NCBI GenBank assembly: GCA_038850735.1
Contig: JAWCLO010000004.1
Span: 1 to 64,000 of the forward strand
From: Methanomassiliicoccales archaeon
GTDB taxonomy: Archaea > Thermoplasmatota > Thermoplasmata > Methanomassiliicoccales > JACIVX01
Reading direction: 5' to 3'
Length of the DNA stretch: 64,000 nt
The notes beneath the pieces were generated by a model. That model saw only the letters and a program-made list of their open reading frames with translations, was not told the DNA's origin and did no database searches. Both the position numbers and the translations under genes were made by a program. Below are positions 1 to 64,000 of this stretch, piece after piece (position 1 is the stretch's first letter; every line of letters starts with the position of its first letter).

Positions 1-2563
1 GCATGATCAAACACGAGGATGGTTTTATTCGCAACTTGCTGCTAGTTGCATTTGCTTCCAGAGGGCACCCTATGAATCGGTACTGATGCACGGTTGGGTT
101 CTTGATCCCAAAGGGCAACCGATGTCGAAAAGCCGCGGAAATGTAATTGAGCCGGCTAGCGTCATAAAGGAATACGGGGCCGATGCGCTGAGATTCTACA
201 TGATGCGAACGAATGCGCCATGGGAGGACATAGCATTTCAATTTGAGGGCGTGAAAAATGCAAGAAAGACCCTCAACATTTTATGGAATGTCTGCAATTT
301 TGCCACTTCTTACATGGCACTCGATAAGTTTGATCCTGCATTAGTAAACGATGAAATAATAAAAAATGCGTTCAGAAAGGAGGATCTCTGGCTTATTTCG
401 AGATGTGAGAAACTGAAAAACGATGTCACACGTCATCTCAATTCATATGAGTTGCATAAAGCGACTAGAGCGCTTGAAGAATTCATACTCGAAGATTTGA
501 GCAGATGGTACGTGAGACTTGTTAGAGATCGGATGTGGAAAGAAGAAGGAGATTCGGATAAATTAGCAGCGTACAAGACTCTACACGATGTTCTGATGAA
601 TGTCACCAAGCTCCTGGCACCATTTTGTCCTCATATTGCCGAAGAGATTTACCAACACTTGGATGGCTCTATGGAATCCATCCACATGCTAGATTGGCCA
701 GCAGCAGACCTTACGCGTACGAATGATAAATTAGAATCAGCAATGAAGACCATTCAAGAAATTGTTGAAATTGTCACAAAGGAACGTCAGGCTCAGGGAG
801 TCAAGCTTCGGTGGCCACTTCGTCGTATAATTATAAAGGCGAATAGCAACGAAGTAATGAATTCGATCAAGTCGCTTGAATCAATATTATTGTCGCAAGC
901 AAATGTCAAAACAATTGAATATGTCGATCCAGGTGAGGAGTGGGAAGAGCTCATTCTGAACGTAGTTCCAAATCCACATGCCATTGGAAAAGTATACAGA
1001 CAGTGGTCGAGTAAAATAGCGGTTCTGCTTAAGACAAGACCGGCAAAACAAGTGAAGCAAAGCGTCGAAAAGGGAGAATATTATCTCGGGGTCGAGGGGC
1101 AGTTGCTCAAAATCGAGCCCAATATGGTCTCATTTACAGTCTCCCTTCCACCAGATATCATCGGCACGAAATTCTCAGCCGGCGAATTATATATGGACTT
1201 CAAAATCACACCGGAAATCGAAGCCGAAGGATACGCACGAGAAATTATCAGAAGAATTCAGCAAATGAGGAAGGATGCGAAATTGGATATTGAAGAATAT
1301 ATAAAGGTACAATTGAGTGCTTCCGAGAAAATTCAAGAATTCATTGAAAGCCATAAGAGCTATGTAATGAATGAGACAAGGGCTCGTGACATTGTTTTTG
1401 TTGATGAGCCAGATGGAGAAATGGTCGTTGAATGGGATATTGAAGGAGAAAAGGTGGTAATAGGTATTACCTCGCTTCACACAAAAGATGCAATCAAGGA
1501 ATTCTCGATGATACCTGGCCTATCAAAAGAAGCCTCTATTGCACTTGCAGAAGCAGGATACAGAAACATTGAAGGTCTAAGAAAAGCAGGAACTGAAGCC
1601 CTATCGAAAGTCAGTGGCCTAGACAAGAACGACCTAAGAAAGATACTGCATTACTTCGAAAAAAGTGAACCTCAAGTAATTGAAACATGCCCAAATTGTG
1701 GGGTTCCTGTAAAGATGGATTCGCTTGTTTGCTCATCCTGCGGCAAAGTACTGAAGGAAGACAAGGCCATGCCAAAGGAAGAATTTATTATGTACTTATT
1801 GCGAATACCGCGAATGAATAGAGTCAAAGCAGAGCTTCTTTACGATTCTGGGTTCAATAATTTGGAGAAAATTAAGAATGCGAAACTTGAGGAGCTCCGC
1901 GCGCTTGGCGGCATAGGATCAAAGACGGCAGAAGCGATTTTCAATTATGCACTTTATGGTGGTTTTGAAAAGAATTTAAAGTGCGCTACGTGTGGTGCGA
2001 TCATCAGGCCAAATGAAATTTCATGTTCCTCATGTGGTGCGAGTGTTTCCATTGGTTCACAAGAAGTTGAAGAAGTCGAAGCATTAGAAAGCCCAGTCAT
2101 GGAAGATATTCAACTCGAAAAATCATTCACTTATCTGATCAAGGAGGAAAAATCAGAGCGATCTTACTATCTTTTTAAGCAGGCCCTTTCAAAGGGTTTT
2201 AAGGGATTCTGCGTAACGAGAAACTATCCTCTAAAGATAAGATCGAGGTATGATATTGGCGATGTGCCCATAATATGGCTTTCAAATGTGGGAAAGGAAA
2301 ACAGTCTTCGTCCTAAAGACTTGGAGAAGCTCAGTGTCTCGCTTGAGCAATTCCTTTCATCCACGGAAAACGCCATTATACTGCTGGATGGTCTTGAATA
2401 CCTCATTACTAATAACAATTTCATTACAGTTCTTCGATTCGTCCAGTCCCTCCGCGATCAGGTGGCAATTAGGGAAGCGATACTACTGCTTGCATTGAAT
2501 CCTTCGACGCTCGCACAGCACGAACTTAATCTCTTGGAGAAAGAAGTTGATACAACAATTTAA
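1..2563 (+). CDS. ileS: isoleucyl-tRNA synthetase, 3' part, with C-terminal HhH/zinc-ribbon/DUF835 extension
   Basis: Charges tRNA-Ile with isoleucine in the cytoplasm. The frame is open to the window edge: codons from base 2 read through a typical class Ia stretch (RGWFYSQL, APYESVLMHGWV), so the gene is 5'-truncated by the window and the ATG at 86 is internal. The KMSKS loop appears as PMSKSRGN, followed by the anticodon-binding region and IleS C-terminal part to about residue 470 (counted from the ATG at 86). Beyond it come a helix-hairpin-helix (about 476-525), a zinc ribbon (CPNC/CSSC, from about 535), a second HhH (about 570-625), a second ribbon (CATC/CSSC, from about 633) and a DUF835 domain (about 680-825) with its LLDGLEYL motif. 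The tail is not part of a normal IleS. No stop or frame change separates it from the synthetase. Confidence 0.95.
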   Translation, partial: HDQTRGWFYSQLAASCICFQRAPYESVLMHGWVLDPKGQPMSKSRGNVIEPASVIKEYGADALRFYMMRTNAPWEDIAFQFEGVKNARKTLNILWNVCNFATSYMALDKFDPALVNDEIIKNAFRKEDLWLISRCEKLKNDVTRHLNSYELHKATRALEEFILEDLSRWYVRLVRDRMWKEEGDSDKLAAYKTLHDVLMNVTKLLAPFCPHIAEEIYQHLDGSMESIHMLDWPAADLTRTNDKLESAMKTIQEIVEIVTKERQAQGVKLRWPLRRIIIKANSNEVMNSIKSLESILLSQANVKTIEYVDPGEEWEELILNVVPNPHAIGKVYRQWSSKIAVLLKTRPAKQVKQSVEKGEYYLGVEGQLLKIEPNMVSFTVSLPPDIIGTKFSAGELYMDFKITPEIEAEGYAREIIRRIQQMRKDAKLDIEEYIKVQLSASEKIQEFIESHKSYVMNETRARDIVFVDEPDGEMVVEWDIEGEKVVIGITSLHTKDAIKEFSMIPGLSKEASIALAEAGYRNIEGLRKAGTEALSKVSGLDKNDLRKILHYFEKSEPQVIETCPNCGVPVKMDSLVCSSCGKVLKEDKAMPKEEFIMYLLRIPRMNRVKAELLYDSGFNNLEKIKNAKLEELRALGGIGSKTAEAIFNYALYGGFEKNLKCATCGAIIRPNEISCSSCGASVSIGSQEVEEVEALESPVMEDIQLEKSFTYLIKEEKSERSYYLFKQALSKGFKGFCVTRNYPLKIRSRYDIGDVPIIWLSNVGKENSLRPKDLEKLSVSLEQFLSSTENAIILLDGLEYLITNNNFITVLRFVQSLRDQVAIREAILLLALNPSTLAQHELNLLEKEVDTTI

Positions 2564-2567
2564 TGCA

Positions 2568-3365
2568 TCAGGAGTTGCGATCGCTTCGATTCAATAGTGC
2601 CGAAATCACCATGTCAAACCCCGGAACAGTTTTATATTTTTCCAGTTCGTGCGGTTTTACCCATTGGTACTCAGTATGCTCCCAGTCCAATGTAACATCA
2701 AAATCGCCAACTTCGAATAAGTAGGAGTGAATTGCCCAAATTCTATTCCCCGATCGCGCCCATATTTTAGGTCCAACTTTTAGGAGTTTTGCATTAGAAA
2801 CTCCGACCTCTTCGAGGACTTCTTTGTATGCTGTTTCCAATGGCACTTCGTTCTTTTCCACAAATCCACTTATGCCGGCCCAATACCCTTTGAAAGTCCC
2901 GACTTTTTCGCTCCGTTTCAGTATCAGGATTTCATTATCTCTTTTAAGAATACACGATACAACGTTAACCTCGTCTATATCAGGCAGTTCCAATTCACCA
3001 GTAGTACCATTTACAATTGCGCGATCGTCATTTCTCAAGAGAGATATGTCTATGCAATCAATCATTGGAATTCCGGCCATTACCGCACCTGTTGCTATAA
3101 TGGGTTCTGCTCTATGATTAATGATAGCGGCAGGAGATTTTTTCATCTTCTTGAGCTGAAGAATCGCATAAGAGCCAACCGTGCTTCCTTTTCCTACAGG
3201 GAACGCCATGATTCTTCCGTCTATGCTCGTCCCCTTCAAATTCTCAGGTGCAAGTAAAGTACCATTGGTGACATTAACACCACCAAGAAAGCTAAAGGGT
3301 GAATTTATGAGCAGTATTCTTCCTTCCACTTTACCTTTAGAAATACCTCTACCTTTCAAAATCAA
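2568..3365 (-). CDS. phosphomevalonate dehydratase small subunit (aconitase X swivel domain, DUF126) fused to a Nudix domain
   Basis: The N-terminal ~125 residues are the AcnX small-subunit swivel domain (start KGRGISKGKVEG; GKGSTVGSYAI; NHRAEPIIATGA). With the large subunit it dehydrates 5-phosphomevalonate in the archaeal mevalonate pathway. The C-terminal half is a Nudix hydrolase domain; its box starts at about G167 (GFVEKNE, then KEVLEEVGV), with Lys in place of the usual Arg of REUXEE. The open frame extends to 3440, but a TTG at 3365 overlaps the large-subunit stop as TTGA and falls just before the conserved domain start, so I prefer it. Co-transcribed with the large subunit. The Nudix substrate is unknown; a role in isoprenoid phosphate metabolism is inference. 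Confidence 0.85.
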   Translation of the reverse strand: MILKGRGISKGKVEGRILLINSPFSFLGGVNVTNGTLLAPENLKGTSIDGRIMAFPVGKGSTVGSYAILQLKKMKKSPAAIINHRAEPIIATGAVMAGIPMIDCIDISLLRNDDRAIVNGTTGELELPDIDEVNVVSCILKRDNEILILKRSEKVGTFKGYWAGISGFVEKNEVPLETAYKEVLEEVGVSNAKLLKVGPKIWARSGNRIWAIHSYLFEVGDFDVTLDWEHTEYQWVKPHELEKYKTVPGFDMVISALLNRSDRNS

Positions 3366-4531
3366 ATGACCATCTCCAATAGTCGAATTGCATCCGCACA
3401 GGTCACTTTTTGCGAGCAGAGGGTAGGCAAATAGCAACACGCCTTAGCTGAGTTTGTTCCAGTGAATCTGTAACGTTTTTCAATAGGCGCTACAACCATG
3501 CATGTATCGCATACAACTTTGCCAAAGCGTTCTAGGATTTCTGTTTCTCTGGGGCACTTTTCTGTCATATATCTTGAAGTGCAAAACCAAACATCTACAT
3601 CCTTATTCTTTTTAGCCTGAGCAAGCTCCGCAGCAAGCCACCTCATTTCCTCAATCGAGAGGTGCGGACAACCAAGTGCGATTAGCTCAGGATCAGTTCC
3701 TGAGGTCAGTGATTCACAGACTTCCTTAAGTTCTTCATCAGTTACCTCAACCTTTTCTAAATGCGATAAATCGAAATGATTTGACTCAGGCGTCAATCCT
3801 TCCACGTGAAACATCGCCACGGATCCTGATGACGCCATTGCTGCAGCCATCGTTTTGAGTTCATCTGCATTTGGATGGATTCCGGTAAAATAAGGTATAC
3901 CGCCTGAAACGATTTTTCCTACTGCATAACCAAGCAATGAGTGACTAAACACACCAGCTTTGATTTTTGCCTTGATTATAATCGTCGGCTTTCTGTTTTC
4001 GGTTATATGCAAACCGTAATTTGGCGTCTTTCCGATTATGGCAGCGGCAAGAGCTCCAGGTCCACCCTCCCTATTCGTCCTCGCCCCTATCACTGAATTT
4101 GCATAAGACAGAGCAGATGATTCCGCCCAGGAAATTGTATCGCCTTGATGAGGTTTATTTACGGTAAGGTATGGTGTGCAAGTGCAACTCACGGTTACTC
4201 CCATTCTTTCGTAATAAGATATTATTTCGAGCTGTCTTTCTGCAAATTCTTCATCCACGCCCATTTCCTTCCATCGTCTGAGATCCATGCCTGCAGGATT
4301 TAACGTTGTTGGCACCTCAACCCTTGTATCTCTCGAAATTTCGGCCAAAAAACTAATTCCACCATCGCCGATTGTTTTGTAGGAAACGCCCGATAGATGA
4401 GCAGATGTGATGGGTATCAAGTGATCAGCATCGTAAATTGTACCGAGTGCTACCAGCAATTCCATAGCTTTTTGCCTGCCATAGCCTTCTTCTCCGCTTA
4501 ATATCCTCTCCTCGGCTTTTGTCAGGTACAT
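3362..4531 (-). CDS. phosphomevalonate dehydratase large subunit (aconitase X, DUF521)
   Basis: Catalytic subunit of AcnX-type phosphomevalonate dehydratase, which makes trans-anhydromevalonate 5-phosphate in the modified archaeal mevalonate pathway. The 389-residue protein has the family start (LTKAEERILSGEEG), the SAHLSGVSYKTIGD segment, CTCTPYL, the WAESSALSYANSVIGARTNREGG signature and C-terminal cysteines (CDTCMVV, KACCY) suited to an Fe-S cluster. The length is normal for the family. It precedes and overlaps the small-subunit/Nudix gene on the same strand, as expected for a two-subunit enzyme. The ATG at 4531 is the only sensible start. Confidence 0.9.
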   Translation of the reverse strand: MYLTKAEERILSGEEGYGRQKAMELLVALGTIYDADHLIPITSAHLSGVSYKTIGDGGISFLAEISRDTRVEVPTTLNPAGMDLRRWKEMGVDEEFAERQLEIISYYERMGVTVSCTCTPYLTVNKPHQGDTISWAESSALSYANSVIGARTNREGGPGALAAAIIGKTPNYGLHITENRKPTIIIKAKIKAGVFSHSLLGYAVGKIVSGGIPYFTGIHPNADELKTMAAAMASSGSVAMFHVEGLTPESNHFDLSHLEKVEVTDEELKEVCESLTSGTDPELIALGCPHLSIEEMRWLAAELAQAKKNKDVDVWFCTSRYMTEKCPRETEILERFGKVVCDTCMVVAPIEKRYRFTGTNSAKACCYLPTLCSQKVTCADAIRLLEMVI

Positions 4532-4895
4532 TCTGAATCCGAGTAGGCATGTAAATAGAAAAACCTTATGATAGCAAAACTAAAAATCGAAGGAAATCAA
4601 GGCGGGCCTGCCGGGATTTTCATCTCTGAGTTCAGAGATTTTGAACCCGAGTTTGAGGCTCTCTTCGGACATCTGCCACCGGAGGCCTCTGTGATATCCA
4701 AGCTACACTACAGGCCCTTTAAATGGCCCGATAGAATGTGTATGCAATAAAGCTTTTGAATTGATCTCGATGAGCAGAAAATTCTTAGATTCAAATTCTA
4801 AGCTTGAATTTTGGATTTTGATTCAATCTATATAGACTGTGAATACACAATGATTAAGATTGTTGAATGTTCTCAACGAATTGATAGGTGCTGTG
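4532..4895. other. intergenic region between divergent genes
   Basis: This 364-base stretch holds the divergent promoters of the AcnX genes (minus strand) and the beta-propeller membrane protein (plus strand). A 60-codon frame from 4568 has no recognisable features and is probably chance. The second half is very AT-rich. No RNA or repeat was recognised. Confidence 0.5.
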
Positions 4896-6518
4896 ATGCT
4901 AAGAACTCTGAAGTGGCTGATTCCGAAATCCGCCAAGCAACGTAAGCGCTTTACTATTTCCATCGTACTCGTCATCATTATATGCATAGATCTTGCGCTA
5001 ATTTATTACAATCTTACAATAGCAACAGATGAAAAGAAAGTAGAAATAGCTACCCTACCATCTGATGTCTTAGAAGTAAAATTCGCTGTGCCAGATCGTG
5101 TGCTTGTCAGGACAAATGACAGTATATTGGCTCTTGAAGATGGCAATACATTGGAATATTTTATTTCCGGCCACCCTACTGATTACATCGTAGGGAGCAT
5201 GACTGGTGCGGTGGCAATTCTGATTGGCAGCAATATGATTTCTTATTATGAGCCTAATAATAACAGTGCTCTATTTTCAATTGAATTGAATGGCTCAATA
5301 GATTTACTTGGGATTTCTGAGAAATATGCAATGGGTTTGTATCGCCCAACTCAAATTGGTTGCATTATCAGAAACGATACCAGTACATGTTTGATGCAGA
5401 TTTCGGTATCATCGGGAGGAGCAATCCTCTGGAAGTACGAATTCCATGAGGAAATTGTAGAAGTCTCCACTGCTAAAAACGCAAATGGAATTGCAATTGC
5501 CTTAGAAAATAACACTGTTTACTATTTTAGGGCCACAGATAGCAAACCTAGGGCAATACTTCAATTCTCAGAAAGAATTAAAAAGCTTGAGGTCTCACCC
5601 TCATGTGTATATCTTGCTGTACTTTACGGTGATGAATCTGTGCATCTCGCCCATATTGATCTCTATAGGGATTATATTGTGTGGACAGCTGATCTTCCGC
5701 TAAATTCTACATCTTTATTCATGCATGGAGAAGCGGAGTCATACATTTTAAGATCCGACGATTCTTTGATTTTTGTAAACGAAACAATCATAACCCCTAT
5801 AATATCGATTCCAAATATCGAAGAAGTTGCCGTCCCATCGGTGTCCGATGAATTTTTTGTCGTTACTTCAGACAAAATCGAAAAATTTCAATTAGGAAGA
5901 GCTACTCCTATATGGCGAGCTGACACGACACTTTTGAATTCAACAAGACTTGCTGTAGATACGACTGGATCTTCCTTAGTCATTTGGTCAAGAAATCATT
6001 ACGCACTCATAGATGATTCAGAAGCAACCTATGGTAACAGCGCGCTTACTCGGGCAATAGGATTTCTCATTATTGCCGAAATTGTTTTGATACCTGTTTA
6101 CCACTGGCGCAGGAAGATTGTTAATTTTAACAGACACCACGCATTCGTGCTCTTTTTAGGAGCGCTCGGAGGTGCAATCGCTTATTCTGTGATGGAGGGT
6201 TTAACAGCGGGTGAGCACTCTGCCACCAGCATTCTCCTGACAATTCTTGCAGCATTTATTGCCGCTTCTTCTTCGCTTGTGTCATGGAAATCCGAAGGGG
6301 GACTAGGTGGAATCATCTATGGATCGGTTGCGGGACTCTTGCTTTCAATTCCAGTTTCACTCTGTGCGCAATTCATTACCTGGAGTTTCGAAATGGACAT
6401 TCCAAGTTTCGATTCTAGTTTCGCAACAATCATTTACGGCTTTCTCATGAGTGTGAAAATTGCACCTGTTGGGGCAGTGATCGGGGCTATTTATAATAAA
6501 GTGTTGACGTCCGTTTGA
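4896..6518 (+). CDS. membrane-anchored beta-propeller-like protein with C-terminal membrane domain
   Basis: Unrecognised at family level. About 540 residues: one N-terminal transmembrane helix (FTISIVLVIIICIDLALIYY), then some 330 residues of short beta-rich repeats resembling PQQ/WD-type propeller blades, with N-glycosylation-like NxT/NxS sites suggesting an extracytoplasmic face. About five hydrophobic helices form the C-terminus, the last ones glycine-rich. The open frame starts with TTG at 4860, but the ATG at 4896 has AGGTG just upstream and is preferred. It may sense or scaffold at the membrane; no catalytic motif was seen. It stands alone between divergent and convergent neighbours. 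Confidence 0.7.
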   Translation: MLRTLKWLIPKSAKQRKRFTISIVLVIIICIDLALIYYNLTIATDEKKVEIATLPSDVLEVKFAVPDRVLVRTNDSILALEDGNTLEYFISGHPTDYIVGSMTGAVAILIGSNMISYYEPNNNSALFSIELNGSIDLLGISEKYAMGLYRPTQIGCIIRNDTSTCLMQISVSSGGAILWKYEFHEEIVEVSTAKNANGIAIALENNTVYYFRATDSKPRAILQFSERIKKLEVSPSCVYLAVLYGDESVHLAHIDLYRDYIVWTADLPLNSTSLFMHGEAESYILRSDDSLIFVNETIITPIISIPNIEEVAVPSVSDEFFVVTSDKIEKFQLGRATPIWRADTTLLNSTRLAVDTTGSSLVIWSRNHYALIDDSEATYGNSALTRAIGFLIIAEIVLIPVYHWRRKIVNFNRHHAFVLFLGALGGAIAYSVMEGLTAGEHSATSILLTILAAFIAASSSLVSWKSEGGLGGIIYGSVAGLLLSIPVSLCAQFITWSFEMDIPSFDSSFATIIYGFLMSVKIAPVGAVIGAIYNKVLTSV

Positions 6519-6639
6519 TTCCATAATATCTTTTCATTTTCTATTTTCATCTGGAGGTCCTGATTCGAAGATTGGCAAAAAATGCAGACCTAAGCATCTC
6601 TACAAAAGCCAATTGGTTGCAGTTCGCAAAGAACCTGAG

Positions 6640-6792
6640 CTACTTCTTTTTGAACTCAGTATATCCGCATTTGCCACATGATATTCGGTCCGCGTGTTCT
6701 GCCAGGAATACCCCAGGTCCGCATTTCGGGCAGTGCTTCTTCTTTCTTTCCAATTTCCCGCTATTGATCTGATAATAATCCTTTTTCGCCAT
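6640..6792 (-). CDS. rps27ae: 30S ribosomal protein S27ae
   Basis: Small zinc-binding protein of the archaeal 30S subunit. The 50-residue product begins [10 protein letters not shown] and has a four-cysteine zinc ribbon (CPKCG near residue 21 and CGKCGY near residue 39). The length matches archaeal S27ae, which lacks the eukaryotic ubiquitin part. It lies 11 bases after rps24e in the same operon, its usual archaeal partner. The opposite-strand frame over this stretch is a shadow. Confidence 0.95.
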
Positions 6793-6803
6793 GACTAGCC
6801 CTC

Positions 6804-7142
6804 CTATTTCTTAGCTGCAGGCGCAGGTTTTGTGCTCTTTTCTTGCTTTTTCTGTTCCTTTTCAGCTAGCTTGTTTCTAACGAGAACAAATTTACTCTCT
6901 TTGAGTTTTGCCGTTTCTATCGAATCATAGACTTTGGCATATCCGACTGTATGCGATCGGCCAAACTCAGTCTTTGCACTTGTAAGAATTACGCGCTCCT
7001 TTGGAGCATTTAGAATTTCAGAGAGTTTCGATCTGATCGCATCTCGTGAAGGTGTTGGCTCACCAGTATGATCAATCTTGAAGCGCACCTCCAGTCTTTG
7101 TTGAAGAACGTTCTCTTTCTTTTCAATTATTTCGATCTTCAT
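6804..7142 (-). CDS. rps24e: 30S ribosomal protein S24e
   Basis: Archaeal/eukaryotic-type 30S protein of 112 residues. Recognised from the N-terminal strand-rich part ([18 protein letters not shown]), the conserved [17 protein letters not shown] segment and a lysine/alanine-rich tail. Its start overlaps the dephospho-CoA kinase stop by 4 bases (ATGA), indicating translational coupling in the rpoE-spt4-dpcK-S24e-S27ae operon. Confidence 0.95.
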
Positions 7143-7696
7143 TCACATTCCTCCATTTTGCAAATAATGGCTTTTGCCTTCTTGGAAATATTGTCATTGA
7201 CCCTTACAAAAACCATTCCCTTATCGGGTAACCCGTAGATTAGGCAAGTCCCTACAGGGGCAAGAGCAACACAAACCAGAGCAGCCAAATCCTCCTCTCC
7301 ATCAACGAAGATTTTGATCCTGCCCTCTTCATTAAGTGCACCTCTGATTGTTTCAACAAGGTCGGGACTTATATGGGATGCTGGATTTTTTACAGAAATC
7401 ATTGTGCCGTCAACTTTCTCAATTAGATCTTTTAGAATATCCGCATGTTCTCTCTTTGTTCTGAAGTCAAAAATCAATATGTCAGGCAATAATCCGTTTT
7501 GCAACAGGTTCGAAGTCACTACATCCCCAACTGTGATTAACTTCTGACAATTCCGAATTTCGCTTTGAATATCTTCCATGTTAACAAGAACTCCAAAGGG
7601 CATGTGCAATTGCTCACGCATGGAGTCTTGTAAAATCCATCCTTTCTTAGGAACTTCTAGATTATCTGACCCTGAGTGCGAATTTCCCATTGACAT
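7139..7696 (-). CDS. GTP-dependent dephospho-CoA kinase (DUF359 family)
   Basis: Catalyses the last step of coenzyme A synthesis, phosphorylating dephospho-CoA with GTP in the archaeal-type enzyme. The 185-residue protein shows the family hallmarks: MREQLHMPFG near the N-terminus, LITVGDVVTSNLL, ILIFDFRTKR, VKNPASHIS and VDGEEDLAALVCVALAPVG near the C-terminus. Its usual archaeal place between spt4 and S24e supports the call. The open frame overlaps spt4 by 35 bases; a start nearer MREQLHMPFG would remove the overlap. Confidence 0.93.
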   Translation of the reverse strand: MSMGNSHSGSDNLEVPKKGWILQDSMREQLHMPFGVLVNMEDIQSEIRNCQKLITVGDVVTSNLLQNGLLPDILIFDFRTKREHADILKDLIEKVDGTMISVKNPASHISPDLVETIRGALNEEGRIKIFVDGEEDLAALVCVALAPVGTCLIYGLPDKGMVFVRVNDNISKKAKAIICKMEECE

Positions 7697-7847
7697 TAAT
7701 GCCCATCCTCTTTGCTATTTCAGACTTCGTATGGTCTATAATGATCACGTATCCCTGCCAATCCTCAGAAGTAGGATTTCCACACAGAGGGCAAGTTTCC
7801 TCCTCAGCGATATAACTACAATGTTTGCACGCACGTTGCACCTTCAC
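7662..7847 (-). CDS. spt4: transcription elongation factor Spt4 (RNA polymerase subunit E'')
   Basis: Zinc-binding partner of Spt5 (NusG-like) that promotes RNA polymerase processivity. Sixty-one residues with CKHC and CPLC zinc knuckles and the conserved SEDWQGYVIIIDHTKSEIAKRM segment. It overlaps the rpoE stop by 4 bases, which is the standard archaeal arrangement. Confidence 0.95.
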   Translation of the reverse strand: MKVQRACKHCSYIAEEETCPLCGNPTSEDWQGYVIIIDHTKSEIAKRMGINVNGKFALRVR

Positions 7848-8407
7848 GAGGCACCACCCTTCTTTTTCCGATCCTCTTCAATCCACTCAAATTTTCCAAG
7901 CCCTGGCTGCCTCATCGTGAGCCCTATTTTGCTCTCCCTAGGCGATCGCTCATTAAGACTCAACGCAACTATCCTCGCCCGCACCTTATCGTTCAGCTTC
8001 AAATCTCTTTTTGTGTCCTTCCCAATAAGTCGTTGATTTTCAACGTCAACATCGATTCTATCATCAAGTACCTGACTTATATGAAGGAGACCGTCCAGGG
8101 GACCGAATCTCACAAATGCACCGAATTTCATTACTTCACAAATAAATCCTTCAATAACCTCATGCAACTGTGGTCGAAATACAAGCGCTTCAAATTTCAC
8201 TTTTTGATAAACAGCACCATCACCATGAACAACTCGCCCCAATCCCACTGGTTCAATATTTCTAACTAAGACTGTGTATGAATCATTGCCTTCGATTTTT
8301 CCTTCGAATGATTCCCTTGTCAATTCCTTAACAACCTTGTCTAGATCTTCTCCGAGCCTGTGCGGAGGAATTCTAACTACTTTTTCCTGAGTTGTTAGCA
8401 AGTACAT
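7844..8407 (-). CDS. rpoE: DNA-directed RNA polymerase subunit E' (Rpo7)
   Basis: Forms the polymerase stalk with Rpo4 and binds emerging RNA. The 187-residue protein has the N-terminal RNP-like domain (VVRIPPHRLGEDL, DGAVYQKVKFEALVFRPQ) and a C-terminal S1/OB domain (EGFICEVMKFGAFVRFGPLDGLLHISQV). First gene of a five-gene operon in the common archaeal order. The 138 bases upstream contain AT-rich promoter-like sequence. Confidence 0.96.
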   Translation of the reverse strand: MYLLTTQEKVVRIPPHRLGEDLDKVVKELTRESFEGKIEGNDSYTVLVRNIEPVGLGRVVHGDGAVYQKVKFEALVFRPQLHEVIEGFICEVMKFGAFVRFGPLDGLLHISQVLDDRIDVDVENQRLIGKDTKRDLKLNDKVRARIVALSLNERSPRESKIGLTMRQPGLGKFEWIEEDRKKKGGAS

Positions 8408-8545
8408 TGCAAGCCCCTCTTGGACATTTGGGCATGACTCAACCCTTATTTAAAACTTGAGCCTCTCGCAAAAGCTCCAGAATAATCACCATAAAGAATA
8501 CTTTAAGATTAGAATCAAAAATTGAAAATAAAAAAAGGTTTGTAA

Positions 8546-10669
8546 TCAGACCACAAACAAAGCGGCAAACACCAAGGTGATAGTTGAAAGCAATTTCACT
8601 AAGACGTGGAGAGAAGGTCCTGCTGTGTCTTTGAACGGATCTCCCACAGTGTCTCCAACAACTGCTGCAGCGTGAGCTGGGGTACCTTTTCCACCGTGAT
8701 GTCCAGCTTCTATATACTTCTTGGCGTTATCCCAGGCTCCTCCGCCGTTGTTCATCAAAGTGGCCATAAGTACGCCCGAGATCGTTCCCACCATCAAAAG
8801 CGCTCCTACTGCTTGGACGGCCTCAGAATATCCTAATGCCCTTAATATCAAGCCAAAAGTAACCGGGACAACTACTGGTAGTATTCCTGGCAAAACCATA
8901 GCTTTCAATGCACCTTTGGTGCTTATATCGACACACTTCGCATAATCTGGCTTAGCTTTTCCCTCAAGCAATCCAGGTATTTCTCTGAACTGTCTGCGAA
9001 CTTCACTTATCATGTTGTATGCTGCCTTGCCTACGGCTCTGATTGCCAGCGAGGCAAACAAGAACACGAGCATTGCTCCTATGAAAGCACCGACGAATAC
9101 AGGAGGACTAGCAATGTCGACATGGAATACATCAGCCAACGTCAACGTTCCACTGCCTAGCTTATCATTCATCAATTTAGCCACTTCTTCAAAGTATGCT
9201 GCGAAAAGCAGAAAAGCCGCAAGCGCAGCTGAGCCCATTGCGTATCCCTTTGTGAGAGCCTTAGTAGTGTTTCCAACAGCGTCGAGCCTGTCTGTTCTCT
9301 TTCTTATGTCCTCGGGTTGATCCGACATCTCGACAATGCCACCAGCATTATCTGTTATCGGTCCAAAAGTATCTTCAGCCAGAATGAAAGCGCATGTTGC
9401 GAGCATGCCCATGGTTGCTACTGCAGTTCCGTAAATTCCGTAAATGAATGTTCCCGAGCCTTCGGGTGCAGCCATCACTCCCAATTGGTAAGCCGCTAAT
9501 AGCGCAATACCTATGGCAATTACGGGCATCGCTGTTGTCTCTAGCGCAACTGAAAATCCTGTGATGATGTTAGTCGCGGGACCGGTTTCAGAGGATTTAG
9601 CGATTTCTCTCACAGGTCTCCATTCTCCAGAAGTGTAATACTGTGTTATGTAAACGATAATAATGCTCAAGGCAATGCCGACAAGACCGCAATAGAAGTA
9701 TTCTATACTGCCAAGCATGCTATCTACTGCTATGTAGAAAAATATCGCAGCTAGAACGCAGGAAAGGTAGTAACCTCTGTTGAGAGCCCTCATCGGATGC
9801 TCCTCTTCATTTCTCATTCGTACAGCCATAATACCGATGATTGCCGCAAATACTCCCAGAGCTCTGACCACTAATGGAAAGAAAATCCACCCATATTGTT
9901 CTTGCCCTGTAGTATTCTTAACAAATAAGAAAATTGACAGACCAATGATCATTGCGCCAATGTTCTCTGCGGCTGTCGATTCAAAGAGGTCGGCTCCACG
10001 ACCAGCGCAATCTCCAACATTATCGCCAACAAGATCTGCAATAACCGCTGGATTTCTTGGATCGTCTTCAGGAATGCCTGCCTCAACCTTTCCCACTAGA
10101 TCTGCTCCTACATCTGCTGCTTTAGTGTAAATCCCTCCTCCCAGCTGGGCAAAAAGTGCTGCAAAACTTGCACCGAATGCATAGCCAACTGCGTAAAACA
10201 AGGCATCTTTCAATCCGAAGAACATTTCATAGAGAAAGATTACACCTGCAACTCCCAAAAGGCTCAATGACACAACGGCAAGGCCCGAAACAGCTCCTCC
10301 TCGAAATGAGATCTTGAGAGCTTCATCTAAAGTCCTTCTTGCAGCGCTTGCAGTCCTGATGTTTGAATTGACTGAAACGTACATTCCTATGTATCCCGAT
10401 AATGCAGAGAAGAACGCACCCATGAGAAACGCCACGCCGACCTCGAGTCTGATTCCTGCCGAAATAATTATTGCAAGTATAATGCTGATTATCCCAATTG
10501 TCTTGTACTGTCTTGCTAAATATGCCATCGCTCCGACTCGTATCGCATCGCTAATCTCCCGCATTTCTGGTGTGCCAGTGTCTTTTCTGAAGATGCTCCA
10601 CGTCAGGTATCCTGCGAACAATAGTCCAACAACGCCTGCCAATGGTATTATGTATAACAAAGTGTCCAT
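8546..10669 (-). CDS. hppA: membrane-bound proton-translocating pyrophosphatase, K+-independent type
   Basis: Hydrolyses cytoplasmic pyrophosphate to pump protons across the membrane. About 707 residues with many transmembrane helices. Catalytic motifs are present: DVGADLVGKVEAGIPEDDPRN, DNVGDCAGRGADLFES and, near the C-terminus, GDTVGDPFKDTAGPS. The cation-specificity loop reads GNTTKALTKG; Lys at this position marks K+-independent enzymes, which pump H+. The open frame begins at a TTG at 10675, but the ATG at 10669 is more likely. A TATA box (TTTATATAAG) lies at about 10710-10719. The pump would recover energy from PPi, useful in an energy-limited methanogen. It is monocistronic. Confidence 0.96.
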   Translation of the reverse strand: MDTLLYIIPLAGVVGLLFAGYLTWSIFRKDTGTPEMREISDAIRVGAMAYLARQYKTIGIISIILAIIISAGIRLEVGVAFLMGAFFSALSGYIGMYVSVNSNIRTASAARRTLDEALKISFRGGAVSGLAVVSLSLLGVAGVIFLYEMFFGLKDALFYAVGYAFGASFAALFAQLGGGIYTKAADVGADLVGKVEAGIPEDDPRNPAVIADLVGDNVGDCAGRGADLFESTAAENIGAMIIGLSIFLFVKNTTGQEQYGWIFFPLVVRALGVFAAIIGIMAVRMRNEEEHPMRALNRGYYLSCVLAAIFFYIAVDSMLGSIEYFYCGLVGIALSIIIVYITQYYTSGEWRPVREIAKSSETGPATNIITGFSVALETTAMPVIAIGIALLAAYQLGVMAAPEGSGTFIYGIYGTAVATMGMLATCAFILAEDTFGPITDNAGGIVEMSDQPEDIRKRTDRLDAVGNTTKALTKGYAMGSAALAAFLLFAAYFEEVAKLMNDKLGSGTLTLADVFHVDIASPPVFVGAFIGAMLVFLFASLAIRAVGKAAYNMISEVRRQFREIPGLLEGKAKPDYAKCVDISTKGALKAMVLPGILPVVVPVTFGLILRALGYSEAVQAVGALLMVGTISGVLMATLMNNGGGAWDNAKKYIEAGHHGGKGTPAHAAAVVGDTVGDPFKDTAGPSLHVLVKLLSTITLVFAALFVV

Positions 10670-10704
10670 AAACAATCCGTCCCCGGTGTTTTGGCCCGGT
10701 TATT

Positions 10705-10725
10705 TTTGTACTTATATAAATCGTT
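10705..10725 (-). promoter_or_regulatory. TATA-box promoter of hppA
   Basis: On the minus strand the sequence TTTATATAAG lies about 40-50 bases before the hppA ATG, so a short 5' UTR is expected. The rest of the stretch to 10926 shows nothing further. Confidence 0.6.
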
Positions 10726-10926
10726 TATTCTCGTGATCGCTACATGGATCGAAATAAGCATCGAATGTATCGGCAGTTTTGTATGAGTTTTGCATTTTCA
10801 TGTCTTCCATTAATGCTTTCGCCTGTGCTATGGATTTCAATTCCAAGATCAGGGCATTTAAAAGTGTGTCGCAGCAAACATAGAAGCGTTCAAATTTCCT
10901 AGTCTTTCATCAAATGATCATGAAAA

Positions 10927-11637
10927 CTAGAATCTCGCCTTCAACACTACTATGCCATCTGATTTAGTAATATCAATCGATTGACGTCCTGTAAGATGAT
11001 TCGTCCCGCGCATTTTTAGCACCTCAAGATACTTTCGGCGTGCACCGGCTTCTTCTGAAAACATAAGCAGTATTATTCCATCAACTGCGTAAGCAATTTC
11101 AGGGGGATAGAGGTCCGAAGGATTGACTTCACCAGTGACAACCGTTGTAGAATTCCAATTCTTGAGCATATTAACAAGATCAAAAAGAAAGAGTCTGTAT
11201 TGACTCTTTATCATATTTCCTACGACGGTGATTGGATCGATTACGATCCTTTGAGGAATAATCTCGGCAACTTGCCGTTCTATTGTATCGAGTATTTTGT
11301 CGGGGTCCATTCTTCGCATAATGGATCCAAGATCGAGGTATGATATGTCACCTCCGAAATATTCGGGCTTTATAAAATCAAATTGAGATGCGAACCTCAG
11401 CATCCATTGAGTTGGCTCGCTCAGCGTGGTAATAAACAACCCTCTTTCTCCAATTTCAGCCCCTTTACACAAAAACTTCAGGGCAAATGTTGTCTTGCCA
11501 GTGCCAGCTGCTCCTGACACCAATATTACTGAAGGAAATGGAAAACCTCCTTCTATCATTTCATCGAGACCAGAAATTCCAGATGGAATTCGTACGATTT
11601 TGTTGGTCCACTTGGTCGAGTCTTGTTCAAAATTCAA
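10927..11637 (-). CDS. KaiC-like RecA-superfamily ATPase
   Basis: A 236-residue single-domain KaiC/RadA-like ATPase. It has the KaiC start IPSGISGLDEMIEGGFP, a Walker A GAAGTGKTT (residues 42-50) and a Walker B-like stretch around RIVIDPITVVG. Such archaeal proteins often act in signalling rather than recombination. Its TTG start overlaps the stop of the preceding gene (TTGA), so the two are translationally coupled. The partner is a RecA-like protein without a P-loop. Confidence 0.85.
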   Translation of the reverse strand: MNFEQDSTKWTNKIVRIPSGISGLDEMIEGGFPFPSVILVSGAAGTGKTTFALKFLCKGAEIGERGLFITTLSEPTQWMLRFASQFDFIKPEYFGGDISYLDLGSIMRRMDPDKILDTIERQVAEIIPQRIVIDPITVVGNMIKSQYRLFLFDLVNMLKNWNSTTVVTGEVNPSDLYPPEIAYAVDGIILLMFSEEAGARRKYLEVLKMRGTNHLTGRQSIDITKSDGIVVLKARF

Positions 11638-12332
11638 ATCCCTGCCTCCTTGTCGTTCATTTTCCCAAATTCACTTCTGCTAGGGGAATGAGTTAAATCA
11701 TGAGATAACAGGGATGATGAGATTCTATGATCTTCTATTTTGACTTCTTTTTTGCTGATAGAGCGGGCAATCTCATACAAGAATGGATGTTTTTCTCTGT
11801 CGACGAGTATAGGCAGAATAACGCCTCTAGCGATTGCAGTTGAATGCACAAAGTCCCGCAGAAATCTTTCGGTTGCTGGGTATCCATTGTATATCATCAA
11901 TGTGGCCAAGTTATCTATAATCGCAAAATCAAAAGAGTTCAAATCAACAGGCCGTGAATTTGATGCAGATGAAATATGCGTTAGTAATTCTGGCAAATTA
12001 TCAATTTTGAAAGGCTCACCTAACAATTCGAGTCCCACTGAAGTGGACCTTCTATCTGAAGAAAATTTCGCAATGATATCTACAAACGTAAGATTGTTGA
12101 TACTGATATTATGAAGTTTCAACAGATAGGCAATGTAATGGCTCGGCCTATCAATGGTGATTACGAGACCGCGCATTCCCATAAGACTGGACATTGCCTT
12201 TAGTAAAATAAGATTAATTCTCATAAATTGAGTTGTTCTAGCATTAAGTATTAATGGTGTCAAATCCTTTGACTTGACTAGCTCGTCCGCAAAGGACTTG
12301 GCTAAGGACACATCTCGTTCGTTCATGCTCAT
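11634..12332 (-). CDS. P-loop-less RecA/KaiC-like protein, partner of the downstream KaiC-like ATPase
   Basis: A 232-residue protein with RecA/KaiC-like strand-helix alternation (GLVITIDRPSHYIAYLL, FDFAIIDNLATLMIYNG in Walker B position) but no GxxxxGKT motif. ATP binding is therefore unlikely. It is the first gene of a two-gene operon with the KaiC-like ATPase and probably forms a pair with it. Function unknown. About 260 bases of AT-rich sequence separate it from the next, divergent gene. Confidence 0.6.
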   Translation of the reverse strand: MSMNERDVSLAKSFADELVKSKDLTPLILNARTTQFMRINLILLKAMSSLMGMRGLVITIDRPSHYIAYLLKLHNISINNLTFVDIIAKFSSDRRSTSVGLELLGEPFKIDNLPELLTHISSASNSRPVDLNSFDFAIIDNLATLMIYNGYPATERFLRDFVHSTAIARGVILPILVDREKHPFLYEIARSISKKEVKIEDHRISSSLLSHDLTHSPSRSEFGKMNDKEAGI

Positions 12333-12593
12333 TTGAAACGAAGCTATTCAATGCATATATCCTTTTGCTGTCCTCAAGAGTGCACCCTTTTGTAATTTTA
12401 ACAATAGATCTACTTTTTATCGCCTCTAGTAGCTATCCCTAGAATTTTGAAAAAAAAGGAATGGATTCTCTTCGAAATGAAAAAATGCAAAATATTATGA
12501 TCGATCTCAATTTCAAAAATCCATCAGACCAAGCTCCATACTATTCGACTGCTTGTTAAACCTCTATATACTTATAACCCTTTTTACCATCAA

Positions 12594-13298
12594 ATGCTGG
12601 GGAGAGGCGACGTAATAGGGCTTCTACTCGTCTATTGTTACGTGGCATCAATAGTCGCAATTTCTCAACATATTAGAAAACGCTATGGTGGCGATGCGCA
12701 AAGAAAATTCATACATATGGCTACGGGAAACATTGTTCTATTTTGGTGGGTATTTGACCAAGCATGGGTTATGGCGTTTCTCGCTGCTGCGCCTTTTGTG
12801 CCAATTCTATTATTGGTGTCGCCCTATTCACCCATTCCGAAATTGCGCAATTCTGTTCTAGGTAGAACTACAGGAGCTGGGCATGGACTAGGTCTCGTGA
12901 TGTATGCAATTTCCTGGACAATACTTGCCTTCATTTTCTTTGATAACCGGGCAATCGCATCTATAGGAATAGTTGCGATGGCATATGGAGACGGATTCGG
13001 CGGATTTGTTGGAAGACGTTATGGGCGCAGAAAGTTATTATATGGAAAGAGTCTTGAAGGCTCGATTTCTGTGTTTATTGCAACCTCAGTGGCAACTCTT
13101 GCTGTTCTCTCATATTACGACTACTTGTTCACTAATTCAATGTTTACAGTTGCGATGCCCAGTGTAATCCCGAGCATCGGGATCTCACTAGGCATAGGAG
13201 CTTTCGTGGCCTTGGTTGAGCTGATTACCCCAGGTGATATTGATAACATTGTCATTCCCATACTCACCTCGTGTGTCGTTTACTTTACGGGGATTTAG
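12594..13298 (+). CDS. polyprenol/dolichol kinase-like membrane protein (CTP-transferase superfamily)
   Basis: Integral membrane protein of 234 residues with about seven hydrophobic helices. It belongs to the SEC59/phytol kinase/CdsA-like group: RKFIHMATGNIVLFWW near the N-terminus, then AYGDGFGGFVGRRYGRRK and YGKSLEGSISVF, which resemble the CTP-binding region. It probably phosphorylates a lipid alcohol using CTP. TATA-like sequence (CTATATACTTATAA) lies about 25 bases before the ATG, suggesting a leaderless transcript. The next gene, an NMP-kinase-like protein, starts 4 bases after its stop. Confidence 0.8.
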   Translation: MLGRGDVIGLLLVYCYVASIVAISQHIRKRYGGDAQRKFIHMATGNIVLFWWVFDQAWVMAFLAAAPFVPILLLVSPYSPIPKLRNSVLGRTTGAGHGLGLVMYAISWTILAFIFFDNRAIASIGIVAMAYGDGFGGFVGRRYGRRKLLYGKSLEGSISVFIATSVATLAVLSYYDYLFTNSMFTVAMPSVIPSIGISLGIGAFVALVELITPGDIDNIVIPILTSCVVYFTGI

Positions 13299-13301
13299 AC
13301 A

Positions 13302-13874
13302 ATGCGGTGGATCGTGATTGATGGAATAGATGGCTCTGGAAAAACAACGTGTGCTATGTGGATCAAAGATTACTACGAAAAGAGGGGAGAGACAACGAAG
13401 GTTTTCATTCATCCGTCGGAGAGATTGTGCGGTAGAATCTCTCGCTGGGCTCTTCGAAAAGCCGGGAAAATCATGGAGCTTTTGGCAGCACTTTTCTTCA
13501 TAATAGACGTATTTCAATCATTGTACATAATGAAGTCAAGGAAGGAAGGTTGGCGCAACATCGTTTTCGTGAGGTATATTTTAGCCACTGCATACCTGCC
13601 TGAGAAATTATCAGAATTTGGGTACAAGTTTTTTGAGAAATTGCTTCCTGTGCCTGATAAGCTAATACTCATTGATGTTGATCCTCACATTGCATATAAG
13701 AGAATTATGGCGCGTAATGAAGAAAAAGAAATGTTTGAAGAACTTGATCATCTGCATAGGGTTCGCGATCGCATGCTGCGATTGTCAAATGGCAAGTGGA
13801 GCATTCTTGACAATAGTAATAACGACTCGGAATCCCACATAAAGCTCATCGAGATATTGACGCACTGGGATTAG
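13302..13874 (+). CDS. thymidylate kinase-like P-loop kinase
   Basis: A 190-residue P-loop kinase of the dTMP-kinase family: Walker A GIDGSGKTT (residues 8-16), a central VRYILATAY stretch at the place of the usual DRY/S/AYQ nucleoside motif, and LILIDVDPHIAYKRIMAR typical of the lid side. The divergence of the substrate motif makes true dTMP specificity doubtful. Cotranscription with the polyprenol-kinase-like gene hints at a phosphorylated lipid or nucleotide substrate connected with it. It overlaps the convergent MFS gene by 29 bases. Confidence 0.75.
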   Translation: MRWIVIDGIDGSGKTTCAMWIKDYYEKRGETTKVFIHPSERLCGRISRWALRKAGKIMELLAALFFIIDVFQSLYIMKSRKEGWRNIVFVRYILATAYLPEKLSEFGYKFFEKLLPVPDKLILIDVDPHIAYKRIMARNEEKEMFEELDHLHRVRDRMLRLSNGKWSILDNSNNDSESHIKLIEILTHWD

Positions 13875-15021
13875 CGATAATACTGACTATCCAAACAGCC
13901 CCACTTGCGCAGACTGCTAGAAGTATTGTAAATAAGTATACTGCTTCGATTCCGCTTGATACATAAATCGGTGCGGCGATTATCGGTGCGAGAGAATATC
14001 CAAAAAATCTCGATCCGTTAAAGAGCGATGACACCGTGCCTCGACTGCCTGGTTTGATTTCCACAGATAATGTCAACAAAGGAGCCCATACAATCGCAGT
14101 CCCCGAACCAAGAACTGCAAGCGATACGACAATCATGAAAAGGGTATCCGTAGATCCCATTAATACCATTGATACTATGATTAAAATATAGCCTATTATG
14201 GGCGTAATGAATCTTCCGAGCTTGTCCGTTAGTCTTCCCCCAACTGGTGCCGCAAGTACTCCGGCGATTCCCGTGGTGGCCATAATTGCTCCAATATCGC
14301 TTTCCTTTAGACTTAATGGAGGTAAAGATAGAAAATCGGAAACGAATGATATTGTAGAAACATAGCCAATGAAGGTGAGAAAACCTGTGAGAGATAAAGC
14401 AAAAATCTTCTTATCACGTATTCCTTGCCATAAATTTTTGATTACTTGCAATGCACTTTGAGTGCCTCTCGCAAAAATCATGTTCATAAATTGGATCCTG
14501 AAGAAGAGCGCAATTACTGCGATCATTGAGGCTATAACAAGGAATACCGCGCGCCAATTCACAATCGAGATGAAACCAGCTATGAATGGACCCAAAGCGA
14601 TCCCTGCTGTCGTTGCCGCCCCGAGATTACCCATTGCCTTACCCCGTTCTTCATACGGTACAATATCCCCGAGTATCGCCACTAGAACGGGATTCACAAA
14701 TCCATAACCGAAGCCTTGAATAATTCTAGCAAGATAAAAAAAGGATAAATTCGGACTCACCGCGCAAAAGATGCTTCCAACGATGTAAAAGAGGAAGCCA
14801 AGTAAGACTGTTTTCTTTCTGTCGTAAACGTCTGAAATCGCACCCGAAAATAGAGTGAAGAAAGCAAATGGAATCATGAAGAAAGTTATTGAAAGTAAGA
14901 CCGATGGCGCAGAAGCATCAAATTCTGCTTTCAGCGTCGGAACAAGTGCCAATACGGCATTACCCGAAAGGGGACCGATGAACGATCCTAAATAAATCGA
15001 GATCCTTTTTAGATCTGTCAC
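13846..15021 (-). CDS. MFS transporter, DHA1/Bcr-type drug-efflux family
   Basis: A 391-residue major facilitator protein with 12 predicted helices. Loop 2-3 has the motif-A-like GAISDVYDRKKTVLLGF, and GRLTDKLGRFI is the repeat in the second half. IIQGFGYGFVNPVLVAILGDI fits the antiporter-type helices 4-5. It probably exports drugs or metabolites by proton antiport. The start is GTG at 15021. It follows the CDF gene on the same strand. Confidence 0.9.
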   Translation of the reverse strand: MTDLKRISIYLGSFIGPLSGNAVLALVPTLKAEFDASAPSVLLSITFFMIPFAFFTLFSGAISDVYDRKKTVLLGFLFYIVGSIFCAVSPNLSFFYLARIIQGFGYGFVNPVLVAILGDIVPYEERGKAMGNLGAATTAGIALGPFIAGFISIVNWRAVFLVIASMIAVIALFFRIQFMNMIFARGTQSALQVIKNLWQGIRDKKIFALSLTGFLTFIGYVSTISFVSDFLSLPPLSLKESDIGAIMATTGIAGVLAAPVGGRLTDKLGRFITPIIGYILIIVSMVLMGSTDTLFMIVVSLAVLGSGTAIVWAPLLTLSVEIKPGSRGTVSSLFNGSRFFGYSLAPIIAAPIYVSSGIEAVYLFTILLAVCASGAVWIVSIIANPSASISR

Positions 15022-15175
15022 TGACGGCGAATCTTCTTGCTATTATATCAATCAATTGAGACGAGGAAAGCCTATATTTCATGGAGAGTGTGAAAATTGT
15101 TGTAGTAATATCCGCTACAACAATAAACTGGAGAGGCTCATATTCGCCAAGCGAATCCGCAACTCTTAAATTCAC
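14960..15175 (-). CDS. possible small protein between the CDF and MFS genes
   Basis: A 71-codon frame starts with GTG overlapping the CDF stop (GTGA) and ends 62 bases inside the MFS gene in another frame. It has no recognised domain. The coupled start argues for translation; the overlap with MFS and lack of motifs argue against. It may instead be leader sequence of the MFS gene. Confidence 0.25.
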   Translation of the reverse strand: MNLRVADSLGEYEPLQFIVVADITTTIFTLSMKYRLSSSQLIDIIARRFAVSDRSKKDLDLFRIVHRSPFG

Positions 15176-16059
15176 ATATCTTTATCGTCCCTTTGAGAGT
15201 CGCTGGGCTCAATATGGATGAGAACACTTGTATTTGGTAGCCTTTTCGATATCTCTGATTCAAGATGATCCGCAATTCTATGGGAATTCTCAACGCTCAT
15301 CCCTGAGTCAACTACCAAGTGCAGATCTATGAATCTCTGATTTCCCGATTTTCTCGTTCTTAATGAATGAAAATTGACAACGCTAGGCATATGATCTAGT
15401 AGAACGTTCTTGATGACCATTTCCTCTTCGGGAGGTAGTTTCTCATCAACGAGTCCTCTTGTTGACTCAATGAATAGGTTATAAGCCGCCCTCAAGATGA
15501 CGCATGCGACACCAATAGCTATCAATGGATCCAATACTGTTAGTCCTGTTAGACGGATCCCAACAAGACCGAAGAGAACACCTGCAGATGTCCAAACATC
15601 AGTCTTAAGATGGAGTGAATCAGCTTTCAAGGCGATAGAATCCTCTTCTTCGGCGATCTTAGACAAGTAACGGGAAACAAGAAAATTTACAACTATGGAA
15701 AACGCCATGATTGAAATTCCGACTTCAACCAATTCAACGCCAACATTATTCAGTATTTTCATCAAAGCCTCGTAAACAATAATGATTGAGACAAAAAAGA
15801 TGAGCAATGCTTCTATTGTACCTGCCATGTTTTCATATTTTCCATGGCCATAAGCATGATCATAATCAGGTGGCTGGGCTGCTTTGTTTACAGAGTAATT
15901 TGCAATAATCGCTGCAATGAGATCCATCGCAGAATGAAGAGCCTCGGAGATCATGCTAACTGAAAACATCAAGAATCCTGCTATTAATTTCAAACAAACA
16001 AGGATGGAATTGCTGATTACCGAAATCCTTGCTGCCTTAATTCTCTTCAAATCGATCAA
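15172..16059 (-). CDS. cation diffusion facilitator family transporter
   Basis: A 295-residue CDF-type exporter for divalent metals (Zn, Fe, Mn or Cd). Six hydrophobic segments are followed by a cytoplasmic metal-binding domain (about 210-290). The site-A region has HSAMD and HAYGHGKYE; helix 5 carries ADSLHLKTDVWTSAGV with the expected His/Asp pair. The C-terminal domain has RTRKSGNQRFIDLHLVVDSGMS. The TTG start at 16059 precedes an IDLKRIKAARIS amphipathic stretch. Divergent from dys. Confidence 0.92.
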   Translation of the reverse strand: MIDLKRIKAARISVISNSILVCLKLIAGFLMFSVSMISEALHSAMDLIAAIIANYSVNKAAQPPDYDHAYGHGKYENMAGTIEALLIFFVSIIIVYEALMKILNNVGVELVEVGISIMAFSIVVNFLVSRYLSKIAEEEDSIALKADSLHLKTDVWTSAGVLFGLVGIRLTGLTVLDPLIAIGVACVILRAAYNLFIESTRGLVDEKLPPEEEMVIKNVLLDHMPSVVNFHSLRTRKSGNQRFIDLHLVVDSGMSVENSHRIADHLESEISKRLPNTSVLIHIEPSDSQRDDKDM

Positions 16060-16238
16060 GAGAAAAGAACATTTTTCTTACTTGGGATTTTTGGTGGGGG
16101 GGGTTTTCGCGATATAATTGACACACATATTCATGCATTCTCATTTGCGTCGGCAAAAAATTACTTGAGAATTTACATTCATTGAGCGATAGTAGTTCCT
16201 TTATATACTGATACGATTGTAAGCGGACAAAGAGAGGA

Positions 16239-17183
16239 ATGCTCATGCATGAAGAGAGACCAGTTAAGGATATCAAGCTAAAAACGAAGCTGACTGTAAA
16301 TGAATTAGTTTCCCAAATGAAGAATTCTGGAGGATTTACTGGCAGAAAAGTTTCGGATGCAGCCGATATCGTGGAAAAAATGTTTAGAAGCAAGAAGTGT
16401 ACAGTCTTTTTTTCTTTCCCAGCCTGTATCATAGCTACGGGAACAAGAGGCGTTATCGTAGAACTTGCAAGAAGAAAATTGATCGATGTCATCATCACTA
16501 CCTGTGGAACGCTAGACCATGATCTCGCCCGTTCCTGGAAAGATTACTATCATGGCGATTTCTATATGGATGATGTTGAGTTGAGAAAGAAAGGTATTAA
16601 CCGACTTGGCAACGTGCTTGTACCTGACGAAAGTTACGGTTTGGTTCTTGAAGAAAAATTAATTCCAATGTTTTCCCAGATATTCGAAAATAAATCCTCC
16701 TTGTCAACGAGGGAAATCATAGAATTGATAGGAGCAAAATTGAAGAATAGCGATTCACTTTTATATTGGTGTTACCATAATAAAATACCTATTTATGTAC
16801 CTGGCATTATGGACGGCGCGTTTGGATCTCAGCTTTGGATGTACTGGCAGACTCATAAAAATATTTCTATTGATACATTTCGAGATGAGCAAGAGCTTGC
16901 AGACATAGTCTTTGACGCAGAAGAGACAGGGGCAATTATCATTGGAGGTGGGATCTCAAAGCATCATACAATTTGGTGGAATCAGTTCCGTGGAGGATTG
17001 GACTACGTTGTCTATCTCACTACGGCACAGGAATATGATGGCAGCCTTTCCGGTGCAAGAACAAGAGAAGCGAAATCATGGGGAAAAGTAAAGGAAACTG
17101 CAGAAGAAATCACTGTGGAGGGAGATGCCACAATTACTCTCCCATTAATTATAGCAAGTGTCTTAGAAAGACTTGGTGATTAG
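16239..17183 (+). CDS. dys: deoxyhypusine synthase
   Basis: Transfers the aminobutyl group of spermidine to a lysine of aIF5A, the first step of hypusine formation. The 314 residues include the NAD-binding and active-site regions: TCGTLDHDLAR, GGGISKHHT with the catalytic Lys at about 241, and TAQEYDGSLSGARTREAKSWGK. AGAGAGGA lies directly before the ATG. Length is normal for archaeal enzymes. The dehydrogenase gene follows with its GTG start touching the dys stop. Confidence 0.96.
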   Translation: MLMHEERPVKDIKLKTKLTVNELVSQMKNSGGFTGRKVSDAADIVEKMFRSKKCTVFFSFPACIIATGTRGVIVELARRKLIDVIITTCGTLDHDLARSWKDYYHGDFYMDDVELRKKGINRLGNVLVPDESYGLVLEEKLIPMFSQIFENKSSLSTREIIELIGAKLKNSDSLLYWCYHNKIPIYVPGIMDGAFGSQLWMYWQTHKNISIDTFRDEQELADIVFDAEETGAIIIGGGISKHHTIWWNQFRGGLDYVVYLTTAQEYDGSLSGARTREAKSWGKVKETAEEITVEGDATITLPLIIASVLERLGD

Positions 17184-18193
17184 TGTTGAAGAAGGTCGTG
17201 ATAATCGGTGGCGATGGGATAGGACCTGAAGTAGTGAAATCAGCGAGATCCGTTATAGAATATTTGGGGACGCCAGTCGAATTTGTCGATGCCGAAATAG
17301 GGCTTTCTGCATACAAGAAAACTGGTACCTATCTACCCAAATCAACACTTGATTTCCTAGCTGAATCCGATGCATGCCTCTTCGGTGCAATTACTACACC
17401 AGAAGATCCACAGTACGATTCACCTTTGTTATATATTCGCAAGTACTTTAATCTCTACGCTAACGTGCGGCCTTTCAGGCGCCTCATTCCATCGATCGGA
17501 CTAGTAGACATGGACATAGTCATTGTTCGCGAAAATACAGAAGACGTTTATACAGGTATAGAAAGGGAAACTGAAGAGGGAGTTATTCTTGAGCGAAAGA
17601 TTACCGAGAAGGCATGCAAGAGGATTGTCAGATTTGCAATAAACCTCTGCGAAAAAAAAGGAAGAAAGAAAATCACATGTGTCCATAAAGCCAATGTAAT
17701 GCGAAAATCTGACGGGCTTTTTAGAAAGATTTTTTTTGAGGAAACGAAAAAAACAAAACTCATGGCGAACGATATACATGTAGATGCAATGGCGGCAGCT
17801 CTCATCAGCAATCCAACGGCATATGATTGTATCGTCACTCTCAATTTGTACGGTGACATTCTCTCCGATGAAGCCGCGGCGCTCGTTGGCGGCCTCGGGA
17901 TCGCACCCTCCGCTAACATCGGTGATGGATTTGGCCTTTTCGAACCTTGTCATGGCTCGGCGCCCGATATTGCAGGAAAGGGAATAGCAAATCCTGTTGC
18001 TGCAATACTCTCTTCCGCACTGATGCTTGAATATCTTAATTTGCCCAACTTAGCAGAGAGAATTCAGAACGCTGTAAGGATTGCTCTTGAGCATGGAATT
18101 CGCACGCCCGATTTGGGAGGCACCCACAGCACAGAATCCTTTACTCGAGCTCTATTGAGTATTATAGAAGAAATTGAAAGCCAGGATGATTAG
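17183..18193 (+). CDS. isopropylmalate/homoisocitrate dehydrogenase family protein (LeuB/AksF type)
   Basis: NAD-dependent decarboxylating beta-hydroxyacid dehydrogenase of 336 residues. Motifs: GGDGIGPEVV at the N-terminus, YANVRPFR, IVRENTEDVYTGIE, the LYGDILSDEAAALVGGLG metal-binding signature and EPCHGSAPDIAGKGIANP. The NTEDVY substrate loop is seen in AksF-like and archaeal isocitrate/homoisocitrate enzymes as well as in some LeuB, so the substrate cannot be settled here. In methanogens AksF makes the 2-oxosuberate part of coenzyme B. It starts with GTG overlapping dys or with TTG at 17186. Confidence 0.88.
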   Translation: MLKKVVIIGGDGIGPEVVKSARSVIEYLGTPVEFVDAEIGLSAYKKTGTYLPKSTLDFLAESDACLFGAITTPEDPQYDSPLLYIRKYFNLYANVRPFRRLIPSIGLVDMDIVIVRENTEDVYTGIERETEEGVILERKITEKACKRIVRFAINLCEKKGRKKITCVHKANVMRKSDGLFRKIFFEETKKTKLMANDIHVDAMAAALISNPTAYDCIVTLNLYGDILSDEAAALVGGLGIAPSANIGDGFGLFEPCHGSAPDIAGKGIANPVAAILSSALMLEYLNLPNLAERIQNAVRIALEHGIRTPDLGGTHSTESFTRALLSIIEEIESQDD

Positions 18194-18720
18194 CGTACTG
18201 TTTTCCAGCATGATCTTTTGGAACCAAAAGTAACAATGAGATTCCTGATTTTCCCTAATTCCCAGGATATGAATTGCCTAACTCCTGATGGCCTTAACGA
18301 GCATTTAATGCGGAATTCCCTTACTTCCATGAAAACATAGATGAAGAATAATACAAGAATCAGAATCATTTCAGCCAATGAAAGTACCCCTAACAATTCA
18401 ATCTGGACAAAATCCATTACAAGATGCGAGCACCACGCTATAATTGGAATCGAATATCTGAAAGAGATAGATGCGGGAGCGACGATGATAATCGCCATCG
18501 GGGAATGTAAAATAGATTTCCATTGTACTGGCGAAGATAAAAGCGCATCTATGTCAAAGATACCTGAAATACCATTGCTTTTGATGAACGTGGGGATCCC
18601 GAATAAATGATCAATATCAATAAGAACTCCGAAGAGCAATAGAACAAAAATCTCGTTTCTATCGAGTTTTAGCATATGGATGATAATGGCGATGAATAAG
18701 AGATGCGTGATTAATAACAT
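18190..18720 (-). CDS. hydrophobic membrane protein, possibly related to membrane metal-dependent hydrolases (DUF457-like)
   Basis: A 176-residue membrane protein with four or five hydrophobic helices. The stretch LFGVLIDIDHLFGIP resembles the D-x-D-H helix of the YdjM/DUF457 type, and SHLVMDFVQIE gives a second His/Asp pair, but the assignment is tentative. It overlaps the convergent dehydrogenase stop by 4 bases and stands alone. Confidence 0.55.
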   Translation of the reverse strand: MLLITHLLFIAIIIHMLKLDRNEIFVLLLFGVLIDIDHLFGIPTFIKSNGISGIFDIDALLSSPVQWKSILHSPMAIIIVAPASISFRYSIPIIAWCSHLVMDFVQIELLGVLSLAEMILILVLFFIYVFMEVREFRIKCSLRPSGVRQFISWELGKIRNLIVTFGSKRSCWKTVR

Positions 18721-18956
18721 GAAATCCCTATTTTTCCAAATCCGGTTTCCGGAACATTTGAAAGGGCTGAACGATAACCCGTATATAAATAATATCTATC
18801 TGATTATCTAATTTGGTATTACTGAAAACAGAATTCATAAAATCTCCAGACCTCGTTGAAAGACGGTCTATAATGTAGAATTACAACCTTTTTTTGGACT
18901 TAACTCGGTAAATACTAAAAATGCCAACTCTCTATAGATCTTGAAATCGAATTTTT

Positions 18957-19181
18957 TCAATATCGTAATATAATAAACCGACATTTATTACAACGAAATC
19001 CTTCGAGACTAAATCTCAGATCTCTTTCACTAACTTCGGCACTTTCAATGCCTGCTCTTACAAAGCGCCACTGCAGACCACATTCTACCAAAGGATATGA
19101 ATACAAGGTAAAAACTGTGGATTGATAACTTGAAGTGATGTATCCCCTTTCCATTTCCTCGTTACATTTCGGACACTTCAT
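18957..19181 (-). CDS. small zinc-ribbon protein (PF20097-like)
   Basis: Seventy-four residues with two cysteine pairs: CPKCNEEMERGYI at the start and CNKCRFIIL at the end, flanking a beta-rich middle. This layout is shared by small archaeal zinc-ribbon proteins of unknown role. A single ATG start is present. About 235 bases of AT-rich sequence follow it before the membrane-protein gene. Confidence 0.65.
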   Translation of the reverse strand: MKCPKCNEEMERGYITSSYQSTVFTLYSYPLVECGLQWRFVRAGIESAEVSERDLRFSLEGFRCNKCRFIILRY

Positions 19182-19507
19182 GATACGATATTTTATGGAA
19201 AAGCTATATCTTATTTTTTTCTGACCTCATGTAATGGAATCTCCACCATTGTTAGATGTTAATCTTGTTGGCGGAGTGAAGCGTTTTTTCTTTGAATTCT
19301 AATACTAGATTTACAATCTCAAAAAAATCATTAGGCGATCTCGTACAATCAAATTGAAACAGCATGGTACTCTCAAGTAAGTGAAAAATTACAGAAGGCA
19401 TATGATCCAAGAATTTAAATCGAAGGAAGGTCGTGCATTTTCCCACTTAAATTAGAATTGGCAAACTTTACAAATCGGTCGAGATGAAGAATCAATAATA
19501 TGATGAG
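19182..19507. other. AT-rich intergenic region
   Basis: Separates two divergent genes. A 64-codon minus-strand frame (19252-19446) lacks a recognisable domain and is not called. No RNA structure was noticed. Confidence 0.4.
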
Positions 19508-20602
19508 GTGCTGGCAGTTATGATCGCAGGAATAGTTATTCATGGTCCCGAAGCCATCGATACTCAATTCTTTGATCGTGCTTTAAGTGTAATAGGAAAA
19601 CAGTTTGTTGTCAAAAGAATATTGATGAGTGGTTACACTGGGATAGCTGCCGTCATTGATGCTGGTCTCGAAGATGTCATTGACATCAATCAACATTTAG
19701 TTCCCTCTCAAGCAATATTAGCGCTCCAGGAGGTATCAGATATTATTTTTTTGATGAATTACGGAAAAAACAAAGAATCGATCATGAAATTTGGCGAATT
19801 GATTTTTCTAAGGATTAAGGATAAGCTGTCAAAGCCTCTAATACAGGTTGACAATGGCGTTTTTATCGGATGGAATTCACCTTTGCCGAAATTTCTCATG
19901 GATTTAGCTGAAAAAGAAGGAGCGATAGTGATTGAAATGCCCGAAATGACGCAGAAATCCTGTGATCGAACTTGGCGATTAATTAGTGGTGTTATTCCAG
20001 GCGAAAACGTTTGGATAAACGGGATTGTAGTGGGAAAGGCTATTTCGAGTCATGTTGCAATTTCAAAAGATCAAAATGGAAGACTGATTGCTGAAGGAAT
20101 AAAACTCAAACAAAGCGGAGTAGAAAGGTTAGGAATTTATGACATTTGGACGGCGAGAGTAAGAAGCGGAGTGATACGCAGAACACGATCGATACCGCGA
20201 TGCATAGGTATTGAAAAGCGAGGTTATATTTCAATCGTGGACCACCAAACTGAGGAAGCGGTATACTCTAGCAGAAACTCGCGATTTGTTGTCACAATTG
20301 GTGACGATACCAGCAAAACGGCGGGGAGTATTCTTTACCGATTTGGCATACCAATAATCGCCATAACGGACGGAGACGAAGATGGAATTAGCAGAGAAGA
20401 ATTGTTTTACCCCGGTTCAATTGTTATACGCGTTAAACCAGGGCATGATGATGTGATTGGGGAGAGGATAAAGGATATCCTTTTTAAAGGCTCAAAGGAA
20501 ATTGCCACGGAAATTTCTATTGAGGAGATGACAAAAGCAATAATTGAAATGTCAGATGGCTTGATTGTTGAAATCAAAAAATACCAACAGCTATTCAATT
20601 GA
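19508..20602 (+). CDS. DUF2117 family protein (methanogen-conserved)
   Basis: A 364-residue soluble protein of the DUF2117 family found mainly in methanogens, function unknown. The N-terminus IAGIVIHGPEAIDTQFFDRAL is typical. The central part resembles a nucleotide-binding alpha/beta fold (FLMNYGKNKESIMKFGELI), and the C-terminal third contains GDDTSKTAGSILYRFGIPI and TDGDEDGI. It is monocistronic, with the start at 19508 or the ATG at 19520. Presence only in methanogens suggests a link to coenzyme or methanogenesis metabolism; that is inference. Confidence 0.75.
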   Translation: MLAVMIAGIVIHGPEAIDTQFFDRALSVIGKQFVVKRILMSGYTGIAAVIDAGLEDVIDINQHLVPSQAILALQEVSDIIFLMNYGKNKESIMKFGELIFLRIKDKLSKPLIQVDNGVFIGWNSPLPKFLMDLAEKEGAIVIEMPEMTQKSCDRTWRLISGVIPGENVWINGIVVGKAISSHVAISKDQNGRLIAEGIKLKQSGVERLGIYDIWTARVRSGVIRRTRSIPRCIGIEKRGYISIVDHQTEEAVYSSRNSRFVVTIGDDTSKTAGSILYRFGIPIIAITDGDEDGISREELFYPGSIVIRVKPGHDDVIGERIKDILFKGSKEIATEISIEEMTKAIIEMSDGLIVEIKKYQQLFN

Positions 20603-20684
20603 CCCTGGATCTTTCTTTATATAAATAGAATTCTTATTCTTAATCTTCGTTATCTATTCAGTTTATCTCACTTTACCTTAAGCC

Positions 20685-21182
20685 CTATTTAATATTAAGG
20701 ATCACAGGATGGCTGTTATCTCTAAGCTTATTCTTCAGGGCCTTTTCTATAAAGGATGTATAACTACGAGAGCAGCACCTCCCAGAAGGATTTGTGTACT
20801 TGCACATGCCTCCGCCGCCGATTCCAGTCATGCCCTTTACTTCATCTACGGTTTTTGCTCCTCGTTCAATCGCACGCAGTACATCTTCCTCCGTAACTTG
20901 TTTACAGTAGCACAATGGTTTAGGCGATGTCTTTTCCTTAAATGTTACTTTCGTTTTCACATCTTCCTTCTTCAATATCGTGTGAGATGTCTCTGTAAAA
21001 TACACGACTTCACAATTGGGATTCTCGCAAAAATAGTATTTTGCGTCCTCCAGAGGCCACTTTTTCTCGGAAACATGGATTAATACTGTTATTTTATCGA
21101 CCTCATAACCTTCATTTCTACATATTGGACATACCGCCATGCCATTTGAATCATATCTAGCAATTAATAAATTTTCCTCCAT
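20685..21182 (-). CDS. CopZ-like [2Fe-2S]/zinc protein with BFD-type domain
   Basis: About 165 residues in two parts: an N-terminal zinc-ribbon part (CPICRNEGYEV, later CENPNCEVVYF) and a C-terminal BFD-like [2Fe-2S] part (CYCKQVTEEDVLRAI, CKYTNPSGRCC). The layout matches the N-terminal domain of the Archaeoglobus CopZ chaperone, but the heavy-metal-associated domain is missing. It could deliver iron or copper or act in redox. The frame opens at a TTG at 21215; the ATG at 21182 is the likelier start. A CopA pump is encoded at 40 kb. Confidence 0.75.
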   Translation of the reverse strand: MEENLLIARYDSNGMAVCPICRNEGYEVDKITVLIHVSEKKWPLEDAKYYFCENPNCEVVYFTETSHTILKKEDVKTKVTFKEKTSPKPLCYCKQVTEEDVLRAIERGAKTVDEVKGMTGIGGGGMCKYTNPSGRCCSRSYTSFIEKALKNKLRDNSHPVILNIK

Positions 21183-21272
21183 GACCGTTGCAAAGTGCTC
21201 TTGTTTTAATAACAAACCAGATCGTATCTTATAATAATCCCGAAAGGCAGTACAAAGAAATCAGAGATTGAA

Positions 21273-21360
21273 TGGTGCGGGGGAAGGGATTTGAACCCTT
21301 GGACCCCTACGAGACAAGACCCTCAATCTTGCGCCTTTGGCCAGGCTTGGCTACCCCCGC
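21273..21360 (-). tRNA. tRNA-Leu(GAG)
   Basis: On the minus strand a 7-base acceptor GCGGGGG pairs with CCCCCGC. The anticodon stem CAAGA/TCTTG encloses TTGAGGG, giving anticodon GAG (Leu, CUC/CUU). A long class II variable region and a GGTTCAAATCC-type T-arm follow. Discriminator A and CCA are encoded. No intron was seen. Confidence 0.95.
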
Positions 21361-21541
21361 GGATAGTTTCCGAATATTTGGGATACTTATTAATTCTTTT
21401 GTAAGTAGAGGAAAAAATGGGAACCGATTCGCTAAAATTTGAAATTCTAAGTAATTTCTAGAAAAGTTAAATAAGTAGAATGAGACCTATTTGGATTTGC
21501 ATCATCCAAATTATTCTGAAAAAGGGGGCTACTAAATCAGT

Positions 21542-22666
21542 ATGGAAGAATTCACAAAAAAAATCACAGAGGGAAAAGGTGCGTTCTCACTCTATATCCC
21601 AAAGAAATGGATCAATAGGTGGAGAGATATTCAGCTAAAAGAGAGAAATGTCAGAATGATTCTACTAGAGGATTTTCTCGTGATTACACCGGTTCATAAG
21701 TCCTCTTTTGCATCTTTGTACGTATCGAGCCATTCTGTTGACGATATAAAGCGATTTATCTTGGCATCGTATATCAAGGGTTTTGAAGGTGCTGAGCTTA
21801 TTGCTGCGGATAGGTTCTCCGACGAGCAAATAATGGGCTCAAGAGACTTCGTAAGATTTCTAGATGAGCGAATTTCGCTGGACGCAACTGAAAAGAGAAT
21901 AGAGCTTAAGTTTGACAACCCGCGCGAAGGGACCAATTCCAGCTTCGTTCACATGCGATCTTTGATCTTTGATAAGCTTGGTGATGCCTTTCAGCTTTTG
22001 AAAGAACTCATTGAATACTTTGACAGAAATGCGAGGAGATCGCTTCACATCATGCAAATATTAAGACTTCTTGAGGAGGATATCGATAAACTGGTTTTTA
22101 GAATTCTTCGGCAGGCCTCTCGATTTGAAATGCCTATAGAAACAATATCAGATTTACATTTTGTCTCTCTCACTGTGAGTTATCTAGAAAGCATGAGTGA
22201 TAGCGTTTTCGGCATTGTGCGAAGCGTTTGTGGCATCTACGAAATAGACTATAGGCGCCTCTCTTTTCCCACGGACGTGTTGATGCGAGATGTTGTTCCG
22301 ACTCAATTTGTTCGATCCGGTGATTGTGAAGCTATAAAGAAGCTTTATATGGCTTATCTGGATTTATGCAAAACACATATTAATAAAATTTATTCATGCG
22401 TCGTTAATAAAAATCCACTAGAGGCATTCGCATTGAAGGAAGATCTCGTAAAACTCCGGGAGAAAATCATTGATGATATGAATAATAAACTCGACTCATT
22501 TTTTAAAAAGAAAACAAAAGAAGAACCTTATCCGAAGACTGCTGATTTATTAGCAATTGGTCATAGAATTGCTGACATTATCACAAAGCTTGAGGAATTG
22601 GCAAAACTGGTTACGATTTATCAGGTACCGATGCAATCCGAGATAACTGAAGGTCGAGTGCAATGA
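21542..22666 (+). CDS. PhoU-domain protein with N-terminal AbrB/SpoVT-like domain (first of pair)
   Basis: A 374-residue protein. Residues 1-50 form an AbrB/SpoVT-like domain (GAFSLYIPKKWINRWRD, LEDFLVITP), and the rest is helical and PhoU-like with two repeats. Archaeal proteins of this type are annotated as phosphate uptake regulators, but no pst genes are present here. The ATG at 21542 is preceded by a TATA-rich stretch. It overlaps the next, paralogous gene by 4 bases (ATGA). Confidence 0.8.
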   Translation: MEEFTKKITEGKGAFSLYIPKKWINRWRDIQLKERNVRMILLEDFLVITPVHKSSFASLYVSSHSVDDIKRFILASYIKGFEGAELIAADRFSDEQIMGSRDFVRFLDERISLDATEKRIELKFDNPREGTNSSFVHMRSLIFDKLGDAFQLLKELIEYFDRNARRSLHIMQILRLLEEDIDKLVFRILRQASRFEMPIETISDLHFVSLTVSYLESMSDSVFGIVRSVCGIYEIDYRRLSFPTDVLMRDVVPTQFVRSGDCEAIKKLYMAYLDLCKTHINKIYSCVVNKNPLEAFALKEDLVKLREKIIDDMNNKLDSFFKKKTKEEPYPKTADLLAIGHRIADIITKLEELAKLVTIYQVPMQSEITEGRVQ

Positions 22667-23763
22667 ATCAGAAGAAGATCAAATCAATTAAAAGACTAAC
22701 ACGCGCAGGTTCAGGTGGCTATTCAGTCTACCTTCCTAAGAAATGGATAAGAAATTGGAACGATGATCATGAAATGCCTAAAGAAATCAAAATGTTTAAT
22801 GTGGGTGACTATCTTATTTTGGCTCCGAATTCGATCAGAAGAAGGATTGAAGTAAATGTTGATAACATGGGATCGCGCGAATTAAGAGAGTTCATCCTAT
22901 CATCTTACATCAATGGGGCAGATGATTTTGTACTTCAATCATCTTTTCTTTCCGATGCTAGTATTGGAGAATCACTATCGATAATTAGAGCATTGGATGA
23001 AAATCTCGTTCATTTTTCTTCTGAGACTGGAAATTCATATTCAACCCGAACATCTTTTTCGCATGAGACTGGAGTGCTTATGCGCCTTCTTTTTGAAAAG
23101 ATTAATGAAGCAGGGTTACTCCTATCAGATCTCCTTCGGAACTTTGATATAAATCCAGAAAAAGGTCTTCATATTCTGAGACTACTGTATTCATTGGAAG
23201 AGGAGGATATCGACAGGATTGCTTTTCAAATCATGAGAAATGCCTCAAAATTTGATATAGAACTTGAAACGACAACTGAAATTAATCTACTCTGGGCGTT
23301 GGCGGATAACCTGGAAAAGATTGGGGATACGTTTTATTCGATAATCGGACTGGTGTGCGATTTCTTTGGACTCGAAATCGAGGAATTGAGATACCCAGTA
23401 GAATACATTCAACAACATATCGAATCAAAAAATTTCGCGTTATCCGAGTCGGTCAAGCACCTAAAGGAATCGATGTTTGAACATATTAGGCATTTCCAGT
23501 TTTCTTTAGGCCATATCAGGGATGCCATGTTGGCGAAAGATGGCAAAGCAGCTCTAAAATGCGCTGATGCTTTGACACGTTATATTAGTCAAGCAGAGCG
23601 CGAATATTGGGAAAATTTGGCTGAGATCATAAAGCCTATGGCAGTACATGAGCGCATGTCGTTCATTTTCTGCAACGAACTTGCCTTGCGCATTTGGACC
23701 CTTCTTTCACTCCTTGAAGGAATGGCGAAGCGGATTGCGCTTGTGTATTTCTCATACAAGTAG
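22663..23763 (+). CDS. PhoU-domain protein with N-terminal AbrB/SpoVT-like domain (second of pair)
   Basis: A 366-residue paralogue of the preceding gene with the same layout: GGYSVYLPKKWIRNWND in the AbrB-like domain, then PhoU-like helices (LHILRLLYSLEEEDIDRIAFQIMRNASKFDIE closely matches its neighbour). Translational coupling with the first gene and matching length suggest a heteromer. Role by family: phosphate-signalling or DNA-binding regulator; direct evidence is lacking. Confidence 0.8.
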   Translation: MNQKKIKSIKRLTRAGSGGYSVYLPKKWIRNWNDDHEMPKEIKMFNVGDYLILAPNSIRRRIEVNVDNMGSRELREFILSSYINGADDFVLQSSFLSDASIGESLSIIRALDENLVHFSSETGNSYSTRTSFSHETGVLMRLLFEKINEAGLLLSDLLRNFDINPEKGLHILRLLYSLEEEDIDRIAFQIMRNASKFDIELETTTEINLLWALADNLEKIGDTFYSIIGLVCDFFGLEIEELRYPVEYIQQHIESKNFALSESVKHLKESMFEHIRHFQFSLGHIRDAMLAKDGKAALKCADALTRYISQAEREYWENLAEIIKPMAVHERMSFIFCNELALRIWTLLSLLEGMAKRIALVYFSYK

Positions 23764-24057
23764 AAACATAGAAGCAATTGGATCCAGTTAGATTAATTCT
23801 CTACATTAATTCGCATGTCATATAAGATCTTGTACATATCGTGAAATATATTCACATGGAAGTGAGGAGAAAAACTCCTGTTATGGTCGGGTTTTGATCA
23901 TCAAAAAATATGTTGGCAGATTTCGGAAATTCGTCTTGTATTGATAAAGGATATCTGGAATGTTATTAACGAATGTAATTTTCGCTTCTCAACGTACGAA
24001 GTCCTAGATCTCTCTCATTAATGGACATGATTAAATATTAGTAAGGTTCTCGATGAA

Positions 24058-24362
24058 TTGCCAGGAGAGGGAGGGCAGCCGACGGTGAAGGATATATTCC
24101 TTCGCTGAGGAAGGTTCCCCCTCCTAGAGAAGGTGGGCCACGTAAGTGGCTGGGCGAGAGCCCAGGCAAGGGCACAGAAACGACACAGCTTCGACCGAGG
24201 ATGACTCGCTCGGCGATGACGTTGGTCGAAGATTTGGTGAAACGGCGACACCCCACCGGAGCAAGCCCAAACAGCTGGGATGACTACTCAGGACCAGCGG
24301 GTAGGGCGCTTAGTTGAATGCTGCCTGAAACAGAAGGGGACCTACTACCCTCACCTGGCAAT
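24058..24362 (+). ncRNA. rnpB: RNase P RNA
   Basis: Catalytic RNA for tRNA 5' maturation. The 5' TTGCCAGG-A-GAGGG pairs with the 3' CCCTC-A-CCTGGCAA as helix P1. Conserved archaeal blocks are visible: GCTGAGGAAGGTTC (about 24104), ACAGAAACGAC (about 24174), GGTGAAACGGCGACACC (about 24236), GGAGCAAGCCCAAACAG and the 3' ACAGAAGGGGACC (about 24330). A TATA-like TTAAATATT lies about 25 bases upstream. The stretch is clearly GC-richer than its surroundings. Short frames over it are spurious. Confidence 0.93.
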
Positions 24363-24435
24363 TTGGTTCAGGAGAAATCGTCGAAATCTTGGCGCGACAG
24401 GATCGTGAAAGAATCAATTAAGGAGGAATTTGTCG

Positions 24436-24765
24436 ATGAAAATCTTCAGATATCTCGAAGCAAGTGTTGCCGAGCCCGTTACAGGTGTAAAAAGAAGAAT
24501 GATTGCATGTGGGGATAGCTCTCAGATCATAGAATACTTCCTGCCTAAGGGAGCAATTTTTCCACTTCATAAGCATCCACAAGAACAAACTGGTTTCGTA
24601 GCGGAGGGTATACTTCGCATGATCATTGGCGGAGAGGAATATGTTCTGACGAAAGGTGATGGATATTTCATCGCCCCGAATGTTGAGCATTCTACTGTTG
24701 CGCTGGAAGATTGTATTAACATCGATGTGTTTTCACCGCCCAGACAAGAATATAAGGACAGATGA
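24436..24765 (+). CDS. cupin-domain protein
   Basis: A small single-domain cupin of about 109 residues with both cupin motifs: PLHKHPQEQTGFVAEG (metal-ligand His/His/Glu) and the later GDGYFIAPNVEHSTVA. It probably binds a metal or small ligand; the substrate is unknown. AAGGAGGA at 24420-24427 sits 8-9 bases from the ATG at 24436, which I prefer over the in-frame TTG at 24430. Confidence 0.85.
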   Translation: MKIFRYLEASVAEPVTGVKRRMIACGDSSQIIEYFLPKGAIFPLHKHPQEQTGFVAEGILRMIIGGEEYVLTKGDGYFIAPNVEHSTVALEDCINIDVFSPPRQEYKDR

Positions 24766-25132
24766 GATGGAAGACTATCTAAAGCTCGAATTCTCATAGT
24801 CCCGCCCGATAAAACTAAATTTTACAATTTTAGGAAAGACAAAGCCACACACGATAAAATTGACTAAATGTCATCCATTTATTTATGATTCCAATTACGC
24901 AGAGCTGCGACGTCCCAAACATTCTAAACAGATATTACCAGAATTCGGATGCTTCTTAAGCTACTAGATTCTCCACTTTGCAATACAAAAAGCATCGCAA
25001 TTTTTCAGCGCCTAGCATCATTGACCTGCGGTTTCGCTTTTTTAACGATTTAGCCGTACGAAATCCAATTTTTTCGCTAGCAAGATGTAATATCGGAGAA
25101 AATTTAACGTAATCTGAGGAGGACTTAGAAGC
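24766..25132. other. AT-rich intergenic region
   Basis: A 367-base stretch between the cupin gene and a DUF835 gene. No coding frame, RNA or repeat was recognised. AGGAGG at about 25116 is the likely ribosome binding site of the DUF835 gene. Confidence 0.4.
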
Positions 25133-25603
25133 ATGATTTCCAATGGAAAGACTTATTTGTTTGTAGAAAGAGTACCGCTCAGGACCCATCAAATCTTGAG
25201 AAGGGAGTTGACGCTCGGCAAGAAAGTTTTTTACATATCAAAGAATGCTCCACATTTATTAAAGACCCAACTTAGCTTCGATGATAAGAAATTGATCGTA
25301 AGGTGGCTTAATCCGCGTCCAAGAGGCGACTGCATTCCACCAATGAATTTGAAAACATTTGAAAAGCATGTCGAATCATTCATAGCCGAGAACAGATCCG
25401 GTATCGTTGTCCTGAATGGTTTAGAAATCCTCCAAATGTGGAACGGATTTATACCCGTGATCAAAACATTGAAAAAACTTCAGGGAAAAATGAATCAGCA
25501 TGGCATTTCAATGATGATCAGCCTCGACCCGAAGACTCAATTTGAGAACCACTTGATCATGCTTCAAAGGATATCCGACGAAGTTGTATCGAGCAATGCC
25601 TAA
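25133..25603 (+). CDS. DUF835 domain protein
   Basis: A 156-residue stand-alone DUF835 protein. It shows the usual pattern KTYLFVERVPLRTHQIL at the N-terminus, a GIVVLNGLEILQMW motif in the middle and MMISLDPKTQF near the end. DUF835 is common in Thermoplasmata and has no established function. The fold looks like a P-loop-less RecA/KaiC relative, by analogy of the D/N-G-L-E motif with Walker B (inference). A ribosome binding site GAGGAGG precedes the ATG. Confidence 0.8.
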   Translation: MISNGKTYLFVERVPLRTHQILRRELTLGKKVFYISKNAPHLLKTQLSFDDKKLIVRWLNPRPRGDCIPPMNLKTFEKHVESFIAENRSGIVVLNGLEILQMWNGFIPVIKTLKKLQGKMNQHGISMMISLDPKTQFENHLIMLQRISDEVVSSNA

Positions 25604-25661
25604 GTTATCCATTGATCTCCGAAAACTTAATCCGCCTGTTCTGGAATAATAGAGGCCGCAG

Positions 25662-26708
25662 ATGACAACGGATTTTGCACAGAGAGTACGAAAACAAACA
25701 CCCAAGTTGAGGGAAATTGAGGGAGCTTGTGGTATTTGCCACGGCACGCTTGAAGCGATTACAAGTGAGGGTGGAATGGTTTGTGCCTTCGAGAAGCCGA
25801 ACGGAATTGAGGCTGTAATAAAAGACGACGAGGGTAACAAAATTGGCGAGGGTTTTGATATTGTATGGTCACCAGCAGTGTTGGCTGCAGAAATTGAAGC
25901 AGGTCTTGTGCCAGAATCGTTGAAGCAACGCCTTCATCATGATGCATTAACTCGCAAAGATGAAATCGATGCCGTTGCGAAAATTTTTGGATATGGCCGT
26001 GTACTAACGCCATCAGTCCTTGCTCTTCAGTTTGTGAATGAGATAGGTGGACGAACAGTTATCAGAAGAGAAGGGCTCGGTGTCATTGCAAAGATGTTCA
26101 ATAAAGAAAATGATCTGTTGGTTACTTCATCAATCTCCTATTGTCCGACTTGCGCTATTGTAAAAGCAGCGGCAAGAAGTGCAGAAATTTCATCCTTTAT
26201 AAAAGAGAAATTAGAAGGAGCACGCAATACCGGGAAATTGAAATATGAAAGGCGCGTCGAGAATCGATACGAGGCAAAGGGAGGAGCTGTTAGGGCGAGC
26301 ATCCTCGAAGGTAACAAAGTAATCGCCGACAGGGTCCTTGGTTGTTGTATTGCATACAGCACGACAAAAGCAGAAATCGCGGCTGGGTTTATTCCACCAG
26401 AGGGTGCAAAACGTTTTAAAGCTTACTGCAATCTATGTCCAATGAAGCATTGCTGGATGGAAAAATCCATGGGTGCAATGGGAAATATTGTTCTTCACAG
26501 ACTTAGTGAGATTGGTACAGAAATCGAGGTTTCGGCAAACGGGTTAATCATTGCGCGTTTGCCTGGAAAGGAAGCGATTCAAGGTCGAGGTACTTTGTGC
26601 TCACTGAGTGCGCTAACAAATATGCTTATCACTGCTGAAGGAAGCAAAATCCTTAAACCATCGCCGGCAAAGAGATTTCCTGATGCTAAGAAGGGTGAAG
26701 ACGAGTAA
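25662..26708 (+). CDS. conserved cysteine-rich protein, function unknown
   Basis: I do not recognise this 348-residue protein. It has several cysteine clusters: GACGICHG at the start, YCPTCAIV in the middle, LGCCIAYS, and CNLCPMKHC late in the sequence. These could bind one or two Fe-S clusters or zinc. No membrane segments or nucleotide-binding motif were seen. The first half alternates short helices and charged loops. It follows the DUF835 gene by 58 bases on the same strand and may share its transcript. Confidence 0.65.
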   Translation: MTTDFAQRVRKQTPKLREIEGACGICHGTLEAITSEGGMVCAFEKPNGIEAVIKDDEGNKIGEGFDIVWSPAVLAAEIEAGLVPESLKQRLHHDALTRKDEIDAVAKIFGYGRVLTPSVLALQFVNEIGGRTVIRREGLGVIAKMFNKENDLLVTSSISYCPTCAIVKAAARSAEISSFIKEKLEGARNTGKLKYERRVENRYEAKGGAVRASILEGNKVIADRVLGCCIAYSTTKAEIAAGFIPPEGAKRFKAYCNLCPMKHCWMEKSMGAMGNIVLHRLSEIGTEIEVSANGLIIARLPGKEAIQGRGTLCSLSALTNMLITAEGSKILKPSPAKRFPDAKKGEDE

Positions 26709-27323
26709 TCTAAAGAGGTAATACGATTTTATCAGTATGCATTTTGCAATCTCAGGAACCATGATAACTAATGGGGATATGGGAATAACTTTCGAATTTG
26801 ACATTTCTCAACGCAATAATTAATCTGTCAAATTAATAGATTGATTGTGCACTTAAATGAGTATCGATTATTTGATTAAATGCAGCTTTCTAGAAGCAAT
26901 CATAGGAATTAGCATTTTCTCATTGTGATTACATTGTCGCACATTAATTTTCATTATTGTTTCGAACTAATTGACATAAATCATTGCTTGCTCCAGAATG
27001 TGGAAATTTCGTTACTTGGGTAGAGATTTCAACCCCAATAGCCTTGCGACAGCGTATCGCGCAACGGGGGCGGGAAAGGCTATAGCCAATCAAACATCTT
27101 GCATGATCTCGCTTCTTGCATTGAGCGGATCTTAAATCCATAGTTCACGAAATCTTGATGCGCAAGGACTCGCAGTTAATGAGACTTTTAGACTTACGGC
27201 AAATGTTAATAGTCAAAGATTAATGTAATTAGCAGAAGAAAGGTTACAGACTCGCAATACTTGAGCAAATTAGAGACCAGACGGTTTTTCATATATTTTA
27301 GTACCCCAGAATTCCTTCCAATA
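26709..27323. other. long intergenic region with a possible structured RNA
   Basis: Convergent 615-base gap. Most is AT-rich, but about 27010-27130 is GC-richer and contains nested complementary segments: TTGGG/CCCAA (27016-27037), ATAGCCTT (27038-27045) with AAGGCTAT (27076-27083), and CGCT/AGCG (about 27110-27126). It fits no RNA family I know. Strand is undecided. Confidence 0.35.
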
Positions 27324-28502
27324 TCACAGAATTGGACCCGTAGTGTAAATATTCATCGAATCTTCGTATCGATTTTTCTCTGCCTGGGTGAGCTTTCCGG
27401 AAGATACAAAAATAACCTCATTGATTATCCGAGCAGCGGCATTTTCTAAGTTCAAATCCCCACTAATGATTTCACTTACATCCACGTCGATGAACTCTCG
27501 TAAGTGCTGGGCCGTTGAGGGATTCCCTGTAATCTTAATCGTTGGAACGAAAGGAAATCCTTGGGGTGCACCACGTCCAGTAGTAAAAGCGATCAGCGTA
27601 GCACCCGCTGCGACCAAAGCTGTTAGTAGTTCGGGTTCTCTACCTGGCGAGTCAACGAAAATCAATCCTTTATGAGAAATCCTTTCTCCATACGAAAGTA
27701 CCGCATCAATTTTCCTGCTACCAGTTTTTATCGCTGCTCCCAGAGATTTCTCTTCAATCGTTGAAAGTCCGCCTTTAATGTTACCTTGTGTTGGCTGCCC
27801 TCCACGCATATCAACGCCGATTGCCTTCACTCTCCTCTCCACATCCAGAATCATTTCGAGCATTCTATTTCCTACTTCTTCAGAATGGGCTCTACCAATT
27901 AATTGATGCTCGGCGCCGATGAATTCTGTTGATTCGCCAAATATGCACGTGGCACCACATTCGAGAAGTTTATCAACAGCCAACCCCAAGGCAGGATTCG
28001 CAACGATTCCAGACGTGGTATCAGAGCCGCCACACTTGATTCCAAAAACCAAATTAGATACGTCAGTTTCAGTTCTCTTCATCGTGCTAAATTCTTTGTA
28101 CATTTCGATCGCATATCTTCTCCCAATTTCAATCGCCGACTTCAATCCACCAACTTCTTGTATCGTGACAGTATGCGCAGGTTTTCCAGAATCTGCAATG
28201 TAGTCGGCGATTCTCTGAACATTAACGCTTTCACATCCCAGACTCACAAGAACTACGCCAGCAATGTTTGGATTTTGTCCAAGCGAACCAAGTGTCCTCT
28301 CAACCCTTGTGAGATCGACACTGGTCTGCGCGCAACCCTGCCCGTGAGCGAATGCCTTAATACCTCTGCTATTTCGGGCAATGCGCTTAGCTACTTCATT
28401 TGCACAAACAACTGTTGAAATCACACCGATGAAATTACGTATCCCAGTAGTCCCATCTGGCCTCTCATATCCTTTGAAGGTGTACTTTTGGAGATGATTC
28501 AT
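27324..28502 (-). CDS. UxaA-family hydrolase/dehydratase large domain
   Basis: A 392-residue member of the altronate/galactarate dehydratase (UxaA/GarD) C-terminal family, which also contains sulfolactate sulfo-lyase SuyB. Signatures include GYERPDGTTGIRNFIGVI, AHGQGCAQT, LVSLGCESV, FGIKCGGSDTTSGI and a GRGAPQGFPFVPTIKITGN region. Such proteins need a small SAF-domain partner; none lies next to it here. Substrate unknown. In methanogens a role in sulfonate or sugar-acid metabolism is possible. Confidence 0.85.
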   Translation of the reverse strand: MNHLQKYTFKGYERPDGTTGIRNFIGVISTVVCANEVAKRIARNSRGIKAFAHGQGCAQTSVDLTRVERTLGSLGQNPNIAGVVLVSLGCESVNVQRIADYIADSGKPAHTVTIQEVGGLKSAIEIGRRYAIEMYKEFSTMKRTETDVSNLVFGIKCGGSDTTSGIVANPALGLAVDKLLECGATCIFGESTEFIGAEHQLIGRAHSEEVGNRMLEMILDVERRVKAIGVDMRGGQPTQGNIKGGLSTIEEKSLGAAIKTGSRKIDAVLSYGERISHKGLIFVDSPGREPELLTALVAAGATLIAFTTGRGAPQGFPFVPTIKITGNPSTAQHLREFIDVDVSEIISGDLNLENAAARIINEVIFVSSGKLTQAEKNRYEDSMNIYTTGPIL

Positions 28503-28884
28503 ATTTTCAGTGATAATAGGAATTCATTTATCTTAATACCAATTGTTACGCGAGTAGATCAACGAGCAAGAAGTATCCGATGAAGATAATGAGTTGGTAT
28601 CGTTGGCTGCTAGCATTTTTCTTTTGGACGAGCACATGAAGAATTGGGGCATTGCCAAAGAAAAATTGCCTGCTGAAAGTTTAAGAATCGATACCAGGAA
28701 ATAAATTTTATTAAGAGGCGAGCTCCAATACGAATAGAAATTCGATTGAGATGAAATCGAAGAAGCATGGATGAACGATTAGTTTCATCTGAATTTATTG
28801 ATATCTGGCCTAACTCTAATGCGCAATTCATTCCTATTGAGGAAGAAAGATTTAATATAACATGTATAAGATGGATTTAATTAA
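28503..28884. promoter_or_regulatory. intergenic region with the nrdJ promoter
   Basis: The TATA-like TTTAATATAA at 28851-28860 lies about 25-30 bases before the nrdJ ATG, suggesting a nearly leaderless message. The rest of the region is AT-rich and shows no gene. A 73-codon minus-strand frame (28610-28831) has no recognisable domain. Confidence 0.5.
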
Positions 28885-30690
28885 ATGAATTCAGAGAAAT
28901 TTCCTGCTCTTTCTCAAAACGCATTAAGAGTCTTAGAAAAGAGGTACCTAAGAAAGGATGAGGCGGGAAGAGTTATAGAAACCCCTGATGAAATGTTCCG
29001 TAGAGTCGCGAATAACATTGCATCAGTCAATAAATTTTATAATGACGGCAGGGATCCCAAGAAGGAGGCTGAGGAATTTTACTCAGTGATGAGGAACCTT
29101 GAGTTCCTACCCAATTCACCTGCACTAATGAATGCTGGCACGGAAATCCAACAGCTAGCTGCGTGTTTTGTTATACCAGTCGAAGATTCCATTGAAAGTA
29201 TCTATGATGCGGTAAAGTTCGCGGCACTTATACACCAAAGTGGAGGAGGCACAGGTTTCTCTTTTTCCAAATTGAGACCTGAGGGAGATATCGTGAAGTC
29301 GACTGGAGGGGTTGCATCTGGACCCGTTTCATTCATGAAAGTATTTGATGCTGCGACGGAGGCAATCAAACAAGGAGGACGGCGAAGAGGGGCTTCCATG
29401 GGGGTACTAAGGGTTGATCATCCAGACATCAGGAAATTCATTAAGGCGAAGGAAGATCTGACATCTCTCACTAATTTCAATCTTTCCGTAAGTGTCACTG
29501 ATGATTTCATGAAAAAAGCGGAGTCCGGCGAGACCTTTGATCTGATAAACCCGAGAACAGGAAAGACTGTATCGGAAGTCAGTGCATCAGAATTGTTGGA
29601 TGAAATTTCATATTACGCATGGAAAACTGGAGATCCAGGTTTAATATTCTTTGATACGATAAATGCCTCGAATCCGACTCCTGCTCTTGGTCCAATTGAG
29701 GCGACAAATCCATGCGGTGAAGTTCCACTCCTGCCCTTCGAAGCATGCAATCTTGGATCCATAAATTTAGCCCGCCTAGCGAAAAAGCAACTAGGCGGAT
29801 TTGAATTTGATTGGAACAGACTCGATGAGTTGGTAGATGTTGGCATCCGCTTCCTGGACAATGTCATTGATGCAAGCAAGTATCCTTTACCCCAAATTGG
29901 CGCGATCGCGAGGGGGAACAGAAAAATTGGCCTAGGTATCATGGGATTTGCAGACGCGCTCATCAAATTAGGAATTTCATATGGATCGAAAGAATCTTTT
30001 GAGTTCGCTGAGAAGCTTATCAGTTTTATTAGGAACAAGAGTGAAGAGGTAACGAAAAGAATTGGAGAGGAGAGGGGCAGCTTCCCGAATATAGGAAAGA
30101 GCATTTTTAAAGGCCCCCGAAGAAATGCAACGATTCTCAGCATTGCTCCAACTGGATCAATCAGCATCATTGCAGGGTGTTCGAGTGGAATAGAGCCACT
30201 TTATGCGGTCTATTTCATAAGGCATGTACTAGAAGGTGAACATCTTCGCGAAGTTCATCCAGAATTCATAGAAATTGCCAAGAAAAGAGGTTTCTATAGT
30301 GCTGAGCTTATCAATCGTATTGCATCAACCACTTCCATTCAACATATTGAAGAAATTCCCGAAGATATTAGGAGATTATTTCTTACTTCGCATGATATTG
30401 AACCAGAAGAACACGTTAGAATGCAATCCGTCTTTCAGAAATACGTTGATAATGCTGTTTCAAAAACCATTAATATGTCGTCTAATAGCACACCCAAGAA
30501 GGTTAGGGAAATTTTTGAACTAGCACACAAACTCAAATGCAAAGGTATAACGATTTACAGAGAGGGGTCAAAACCCGGACAAGTACTCACTTCAGCGACT
30601 TCAAGCTTGTTATGTCCAGATTGTGGCGGAATATTGAGGGTCGAGGAAGGGGGCTTTGTTTGCAGTGTTTGCGGAATTTCGAACTTATGA
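28885..30690 (+). CDS. nrdJ: adenosylcobalamin-dependent ribonucleotide reductase (class II)
   Basis: Reduces ribonucleotides to deoxyribonucleotides using B12 radical chemistry. The 601-residue protein contains the N-terminal substrate region (NSPALMNAG), a redox Cys at about 94 (QLAACFVIP), SGGGTGFSFSKLRP, the finger loop NPCGE with catalytic Cys at about 277, ATILSIAPTGSISIIAG and a C-terminal CPDC/CSVC zinc ribbon instead of a long vitamin-B12-type tail. It is a short form. B12 use fits a methanogen rich in corrinoids. Confidence 0.93.
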   Translation: MNSEKFPALSQNALRVLEKRYLRKDEAGRVIETPDEMFRRVANNIASVNKFYNDGRDPKKEAEEFYSVMRNLEFLPNSPALMNAGTEIQQLAACFVIPVEDSIESIYDAVKFAALIHQSGGGTGFSFSKLRPEGDIVKSTGGVASGPVSFMKVFDAATEAIKQGGRRRGASMGVLRVDHPDIRKFIKAKEDLTSLTNFNLSVSVTDDFMKKAESGETFDLINPRTGKTVSEVSASELLDEISYYAWKTGDPGLIFFDTINASNPTPALGPIEATNPCGEVPLLPFEACNLGSINLARLAKKQLGGFEFDWNRLDELVDVGIRFLDNVIDASKYPLPQIGAIARGNRKIGLGIMGFADALIKLGISYGSKESFEFAEKLISFIRNKSEEVTKRIGEERGSFPNIGKSIFKGPRRNATILSIAPTGSISIIAGCSSGIEPLYAVYFIRHVLEGEHLREVHPEFIEIAKKRGFYSAELINRIASTTSIQHIEEIPEDIRRLFLTSHDIEPEEHVRMQSVFQKYVDNAVSKTINMSSNSTPKKVREIFELAHKLKCKGITIYREGSKPGQVLTSATSSLLCPDCGGILRVEEGGFVCSVCGISNL

Positions 30691-31079
30691 AGCATCGTGG
30701 CTGAGATTATCATTGATGGGATTTCCTTTATTCCAGACCCGCGCATTTTTTTGCAATTCTTAATGCAATTACATTGCGAATTTTGATGAATAATAAATTG
30801 CGGCCCGATATGCTATCAGATATCAGCGTGGAATCCTATGCTGCGAGTTGATCATTTAACATAGATTTTCACCCCAGATGTTATTATAACATCAGGTCAA
30901 TAATAAATTCATTTCCATCAAGAATCTTTTCAATAGAGTATTTAGCTCGTAGTTCTATGTTTGCTTTACTTTGAAAACATTCGAATATTCCTAGGATTAA
31001 TATTTAAATGCGCAATGTACATATTGGTACATTCATTCACAAAATTGTTATATATTCAACAACCTATAACGGCATTCTC
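30691..31079. other. intergenic region with a palindrome and the trpB promoter
   Basis: A 17-bp palindrome GATGTTAT-T-ATAACATC lies at 30877-30893 with no neighbouring feature that explains it. The TATA-like TTATATATTC at about 31047-31056 is placed 25-30 bases before the ATG at 31080. Confidence 0.45.
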
Positions 31080-32399
31080 ATGAATTGCAAAGCTGATAAT
31101 TCGAGAGTAATATTAGGGCTTGAAGACATACCAAGAAAATGGTACAATATAGCGGCAGATCTTCCGGAACCTCTGCCTCCGCCACTTCATCCGGCTACAA
31201 TGCAGCCTGTAAGTCAGGACGATCTTAAGGCAATCTTTCCTATAAGCCTCATAAGACAGGAGGTTTCACAAGAAAGATATATCGATATTCCAGATGAGGT
31301 TAGAGATGCTTACATCCTCCTAGGCCGTCCCACACCTCTCCAAAGAGCAAGAAGATTGGAAGAGTTTCTAGGAACCCCCGCGAAGATTTACTTTAAGCGC
31401 GAAGATCTGAGTCCCTGCGGTAGTCATAAACCTAACACTGCTGTGGCACAAGCATATTTTAACATGAAGGATGGCACAGAAAACCTCACGACAGAAACTG
31501 GCGCCGGTCAATGGGGATCGGCTCTTAGTCTTGCCTGCTCTATTTTTAACCTGACATGCACTGTTTTCATGGTTCGCGTTAGTTATGAACAGAAACCATA
31601 CAGGCGGCATGTCATGGAAACCTACGGAGCGAAAGTTTTCCCATCCCCAAGCATGGAAACGGATTATGGCAGAAGTTTAAACAAAACAAATCCAAATCAT
31701 CCAGGGTCTCTTGGAATAGCAATTTCTGAGGCAATTGAAGCTGCAATTAAGGGTAAAAATACCAAATACAGTCTTGGAAGCGTTCTCAATCATGTGATGC
31801 TGCACCAGACTGTTATTGGGCAGGAGGTTATGCAGCAGTTAAAGATGCTCGACGTAGAACCAGATTACATGATAGGGTGTGTAGGTGGAGGTAGCAATTT
31901 TGCAGGTTTTGCATTTCCCACCGTAGGCGAAAGATTGAAAGGGAAGGTCAATACAGAATTTATTGCGGTAGAGCCCAGATCGGTCCCATCGCTCACTGCT
32001 GGAAAATATGAATATGACTATGGCGACACTGCGGGAATGACTCCTCTCATCAAAATGTATACACTTGGACATGACTTCGTTCCATCGCCGATTCACGCTG
32101 GCGGTCTTCGCTATCATGGAATGGCTCCAAGCGTTAGCCTCTTGGTCAAGCGTGGCATCGTTAAACCTGTTGCTTACGATCAAAGAGATACATTTGCTGC
32201 TGGTGTAACCTTTGCGAGAACTGAAGGCATAATACCAGCACCTGAAACTAACCACGCAATTAAAGCGGCAATTGATCTTGCATTGGAAGCGAAGAAGAGA
32301 AACGAGGAGAAGGTCATAGTTTTCAATCTCTCAGGACATGGTTTGCTCGACCTTGCTGGTTACGCGAGTTATCTGTCTGGAAAAATGAATAATTCGTAA
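31080..32399 (+). CDS. tryptophan synthase beta-like PLP enzyme (TrpB2 type)
   Basis: About 439 residues of the TrpB2 group, which can make tryptophan from indole and serine without TrpA. Motifs: [18 protein letters not shown], the PLP lysine in GSHKPNTA (about K117), [28 protein letters not shown] and the C-terminal [14 protein letters not shown]. An upstream in-frame ATG at 31008 would add 24 residues, but a TATA box lies between the two starts, so 31080 is chosen. No other trp genes are nearby. Confidence 0.92.
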
Positions 32400-32935
32400 T
32401 AACTCTTATAACTCTTTTTATTTCTAATTCATATTGATGAGCTGAATCTAAACCTTTCTTTTATCATCTTAGAACACTATTGGAAACGCTACATTAGGCG
32501 GTATCATATAAAAAAGGTACATGCTATAGCGAGTTGAAATCAGTCGACGACTTCGCAATTGATTGTACATAAGAGCATATACCCACATAATTAGAATTAT
32601 CTGCAAAGGATCTTAGCGTTCTCCGCTATCTTTCAATGTTTTTCCATTGCAGTCTCAATCATCACGAATCTTAGTTATCAGTGAAAGCGCTGAGAAGACT
32701 GCAGCAGCATATTGCCTCTCTCATTATGGTAGTATCTACAATAATTTTTCATTCTTTAAGCAACTGTCAACCTTCGCTTATATCGACCTTTTCGCTTTTT
32801 TGGTTAAATCTCAAAAGCAGTATACAAATACCATGGAAGAAAACTTATGAATAGGATATATTGCATACATGATAATAATATTCTATGAAATAGTATCAAA
32901 ATAAAAGTATCAAAATAAAAAGGCTGGTGAAGTAG
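32400..32935. other. AT-rich intergenic region with a short tandem duplication
   Basis: The unit GTATCAAAATAAAA occurs twice in tandem at about 32893-32920, just upstream of a DUF835 frame lacking a start. A 67-codon frame from 32647 shows no recognisable domain. No RNA was seen. Confidence 0.4.
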
Positions 32936-33109
32936 CTGCTCAGCACAGCTCATGAAAATTGCCCTGAAGGAAGGATCAGATATCTGAGAATACCCTTTAG
33001 TGATGAATATATTGAACTTGAAGAATCAAGAACCTATCTAATAATAGACGAGGGCCAAGATAAGTTCTATGAAATTGCAAGTTCAATCTCAAGAACTGAC
33101 AAAAAGATC

Positions 33110-33478
33110 ATGTTTATTTCCCGGTTACACCCGGATATTTTGAAACAAAAAATAGGAAGAGAGATAGAGGATACGATTTGGCTCAGCGAAAGACCCGGCA
33201 ATAAGAACATGGCTCCTCACCAGCTCGGTCGTATCGTCAATAGAGCTAGTACTTTTATGAGAGTAAATTCCTCCGCAACAGTACTTCTTGATGGTCTTGA
33301 ATATCTTTCGTTATTCAATCAGTTTTCACAGTTACAAATATTCATAGAGCATCTCAATGATGCTGTCATGGAATCGCATGCAATTCTTGTGATCTCGGTA
33401 GACCCTCGACTGTTTGACCAGTGTTCTCTTGCAAAGATTCGGAGATTTGCTGAGGTTTTGTTTCCGCCACGACATTAG
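33110..33478 (+). CDS. DUF835 domain protein with missing or non-canonical start
   Basis: From the ATG at 33110 the product has 122 residues with the DUF835 motif VLLDGLEYLSLF and ISVDPRLF. The same frame is open upstream to 32936 and encodes what looks like the domain's N-terminal strand (RTYLIIDEGQDKFYEI, about 33030-33077), yet contains no ATG, GTG or TTG between 32936 and 33110. It may be a gene with a non-standard start, a damaged pseudogene or a translated fragment. Its 3' end overlaps the convergent DUF835 gene by 113 bases. Confidence 0.55.
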   Translation: MFISRLHPDILKQKIGREIEDTIWLSERPGNKNMAPHQLGRIVNRASTFMRVNSSATVLLDGLEYLSLFNQFSQLQIFIEHLNDAVMESHAILVISVDPRLFDQCSLAKIRRFAEVLFPPRH

Positions 33479-33980
33479 TAACTTCGTCAAAGCTCTTCAC
33501 ATCCATAACAGAGATAATCTTTTCAACATCTCGTTGTTCTAGAGTCAGTGGATCTAGGCAAATCAGCATCTCTGAATTTGCACTAATAAGGATTGCATTT
33601 ATCTCTTCAAGCGCGTGCATCACTCTCCCGAGGTCGTTCCATATGAGCAAATATTCTATGCCATCCATAAATACCAATGAATTTCCATTTTTTCTCAACC
33701 ATAATTTGATTATTCTTATCATATGCGAAATTGATTTTGGAGAAATTACTTTTTTACCTTTGCAACAGCTGAGCCAGTAATACTCCATATTCTTAAGGTT
33801 GTACTTTGAACTTACATATTCTGGATGAAGCCTAGTTATGCATAGTCCATGCTTGTAAAGGCAATTTAGTTGTCCAAGCATTTGAAAACCTTTTCTTGGG
33901 TAACTTTCGAGAACAACCGATATCTTAAATAATTTCTTGACATCACGCATGAACTGTCCTCCTGTTACATTTTTCATCAT
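33366..33980 (-). CDS. DUF835 domain protein
   Basis: A 204-residue protein with a DUF835 domain (about 20-165): GLCITRLHPEYV matches the domain's second strand, LVFMDGIEYLLIW the central motif and EMLICLDPLTLEQ the last strand. The C-terminal 40 residues are low complexity. Convergent with another DUF835 gene. The ribosome binding site GAGGA precedes the internal MRDVKKLF start (33950), which would remove ten residues. Confidence 0.7.
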   Translation of the reverse strand: MMKNVTGGQFMRDVKKLFKISVVLESYPRKGFQMLGQLNCLYKHGLCITRLHPEYVSSKYNLKNMEYYWLSCCKGKKVISPKSISHMIRIIKLWLRKNGNSLVFMDGIEYLLIWNDLGRVMHALEEINAILISANSEMLICLDPLTLEQRDVEKIISVMDVKSFDEVTNVVAETKPQQISESLQENTGQTVEGLPRSQELHAIP

Positions 33981-34084
33981 ACACGCTCTTCATTTGATGA
34001 TATATAAACTCAATTTGAGCATGCTATTTTTCTTTTGAATCGCTAGATGCGAAACTTTTTTTTACGATACGAGAATAGAATTAT

Positions 34085-36832
34085 GTGAGTCGTTCCATCC
34101 ACCGCTGCAATCGAAAGTGGTTTCTCAGCAATGAGGAGAAGATACTTCTTCATTTATTCACATACTATCGATATCAACAAGACGATACTGCCCCTCCCTC
34201 CGTAACCCAGGAGGGGATTGCGGTTGCGACTGGTATTGGAAGGAACAACGTATCAAAGATTGTCGCTGCGCTTGCAGCGGATGGAGATATAGAAATCAAA
34301 AAAAAGCATGTTAAGGGATTGCCAAGTATTCGTAATGTTTATTCACTAACTCCAAATGGATTCAAGAAGGCGTTATCACTAAAGGAAGAAATTGAAAACA
34401 CTCGCATCACCGTTATTGATTTCAATGGCAATGAAATTTCTAACACTGTCGGAAACCTTAATTCCCTCCTGCCCAAAAGTTATTCCCTTCTCGAGCTCGC
34501 ACTCTGCATTACCAGAGGCACGTTTAACTGTTTATCCTTCCACGAAATGAAAGTGAAAGAAGAAAGAAAATTCGTAGACTTTACAGACAAGAAGCCTACA
34601 GTAAGATTTTTTGTTGGAAGAAAAAACGAACTAAAAAGGCTTGAGGATTTCTTGAACTCAGATGATAAGAAAATTGCGGTGATATATGGGATACCTGGTA
34701 TTGGAAAGACGACACTTCTCGCAAAGTTTGCTTTAGACGTGAGAACAAGAACCAATGCTTTTTGGTATCGATTGACCGAATGGACATCTCCAAGGATGTT
34801 TCTTAGTCCGCTTGCTGAGTTTCTCTCACAGCTTGGTAAAAAGGGACTGGAACGCCTCATTACTCAGACAGAGAATCCTACAATCGGACAGGTATGCCAT
34901 ATTTTAGAAAGTGATTTCAAGAATGCAAATATTTTCATTTTTTTGGATGACGTTCATAAGGCAGATTCAAAAGTTTTAGAGCTTCTTCGAGCCATGGTAA
35001 GAATTCTCGAACATATGGAAGGTGTGAAAATTGCCTGCACAAGTCGTATAATACCATCCTTTTATTCGCGAGGGGACGTCATCTCAGGACTAGTAGATGA
35101 AATCGCGCTTGAGGGGCTTGATAGAGAGAGCTGCATTCAGCTACTTAGAAGCAGGTCTATACCCGAACGTAATTTTGATGAACTGATTGAGGCGACAAAG
35201 GGGCACCCTTTCTTCTTGGAATTGGTAAGGAAAGCGAATGCTACTTCTGAGAGAGACATGAGGATGTTTTTAGAACAGGAGGTCTACTCGACTTTGGACC
35301 TTGCAGAGCGGCGAATACTGGAAATAGCATCTGTTTTCAGATATCCCGTACCAGTCGATGCTTTTTTTATGGTGGAAGAATTCATTGCAAAAGAATCCGG
35401 GATTGATTCACTTACTATGCGTTATAATGATTTTGTATTTGATCACGACGCATTGGATGATCTCTTCTCGAGATTTCTATTGCAGGAATCAATGGGAAGA
35501 ATGGTAGCAATGCACGATCTTCTTAGAGATTTCTTTTACTCTAGGCTCACACCAAGGCAGAAAGCAATCTACCATAAGGCTGCCGCCCGTTTTTACTTGA
35601 CTGATACATCTTCGGGACTTTCTTTGGTCGAAGCTCTTTACCACAGTGTGATGTCGGGTGATTGGAGGACAGCCCTGCAAATAGCCGTGGGATCTGGTAG
35701 GCAGATTATATCTAAGGGACTCGCATCAAATATGGCCCCCCTCGTCGAGAAAATCGTTTCACAACATCTTGAAACCAGCATCCAGGATAGGGTAGATCTT
35801 TTTTTGATACACGGAGAGATACTAGAATTACAGGGTGAATGGGACCTTGCACTCAAGACTTATGAAGGTCTCTTGAAAATTGATGAGACAGAACTAGGAA
35901 AAAGAAAATTAGGTGAGATTTATAGAAGGATAGGCTCGCTTTATTTAAGAAAAACTGAGTTCCAATCAGCACAAGTAATGCTCGAGAAAAGCCTGATGAT
36001 TGGACTGTTAAGTGGGGATAATTATTTGCTGTCTACGGTATATTACGATTTGGGAGGAATCGCCGAGAGAAGAGGTCAGTATAGTGAAGCTATAACCTTT
36101 TTTTCCAAGGCAAAAATGATATCTGAGCAAATTGGAGAAGATATTGGACTTGGGAAGGCTCTATACGGCCTTGGTCGCGTCTATGGGCAACTTTTAGATT
36201 ATGATAAAGCGATCGAATTTAAGAAAAAGGCAATCGCAATAATTGGGAAAACGGGTGATGCAAAAGAACTCGCTAAAGTCTACACAAGCCTCGGAAATGA
36301 TTATCGATTCACAAACCAATATGAGAAATCGTTTGAGATTAATAACAAGGCAATTGATCTTGCAAATTCATCTGGGGATATTAACACTCAAGGGTATGCA
36401 TTATCGAATGCTGTAGCATTATACATTGAAATTGGCGATCTTGAGAAGGCCGAAGGGGCCTTGAAAAGGGCAATTGAGATTTTCCAGAAAATCGATGACA
36501 AGATCATGATGGCAACGATGCGTCTTTATCGAGGATATCTCTATGTGAACAAAAGTGAATGGAATTGGGCAAAGGAAGAATTCATCCGAGCTTTGGACAT
36601 ATTGCGACCTCTTGGTGTGCCGTTGAAACTCAGCAATTGGTTGTTCGAAATCAGTCAAGTATGCATCGAAAATAAAGATTATAATAGTGCCCGCCTTTTT
36701 CTGAGTGAAGCTCATGAGCTTGCATCAATGCATGGATATGACAATTTGAAAAAAGAAATTGAAGCTACATTTGGACTATTGCCATCTAGTTTTCTGGCCA
36801 AAGTAGAATCTGAAACAAATTCCTCAACGTGA
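34085..36832 (+). CDS. large STAND-type ATPase regulator: winged helix, NTPase and TPR repeats
   Basis: A 915-residue protein, layout like MalT/AfsR regulators. Residues about 15-100 form a winged-helix DNA-binding domain (SVTQEGIAVATGIGRNNVSKIV). The NTPase begins at FFVGRKNELKRLEDFL, with Walker A GIPGIGKTT at about 202 and Walker B FIFLDDVHK at about 287. After a winged connecting domain, TPR repeats fill about 575-890. The start is GTG at 34085. STAND proteins act as inducible switches, binding a ligand on the repeats. Its neighbour across an 82-base gap is the convergent IPGNDPH-repeat gene; a link is untested. Confidence 0.85.
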   Translation: MSRSIHRCNRKWFLSNEEKILLHLFTYYRYQQDDTAPPSVTQEGIAVATGIGRNNVSKIVAALAADGDIEIKKKHVKGLPSIRNVYSLTPNGFKKALSLKEEIENTRITVIDFNGNEISNTVGNLNSLLPKSYSLLELALCITRGTFNCLSFHEMKVKEERKFVDFTDKKPTVRFFVGRKNELKRLEDFLNSDDKKIAVIYGIPGIGKTTLLAKFALDVRTRTNAFWYRLTEWTSPRMFLSPLAEFLSQLGKKGLERLITQTENPTIGQVCHILESDFKNANIFIFLDDVHKADSKVLELLRAMVRILEHMEGVKIACTSRIIPSFYSRGDVISGLVDEIALEGLDRESCIQLLRSRSIPERNFDELIEATKGHPFFLELVRKANATSERDMRMFLEQEVYSTLDLAERRILEIASVFRYPVPVDAFFMVEEFIAKESGIDSLTMRYNDFVFDHDALDDLFSRFLLQESMGRMVAMHDLLRDFFYSRLTPRQKAIYHKAAARFYLTDTSSGLSLVEALYHSVMSGDWRTALQIAVGSGRQIISKGLASNMAPLVEKIVSQHLETSIQDRVDLFLIHGEILELQGEWDLALKTYEGLLKIDETELGKRKLGEIYRRIGSLYLRKTEFQSAQVMLEKSLMIGLLSGDNYLLSTVYYDLGGIAERRGQYSEAITFFSKAKMISEQIGEDIGLGKALYGLGRVYGQLLDYDKAIEFKKKAIAIIGKTGDAKELAKVYTSLGNDYRFTNQYEKSFEINNKAIDLANSSGDINTQGYALSNAVALYIEIGDLEKAEGALKRAIEIFQKIDDKIMMATMRLYRGYLYVNKSEWNWAKEEFIRALDILRPLGVPLKLSNWLFEISQVCIENKDYNSARLFLSEAHELASMHGYDNLKKEIEATFGLLPSSFLAKVESETNSST

Positions 36833-36914
36833 TGCTTAATCGCACAAACTTTTATGCACAACTCTCCGTATCCATAAATAATAAATAAAATGAAGATAAG
36901 AAAAGAAAAAAAAC

Positions 36915-37208
36915 TCAATGTGGATCATTCCCGGGGATGCCAAGTACTTGGATTTCTAGTAGCGGTTGCCAGTTGTGTGGGTCATCTCCCGGTATTGCCC
37001 AATAGCTAGCCTCTGAAATCAAACCGGGGCCTGTATCATTAATCCAATTATGGGGATCGTTTCCAGGTATACCCAATGATCCCCCGCTGAGAATCTTATG
37101 CGGATCATTCCCAGGTATGCTCAGTGGAACAAGAATGGAGAGCATTACCCCACATGCAGCCACAAACAATGCAACTGTCGAAAAGATCGCCATCAGACGC
37201 TTTTTCAT
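36915..37208 (-). CDS. small exported protein with four IPGNDPH repeats
   Basis: I do not recognise a family. The 97-residue product starts MKKRLM, has a hydrophobic N-terminal segment (about 5-29) and a VAAC lipobox-like site around Cys19. Four copies of I-P-G-[ND]-D-P-H follow at residues 31-37, 47-53, 72-78 and 91-97; the last is the exact C-terminus. Two are followed by NW. Spacers between repeats differ in length and sequence. Codons of the repeats differ mainly at silent positions (for example CCT/CCG/CCC, GAT/GAC, CAT/CAC), so the peptide is conserved rather than the DNA. GAGGAGGG lies 5 bases before the ATG at 37208, a strong ribosome binding site. Export, membrane anchoring or processing is inference. 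Confidence 0.75.
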   Translation of the reverse strand: MKKRLMAIFSTVALFVAACGVMLSILVPLSIPGNDPHKILSGGSLGIPGNDPHNWINDTGPGLISEASYWAIPGDDPHNWQPLLEIQVLGIPGNDPH

Positions 37209-37398
37209 CGCAACCCTCCTCAACGATTGATAGATGGTTGCCGAAAATAATATATAAAAAATCGTTGAGCATGCTACAGTAAAGTATAAATATTAATATA
37301 CGGCGCATTTTTTCTTAATACCTTTGAATAATAAAAATCAAATGTTTTGAACCCTGATCTATTGATCAATCCTCGCCATTTCGATAGCTTTTTGAAAT

Positions 37399-38418
37399 AT
37401 GTTTGCCTTCACCCTGCTTATGGTGAGCCTTGTTACTGGTGCGTCAGGTTTCTTAGGCGGCCACGTACTTGAGAGATTGTGCAAAATGAATGAAGATGTG
37501 AGAGTTCTGGCGAGAAAAACGAGCGATTTCTCGGAATTGCAGCACCTGCATTTTGAGAAATATCACGGAAATCTTCTAGATCTTGAAAGCATCATTGAAG
37601 CAGCGAGGGGTGTCGATACAATTTTTCATTGCGCTGGTGCTGTGAAATATAACTCGCCGTATAGAGATCTTTACAAAGTGAATGTTGAGGGGACGAGGAA
37701 TGTTACAATCGCCGCATCAAAAGCAGATGTGAAAAGAATTGTTTATGCTAGCTCGCTCGCTGTTACTGGACCTGAAGGCCAGATTAATCAAGACGCACTC
37801 AAAAAGATAAGACCGTCGATGAGAGAGAACTACTGTCGCTCGAAAGCAGAGGCCGAAACAATATTCTTTAAGGAATGCCAAGAACTTGGAGTCGAGGGTA
37901 TTGCATTAAGGCCTGGCGTCATTTACGGCCCAAGAGATTATACGGCAGCGTATCATTGGTTCAAAGCGATCGATGAGGGGCCTGCCATGTTAGTAGGTAG
38001 CGGGAAAACTAGATTTCCCCTTATATTCATTGAAGATCTTGTTGATGCCTTTATCGCCGCAAGTACTCTAGAAATGGTCACGCAAAGCGCGTACAACATA
38101 AACGGAGCGGAGGAGGCGTCCCTTAAGCTAATCTACGATTTAATTTCTAGAGAATTGGGCAAGGAAGTAGAATATCATCACTACGGTTACGCACTCTCAA
38201 TGACGGTGGCTAAAATGACTCAAATCAAGGCAGCGATTATGCGAAAAGACATTGAAACAATTGTATCGCCATTTGTGATCAAGCTCTTTGGGAAGGATTA
38301 TCCATTAATTAATTTTCAAAAGGCGAAAGAAGAATTGGGATTTGAGCCGAAGACCACACTCGAGGAGGGCATAAAGAAAACAGCTAAGTGGTACATTGAG
38401 AGAGTTCGAGAAAATTAG
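37399..38418 (+). CDS. NAD-dependent epimerase/dehydratase (extended SDR)
   Basis: A 339-residue extended short-chain dehydrogenase. It has the Rossmann motif VTGASGFLGGHVLE, YASSLAVTGP with the Ser, and YCRSK as the YxxxK catalytic pair. It most resembles 3beta-hydroxysteroid/dihydroflavonol-reductase-like members; the substrate may be a sugar nucleotide or isoprenoid. The internal ATG at 37420 (MVSLVTGASG) would shorten the N-terminus to the usual form. Confidence 0.88.
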   Translation: MFAFTLLMVSLVTGASGFLGGHVLERLCKMNEDVRVLARKTSDFSELQHLHFEKYHGNLLDLESIIEAARGVDTIFHCAGAVKYNSPYRDLYKVNVEGTRNVTIAASKADVKRIVYASSLAVTGPEGQINQDALKKIRPSMRENYCRSKAEAETIFFKECQELGVEGIALRPGVIYGPRDYTAAYHWFKAIDEGPAMLVGSGKTRFPLIFIEDLVDAFIAASTLEMVTQSAYNINGAEEASLKLIYDLISRELGKEVEYHHYGYALSMTVAKMTQIKAAIMRKDIETIVSPFVIKLFGKDYPLINFQKAKEELGFEPKTTLEEGIKKTAKWYIERVREN

Positions 38419-38500
38419 ATTGACAATTTCCTATAGAGTCCAAACAGGCGCATGAACGATAGCGATAAGTATTGACACGTCGATACAAGTAGGGGGTTAA

Positions 38501-38740
38501 TTGATGGCCATTGCTTATGTTCTTATTATTACGGCACCTCAAAAGGATCATCAAATATATTCTGAATTAAAACGAATGAATGAAGTTGTTGAAGTTTATC
38601 CGCTTTTTGGCGATTACGATCTTATTGCCAAGATCGAAGGAGAAAGCGTTGAATCTCTTGGAAAAACAGTACTGTACAAAATTGGCGCATTGCCAGGTGT
38701 TGTCCACACAGAGACGCTCACGGTAATCGAGGAATTCTGA
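38501..38740 (+). CDS. Lrp/AsnC ligand-binding (RAM) domain protein
   Basis: A stand-alone RAM domain of 79 residues without a DNA-binding part. Pattern AYVLIITAPQKDHQIYSEL, PLFGDYDLIAKIEGE and LPGVVHTETLTVIEE is typical. It probably oligomerises and binds an amino acid or modulates full-length Lrp proteins. GGGGGT lies 8 bases upstream of the start. Confidence 0.88.
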   Translation: MMAIAYVLIITAPQKDHQIYSELKRMNEVVEVYPLFGDYDLIAKIEGESVESLGKTVLYKIGALPGVVHTETLTVIEEF

Positions 38741-38861
38741 ACGATAAGACGGCAAGGGCTAGATCAGAAAATTATATGCGTAATTGTGAGGTGGAGTATG
38801 GAAAAAAGCAGAAAGATTTAAAAAATTCAAAAAACAGGCATCTCAAAATAGGAAAATCTTA

Positions 38862-39593
38862 GTGAGAGGGTGTATTCAATTGGTGCAAGAACCAATTTTG
38901 GCCATTGTTTTCGATTTTGATGGCACTCTTGTGAAAAGTGCAATTGATTTTACTTCAATGAAACAGAAAGTATTTTCGAGATTAATCAATATTGGCGTAA
39001 ATGAACGCTTTTTGAATTGGGAAGAAACAATTGCGTTTAATTTAAAAAACGTAAGAGAAAAGATGCTACAAGCCAATAAATCTAGCTTATTGGATGAAAT
39101 CGATCAAGTTGTGGAAGAAGCTTTATTGGAATCCGAACTTGAAAGCGTAAACGGAACGAAACTTATTCATGGGGTGCCGGAGACCATTAATGTCCTTAAG
39201 GATAAAGGATTTCGAATCGGAGTATTGACAAGGGGATCTAGGAGATATCTGAAAATGGCATGTCAGATCGCAGGTCTTCAATTGATGCTCTTTGACGGTG
39301 TCATCTGTAGGGATGATTTTCCTCATGAAGAGGCAAAACCTAACGGAATTGCGTTGAGGAGAATGGCGATGAAGCTGGGTATCCATCCGTCCCAGTGCTT
39401 ATTAGTCGGGGATCATCAAATAGATTATCTTTGTGCAATTGATGCCGGTGCATCGTTCGTGGGAGTCTTAACCGGTGCTTTCAACATCGAACAGTGGAGT
39501 GGGGTGGGTTGCATGACAGTTATTAACAGTGTAGTAGATCTACCAGCTTTGCTCGATATACTAATGAGAAAAAATGCTGAACTTCTTAAATAG
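38862..39593 (+). CDS. HAD-superfamily hydrolase, phosphoglycolate phosphatase-like
   Basis: A HAD phosphatase of up to 243 residues with nucleophile motif VFDFDGTLV near the N-terminus, a helical cap, GVLTRGSRRYL (motif II), a Lys in HEEAKPNGIA (motif III) and LVGDHQIDYLCAIDAGA (motif IV). Substrate unknown. The frame opens at GTG 38862; GTG 38883 or TTG 38880 would start directly before the conserved core. A RidA gene follows 21 bases later. Confidence 0.88.
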   Translation: MRGCIQLVQEPILAIVFDFDGTLVKSAIDFTSMKQKVFSRLINIGVNERFLNWEETIAFNLKNVREKMLQANKSSLLDEIDQVVEEALLESELESVNGTKLIHGVPETINVLKDKGFRIGVLTRGSRRYLKMACQIAGLQLMLFDGVICRDDFPHEEAKPNGIALRRMAMKLGIHPSQCLLVGDHQIDYLCAIDAGASFVGVLTGAFNIEQWSGVGCMTVINSVVDLPALLDILMRKNAELLK

Positions 39594-39614
39594 AAAATGG
39601 ATTATTGATGTATT

Positions 39615-40013
39615 ATGAAAAGGATCGTATCTTCTGAATCAGCACCCAAACCAATTGGACCGTACTCACAAGCAGTTATCGTAGACGGATTTATCTTCTG
39701 TTCAGGTCAAATCGGCCTTGACCCAAAAACCAACAAACTGGTGAACACAAGTGTTTCCGACGAAACGAGACAAACCCTCAAGAATTTAAAGGCCATATTG
39801 GAGGCGTCGGGATCGTCTATTGATAGAGCAGTCCGCACAACGATATACTTGACCAGTCTCGAGTACTTTAGGGATGTGAATGAAGTCTACCGACAATTCT
39901 TTTCGACGGATTTTCCCGCAAGAACAACGGTGTGTGTTTCGCAGCTCCCCTTAGGTGCGAGAGTCGAAATTGATTTGATCGCCAGGACGAACACCGCAGA
40001 TTCGGACGCTTGA
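39615..40013 (+). CDS. ridA: RidA family reactive-intermediate deaminase
   Basis: A 132-residue RidA/YjgF/UK114 protein that hydrolyses enamine/imine intermediates of PLP enzymes. Signatures: PKPIGPYSQAVIVDGFIFCSGQIG, TRQTLKNLKAILEASGSS and FPARTTVCVSQLPLGARVEIDLIA with the substrate-binding Arg. Normal length. It lies between HAD and copA on the same strand. Confidence 0.95.
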   Translation: MKRIVSSESAPKPIGPYSQAVIVDGFIFCSGQIGLDPKTNKLVNTSVSDETRQTLKNLKAILEASGSSIDRAVRTTIYLTSLEYFRDVNEVYRQFFSTDFPARTTVCVSQLPLGARVEIDLIARTNTADSDA

Positions 40014-40068
40014 TTTGCCATTGACGTAAAGGTTAATATCCCATTTTATCCTAAGATTAACAATTATT

Positions 40069-42573
40069 ATGAAAAATGAAAACGACGAAGATAAACTTTC
40101 GAATAACACGATTAGTAACGAAAAGAAAACCGCAACATTTCCAATCCTTGGAATGACATGCGCCACCTGCGCTCAAACAATCGAGGAAGCATTATCCGAA
40201 ATCGAAGGCATTGATTCAGCTAGCGTGAATTTGGCAACAGAGAGTGCGAACATCGCATATGATCCAAAAAGAGTAAGATTCGACGACATTAGAAGTACAA
40301 TAAGATCGGCAGGATACGATGTCGCATTAAATGACATTACTCTGGCAATCAAAGGAATGACTTGTGCGACATGCGCGCAAACGATCGAAGAGGCGCTTCT
40401 CCGGCTTGAAGGCGTTCATGATGCCACCGTGAATCTCGCGACCGAAAGAGCACGGGTAATTTATGATCCCAGATACGTAAGAATAACGGACATTAAGAAG
40501 ACAATACAAGAGGCCGGATACGAAGTACTAGAAACCGAAACAGCCGAAAGAGAGAAATCCGTGAGGGAAGAAGAGGCAAGAAGACAGAAATTGCTTCTCA
40601 TTTTCAGCCTTACTTTGAGTATCCCGACTTTTCTTCTTACAATGGTCATGGATTTTTCAGCTCTTGGAATGAACGAGAGTATGATGAATGCCAGCAAAAT
40701 TATACTCTTTGGACTTGCAACTCCCGTCCAATTTATAGCTGGCCATCAATTCTATGTAGGTACATATCGAGCTTTGCGCAATAAAAGGGCGAACATGGAT
40801 ACCCTTGTCGCCATGGGGACGTCTGCCGCTTACTTTTACAGTGTCGCGGCCGTATTCTTACCAAGCATTGTGCCATTTGGCCACGTGTATTTTGACACAT
40901 CTGCACTTATCATCTCATTGATTCTCCTTGGTAAGTATCTCGAAGCAAAGGCGAAAGGGAAGACTTCCGAGGCGATCAAAAAACTCATGAATCTCCAGCC
41001 GAAAATGGCTAGTGTAGTGCGCGCGGATCAAGAATTTCAAATACCTGTTGAGGAACTTCAAGTGGGAGATGTTTTTATTGTCAGACCGGGCGAGTCGATC
41101 GCATCCGATGGCGTAATAATCGAAGGGTACTCCTCTGTCGATGAATCGATGATCTCAGGTGAAAGCATGCCTTTGGAGAAGAAAATAGGAGACGAAGTCA
41201 TCGGAGGCTCTATTAACAAAAATGGATTTTTGAAAGTCCGCGCAACAAGGGTTGGAAGGGATACAGTCCTCGCACAGATCATCAGGTTCGTTGAAGAAGC
41301 TCAGGGTTCAAAGGCACCAGTTCAAAGGATTGCTGATAGAGTTTCGTCTTACTTTGTACCTGTCGTTATTTTGATTGCAATTGGAAGCGCACTTTTCTGG
41401 TTTTTTATTGGATACGACATGTTCGAATTCGATATGCCGAGATTCGCACTGGTGCTTTCAATATTCATAACCGTGCTCGTCATTGCTTGTCCTTGTGCAC
41501 TTGGTTTAGCTACCCCTACTGCAATCATGGTCGGCACAGGTAAAGGAGCTGAATATGGAATCTTAATCAAGGGTGGCGAAGCGCTTGAACTCGCTGGGAA
41601 AATCAATGCCATTGTTTTTGACAAGACTGGCACATTAACTCGCGGAAGTCCCCAGGTGACCGATGTGATTCCGATCTCTGGGGAAGAGCATGAAATTGTC
41701 AAATATGCTGCGATTGCCGAGAGGGCTTCAGAACATCCCCTCGGGGAGGCAATTGTTAAGTATGCGGTCGAGAAGTCCATCACAATAGCTCATGCTGATG
41801 GATTTCAAACGGTACCTGGTAAAGGTGTCATTGCAACCTTCGAAGGTCACCGAATCTTGCTGGGAAATAGGAAACATATGAAGGAAAGTGGCGTGGAAAC
41901 GAGCAAGATCGAAGAACGCCTGGAAGCTCTAGAAAATGATGGAAAAACTGTGATGATTCTTGCCGTTGATGGCGAGATTAGGGGGCTGATTGCCTCTTCA
42001 GATGTATTGAAAGAAAGCTCTGCTGGTGCGGTGTCGGCATTAAAGGAGATGGGAATCGACGTGGCAATGATCACCGGAGACAACTGGAGAACGGCAAATG
42101 CCATTGCAAGGAAGCTTGGAATCACAAAAGTACTGGCCGAGGTGCTTCCGAACGACAAAGCAAAAGAAATTGCAAAACTCCAAAAAGAAGGAAATGTAGT
42201 TGGGATGGTCGGCGATGGTATAAATGATGCACCGGCACTCGCACAAGCTGATGTAGGAATTGCCATTGGAAGTGGTACGGATGTGGCAATTGAAACGGGC
42301 GACATCGTTCTGATCCGAGATGATCTAAACGATGTCGTTGCTGCAATTCAGCTCAGCAAGAAAACAGTGAGCAAGATCCGACAAAACTTATTTTGGGCCT
42401 TCGCATACAATACCGCCGGGATTCCGATCGCTGCGGGTGTGCTTTTTCCTTTTTTTGGAATACTGCTACAGCCCGTAGTTGCTGCGGCGGCCATGGCAAT
42501 GAGCTCTGTATCAGTCGTTTCAAACGCTCTCATGCTTCGGAGGTATGTTCCTGAAATAAGAAAAGGGAGGTGA
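40069..42573 (+). CDS. copA: copper-exporting P1B-type ATPase with two heavy-metal domains
   Basis: Pumps Cu(I) out of the cell using ATP. The 834 residues have two N-terminal HMA domains (GMTCATC at about 28-34 and 96-102), a TGES-type actuator (ISGESMP), the transmembrane CPC motif at about 474-476 that selects Cu+/Ag+, the phosphorylated Asp in DKTGT (about 518), HP in SEHPLGEA and GDGINDAPAL. The two HMA domains are near copies of each other. A YHS-domain gene follows directly. Confidence 0.96.
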   Translation: MKNENDEDKLSNNTISNEKKTATFPILGMTCATCAQTIEEALSEIEGIDSASVNLATESANIAYDPKRVRFDDIRSTIRSAGYDVALNDITLAIKGMTCATCAQTIEEALLRLEGVHDATVNLATERARVIYDPRYVRITDIKKTIQEAGYEVLETETAEREKSVREEEARRQKLLLIFSLTLSIPTFLLTMVMDFSALGMNESMMNASKIILFGLATPVQFIAGHQFYVGTYRALRNKRANMDTLVAMGTSAAYFYSVAAVFLPSIVPFGHVYFDTSALIISLILLGKYLEAKAKGKTSEAIKKLMNLQPKMASVVRADQEFQIPVEELQVGDVFIVRPGESIASDGVIIEGYSSVDESMISGESMPLEKKIGDEVIGGSINKNGFLKVRATRVGRDTVLAQIIRFVEEAQGSKAPVQRIADRVSSYFVPVVILIAIGSALFWFFIGYDMFEFDMPRFALVLSIFITVLVIACPCALGLATPTAIMVGTGKGAEYGILIKGGEALELAGKINAIVFDKTGTLTRGSPQVTDVIPISGEEHEIVKYAAIAERASEHPLGEAIVKYAVEKSITIAHADGFQTVPGKGVIATFEGHRILLGNRKHMKESGVETSKIEERLEALENDGKTVMILAVDGEIRGLIASSDVLKESSAGAVSALKEMGIDVAMITGDNWRTANAIARKLGITKVLAEVLPNDKAKEIAKLQKEGNVVGMVGDGINDAPALAQADVGIAIGSGTDVAIETGDIVLIRDDLNDVVAAIQLSKKTVSKIRQNLFWAFAYNTAGIPIAAGVLFPFFGILLQPVVAAAAMAMSSVSVVSNALMLRRYVPEIRKGR

Positions 42574-42581
42574 TGGAAAAA

Positions 42582-42725
42582 ATGGCAAAGGATCCCGTGT
42601 GTGGAATGGATGTCGATGAAAAGACTGCGAAATGGGTGTCAGAATATAAAGGAAAGAAATACTATTTTTGCGCACCTGGCTGTAAGAAGAAATTTGACGC
42701 CGATCCGTCAAAATTTCTGAAATGA
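42582..42725 (+). CDS. YHS-domain small metal-binding protein
   Basis: A 47-residue YHS protein: DPVCGMDVDE at the start, YYFCAPGCKKKFDADPSKF at the end, giving the cysteine set seen in heavy-metal YHS domains. An ATG at 42573 overlaps the copA stop (ATGA), but GGGAGG is only 2 bases from it; the ATG at 42582 has proper spacing. Likely a copper or silver chaperone for CopA. Confidence 0.88.
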   Translation: MAKDPVCGMDVDEKTAKWVSEYKGKKYYFCAPGCKKKFDADPSKFLK

Positions 42726-42735
42726 TTTGTCTCAA

Positions 42736-44322
42736 TTAGTGAGAACCCTTCTTTTCTTTTTCAAGCCTTTCTATTTCATATTGCTTTGCTTTTGCATTTA
42801 TTTCCTGATCCTTCGGAAGCGCCTTCTTCGCTATCGCCAAAGCATCCATTCCAAGTTCAAATAAAGTAGGATGAACATGAATACCTTGACGAGTCACAGT
42901 TTCAAAAAGCTTGCCAGGGTTCATGATTCCCTTGGGATCGAGGGCATCTTTTATTGCCTTCATGTATTTAACGCTATTTCCCCTTATTATACTAAGATTC
43001 GATGCAAAGAACATGCCAAACCCAAGGGGTCTGCCTCCCCGCTGGAATGCAAGGTCTGAATACTTTTTGTTGAAAGCCAGTGACGTCATCGTTTTTACCA
43101 AACTCTCAGAATCAAAGAGATAATATGGCATGAACATCGCAGTGTTTCTGTCAGCCATTATACCTATGACAGCACCTTCCATCTTCATTGCTTCCATCAA
43201 ATCATATGTCGCTTTAGCCATCGAGGAAAATTCCCTCAATGGAACAACAACCTCTCCAGGAATTTCACCCACACCAATTTCTCTAGATCTGTACTCATAG
43301 CAACGCTCTTCCCACTCATGTATGGCGACTTCATCTGGCATTTTCTTCGCGCCGTGAGCTTCCATAATCCTATCGAGAACTTGTTCTTCGTGCTTGACAA
43401 CCTCGCTGTCGCCCTCAAGCGTGAAGCTGAGCATGCTTCCCACCTCAGGAGCATGCTTCCCTGCCTTCCTGAGCAACTCATAATGCTTCCTATCACCGAA
43501 TGAAATATGAAGTGGTTCAATTCGAGATCTGCACACCTCCATAAGCGCGGGACCGATTGAAATCAAGTCGTCCATTGCATATGATACTGGCTTCATAAGT
43601 TCTGGGGCCGGATACAGCTTAAAAGTGACCTTTGTAACAACTCCAAGGGTACCCTCTGCGCCAACAATCAACCAATTGAGGTTGTATCCAGAGCTGTTAT
43701 CACAGAGCTCGTCAAAGCCAGTATTAATTATATTTCCATCTGGCATGACAACTTCCATATTTCTTATATTGTTGCCAGCAGAACCGTACTTGTAATTGCC
43801 TATACCTATGCCCCCAGTAGAAATCCAACCTGCGAGCGTGGCACTTGGGAAACTGCTTGGATATGATCCGAGAAGAAGACCCTTACTCATACAAGCGTCG
43901 TACACTTGTTTCCACGTGGCACCGGCCTCAGCTGTTACGCAGAGATTCTCCTTGTCGATTTTCAAGATTTTATTCATGCCTCCGCTCATGTCGATCAAAA
44001 TCCCACCAAAAGCGGAAACACTGCCTCCTAAGCCCCATGTCGAACTTCCTCTTGGTGTAACGGGAACGCCTTCTTCAGCTGCAATCCTAACAATTTTCTG
44101 TACGTCCTCCGTCGAGCGTGGTCTAACTACAACATCAGGTATGTTCTTAAAAGCCAATTGAGCCTCCTTTGGAAGAGGAGCGAGGTCATGACTGTAAAGT
44201 AGCCTCTCAAATTCACTCGTCTTTACATTGTCCTTTCCCAGTGCATCTTCAAGCTTTTTCACGTATCGCAGGACCGCTTCCGATTTTGCGCTCCTTTCTG
44301 AATCCATCTGACCGTCCTCCAC
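42736..44322 (-). CDS. FAD-linked oxidase (GlcD/D-lactate dehydrogenase family)
   Basis: A 528-residue flavoprotein of the VAO/PCMH family. The FAD domain shows VRPRSTEDVQKIVRIAAEEGVPVTPRG, the SSTWGLGGS pyrophosphate loop and WISTGGIGIGNYKYG. The C-terminal cap has the usual DPKGIMNPGKLF. It may oxidise D-lactate, glycolate or another 2-hydroxyacid. No Fe-S partner gene lies next to it. Convergent with the YHS gene. Confidence 0.88.
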   Translation of the reverse strand: MEDGQMDSERSAKSEAVLRYVKKLEDALGKDNVKTSEFERLLYSHDLAPLPKEAQLAFKNIPDVVVRPRSTEDVQKIVRIAAEEGVPVTPRGSSTWGLGGSVSAFGGILIDMSGGMNKILKIDKENLCVTAEAGATWKQVYDACMSKGLLLGSYPSSFPSATLAGWISTGGIGIGNYKYGSAGNNIRNMEVVMPDGNIINTGFDELCDNSSGYNLNWLIVGAEGTLGVVTKVTFKLYPAPELMKPVSYAMDDLISIGPALMEVCRSRIEPLHISFGDRKHYELLRKAGKHAPEVGSMLSFTLEGDSEVVKHEEQVLDRIMEAHGAKKMPDEVAIHEWEERCYEYRSREIGVGEIPGEVVVPLREFSSMAKATYDLMEAMKMEGAVIGIMADRNTAMFMPYYLFDSESLVKTMTSLAFNKKYSDLAFQRGGRPLGFGMFFASNLSIIRGNSVKYMKAIKDALDPKGIMNPGKLFETVTRQGIHVHPTLFELGMDALAIAKKALPKDQEINAKAKQYEIERLEKEKKGSH

Positions 44323-44497
44323 ATGGATAGATTTTCGGATTTGGAAGCGATAACCTTTCGTGCTATTTTAAATCTACCACGCAAATAATGGGATATTCCG
44401 AACTCAATGAAGAATTGACATCAAGACAACAGATTTCCGCTAGAATCTTGATCGCCTAAATCGACACTTAGCACGTAGAATTAGCATGTAGGAGAAA
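44323..44497. other. AT-rich spacer between the GlcD-like gene and the orphan RNA
   Basis: No coding feature seen. The minus-strand T-rich run at 44496-44504 (TTTTTCTTTC) sits at the predicted 3' end of the RNA and may be its terminator. Confidence 0.4.
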
Positions 44498-44792
44498 GAA
44501 AAATCCTGCCCAAAGATTACGGTGCACCGGGCGTCTTACCGGCTACCGCTTTCACCAGCAACTCCGTAAAGCCACTGGTGAGAGGCGCAACCGATTGCCC
44601 ATCTTTGCTGCAATGTTCCACCTCGAGAGGCGGATCACATGCAACATATCCGTTGCTCAACCTGGGGCCATGGCAACCAGGGATGAGGAACGGTTTACGG
44701 CTTTCGCCGCAGATGGGTTCCAGATATGTCGCACCGTCCAAAGACGATGTTTCATATCCGTTTTCCCCTTGTGCATTCCGCCTTTGGGCAAT
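44498..44792 (-). ncRNA. orphan structured non-coding RNA, about 295 nt
   Basis: A GC-rich island in AT-rich surroundings with no convincing protein frame. Read on the minus strand, 5' TGCCCAAAG (44790-44782) pairs with 3' CTTTGGGCA (44515-44507), closing the whole unit. Inside lie GATATG/CATATC (44758-44723) around a CATCGTC/GACGGTG hairpin, a long helix CCCATCT/AGATGGG (44717-44711 with 44604-44598), CGGC-GAAA-GCCG with a GNRA loop (44709-44698), a 14-pair arm CCGTT-CTCA-CCTGG against CCAGG-TGAG-AACGG (44650-44693), CCGCCTC/GAGGTGG, and CACCAG/CTGGTG (44580-44553) with an inner UACG loop. Wobble pairs in two stems are G-U only on the minus strand. TATAAATA lies about 25 bases upstream. It lacks the SRP and RNase P hallmarks. 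Confidence 0.75.
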
Positions 44793-44812
44793 ATTTACTA
44801 CCTCTCACGCCA

Positions 44813-44820
44813 TATTTATA
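44813..44820 (-). promoter_or_regulatory. TATA box of the orphan RNA
   Basis: TATAAATA on the minus strand, a near-perfect archaeal TATA box, spaced about 25 bases from the start of the predicted closing helix. Confidence 0.65.
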
Positions 44821-45103
44821 GATTAGCTCGAAGAATCCTGATGAAACCATCACTATTGATGGATCACATGCAATGGACCGCGATTCCAAGTGATTAGATT
44901 AGAAATTACGTAGTCAATTAAAAACGAAACTTCACTAGAAGCGTATTAAAGCAACCGGAATGCAACAAGATTATACTGAAACAGATTGCCGCGAAGAAAG
45001 AATTGTTGGAAATATAGACTCTAATCAGCACTTTAGAGTTCGACCCAGAATCCAAGATCTTCGAATGAACTTGTATTTCACGAATTATGAATCTGCAAAT
45101 ACA
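44821..45103. other. intergenic region upstream of the orphan RNA promoter
   Basis: AT-rich sequence between the RNA promoter and the end of mobB. A plus-strand 64-codon frame (44960-45154) has no recognisable content. Nothing else was seen. Confidence 0.4.
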
Positions 45104-45880
45104 TCAATCCTCTTGCATCTTCTCATTTTTCCTGACACTTTTGTCTTGAATTGAGATTATGATTGATTTCGGCGAATCGACTCTCTTTAAAGATTGAACC
45201 ATTCCAACAACGATGTTAGAGATCAGGTTTGAGACAAATCTATTGAGCGGAATCTCCTCTCCATCAGCGTAAAGTCTTACCAATACTTCCGCACGGTTGC
45301 GGCAGTTCTCTATTAGATCCGTGCCTGCCGCAATTGCACTTGCCATCTCACTACAGTTTTGATGCCCACATTTACCGCAATTGAGCTGCGGCAAGGTGCG
45401 GAGAATACGCTCAATTTTAATTTCATTTTCAATCAATTCGATCGCGCGTTTCCAACAGTCTGTTGCTTCTTTGCATCGTAAAAGAATTGGCTCCTCTGCA
45501 TCTGCGTTACCTATGACTATTTTTGGAATTTTAGATTTCTTAAATCCTTCAACAAGAATGATGTCTGGCTGAGCAATTTTTTGCAATAGAGAAAAAGCAT
45601 CGTCAAGCTCAAGTGATTTGTTGTAATAGAGCACCGTCTCATTTGGGGATATGCCTAAAACCGGAGAACTACCAGCATTGAGGTGTCGTGTAGTATCTTT
45701 TCCTTGAGGAACAAGAGAATCTCTGGTATGTACGTGTTTGATTGACGACACTTTTATACCTCTAGAAGTCAACTCACCGCTTAAATACTCCAAAAGGTGG
45801 GTCTTGCCTGAGTTAGATTCTCCTACGATAGCAACAATCAAGTCATCATCTCCAATATGGTTCCCTCTTCGCGACTGCAA
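45104..45880 (-). CDS. mobB: molybdopterin-guanine dinucleotide biosynthesis protein MobB with C-terminal Fe-S domain
   Basis: Helps attach GMP to molybdopterin for Mo/W enzymes. The N-terminal MobB GTPase domain has Walker A GESNSGKTH (about 20-28), and LVEGFKKSKIPKIVI is conserved. Residues about 165-215 form an extra four-cysteine domain (LNCGKCGHQNCSEMA, IENCRNRAEV) of the PF04060 Fe-S type, typical of methanogen MobB proteins. The annotated start overlaps moaA by 35 bases; a TTG at 45841 directly after the moaA stop is also possible. Likely serves formylmethanofuran or formate dehydrogenase-type enzymes. Confidence 0.9.
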   Translation of the reverse strand: MQSRRGNHIGDDDLIVAIVGESNSGKTHLLEYLSGELTSRGIKVSSIKHVHTRDSLVPQGKDTTRHLNAGSSPVLGISPNETVLYYNKSLELDDAFSLLQKIAQPDIILVEGFKKSKIPKIVIGNADAEEPILLRCKEATDCWKRAIELIENEIKIERILRTLPQLNCGKCGHQNCSEMASAIAAGTDLIENCRNRAEVLVRLYADGEEIPLNRFVSNLISNIVVGMVQSLKRVDSPKSIIISIQDKSVRKNEKMQED

Positions 45881-46754
45881 TTTTGAATAGGTTAATTAAT
45901 TCATCATCACTCGAGTTTCTTCTCAAAGCAGATATCAAATCAACATTTCCATCCTCTCTGAGCAAGCATGGTTTTAGATAACCATCAGAGGTTATTCGAA
46001 GGCGGTGGCAGTGAGCGCAAAAAGCTGTGTTGTGCATGGGCCTTACAATTTCTACCTCTTCGGGCAAATAATATTTCTTTCGTTTATGAAGATCGCGTGC
46101 TACAATTTTTAGTGCGATGGATTCTAGTCTCTTTTCTATAGGCTCAAGGCTACAGTAATAGTCCTTGAAGAATCTTTCATTAACCCTTTCTTTTTGTGTT
46201 TCAAGTTCAATAAGCTGAAGAATTGCTCCAACACTTTTAGAATACTTCATTAGTTCATCAATTTCCATTTCGTTGATTCCCTTCATAACTACAGTATTGA
46301 TCTTAACAGGAGTTAATCCAGCCTCGATTGATTTGCCAATGCCATCGAGCACTTCACTAAGCAGATCCTGCCCCGTAATCTTACGATAAACTGAGCGATT
46401 GAGCGTATCTAAACTCACATTAACGCGAGACAATCCTGCTCTTTTCAATCTTGGCGCTAAGCAGGCCAGGAGCGTGCCGTTTGTTGTCATTGAAATCTCC
46501 TCAAAATAATTAGAACACTTAGAAATGATGTCAACGATATCGTCTCTCATCAATGGCTCGCCACCAGTTATCTTGAGCTTCTTGATGCCAAGCTTCGATG
46601 CAATTGAGCAGATTCTTGATATTTCACCGGCAGACATTTCACCGACTGCTTTTTGCTCACCTTCCCTGTGGCAGTAAAAACAATTAAGATTGCAACGCTG
46701 CGTAACGGAAATTCTCAAGTTGGTGATCTCGCGACCATAGGAATCCACCAGCAT
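45846..46754 (-). CDS. moaA: GTP 3',8-cyclase MoaA
   Basis: Radical SAM enzyme for the first step of molybdopterin synthesis from GTP. The 302 residues carry the radical SAM cluster CNLNCFYC (Cys 21, 25, 28), TGGEPLM, and the C-terminal cluster cysteines (CAHCHRLRIT and a later CLLRE). Normal archaeal length. First gene of a moaA-mobB unit. Confidence 0.96.
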   Translation of the reverse strand: MLVDSYGREITNLRISVTQRCNLNCFYCHREGEQKAVGEMSAGEISRICSIASKLGIKKLKITGGEPLMRDDIVDIISKCSNYFEEISMTTNGTLLACLAPRLKRAGLSRVNVSLDTLNRSVYRKITGQDLLSEVLDGIGKSIEAGLTPVKINTVVMKGINEMEIDELMKYSKSVGAILQLIELETQKERVNERFFKDYYCSLEPIEKRLESIALKIVARDLHKRKKYYLPEEVEIVRPMHNTAFCAHCHRLRITSDGYLKPCLLREDGNVDLISALRRNSSDDELINLFKIAVAKREPYWR

Positions 46755-46909
46755 AGCTTATTCCCTCAAGCGATGTGTTTATGAGGGAATAACGATAAAT
46801 AATTTATCAAATATCAGCAAAAAATTGAAAATACATCACCATTATGAATCGATAAAATCTGAAGGTAAAATAACGCGATGCATCATTTGTACGCATTGAT
46901 TCCGATGAT

Positions 46910-47137
46910 TTAGGATTCCTTCAAATCTTTAATAAGTGATCTGAGTTCCTTGATTTTCTCATTAAGTTTTTCGATTTTCTCCTCGTTTTTTTCCCTAATT
47001 TTCTCGTATTCTTCTCTGTTAATCCTTTTTTCCTTCATCCTTTTTTCTGCATCATCTATAATTGCCCTGTACTCACTCTTGATCGCGTTGATTTCTTTGA
47101 TCTTCTTTTCAAGGCGCTCGATTTTGGAAGAGAACAT
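46910..47137 (-). CDS. small coiled-coil protein
   Basis: A 75-residue, highly charged protein predicted to be one long coiled coil (heptads from about residue 5 to 72; rich in Lys, Glu, Ile and Arg). No domain recognised. The ATG is preceded by an AGGAGATAT-type site. It could bind a partner or dimerise; function unknown. Confidence 0.6.
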   Translation of the reverse strand: MFSSKIERLEKKIKEINAIKSEYRAIIDDAEKRMKEKRINREEYEKIREKNEEKIEKLNEKIKELRSLIKDLKES

Positions 47138-47219
47138 GATAATATATCTCCTGCCTCGAGCTTTACAACATGCTATATTATAATATCATTTATGATATTT
47201 GTACCCATTCTTCATTGAA

Positions 47220-47678
47220 TTAAGAATTTGCCCATTGCTTATCGCATGGCATGGAATATGCGAGCCAGTTTCTCTTTTTTGCCTCATCTCTTATTTCTTC
47301 GAGTGTCTCAGCAGATATTCGATGCAAATGTGAGTCACATGAACAATCAGAGGAGCCAAATCCTCTTGGAAACGCAGCTGTGCCGGTAAACGTTCCTAGC
47401 TGCTCATTAATCGTGCACTCTTCTTTTGTTTCGGAAGGGATAATGAACGCTTCCACTATCCTCGCCGATCTCAATAGATAATCAATATGCCAGTGGTCCT
47501 TCTTATTTGACGAGAAATGGCGACGAACCCTCGCATGCAAGCCGTTCATCGCAGATCCGACGTAAGCATAATATCCCTCTTCAAACGTAAACACGCCTAA
47601 TTTGCCGACTTTTATTTCTACTGCACTTGGTACCTCGATTATGAGAATATAAGTACCCTTAAGAATTCCACCACGCAT
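47220..47678 (-). CDS. GIY-YIG nuclease family protein (DUF123)
   Basis: A 152-residue DUF123 protein. It has GTYILIIEVPSAVEIKVGKLG, GYYAYVGSAMNGLHARVRRHF resembling the GIY-YIG core, DHWHIDYLL and CTINEQLG. The C-terminal cysteines (GFGSSDCSCDSHL) are common in the family. Some relatives are fused to endonuclease III, suggesting DNA repair. Alone in its transcript. Confidence 0.85.
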   Translation of the reverse strand: MRGGILKGTYILIIEVPSAVEIKVGKLGVFTFEEGYYAYVGSAMNGLHARVRRHFSSNKKDHWHIDYLLRSARIVEAFIIPSETKEECTINEQLGTFTGTAAFPRGFGSSDCSCDSHLHRISAETLEEIRDEAKKRNWLAYSMPCDKQWANS

Positions 47679-47712
47679 CTTATAACACTTCTCAAGACCA
47701 TCTGCGAAATAT

Positions 47713-48081
47713 TTAATGAATACTTGATACTGAGGCGAGTATTAATTTCCCCAAATCAGAAATTTCGTAAATTATCCAGTTGGCTTCTTGCTTTCCGCTA
47801 ATTAGTCCCGCGTCTTTGAGAACCGAAAGGTGATAAGAGAGCTTGGAATCTTGAGCTGCTGTAAGTTCTTTGATGAGGCAAACGCAGAGCGGCTGATTAT
47901 CAAGAATGAATAGGATTTGAACGCGCAGCGGATCCGACATTGCATGAAAAATTTTGCTTAATTTTTTAATTCTTTCATTTGACGGGAGTCGAGCTTCGAT
48001 TCCCGGCAAACCTCCAATTTTATTAAGAGATTCCTTTATCGGATCGGGAATCTCAACTTTCTTGCAGAATTCCTGAGCCAT
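47713..48081 (-). CDS. ArsR-family winged-helix regulator
   Basis: A 122-residue metalloregulator-type repressor: FHAMSDPLRVQILFILDNQPLCVCLIKELT carries a CVC pair typical of metal-sensing ArsR proteins, followed by the recognition helix SKLSYHLSVLKDAGLI. It is the last gene on the strand of the mmp cluster, 60 bases after mmp7, and may respond to metal or redox state. Its targets are not visible. Confidence 0.85.
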   Translation of the reverse strand: MAQEFCKKVEIPDPIKESLNKIGGLPGIEARLPSNERIKKLSKIFHAMSDPLRVQILFILDNQPLCVCLIKELTAAQDSKLSYHLSVLKDAGLISGKQEANWIIYEISDLGKLILASVSSIH

Positions 48082-48141
48082 GTCGCTTTGACCTCCAATG
48101 TGAAATCATTATGTATCTTGATTGATGCAAGAGCGCGATAT

Positions 48142-49110
48142 TTAGACTTTCGCAAATGCATTAGTCTGAAGATCCGAAGGTTCTCTTCCTCGTTTGAGAG
48201 AGAGCGATGCAACTTTTGAAGTTGTGAAAATCTTGATGAGGGTACTCCCATCCAGCTTCGAATCAGTAAGCTGGGCAATCTCACCAAGCTTCCGTCCATA
48301 GACATTCATAGACTCAAGTTCCGTCTTCCATTCACAATAGGGAATCTTCACCCGCAATCCATCGAGATGAAGGACCACTGGCGCTGGTCTGAGACTTTTT
48401 TGAACTGGCGGTAATTCGTCAATCCTCTGCTTAATTTCTGCGGGATGAACGAAGAGAGGATCTTCATCAATGATCTTTCGTCGCTCTTCGACAACCCTGC
48501 TGACCTCCTTTGCGATCTCTTCTAATTTTGCTATTTCTTCAGCCCGCCTCATCCTGTCCACTCTTCTCCTCACTCCCGAAACAACTGCCTTACAATTTGG
48601 AAGATCTTTAATTTCTGGTCCACAGGCTACGACGACTGGTACATCAATATCCTCAAAAAGCCTCACTTTTTCGTTTCTTATACAGTCTTCGAAATTACCT
48701 AAAACGAATACAGCAGCGTCATACTCGTTAATCAATGCTTTTTCTACAGCGCTGATTTGCGCTGATCTCCTACCTTTACCTCTCGCAAGTCCCATGACAA
48801 CAGTGATTGCACCATATCTGCGGAGGTGTTCTGCTATATCGCAGACTGGATGAGGCATGTGGTGTCGCCCAAGTGTCGGCGCTACAACAGCTATTTCCGT
48901 TCCTCCAAGAGGGATATCTACCAGCTTTGCGCCAAGCTCGATAGATTTCTTTTCGACTTCTTCCCTAACTTCTTCGGGAATAACAAGCGTGACGAGTATT
49001 GATGTATGACTCTGCGTCTTCTGTATTATAAAGCCACCGAGATCCTCCACCAACTCGTAGAGTTCGTTTACTCTGTAAACGCCACCGTCAAAAAGCAGTA
49101 CTTTGAACAT
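48142..49110 (-). CDS. mmp7: methanogenesis marker protein 7
   Basis: A 322-residue methanogenesis marker 7. Recognised from the start FKVLLFDGGVYRVNELYELVEDLGGFI, LVDIPLGGTEIAVVAPTLGRHHMPHPVCDIAEHLRRYGA and VPVVVACGPEIKDLP. Mmp7 co-purifies with McrC in the ATP-dependent MCR activation complex. It shares an operon with mmp3, 6, 5, 15 and 17. It overlaps mmp17 by 23 bases. Confidence 0.93.
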   Translation of the reverse strand: MFKVLLFDGGVYRVNELYELVEDLGGFIIQKTQSHTSILVTLVIPEEVREEVEKKSIELGAKLVDIPLGGTEIAVVAPTLGRHHMPHPVCDIAEHLRRYGAITVVMGLARGKGRRSAQISAVEKALINEYDAAVFVLGNFEDCIRNEKVRLFEDIDVPVVVACGPEIKDLPNCKAVVSGVRRRVDRMRRAEEIAKLEEIAKEVSRVVEERRKIIDEDPLFVHPAEIKQRIDELPPVQKSLRPAPVVLHLDGLRVKIPYCEWKTELESMNVYGRKLGEIAQLTDSKLDGSTLIKIFTTSKVASLSLKRGREPSDLQTNAFAKV

Positions 49111-49666
49111 CGAGTTCCTCCATCTCCTTGTGGAGTTTATTCGCTAGTTCTTTCCATTCTTTTTTCATCTCGTATTCAGTTGCTGCTATAGTAATAACGC
49201 TTTCCGATGAAAGTTCATAGCGAATTTTGAATCCCTCTGGAAGAAGACGCCAAAGTGCATCGAGTATTTTCTTCTTCATTTCCTCCCCCCTGTCAATAAC
49301 GAGTTCCAGAATCTCGTCTTCTTCAATGCCCTTGCAGAGAACTTCTAAACGGGATAGCTGTTCTATTCGCTCCCTTCCGTACATTCGCCAAAGCAGCGAT
49401 AGAAGAGAAGGTGCATAGTTCTCGTCGGTGATGTTAATGAAAGTTCCTGCCTTAGTCTTTGTGACTTCGGCAATATCATTGATTCTTATTTTACCTGCTG
49501 CTAGCCTGGTCTTGACAGAAACGAGAAACAGCGGTTCAGAGGGTTTTATAATGAATTTGGCCGCCTCGACGTGCCTTGTAATTCCGAGATCGAGGAGAAT
49601 ACTATTGAAAAGTTCGACATAACCTTCGTTTCCAGCTTTCTCAGGCCCTTCCACTTCAATTCTCAT
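49088..49666 (-). CDS. mmp17: methanogenesis marker protein 17
   Basis: A 192-residue methanogenesis marker 17, part of the MCR activation complex. Recognised by VEGPEKAGNEGYVELFNSILLDLG and the MYGRERIEQLSRLEVLCKG region. Four bases separate it from mmp15, and its end overlaps mmp7. Enzymatic role unknown. Confidence 0.9.
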   Translation of the reverse strand: MRIEVEGPEKAGNEGYVELFNSILLDLGITRHVEAAKFIIKPSEPLFLVSVKTRLAAGKIRINDIAEVTKTKAGTFINITDENYAPSLLSLLWRMYGRERIEQLSRLEVLCKGIEEDEILELVIDRGEEMKKKILDALWRLLPEGFKIRYELSSESVITIAATEYEMKKEWKELANKLHKEMEELDVQSTAF

Positions 49667-49669
49667 CGA

Positions 49670-50896
49670 TTAACCCTCAATAAAACCGGATGCCAGAAGT
49701 GCTGCACCGACCGCTCCGATAAACTGAGAATCTTTCGGAACGATCGGATCAATTCCGAGAATATTTCTCATTGCCGTCACCATGCCGCTTATGAGAGAAG
49801 TCCCTCCGACCTGAATCACTGGTTGCCTTACATCGATCTCTTGCAACTGCTGCTCGTAAACCTGCTCAGCAACACTATGGCACGCTGCAGACGCAACATC
49901 TTCAATCTTGCTACCTGCAGCAAGAGATGTGACCAAATCCTGTATACCAAAAATTGAGCAATATGAGTTCATGTTGATCCGCTTATAATCACCTGCATCG
50001 GCCAATTTACCAAGTTCCGTGATGTCCACCTTCAACCTCTTTGCTACGATTTCCAGAAATCTACCAGATGCTCCTGCGCAGATTCCACCCATTGTAAAGT
50101 TATCAGGAATACCGTCCCTTACGGTTATAGCCTTATTATCCATTCCGCCAATGTCGATAATCGTTGCTTCTCCTCTTTGTTTATCAGCAAGCCAGACCGC
50201 TCCCTTAGAGTTGACTGTCAATTCCTCCTGGATTAGTTTTGCCTTGAAATGTTTTCCAAGAGTGAAACGACCATACCCCGTGACGCCAATCGCCTCAATA
50301 TCATTCCTAGCAATTCCCGCCGCTTCAATCGCCTTTTCAAGTGCTTCCTCAGCAGAAGCGATGACCTCACCGGTTGGAAGCCAGTATTTTCCTATTATCT
50401 CATTGTCTTTCATGATCAGAGCTTTAGTTGTCGTAGATCCAGAATCTATACCTGCTGTCAGTCCTACCTGCCTCTCTCTTGCCAGTAGATCCTTCCGGCT
50501 GACAATCGTAACCAGTGCCTCCATTCTTGTGAGCAGTTGACCCGATTTCGTTCTCTCTGTGAAAGAATAGGTGACCACAGGAAGCCTTGTATGATTCTGA
50601 ATATACCTTCGCACCTCATTGCGAACGAGGGCTCCCTCAGCGCAACGGAAGCAGGTTGCAATGAAAACAGCATCAGCATCATATCGTCCATGGGCCAACT
50701 GCACCGCCCTTGCAATCATCATTCTGAGTTGGGGACTCGTCGGGATAAAACCAAATTCCTCGAGAGCGGAATCGACGTCCTTCAAATCCAAATCAGGGGC
50801 CACCATCTTAGCTCCCACTGTACTTGCTGCATTCTCGATTTCTCCTTGAACACCGCTGTATTCCGTTCCGCATGACAGCTGAGCTATCTTGATCAT
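49670..50896 (-). CDS. mmp15: methanogenesis marker protein 15 (BadF/HgdC-type activator ATPase)
   Basis: A 408-residue ASKHA-fold ATPase of the 2-hydroxyacyl-CoA dehydratase activator type. ATP-site motifs: [28 protein letters not shown] and [19 protein letters not shown], and a SYCSIFG cysteine region. Such activators couple ATP hydrolysis to low-potential electron transfer, matching the reduction of MCR Ni(II) to Ni(I). It overlaps mmp5 by 4 bases. Confidence 0.94.
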
Positions 50897-51327
50897 CTCA
50901 GCCCCTCCAGAAATTCTTTTATTTTTACAACCATGGCCTTCGCTTCTTCTTCGTCCGTGGGATAACGCACCTCCAGTATGGGAATATTTCTTTTCCGAAG
51001 AAGATATTTAACCATCTCATTTGTCCTGTGGCATCCGACGCAACCAAAAAAATATGGTGCTTCTTCCATAATAATAGCAGCTTCTGCTTCGTCGATCAAT
51101 GGTCCCCAAAGTGCTAGACGTCCTCTTATTCCCGAGGGCACTTCAATTCCGGCATATTTGAGTCCCCTCTTTACATCCTCTGGCGTCACATTAATAGGTG
51201 GCGAATCAACTTCCAAATTCCTAAGCCTCTCCTGTACAGCCTTCATGGCGCTTAGAGGCTCATGCCCGAATCTCTCGACGAGGTCGAATAGGATAAGGCT
51301 ATTTGGCGGTACAATGAATACTTTCAA
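50893..51327 (-). CDS. mmp5: methanogenesis marker protein 5
   Basis: A 144-residue methanogenesis marker 5. Recognised by [22 protein letters not shown] and [21 protein letters not shown], with a CxxC pair. Overlaps both neighbours by 4 bases, so it is translationally coupled in the operon. Probable component of the MCR activation assembly. Confidence 0.9.
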
Positions 51328-51752
51328 CCAATCACCTCATCAATCACCTTCTTCAGCGCCTCAACAGGAAGCTTCTTCTTTTGCTTCACTCTCTCTTTCA
51401 GCTTCTCCTCTTTTTCCGCTGCGCGAATTCCTTTTTCAATCATTGCCAGCATGCGCCATTCCTCTTCTAGCTGCGTAAAACCCGGCCTTGATCCGTGAAG
51501 CGCTCTGCACCTTCTCTGGTCACCGATCGGAAACCCTCTCAATTTGACAAAGATCCGGCATGGGTCTAATTTTCTGACTTCAGCCACCGCCTGTTTGATA
51601 TCTTCTCTGCTTCCCTCTATCAATGCCCCATAGCAAGTCTCCTTCACTGTGATTTTCAGATTCAACGTGTGTAAAAATCTCACGATTTGATCTGGTGTGA
51701 TCTCGGACGTTGGTGCGATGACGATCATTCTCGTTTCTATTTCATTCTTCAC
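51324..51752 (-). CDS. mmp6: methanogenesis marker protein 6
   Basis: A 142-residue methanogenesis marker 6. Conserved text: MIVIAPTSEITPDQIVRFLH, VKETCYGALIEG and FVKLRGFPIGDQRRCRALHG. The C-terminal 35 residues are lysine/glutamate-rich. It overlaps mmp3 and mmp5 by 4 bases. Confidence 0.9.
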   Translation of the reverse strand: MKNEIETRMIVIAPTSEITPDQIVRFLHTLNLKITVKETCYGALIEGSREDIKQAVAEVRKLDPCRIFVKLRGFPIGDQRRCRALHGSRPGFTQLEEEWRMLAMIEKGIRAAEKEEKLKERVKQKKKLPVEALKKVIDEVIG

Positions 51753-53329
51753 GAAAAATTCCCCTTCTTATCTCTTTTATTCGATTTACGTCTAATATGG
51801 CTTCTATCCTTTCCAGTGCTCTCTTTAATATAAACAACATCTCCTTCCTTAATTCCACGCATTAACCTATCGAGATCGCTAACCAGCTTTCCTGCGATGT
51901 TTGTTCCGTACCTTTCCTCGCCAGTAGGCCCAAATTCCTCGCTCTCTTCCAGCCTGATGCCAATAAGGCCACGGTAAGGGCGAGACATATTCGTCACTCC
52001 AAGCTCCCCTTTCACTGATACCTCTTTGAAAGACGCTTCTGGGACTAGGCTCGAAGCTTCCCTTGCATTTCCTTCGAAAGTGATCATAGGCAAACCCTCA
52101 TATGTGAAATGAACCTTCATCGTCCCAATAGACTTATGATCAAGACCTGTCATTTTCCGCAGATACTGAGTGGTTTTTGGAGAGATGGAATCATATAGCT
52201 CGATCTCATGAATCTTCTCTGGCGACACGCCAAATGTTTCAACCGCTCTCCCAGAAATTACTTCCATAGTTAGCTCTGGTTCCTGCTCAACTATGACAGC
52301 GTTATCCGAGGTATCACCGGTTCTGATTTGCTCAAATCCCATCTGCCTCAGAAATTCCTCCCCAGCAATCTGTGTCAATCCTATGGTGAGAATTCTCCTT
52401 GGATAGGTGACGATAGTCACATTGCAACCCGCTTTTACTCCTCTGATCAAATTCTTTCCTTTGACAACAGTTCCAATAAAATTGTGCGCCTGTGAAATCT
52501 GTCTCCGAACTTTATAAAAATAGATCCGGCCGGCACCAATACCGTCATTCCTAACCGTGACGTTATCTTCATCTCTGATTCTGATATCTTCAGGTACAAG
52601 TGATACATCCATTCGTGCAGAACAGGCCGCGTATGTAGAATTGCTTTCGGTGATCGGAATGACTTTCCTTTCCGCAAGAACAAGAAAGTGCTCGGCACTC
52701 ACCGGCGAATTCTTATTCAAATGCACTTCGACGTAACTTTCAATTTCTGCCTCATCCTCTATTTCAAGGTCAAGATTATCAGTGATTACTATATTGCTCT
52801 CGACTCTCTTTTCAATTACTGGCTCAACAGATTGTACTCTGTCACCTTCTTCAAGTTCGTCCAGTAGATGCTTACCCCTTGTAATCCTCCCTACTAACGC
52901 ATTACCAGCTCCGTAGCATCCTTCATGATCGTCTCTTGCGATCATAAGATAAGTTGTCCTGCTATCAAATCCCCCAAGCGCAAAGTAGCAATCAGACTTT
53001 GAATATCTGTAACTCGATCTGTTCACCGACAGATTCGTTGGAAAAGACCCTATAGCTAGGACTTTCGAGGTCTTCCATCTGATCGATTTGCCAGCGATTT
53101 CGCCATGGATCTTATGAAACAACTCAGATGATTCTGAATCATTAAGCCTAAGAATCATTTCGCCTTTGTTTGTTCTTATCAAAAATTCACGTGTTTCCGC
53201 TAGAAGTACTCTTGATGGGCGAATGATTGCGACAGTTGATCCCTCTTCATAGATCCCCCTACTCAAAACCTCTCGCAGCTTTGCTCCTCTCTTTATTTTA
53301 ATCTCCTTACCATTGAGTTTAATCTTCAT
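51749..53329 (-). CDS. mmp3: methanogenesis marker protein 3
   Basis: A methanogenesis marker 3 protein of about 526 residues, a component of the MCR activation complex. Conserved features include MKIKLNGKEIKIKRGAKL at the N-terminus, FALGGFDSRTTYLMIARDDHEGCYG, EVHLNKNSPVSAEHFL and the C-terminal RPYRGLIGIRLEESEEFGPTGEE. The frame opens at 53431, but the ATG at 53329 matches the family start. First gene of the mmp3-6-5-15-17-7 operon, all joined by 4-base overlaps or short gaps. Confidence 0.92.
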   Translation of the reverse strand: MKIKLNGKEIKIKRGAKLREVLSRGIYEEGSTVAIIRPSRVLLAETREFLIRTNKGEMILRLNDSESSELFHKIHGEIAGKSIRWKTSKVLAIGSFPTNLSVNRSSYRYSKSDCYFALGGFDSRTTYLMIARDDHEGCYGAGNALVGRITRGKHLLDELEEGDRVQSVEPVIEKRVESNIVITDNLDLEIEDEAEIESYVEVHLNKNSPVSAEHFLVLAERKVIPITESNSTYAACSARMDVSLVPEDIRIRDEDNVTVRNDGIGAGRIYFYKVRRQISQAHNFIGTVVKGKNLIRGVKAGCNVTIVTYPRRILTIGLTQIAGEEFLRQMGFEQIRTGDTSDNAVIVEQEPELTMEVISGRAVETFGVSPEKIHEIELYDSISPKTTQYLRKMTGLDHKSIGTMKVHFTYEGLPMITFEGNAREASSLVPEASFKEVSVKGELGVTNMSRPYRGLIGIRLEESEEFGPTGEERYGTNIAGKLVSDLDRLMRGIKEGDVVYIKESTGKDRSHIRRKSNKRDKKGNFS

Positions 53330-53471
53330 CTGGTCGCCGTTGTCATAACAAGCATACATAAATATTTTTTCGCTAAAAAGGTTGAGGCTGGAAAAAACTA
53401 TGAAGGAGAACTTGATATCAAACGTGAGCAAAAATTGAAAAAAAATAAAGTCTGAATAGTCTCAATTGCCA

Positions 53472-54068
53472 ATGGCGAAAGAAATGATCACAAAAGAGGA
53501 GATAATAAGGGACGTTGAAGAAAAGCTCAGATCAATACCCGGGATAAAAGATGTGCTTTTTCTTGATGAAACTTTGAAGAGCAAAATCATCGCTCTCGAG
53601 AAGAAAGCGGAAGAAAACGGGGCGGTTGGCGGACTCATGCCATTTACAAACAAAGGCGTTTGGGAGGCATTGAATAGAGAAATTTGTATAGTAATCGTGA
53701 TAGACAAAATTGCGATCCCTGAAATCGCATCAGACCACAGAATATATCTCATTGATCAAAAAAACCAAATTATAGGCGAATACGTAAGTACTGCTAAACA
53801 GGCATCACTTCAGAAAAGAGATGACGTGTACTTTTTGAGCGACGACTTCGTACTATACTCAGATGTAGAAATACAAGGAGAACCTTACTTTTTGATCCCT
53901 GAAATGGAATTTCATGGACTAGATGGAATAAAACACATCAAAAGAGTCACCTCAGGGAGCATATCAACTTTATCGGATTACTTCATTAGGTGTCTCACTG
54001 GTCATCTCGAACCGAAGCTCTGGACACACCTTATCGGTTTTGATATCGACGAAATCGTATCAAGATGA
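53472..54068 (+). CDS. uncharacterised protein, paralogue of the gene at 58.3 kb
   Basis: A 198-residue soluble protein of unknown function. Its C-terminal half shares with the product at 58282-58857 the pattern DD(V/I)xxLSDDF(V/I), FL(I/M)P, and a final L-I-G-F-D-I-[DE] after a Pro-Lys-Leu. The N-terminal half is more divergent, though both begin with a helix. It lies between the mmp operon and mcrC on the opposite strand, its stop overlapping the mcrC stop by 9 bases. The TTG at 53466 is an alternative start. Location inside the MCR activation locus suggests a connected role. Confidence 0.6.
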
Positions 54069-54737
54069 AGTTTCGATTGCCTCCGCAACATCAGTTCTTA
54101 GAGTGCCTGGAATTTTTCCCTTTTGCTTCTCAGCCTGCAGATTTCGTTTTACCTTCGAAACAATTTCATCGAGTTTCGATTGGGGACATGTAACGCCCCT
54201 TATGACGCCAGTGACTATATCAACAACCGTTCCTTTCGTGCCTATGTTTTCTTTCGTTGGCATTACGAGACGGGTTTTCACACCAATCCTGGCAAAGTCT
54301 TCAAAATCAACTGGTGCCTGACAAACTATGATCGCAGGAAGATCAACATTTCTTAAAATTAGGCGTGCCTTGTAAATGAGGTGGTTGCGCACATTACCAA
54401 GATGAATCAATGCTAATTTGAATTGCTGTATTCGATCAACCTCAATAGGATCAAGTCCAAAAATCGACCCCGTACTTACATCTGGAGCGTCTGCGGGTAC
54501 GCCGGCACCTGCATTCAGCACAATCACACTAGTGTCGATTCCTTCTTCTCTCAAAGCGTACGTGATCTCGCATACAGGCTTCGTTATATGACGTTTTCCT
54601 GGTCCCATTGCTATTGCCACGACGTCTCTTCCACTCTCAGAGATTGTAGCCCGCTGTGCTAAGCCGCCACCGATTCCCAACCCTCGAGATTCTCGGCATT
54701 CTACAAATTTCGTATGTCGACCGATTTTCTCCTTCAC
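54060..54737 (-). CDS. mcrC: methyl-coenzyme M reductase operon protein C
   Basis: A 225-residue McrC, part of activation component A3a. Recognised by [55 protein letters not shown] and [12 protein letters not shown]. In many methanogens mcrC lies inside the mcr operon; here it is paired with atwA, overlapping its stop by 4 bases. This arrangement is known from Methanomassiliicoccales. Confidence 0.95.
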
Positions 54738-56359
54738 GCTTCGACCCCGCCGTGAGCTACAAATTCCTCGCTCAAGTCTCCGAACTCAGCAACAATGGTT
54801 CTAGGATCGCCAATAGCAACAATCTTTCCATTCTTCATGAATGCTGCGCGGTCGCAGCAATTAACGACAAAATCCATATCATGGCTCACAACAAGAAAAG
54901 TTTCTCCAAGTTCCTTCCTCGCCGTCAGCACAGACTTAGCCACAGAGATTTTTGTTATGGGATCCATTGTCCCTGTTGGTTCATCTAGTACTACTATTCT
55001 AGGTTCACGAATAAGCACCTGGGCGAGAGCGATCCTCTGCTTTTCTCCAACACTGAGAGCATCAGGATACGTACGCAGTAGACGTTCAATTTCCTTCAGG
55101 TTGAAACCAACCCCTGACAGTACTTGGATTGCCTTCATTTTAGCCAGCTCTGCAGGCATTTTCATTCCTATACACACTGTTAAATTCTGAAGAACCGTAT
55201 TGAAGGGATAAAGCGAATATTCTTGATGGAGTACTCCAATATACGGCGTTGCCCGTCCTTTTCCCATCGGACCAGTTTCAGACATATCAACCCAATCATC
55301 TCCGATGCGGATCAGCACTTTTCCGTCTGTGGGAGGAGTTATGCCAGATATCATCCTAGAGAGCGTTGTTTTACCAGCTCCACTCAAACCCACCAAACCG
55401 AAAATTTCTTTCTCTCCGACCTCGAAGCTGACGCCGTCAACGGCCTTGACGACACCCCTTACGATCGAGTAATAATATTTCTTTGCATTCTCAATCCTGA
55501 TGATCGGTTGTCCTATTGCAACTGGTTCTGTTTCCCTGGGACCAAAACCGATCATAAAATCTCTTGTTACTTCTTCGGGAGAACCGCGCTTCACCATCTC
55601 GCCAGATTCAAGCCATATGGCCTTATCTGACAGTCTGTTGATCGCCTTTGGCCAGTGGGATGTAACAACCATAGACATCCCGTTCTTTCTAACCGCATTA
55701 ATTAGTGTGTTGTGGACCAAATCAGCAGTTTGAGGATCTAACGTACCGGTTGGCTCATCTGCAAGGAGCAATATTGGATCTCTAGCTAACTGTCTCGCCA
55801 AAACGACTCTTTGCTTTTCGCCGCCTGACAAATCCCGCGCAATGTGCGTCACTCGGTGAGAAAGATTGACCAACCTTAGTAATTCGATGGCTTTTTCCAC
55901 CTTTTCCCTTTCGCTATATCGATTGCCGAGCGCTTCAAATATGTTTTCGATAACAGTCAGATCGCCGTAGAGCGCAAATGTCCTCTGCAGCATAATAGCA
56001 ACACGATCCCTTATCGCAAGTCTAAGTGGATCTCTTTCATGAAGGCTCCAAAAATCAACTTCCTTAATACGCATCTCCGCCTTGCAGTATTTGCATGCAG
56101 AATGAGGTATTGGATTATCAATCCTGCCGCAATTAGAACATACGGAAACCCTAAAAATAATCCTTCCGGAATCCGGTTTATAATCAGGGTTTCCCCTTAA
56201 CATATTAATGAATACTGATTTGCCTGATCCACTTCTACCTATTAGCCCAAGAACTTCTCCGACATTAATCACTGCACTTATGTCCCGCAGTACAGTATTG
56301 CCGTTAAAAACCTTGGATACATTGTCGACGATAACGAGCGGAATGGGTTCCGAGGACAT
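54734..56359 (-). CDS. atwA: MCR activation component A2 (tandem ABC ATPase)
   Basis: Soluble ATPase that, with the A3a proteins, drives reductive activation of MCR. Two ABC domains are present: the first with Walker A GRSGSGKS and signature LSGGEKQR, the second with GLSGAGKT and LSVGEKQR. A zinc ribbon (CSNC...CKYC) is inserted in the first. The frame opens at 56410, but the ATG at 56359 ([18 protein letters not shown]) matches the ABC start; a TATA-like TTTATATG about 26 bases upstream suggests a leaderless message. Divergent from the DUF4443/DUF2111 regulator. Confidence 0.95.
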
Positions 56360-56458
56360 ACCGAAAGGGTTACATACATATGCATATAAATGCTTTGCCA
56401 GATGTATCACGATTGTTATACTAGAAAGGTTCTTAACCCTGTTTAGTCAAGAAAAGTT

Positions 56459-56487
56459 AATAGGATGGATGTACTATCCATCCTATT
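56459..56487. promoter_or_regulatory. perfect palindrome in the atwA/regulator divergent region, candidate operator
   Basis: Two 12-bp arms, AATAGGATGGAT and ATCCATCCTATT, are separated by GTACT. It lies between the atwA promoter and the regulator ATG at 56492. A close relative of the core (GGATGGA, TAC, TCCATCC) occurs directly upstream of the mcr TATA box. Position after a TATA-like TTATACTA at about 56415 suggests autorepression of the regulator. Confidence 0.7.
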
Positions 56488-56491
56488 GACC

Positions 56492-57451
56492 ATGGTACTA
56501 TACAATTACAATCTAGGCGGCCCGACACCGAAATTTTCTCCGTATCATGTATGGAAGGCTTATTCATTATTGAGGAATCATGGACCACTAGGCCGGAAGG
56601 CCCTCTCTCGTGCTCTCATGTTGGGAGAAGGTAGTACCAGGACCATACTCGAAAAAATGGTTAAGGAGGGTTGTGCGGAAAACACAAATCGCGGTGCGAT
56701 ACTCACAGAGAAGGGAAAGAAGAAATTTGACAATTGCGGTATAATAGCAAGAAAAGTAGACATAGATGGTATCGCAATAGGTAAACATCACTGCGGGGTT
56801 CTTGCAAAGGGCAGGGCGCATTTGATAAGAATGGGTTGTGAACAGAGAGATGAAGCCGTAAGAGCTGGGGCACTGGGTGCAACCACACTCGTGTGCCGAG
56901 ATGGGAAAGTCATATTTCCCGATAATGACAAATACCCAACAAAGGAAATCGAAGATGCGCTACGTGGCCTATTTCACATTGAAACTGGCGATGCAATAAT
57001 CATTGGGACTGCTTATACCTATGAAACGGCCGAAAGGGGTGCCGTTAGCGCCGCGCTTGCCCTCGACGAACAGCGACAGCCCTGCTGGCAGGACAGTGCA
57101 ACCTTCATTTCGCAAGATTCAGAAGCCGAGGATCTCAAGTGTTTGGCACTTGCCATCCATGAACTCGTAGGACGCCTTCCACTGACGATGCGAAGCAGGA
57201 ATCATTACGGTGTGAGATGCGAGGAAGGAGAAGTAATCGATACTAACTATACTGGACCAGTCCTTGAAGAGGCACTCAAGAAGAATCAGATCGTCAGGAA
57301 GATCTCTCCCAGTGGGCCTTATCGCGGAGTCCCGATTGTTGCAGTTCCAATATTGAAAAAGAGGGAGGCAGTGGCGGTGATAGGTGTTGTTGATATTACA
57401 AAGGGTGCGGTTTTCGAAATTTTGAATAGGATGAGAAAAGAGCAGCTTTAA
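56492..57451 (+). CDS. winged-helix regulator with C-terminal ligand-binding domain (DUF4443/DUF2111 type)
   Basis: A protein of about 319 residues. The N-terminal 75 residues form a winged helix (PTPKFSPYHVWKAYSLL, GRKALSRALMLGEGSTRTILEKMVKEG). The C-terminal part contains the DUF2111-like stretch VFEILNRM and TGDAIIIGTAYTYETAERGAVSAALA, probably a sensor for a small molecule. The frame opens at 56465, inside the palindrome; the ATG at 56492 keeps the palindrome outside the gene. Divergent from atwA. With the palindrome repeated at the mcr promoter, it is my candidate regulator of MCR and its activation. Confidence 0.75.
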   Translation: MVLYNYNLGGPTPKFSPYHVWKAYSLLRNHGPLGRKALSRALMLGEGSTRTILEKMVKEGCAENTNRGAILTEKGKKKFDNCGIIARKVDIDGIAIGKHHCGVLAKGRAHLIRMGCEQRDEAVRAGALGATTLVCRDGKVIFPDNDKYPTKEIEDALRGLFHIETGDAIIIGTAYTYETAERGAVSAALALDEQRQPCWQDSATFISQDSEAEDLKCLALAIHELVGRLPLTMRSRNHYGVRCEEGEVIDTNYTGPVLEEALKKNQIVRKISPSGPYRGVPIVAVPILKKREAVAVIGVVDITKGAVFEILNRMRKEQL

Positions 57452-57556
57452 GTGAGTTCCAATTCAATGACCTTCTTCTTTTGGATGTTTACTGGCTGGT
57501 TCTTGTAATGGGATGTATGAAGAAGGAATAGGGTTAAAAGTCTATAGGACAATTAA

Positions 57557-57925
57557 ATGGAATATAAGAAAAATCAAGAGGATAGAATGGATAATAACAA
57601 TAATTGCAGAGAAGTAGTAGCAGCTGTAGATCCTGGTATTTGCAGATTTAATACGTTTGTCACCGCTCGCATTGAAAAAGGGGTGGTTCGTATCGTGTTG
57701 CGAAGCGAGTGTCCATCTGTACAGGAACTTGGAAGACATCTTAACACAATAGAGCCTTTTGAAGCTCTATCCATGCCTTATTCCAGAAATCCCGTTTACC
57801 TAATATCCGGAAATTTTTTGAAGCATAGTGCGTGTCCTGTCCCGGTAGCGATATTGAAATCTATTGAAATTGTCAGCGGACTCGCCCTTAAGAGAGACGT
57901 CATCATCAGATTCGAAGGCTGCTGA
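57557..57925 (+). CDS. DUF6951 family protein (methanogen-associated)
   Basis: A 122-residue protein (or about 112 from the ATG at 57587). Conserved stretch AVDPGICRFNTFVTARIEKGVVRIVLRSECPSVQELGRHLNTIEPFEAL with several cysteines (Cys in PGIC, RSEC, HSAC and the C-terminal GC). No motif with known function. It lies 100 bases after the regulator and may be cotranscribed; a metal- or redox-binding role would fit the cysteines. Confidence 0.7.
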   Translation: MEYKKNQEDRMDNNNNCREVVAAVDPGICRFNTFVTARIEKGVVRIVLRSECPSVQELGRHLNTIEPFEALSMPYSRNPVYLISGNFLKHSACPVPVAILKSIEIVSGLALKRDVIIRFEGC

Positions 57926-57927
57926 AT

Positions 57928-58230
57928 TTAAGCTCCTGAGATATCAATATGCTCATCAATTTTATCAGTCCAGACAACTGCACTTGGGCCCGCAAGATAC
58001 ATCGCTACTAGCATCGCTTCTTGCACCTCCTCCCTTGTCGCTCCGTTCGCGACCGCTGCTTCAATGTGAGTTTCCAGACAAATCTCAGATCGCAGAAGGC
58101 ATGCTATAGCAACGGCGATCAATTCCTTGACCTTTGTAGGCAACGCGCCATTCTTGAACACTTCAACCTTCAGTCTATAAAGCGCTCGAATGACCTCGGG
58201 CTTTTGCTTCGAAAGTAATTCCAGACTCAT
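57928..58230 (-). CDS. carboxymuconolactone decarboxylase/AhpD-like protein
   Basis: A 100-residue CMD/AhpD-fold protein: KELIAVAIACLLRSEICLETHIEAAVANGATREEVQEAMLVA. The usual CxxC reads S-E-I-C, so the first active-site cysteine is missing; the second with the downstream His remains. Disulfide reductase activity is therefore doubtful. Convergent with the DUF6951 gene. Function unknown. Confidence 0.85.
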   Translation of the reverse strand: MSLELLSKQKPEVIRALYRLKVEVFKNGALPTKVKELIAVAIACLLRSEICLETHIEAAVANGATREEVQEAMLVAMYLAGPSAVVWTDKIDEHIDISGA

Positions 58231-58281
58231 ACATGAAGATATGCGCCATCTATATTATATCAAATACCATTTCGAGTATTC

Positions 58282-58857
58282 GTGTCGAGGCGAGTTGTGC
58301 AGGAAATCGTTGAGGGCTTGAAGCACTTGGAAGGCGTTGTTTATGCTTTTGAGGTCTCTCCAGCTGTTCGAGATAAATTAGCAGAAATTGAGAAGCATAT
58401 CAAGGCAACTTTAGATATTGAAGTGAGGAATACGGGAATCGAAGAGTGCCTCAGAAGAAAGCATGTCGTGTGTATCATTAAGAATAAAATGTTCAGACCG
58501 CCTCCTGAGCCTACGATCTATCTGGTTGCTGAGGATGGGACAATTCTAGGGCAGGAAGTGCTCGAAAAAGATAAAGGAAAATTAAGGGACATTGATGACA
58601 TCATTTACTTATCCGATGACTTCATTGTGTTTCCACATAGAAAACCAAAACCTGGTTCAAAGGAATTCTTCCTTATGCCTCCTGTTAGATTTCCCGAAGT
58701 CGAGGCTTTCAAATATACAAAGAATGTGGTGTCATGTAGTCCTTCTCCAATCGGAGACATGCTGATACGGAAATCGCACGGCGTCGATGATGATCCCAAA
58801 CTAGCAAGCGTATTGATAGGATTTGATATTGAAGGAGAAGAAGAATCGAAAGAGTGA
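58282..58857 (+). CDS. uncharacterised protein, paralogue of the gene at 53.5 kb
   Basis: A 191-residue protein starting with GTG. The C-terminal half aligns with the product at 53472-54068 (DDIIYLSDDFIVF, FFLMPPVRF, LIGFDIEGE). It has no transmembrane helix or catalytic motif I recognise. It sits between the regulator region and the mcr operon, convergent with DUF2098. The two genes flank the mcr activation and mcr operons. Confidence 0.6.
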   Translation: MSRRVVQEIVEGLKHLEGVVYAFEVSPAVRDKLAEIEKHIKATLDIEVRNTGIEECLRRKHVVCIIKNKMFRPPPEPTIYLVAEDGTILGQEVLEKDKGKLRDIDDIIYLSDDFIVFPHRKPKPGSKEFFLMPPVRFPEVEAFKYTKNVVSCSPSPIGDMLIRKSHGVDDDPKLASVLIGFDIEGEEESKE

Positions 58858-58963
58858 TTGCAAAAAAATTAATATTGATAACTTATGAAACGATTCATAT
58901 CAACCGCAGGACATCAATCGTAGTTAGATTTTTACTTTATTTTACAAAAATAAAAGAAAAAAA

Positions 58964-59239
58964 TTAAGTCCCTGAAGGAGTGATCCGGCTAAATACCTTT
59001 TCAGCCTCCTCAAGGGATTCTCGAGTTTTCTTGATTTCCTCGATCTTTTCCTCCAGTCCCTTTTCTTTTTCAGCGGCTACGCGATGTTCCTCAGGTCCTG
59101 CTTCTTCTAGCGTTGATAGATCATAGTATAAATTGTAGGTATCGAGCAGTGCCCAGGTGACATTACCCTCGACCTTGATTTCCACGATTCTGCCCACTGT
59201 TCCAGTATTTTTGTACCTCGCGTAGTCGCCAACATTCAT
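58964..59239 (-). CDS. DUF2098 family protein
   Basis: A 91-residue protein conserved in methanogens. N-terminal beta-barrel-like part NVGDYARYKNTGTVGRIVEIKVEGNVTWALLDT, then a charged helix. It follows mcrA by 4 bases and is the last gene of the mcr operon here. Role unknown; co-occurrence suggests a function in MCR assembly or stability. Confidence 0.85.
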   Translation of the reverse strand: MNVGDYARYKNTGTVGRIVEIKVEGNVTWALLDTYNLYYDLSTLEEAGPEEHRVAAEKEKGLEEKIEEIKKTRESLEEAEKVFSRITPSGT

Positions 59240-59243
59240 GAGA

Positions 59244-60902
59244 TCACGCTGGAGGAATGATTACAGTTCTTTCACCAGCAGGCCTGAACTCCCTCAGACC
59301 GCCACGGCCGAACTCCCTTGTGATATTCGCGAAGTCAAATGGTAGGTTCTTGTCTGCAAAGGCCACTTTGATCAATGGATGGCAGCAGAATGCATCGCCC
59401 CTTGCAACGTGGGCTGCACAGGCAATACCACCATAACCACTCATGTGCCCGACGTTCATCGCGTAGTTCGGATAGTTGGGGCCTCTCAGTTCGAATGGTA
59501 AACCCTCATCGCTCCTATAGGCAAAGCTGTTTGCCGAACCACACTGATCCTGCAGATCGTAACCATAGAATCCCAGTCTACCGAGGCGTTCCTTGTGCTG
59601 CAACATCGAGAGGTACCATCCATTCACACCAACATCGGCAATGCCAGTTGCCATTGCAGATGCGATTCCGCTTGCAGCAGCAGCAACAGTAGCTCTCTGG
59701 GATCCGCCAAAGTGAGCTTCCATTGCAGCTGGGTATCTTTCGTACATCTCGAGAGCGTATCCATTGACCTCAGTAACCAGTTCTTCTATCAACTCCATCG
59801 ACGGTTTAGCTTTCGCTAGTCCGCCGTATTTCTTCTTGATCAAATCGACAGCATAATAAGTGTAGTCCTCCAGTATGTTATCTGTATAAGCAGCCGTTGC
59901 GTACTGCGTGAAGCCAACACCACCAGACATATACGACCCGAGGTAAATCTGGTCATAGATCACAGCGCCAAGAGCAACAGCTTCTAGCGCGGCCCTCGCT
60001 GGATCATCAGGATACTTCCTGAAAGATTGAGTTATGTCAGCAAGGTATCCAAAGGGCAATCCTCCTGGCTCGTTGGGACCTCTTGCTCTTCTTGCTGGCA
60101 TCATCGTTGCCATTTCCACGACGGCGGCGTGTTTTGCAGCGAATGCAAAGTCGGCAATTGCCGCCTCTCCTGCTGCTAATTTATACGATGTAATGAAGGC
60201 CATGCTGATTTGCATTGCACTCCATCTAGACATTGTTGCTCCATCACATGTACGACCAACAATCGTCGGGCACCTTACAACCTGCCAAAGAGTGTTGCCA
60301 ATCGCTTCTTTAAGCTGCTTTGCCTGATCAGCTGGGAACTCTTTATTGATGTCAATAACAAAGGGCTTGTCGATCTCGTCAATCAATTCGTCGTTCCCGC
60401 TGAATACCTTTACATAACAGTCTGCTGTCAATGCGGGACTGCACTCTGCCATGTGCTCCTGTACGACAGCCCCACCAGGCATCGTGTGGTTTACCGCTTC
60501 AAGGTAAGCGTTGATTGTCTCCGGAGTAACTTCTTTACCCAACCTCTTTTCAATAACCTGGTGTGCGGTATCCAGACCAACTATCACAGTTCTTCTAATA
60601 TCATCCCATGCCTGTTGCATCGCTGCGTTATTGATGAAGTGCAGATCATCAGGCTCTACGAAGATATCAGTGTGCGAGAGCTGATAGGGCATGAGAACTC
60701 TCTGACCCAGGGGAACACCGATGTCCTGGTTCATCATCGGTATGCCCCTTTCCTTAGCAATCTTGTTAGCCTGCTCGACCCACTCCCTCTTCCTCTTTGA
60801 CTGCCTCCAGCCGCCAAAGGAATAATATGTTGTGTGAACTTCTGTGGGGTCTTCTTTGAATTTCTTCTTCATCGCCTGAATAAATAACTTTTCCTGGGCC
60901 AT
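59244..60902 (-). CDS. mcrA: methyl-coenzyme M reductase alpha subunit
   Basis: Catalytic subunit of MCR: reduces methyl-CoM with CoB to methane and heterodisulfide, with F430 nickel at the active site. Normal length (552). The active-site region reads [13 protein letters not shown]; the Gly after Tyr (about 447) is the position of thioglycine, and the Asp and Cys in DLQDQC are sites of other known modifications. The F430-ligand region [17 protein letters not shown] and the C-terminal [16 protein letters not shown] and [12 protein letters not shown] are intact. It forms mcrBDGA with the neighbours; spacing of 3 bases after mcrG. Confidence 0.99.
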
Positions 60903-60905
60903 TAT

Positions 60906-61679
60906 TTACACCCCCTTAAGAGCGTAGGGCTGAAATCCAGCCAAAGTTCTCAACCTGTGTATTCTCAGGTTGACCATCATAACTTCTTTGTCTTCTCTCA
61001 TATCAACTCCATCGACCCTGAACATCGTCGTGCGCTTCTTCAGCTCCGACTCCGGCAGCGGCTTTCCAACGGATATCGGCTTATCTAGTGGGATTGCAAC
61101 TTGATCCTTCACATACTCGACTTCGCCCTTCTTCGCATTCCACCGGTACCTTTGCCATGCATCAAACATCAAGCCGTTTTCATCAAGACGGCATGCATGC
61201 CCATGCACCGTTGCTCCTCTAATACCAGTCCTGGCAGGATCAAATGTCTCACTTTCGATGAGTTCTTTGGCTACCTTTTCTAGGTCACGCTCCCGCATTT
61301 CGATAATCTGCCTTCCAGATAGCGTACCTGTGTCAACTCCCCTGAACCTGCTGACGTTCATCCATGCTCGCACGTATGGAACAATCGGGGCAAAATAGAC
61401 AGAATCTGTAAACTGGACATATCTAATTCTGTCCCCCGCCTTCGCACCTGGTATCGGTTCAACTAACTGTCTGATTGGGCAATCAGGTTCGGTTCCTTCT
61501 TCAAGTGGCGGGTGCACGCTCTTGTACTCCTCACCGGGCTGTCGGTGACCGAGGATCTTCACAACATCTTCCATGGAGAGCTCGCGGAGCTTTTCCAACT
61601 TGACTTCTGGATCGATGTATTTCCGCCTGTTCTTAGCCGGAATCGTTGTTCCGGGATACAACTGCCTCTTATATACCAT
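60906..61679 (-). CDS. mcrG: methyl-coenzyme M reductase gamma subunit
   Basis: A 257-residue gamma subunit of the MCR hexamer. Signatures: [65 protein letters not shown] and [23 protein letters not shown]. Contributes to the active-site channel. Five bases separate it from mcrD. Confidence 0.98.
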
Positions 61680-61684
61680 TTAAA

Positions 61685-62107
61685 TCACCTCGCTCCTTTC
61701 ATATAATCGGAAACAGTAGGCTTATATTTTGAATACCTTCCAACTTCCAAGTCGAAGCCGAATGGAAGTATTTCCTTACATACATTCTCAATATCCCTTA
61801 GAGCCGCTTCGACGTGATCGATGTCATCGATCTCGACGAATATGCGACCCACTTGGACCTTGAGTTCTATCTTCTTACCCGCTACCTCAATAACCTTTCT
61901 TTCGCTGTGCTCTACTGGCAGTCCTGCGCCAGGACCCATCGATACCTTTTCGGGAAGAGACTCACCTTGCACATTGATCTGTCTCACGTGATTGATTGAG
62001 TGTAATTTGTTTAACAATTTCTCCGTTGTTTCAGCAGAGAGCAATCTGAAAGGAAATATCATGACTTCGGGTAGCGGCACCGGCTCCGGCATGGATTCAG
62101 CGGGCAT
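61685..62107 (-). CDS. mcrD: methyl-coenzyme M reductase operon protein D
   Basis: A 140-residue McrD, which binds MCR during assembly and is not part of the mature enzyme. Conserved: VPLPEVMIFPFRLLSAETTEKLLNKL, VGRIFVEIDDIDHVEAALRDI and LPFGFDLEVGRYSKYKPTVSDYM. Two bases separate it from mcrB. Confidence 0.96.
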   Translation of the reverse strand: MPAESMPEPVPLPEVMIFPFRLLSAETTEKLLNKLHSINHVRQINVQGESLPEKVSMGPGAGLPVEHSERKVIEVAGKKIELKVQVGRIFVEIDDIDHVEAALRDIENVCKEILPFGFDLEVGRYSKYKPTVSDYMKGAR

Positions 62108-62109
62108 TC

Positions 62110-63438
62110 CTACATCACATCCTTTAGCTTCTTAGCCTCTTTTCCGACCACTTTGATGGGTGACTTAAACTCAGGTATGTCACCGAATACCTCTTTCACA
62201 AGCCCTGATGTCGCTTCGGGAGAGAACATCTGCGTACCGGCATCGAGTGCACAACCTGCTGCAATCGCAGGTATGACAAATCCCTTTGAGTGTCGAGTCA
62301 CGATGTGATTTCCATGGAATAGTCCAGGTCCTCCACCGCCGTAAATCGAGTGCGAGAAGAAGGACATCCCAACCGATGTACCCATTGCTCGACCAAAGTC
62401 AACACCAGGCAGTCCGGTCTCGTGCTCGAGTAAATCGTTGTAGTACAAAATCGTCGATGGTACACCCTGCGCAGCTCTAGCTGCACCGCAGTTCACCATT
62501 ATTGCAGCAAGCATACCTACAGCTGCATATGCGTTCCATAGAGCGAAATCGTTAGTCGTATATACCTTGTATCCCGACGGTAGTTTTTCTTTCACCTTAA
62601 TGACCCTGTCTTCAATCGCTCTGCCGACGATTGAGCCTACAACAGTACCGACAGTTCCAGTCTTGCCGTTCTCTTTCACAATATCGTATACCATGTTGTT
62701 TGCGTTGAGACCCTGGTATGCAAGACCCAGCAGGTGCAATCGCTCAAATGGTCCTATTGCGTCTCCCATCTCAAACATCGCAGTCTGCTCAAATATCGAC
62801 GCAAGGGCTGCCGCATTCATGGCATTTCTGCCAGTCAGTGCCACTATGTGATTTGCCATGATATTCCTCAATGCATACCCTGCACCCTCATTGTTCTGAG
62901 GCACTTCTAGGATCGATTTAACATTTGCTCCTAGAAATGTCAATGTCTGGGGATACCTACCCCAAACGGCAGCCTTCACCATGTTTGCACGGAACATATC
63001 GATGTTGAAAAGCTCGATGATCGCCTGAGTTACCGCGGCGGCGGCAGCCGTGAAGCCCGTTGTATACTCCACGCCTGCCTCTAGCCTTGCTGAGGGAACT
63101 TTCACGATCATCTTCTTCCCATCTGCAAGTACGGCAACCTCAGTGTCGTCATTCTTGGCCACTTTCAATATGTCGCGAACTGCCTTTGCAATTTTTTCCG
63201 CGTTCGCAACAATCGCCACATCGATTTCCTTTCCTTTAATGTGGCCACCGCCAACCTTACCGGTCTTAAGTCCCTTTTCAATTCCGGCCAGATCAACAGC
63301 GACCACTCGCTTGGCCAAAGCTACCGTTCTCTTGATTGCAGGGTTGTAAAGAGGACTGATGGCTTCAAGCGGCACATTACTTTCGATCAGCTTGCCCCTA
63401 TCGTCATACAAGTCCACTTTGTCCTTGTACTTCGCCAT
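62110..63438 (-). CDS. mcrB: methyl-coenzyme M reductase beta subunit
   Basis: A 442-residue beta subunit, first gene of the operon. Signatures: [72 protein letters not shown], and the C-terminal [26 protein letters not shown] that lines the active site. GGGAGG lies 6 to 7 bases before the ATG. The 5' UTR from the TATA box is about 75 bases. Confidence 0.99.
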
Positions 63439-63536
63439 TCAATACCTCCCTCTTTTTTTCCGATCTTCAGAGTCTCCGAAGAATTTCGAAGACAGTGAAA
63501 ATCGATCCCCTTGCGATATTTCATTAAAGCGAGCTA

Positions 63537-63573
63537 CCTTATATTTTTGATTATGGATGGATACTCCATCCAT
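63537..63573 (-). promoter_or_regulatory. mcr promoter: TATA box with adjacent palindromic operator
   Basis: On the minus strand AAAAATATAAGG (63548-63537) is the TATA box. A 21-bp palindrome at 63553-63573 (arms ATGGATGGA and TCCATCCAT, spacer 3) lies 4 nt upstream of it, the usual activator or BRE-region site in archaea. The core matches the palindrome next to the regulator at 56.5 kb. Confidence 0.75.
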
Positions 63574-63643
63574 GCTAAACAATTGATTACCCAGCGGAAT
63601 TTAGCCAGACATCGAACAAACGCATCTTAACGACTATTTATTA

Positions 63644-64000
63644 TTAGAGAGATCCTATTAAATCTTTGATGGTCATGACAACCAATTCGGCATCTTGCCG
63701 CTTCAAGTCTTTTTTATTTTCTTCCAAATACGATAAAAATCGAGAATAGTCTTGTTGTTTTAATTTCGTTGCGGCGATACTTTTGAGTAAATCATACGAT
63801 CGCATAGGAAAGTAAATTTTCTTGATTTCTTTAATCAGCTCCTCATAATCCCGCGATGAGATTATTCCGTGGGCGACAGCGTTTTCAAGATTATGTCTTA
63901 TGTTAATCAAAGGCTCAGATAGCGGGCAAAAAGTCAAAGGATCAAAGGCCAAGGCGACTTCGTCGTCACCTTCGATCACTCCTGAACGATACAATCGAAA
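63644..64000 (-). CDS. tfuA: TfuA-like protein, C-terminal part (runs off the window)
   Basis: About 119 codons are visible; the frame continues beyond the window edge, so the N-terminus is missing and the TTG at 63994 is internal. FRLYRSGVIEGDDEVALAF and PLINIRHNLENAVAHGIIS are typical of the TfuA core. TfuA with YcaO forms the thioglycine of McrA in methanogens. Upstream of mcrB on the same strand, separated by the regulated mcr promoter. The ycaO gene is expected just outside the window. Confidence 0.88.
   Translation of the reverse strand, partial: FRLYRSGVIEGDDEVALAFDPLTFCPLSEPLINIRHNLENAVAHGIISSRDYEELIKEIKKIYFPMRSYDLLKSIAATKLKQQDYSRFLSYLEENKKDLKRQDAELVVMTIKDLIGSL

Follow-up and report, generated by a model that had tools for sequence, protein, structure and literature searches.

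What is encoded in the interval upstream of the glcD-like gene in our window, a 64,000-nucleotide stretch of a Methanomassiliicoccales contig that was analyzed as a whole? The original prediction placed here an orphan structured RNA of ∼295 nt on the minus strand, with its own TATA box and terminator. This observation is confirmed, and its interpretation is supported. Positions 44508–44789 very probably represent one copy of a real and new class of structured RNA, which is new by the catalogues and the literature that we examined. Members of this class would be non-coding, highly structured RNAs of about 265–307 nt that are independently transcribed in Methanomassiliicoccales.

The RNA gene of the window is a type A copy of ∼282 nt on the minus strand. 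The predicted unit stands, with refined boundaries. The covariance model R2 matches it with 147.3 bits (E 6e-39 in its own genome, 4e-42 locally), and its assignment is also based on the 30-member alignment A5. The two ends are paired in helix P1, in which GCCCAAAG (44782–44789) binds CUUUGGGC (44508–44515), the latter marking the 3′ end of the conserved RNA. The predicted closing helix thus exists but comprises 8 bp instead of 9. The most conserved 5′ segment, GGCGGAAUGCA (44771–44781), is invariant across the nine members of alignment A3 and pairs with positions 44519–44527 (the GCACCGUAA region), and this pairing (helix 10–12/342–344) shows double changes.

Three arms follow, all on the minus strand. 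The P2 arm (44721–44760, CGGAUAUG..CAUAUCUG) has the apical hairpin CAUCGUC-UUUG-GACGGUG. In the P3 domain (44598–44717), the base CCCAUCU/AGAUGGG encloses P3a (44697–44710, with a GAAA loop), P3b (44650–44693), and P3c (44606–44646). The P4 arm (44538–44595, 9 + 2 + 13 bp) carries a UACG loop and an apex that differs by subtype; it corresponds to the three-part hairpin arm that had been described. Likewise, the stems CATCGTC/GACGGTG and CCGCCT(C)/(G)AGGTGG were both found as claimed, and the GNRA- and UNCG-type loops are the GAAA and UACG loops, respectively. In the covariation-supported model, P1 joins the ends and a conserved internal-loop segment leads to a multi-arm junction with P2, P3, and P4. 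In f3 copies such as that of L066 (2743–3049), the junction strands GGGGAA and AGUACCC resemble a loop E (bulged-G) motif, which is not the case in f1.

The minus strand folds with −146.1 kcal/mol and a z-score of −8.3 (100 dinucleotide shuffles), compared with −4.9 for the plus strand of the same region. For several relatives, the fold energy of the single sequence is ordinary (z around −3 whichever strand is folded); the case for the structure is carried by covariation. Covariation in relatives, which had been suggested as a check, is strong: 33 of the 61 consensus pairs in A3 show compensatory double changes, and in A5 (30 members) both partners have changed in 30 of 36 pairs. The fraction of paired cells in A5 is 88.7% and drops to 41–45% when the partner column is slid by one position, whereas the number of double-change cells falls from 187 to 38–63. 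None of 500 shuffles equaled A5 on any of five measures. A5 was aligned by MAFFT without structure, and the structure is the RNAalifold consensus of the same alignment, so that part of the excess over the slid versions is expected; the double-change count is far beyond that expected excess. The class thus has a covariation-supported structure beyond controls.

The double changes affect five of the seven modeled pairs of P1 (97% of cells paired), seven of the eight apical pairs of P2, all seven pairs of P3a, and six of the seven modeled pairs of P4. The base of P3 covaries in A3, whereas the outer elements P3b and P3c are variable and not alignable between families. The original argument that G-U wobbles assign the RNA to the minus strand extends to all 30 members, in which 109 paired cells are G-U and 35 are A-C, which fixes the strand.

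Close relatives of the RNA are separated by indels of 1, 2, 4, 5, and 10 nt. These break the frame, and therefore the region holds no conserved reading frame, in line with the claim that a believable protein frame is absent. A protein-coding reading is rejected on the basis of these indels together with inconsistent frames, and two plus-strand ORFs of 82 and 100 amino acids within the RNA are without support as genes. A mobile-element or phage origin is unlikely, given the single syntenic locus and a pattern scan of viral contigs that gave no match.

How far does the class extend? At the DNA level, a search across 101 genomes revealed homologues both in the family of the window genome and in a second family. 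Blast alone overlooked most relatives, and covariance models were required. Alignment A3 consists of nine full copies aligned with the invariant 5′ and 3′ segments; the search models comprised 108 positions (5′ part) and then 292 positions (full length, from 30 copies). The full-length model matches 34 of 147 Methanomassiliicoccales genomes at E ≤ 0.01 (best E 3e-58), and the RNA-bearing genomes belong to four families of the order (f1, f3, f4, and f6). The RNA is thus an orphan with respect to Rfam but not a singleton, being a multi-copy family of the order. No match was obtained outside Methanomassiliicoccales in samples of 400 genomes of the class and 390 of the phylum, a search with stricter filters that weak or distant relatives may escape. 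Public records with the 5′ motif carry names of Methanomassiliicoccales MAGs, except for one Spirochaetes contig (L115), which is a chance match (R2 aligns 72 nt of it with E 0.1). Two further families of the order, f2 and f5, have kept the glcD locus, from which the RNA is missing. This loss shows that not every member of the order depends on the RNA.

None of the RNA families in Rfam 15 accounts for the region. With Rfam 15 at gathering score, the whole window yielded only RNase P RNA and one tRNA, both outside the RNA region. The Rfam search that the original prediction had called for gave no credible match for 44200–45100 even at E ≤ 10, and E-value scans of seven homologous loci gave no convincing match to any family. 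A known Rfam RNA is rejected by these scans. Among individual families, no Rfam guide RNA (C/D or H/ACA) matched the RNA, and OLE, ROOL, and GOLLD were not matched in the region. The latter are ornate RNAs of large size that are found in bacteria and whose function is unclear (PMC9723947 and PMC12286853); OLE has a length of ∼600 nt. They share with the present RNA that they are large, structured, independently encoded, and clade-restricted, but they are bacterial, and OLE is longer. Our literature search found no report of an RNA of this kind.

The flanks of the RNA argue for a separate transcription unit. The predicted TATA box, TATAAATA (44813–44820, minus strand), occupies positions −31 to −24, counted from the base with which P1 begins, and is 23 nt before the closing helix (∼25 had been claimed). 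Its position is kept in 30 aligned copies, which share an A/T block that is strongest from −30 to −25, with an information of 0.5–1.05 bits per position. The case for a TATA box is taken from this per-position profile instead of an A/T-hexamer background figure, for which the hexamers had been picked post hoc. The announced T-rich run, TTTTTCTTT (44495–44503, minus strand), directly follows P1 and is a probable oligo-T terminator, and the flank downstream of P1 is T-rich in most of the 30 copies. Transcription would start where P1 begins or close by, with the +1 position predicted at 44789 or a few nucleotides away, and would stop in the T-rich stretch. In several genomes the RNA genes are arranged in tandem, with three copies ∼400–460 nt apart in G027 and G051 and two copies in G003, G004, G005, G033, G042, and G064. 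The members of these arrays each have their own TATA-like box. Judged from these sequence features, independent transcription of the RNA is likely.

The tandem copies fall into types A and B and a third type in f3. In a tree of 43 copies, the first copies of f3, the third copies of f3, and the f6 copies form separate groups. The B type (f1, f3, and f4) is placed close to the A copies of f1, the deep nodes having modest support. The apex of P4 reads CUGCAG in most A copies of f3; those of f1 mostly have UUGCGG, and the window copy has UUACGG. In the B paralogue the apex forms the near-invariant hairpin CAUUUUGNGGAAUG, which is present a single time in each of 21 genomes, always at the RNA locus and all in f1, f3, and f4; none was found in f2. 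The B-hairpin pattern CATTTTGNGGAATG is present in L121, L122, L140, L073, and others, and the B-apex pattern exposed B copies beside A in genus g5 that had been overlooked by the models. In the window genome no B copy was found, including a search of 44830–45104 with filters off. The apex of the f6 copies is GAGGUGAU (loci L071, 7826–8108, and L124, 1043–1313, among others). This would be the complement of AUCACCUC near the 3′ end of archaeal 16S rRNA, and nothing is drawn from this complementarity because the other subtypes are without that apex.

We consider it reasonably likely that the molecule as a whole is a trans-acting structured RNA, which would work as a stable ribonucleoprotein. 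In such a particle, the core of P1 and the junction could be a common protein-binding platform, and the apex of P4 (CUGCAG, UUGCGG, UUGNGG, or GAGGUGAU) could be a subtype-specific recognition element. With a common core and subtype-specific apices, we propose that the tandem paralogues would be different versions of the same particle. This division of labor between platform and apex is a tentative suggestion that may well prove incorrect. To our knowledge, few large structured RNA classes besides rRNA, SRP RNA, and RNase P RNA are known in archaea. The class described here combines strong covariation, occurrence in four families, distinct tandem paralogues, and a locus of methanogenesis-marker genes. 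If it is expressed, this raises the questions of which role a lineage-specific ribonucleoprotein has in methanogens with a methylotrophic metabolism and how the RNA became dispensable in two families (f2 and f5).

A candidate protein partner is encoded nearby. The array is flanked on one side by methanogenesis-marker genes (marker 7), DUF123, and c9 and on the other side by glcD. The c9 gene (46910–47137, minus strand) encodes a small basic coiled-coil protein of 75 amino acids (pI 9.3) and could be a partner of the RNA or a mere case of synteny. Its homologue has no match in Pfam and NCBIfam, and a c9 profile gave only weak matches to solved structures (E 0.25 and worse). An undescribed archaeal ribonucleoprotein with two to three tandem RNA genes, a common core, and different invariant apical hairpins, working together with c9, is conceivable but unlikely in this full form. 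As an alternative, the stable RNA might sequester c9 or be chaperoned by it, which would make the locus a two-gene ribonucleoprotein locus. This alternative would fit the basic character of c9 (pI 9.3–9.8), its restriction to families f1 and f3 (26 of 147 genomes), and its position immediately upstream of the array in f3 (in f1, c9 is separated from the RNA by moaA and mobB, which are located at 45104–46754 on the minus strand of the window and were not found at this place in f3). It would also fit the joint loss in f2 and f5: in G006, G011, G017, and G009 the sequence ahead of glcD looks like the end of the DUF123 gene plus a short gap, and therefore both the RNA and c9 are missing from the locus. 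However, f4 and f6 possess the RNA while c9 was not detected there, and f1 and f3 are perhaps sister groups, so that the overlap of c9 and RNA may reflect ancestry. We regard this alternative as unlikely.

Whatever the role of c9, a trans-acting RNA has to be weighed against a cis-acting 5′ leader (a riboswitch or RNA–protein element) that controls read-through or translation of glcD. Like such leaders, the RNA is highly structured and located upstream of a metabolic gene, the glcD-like gene of an FAD-linked oxidase (42736–44307, minus strand; PF01565 and PF02913), on the same strand wherever the locus could be read, and tandem aptamers are known to exist. Unlike them, each RNA copy, including those in tandem, has its own promoter motif, and glcD, a syntenic downstream gene outside the RNA unit, has its own TATA box, TTTAAAATA (44364–44372, minus strand), which is separate from the RNA. 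In most genomes, this second box (TTTAAAATA or similar) is conserved and precedes the start of glcD by ∼55–75 nt. As sequence evidence, a conserved TATA box that separates the RNA from glcD speaks against the leader reading, which we consider quite improbable. Moreover, the gap between the RNA and glcD reaches ∼900 nt (L067), although a B copy occupies part of it, and glcD persists without the RNA in f2 and f5. The adjacency itself says little, since it belongs to an extended block of genes that is conserved as such.

Catalysis by the RNA itself, as in a ribozyme, would be compatible with the size, the complexity, and the strongly conserved internal-loop nucleotides (GGCGGAAUGCA/GCRCCGUAA) of the RNA; Rfam scans matched none of the known ribozyme families, and such an activity appears very unlikely. 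A diverged and re-used duplicate of SRP RNA (likewise ∼300 nt long, transcribed independently, and with its ends paired in a helix) or of RNase P RNA (of similar size, multi-branched, ends joined) is extremely improbable despite these likenesses, as RF01857 has no match at E ≤ 10 in 44200–45100, RF00373 does not match the RNA at 44508–44789, the conserved blocks of both are not seen in the RNA (as had been stated), genuine SRP RNA is present in 20 of the 21 genomes searched, including another contig of the same genome (G000:C3:127552–127862, 171 bits), and the true RNase P RNA is located elsewhere in the window, as predicted, at 24063–24356 (225.6 bits, the sole RF00373 match in the window).

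The glcD matches themselves show two peculiarities in the families f2 and f5. The match of the f5 genome G009 (L128) contains one in-frame TGA codon, and in several f2 genomes (L135–L139) the match lies within an open frame of ∼910–925 amino acids, which suggests a domain fusion.
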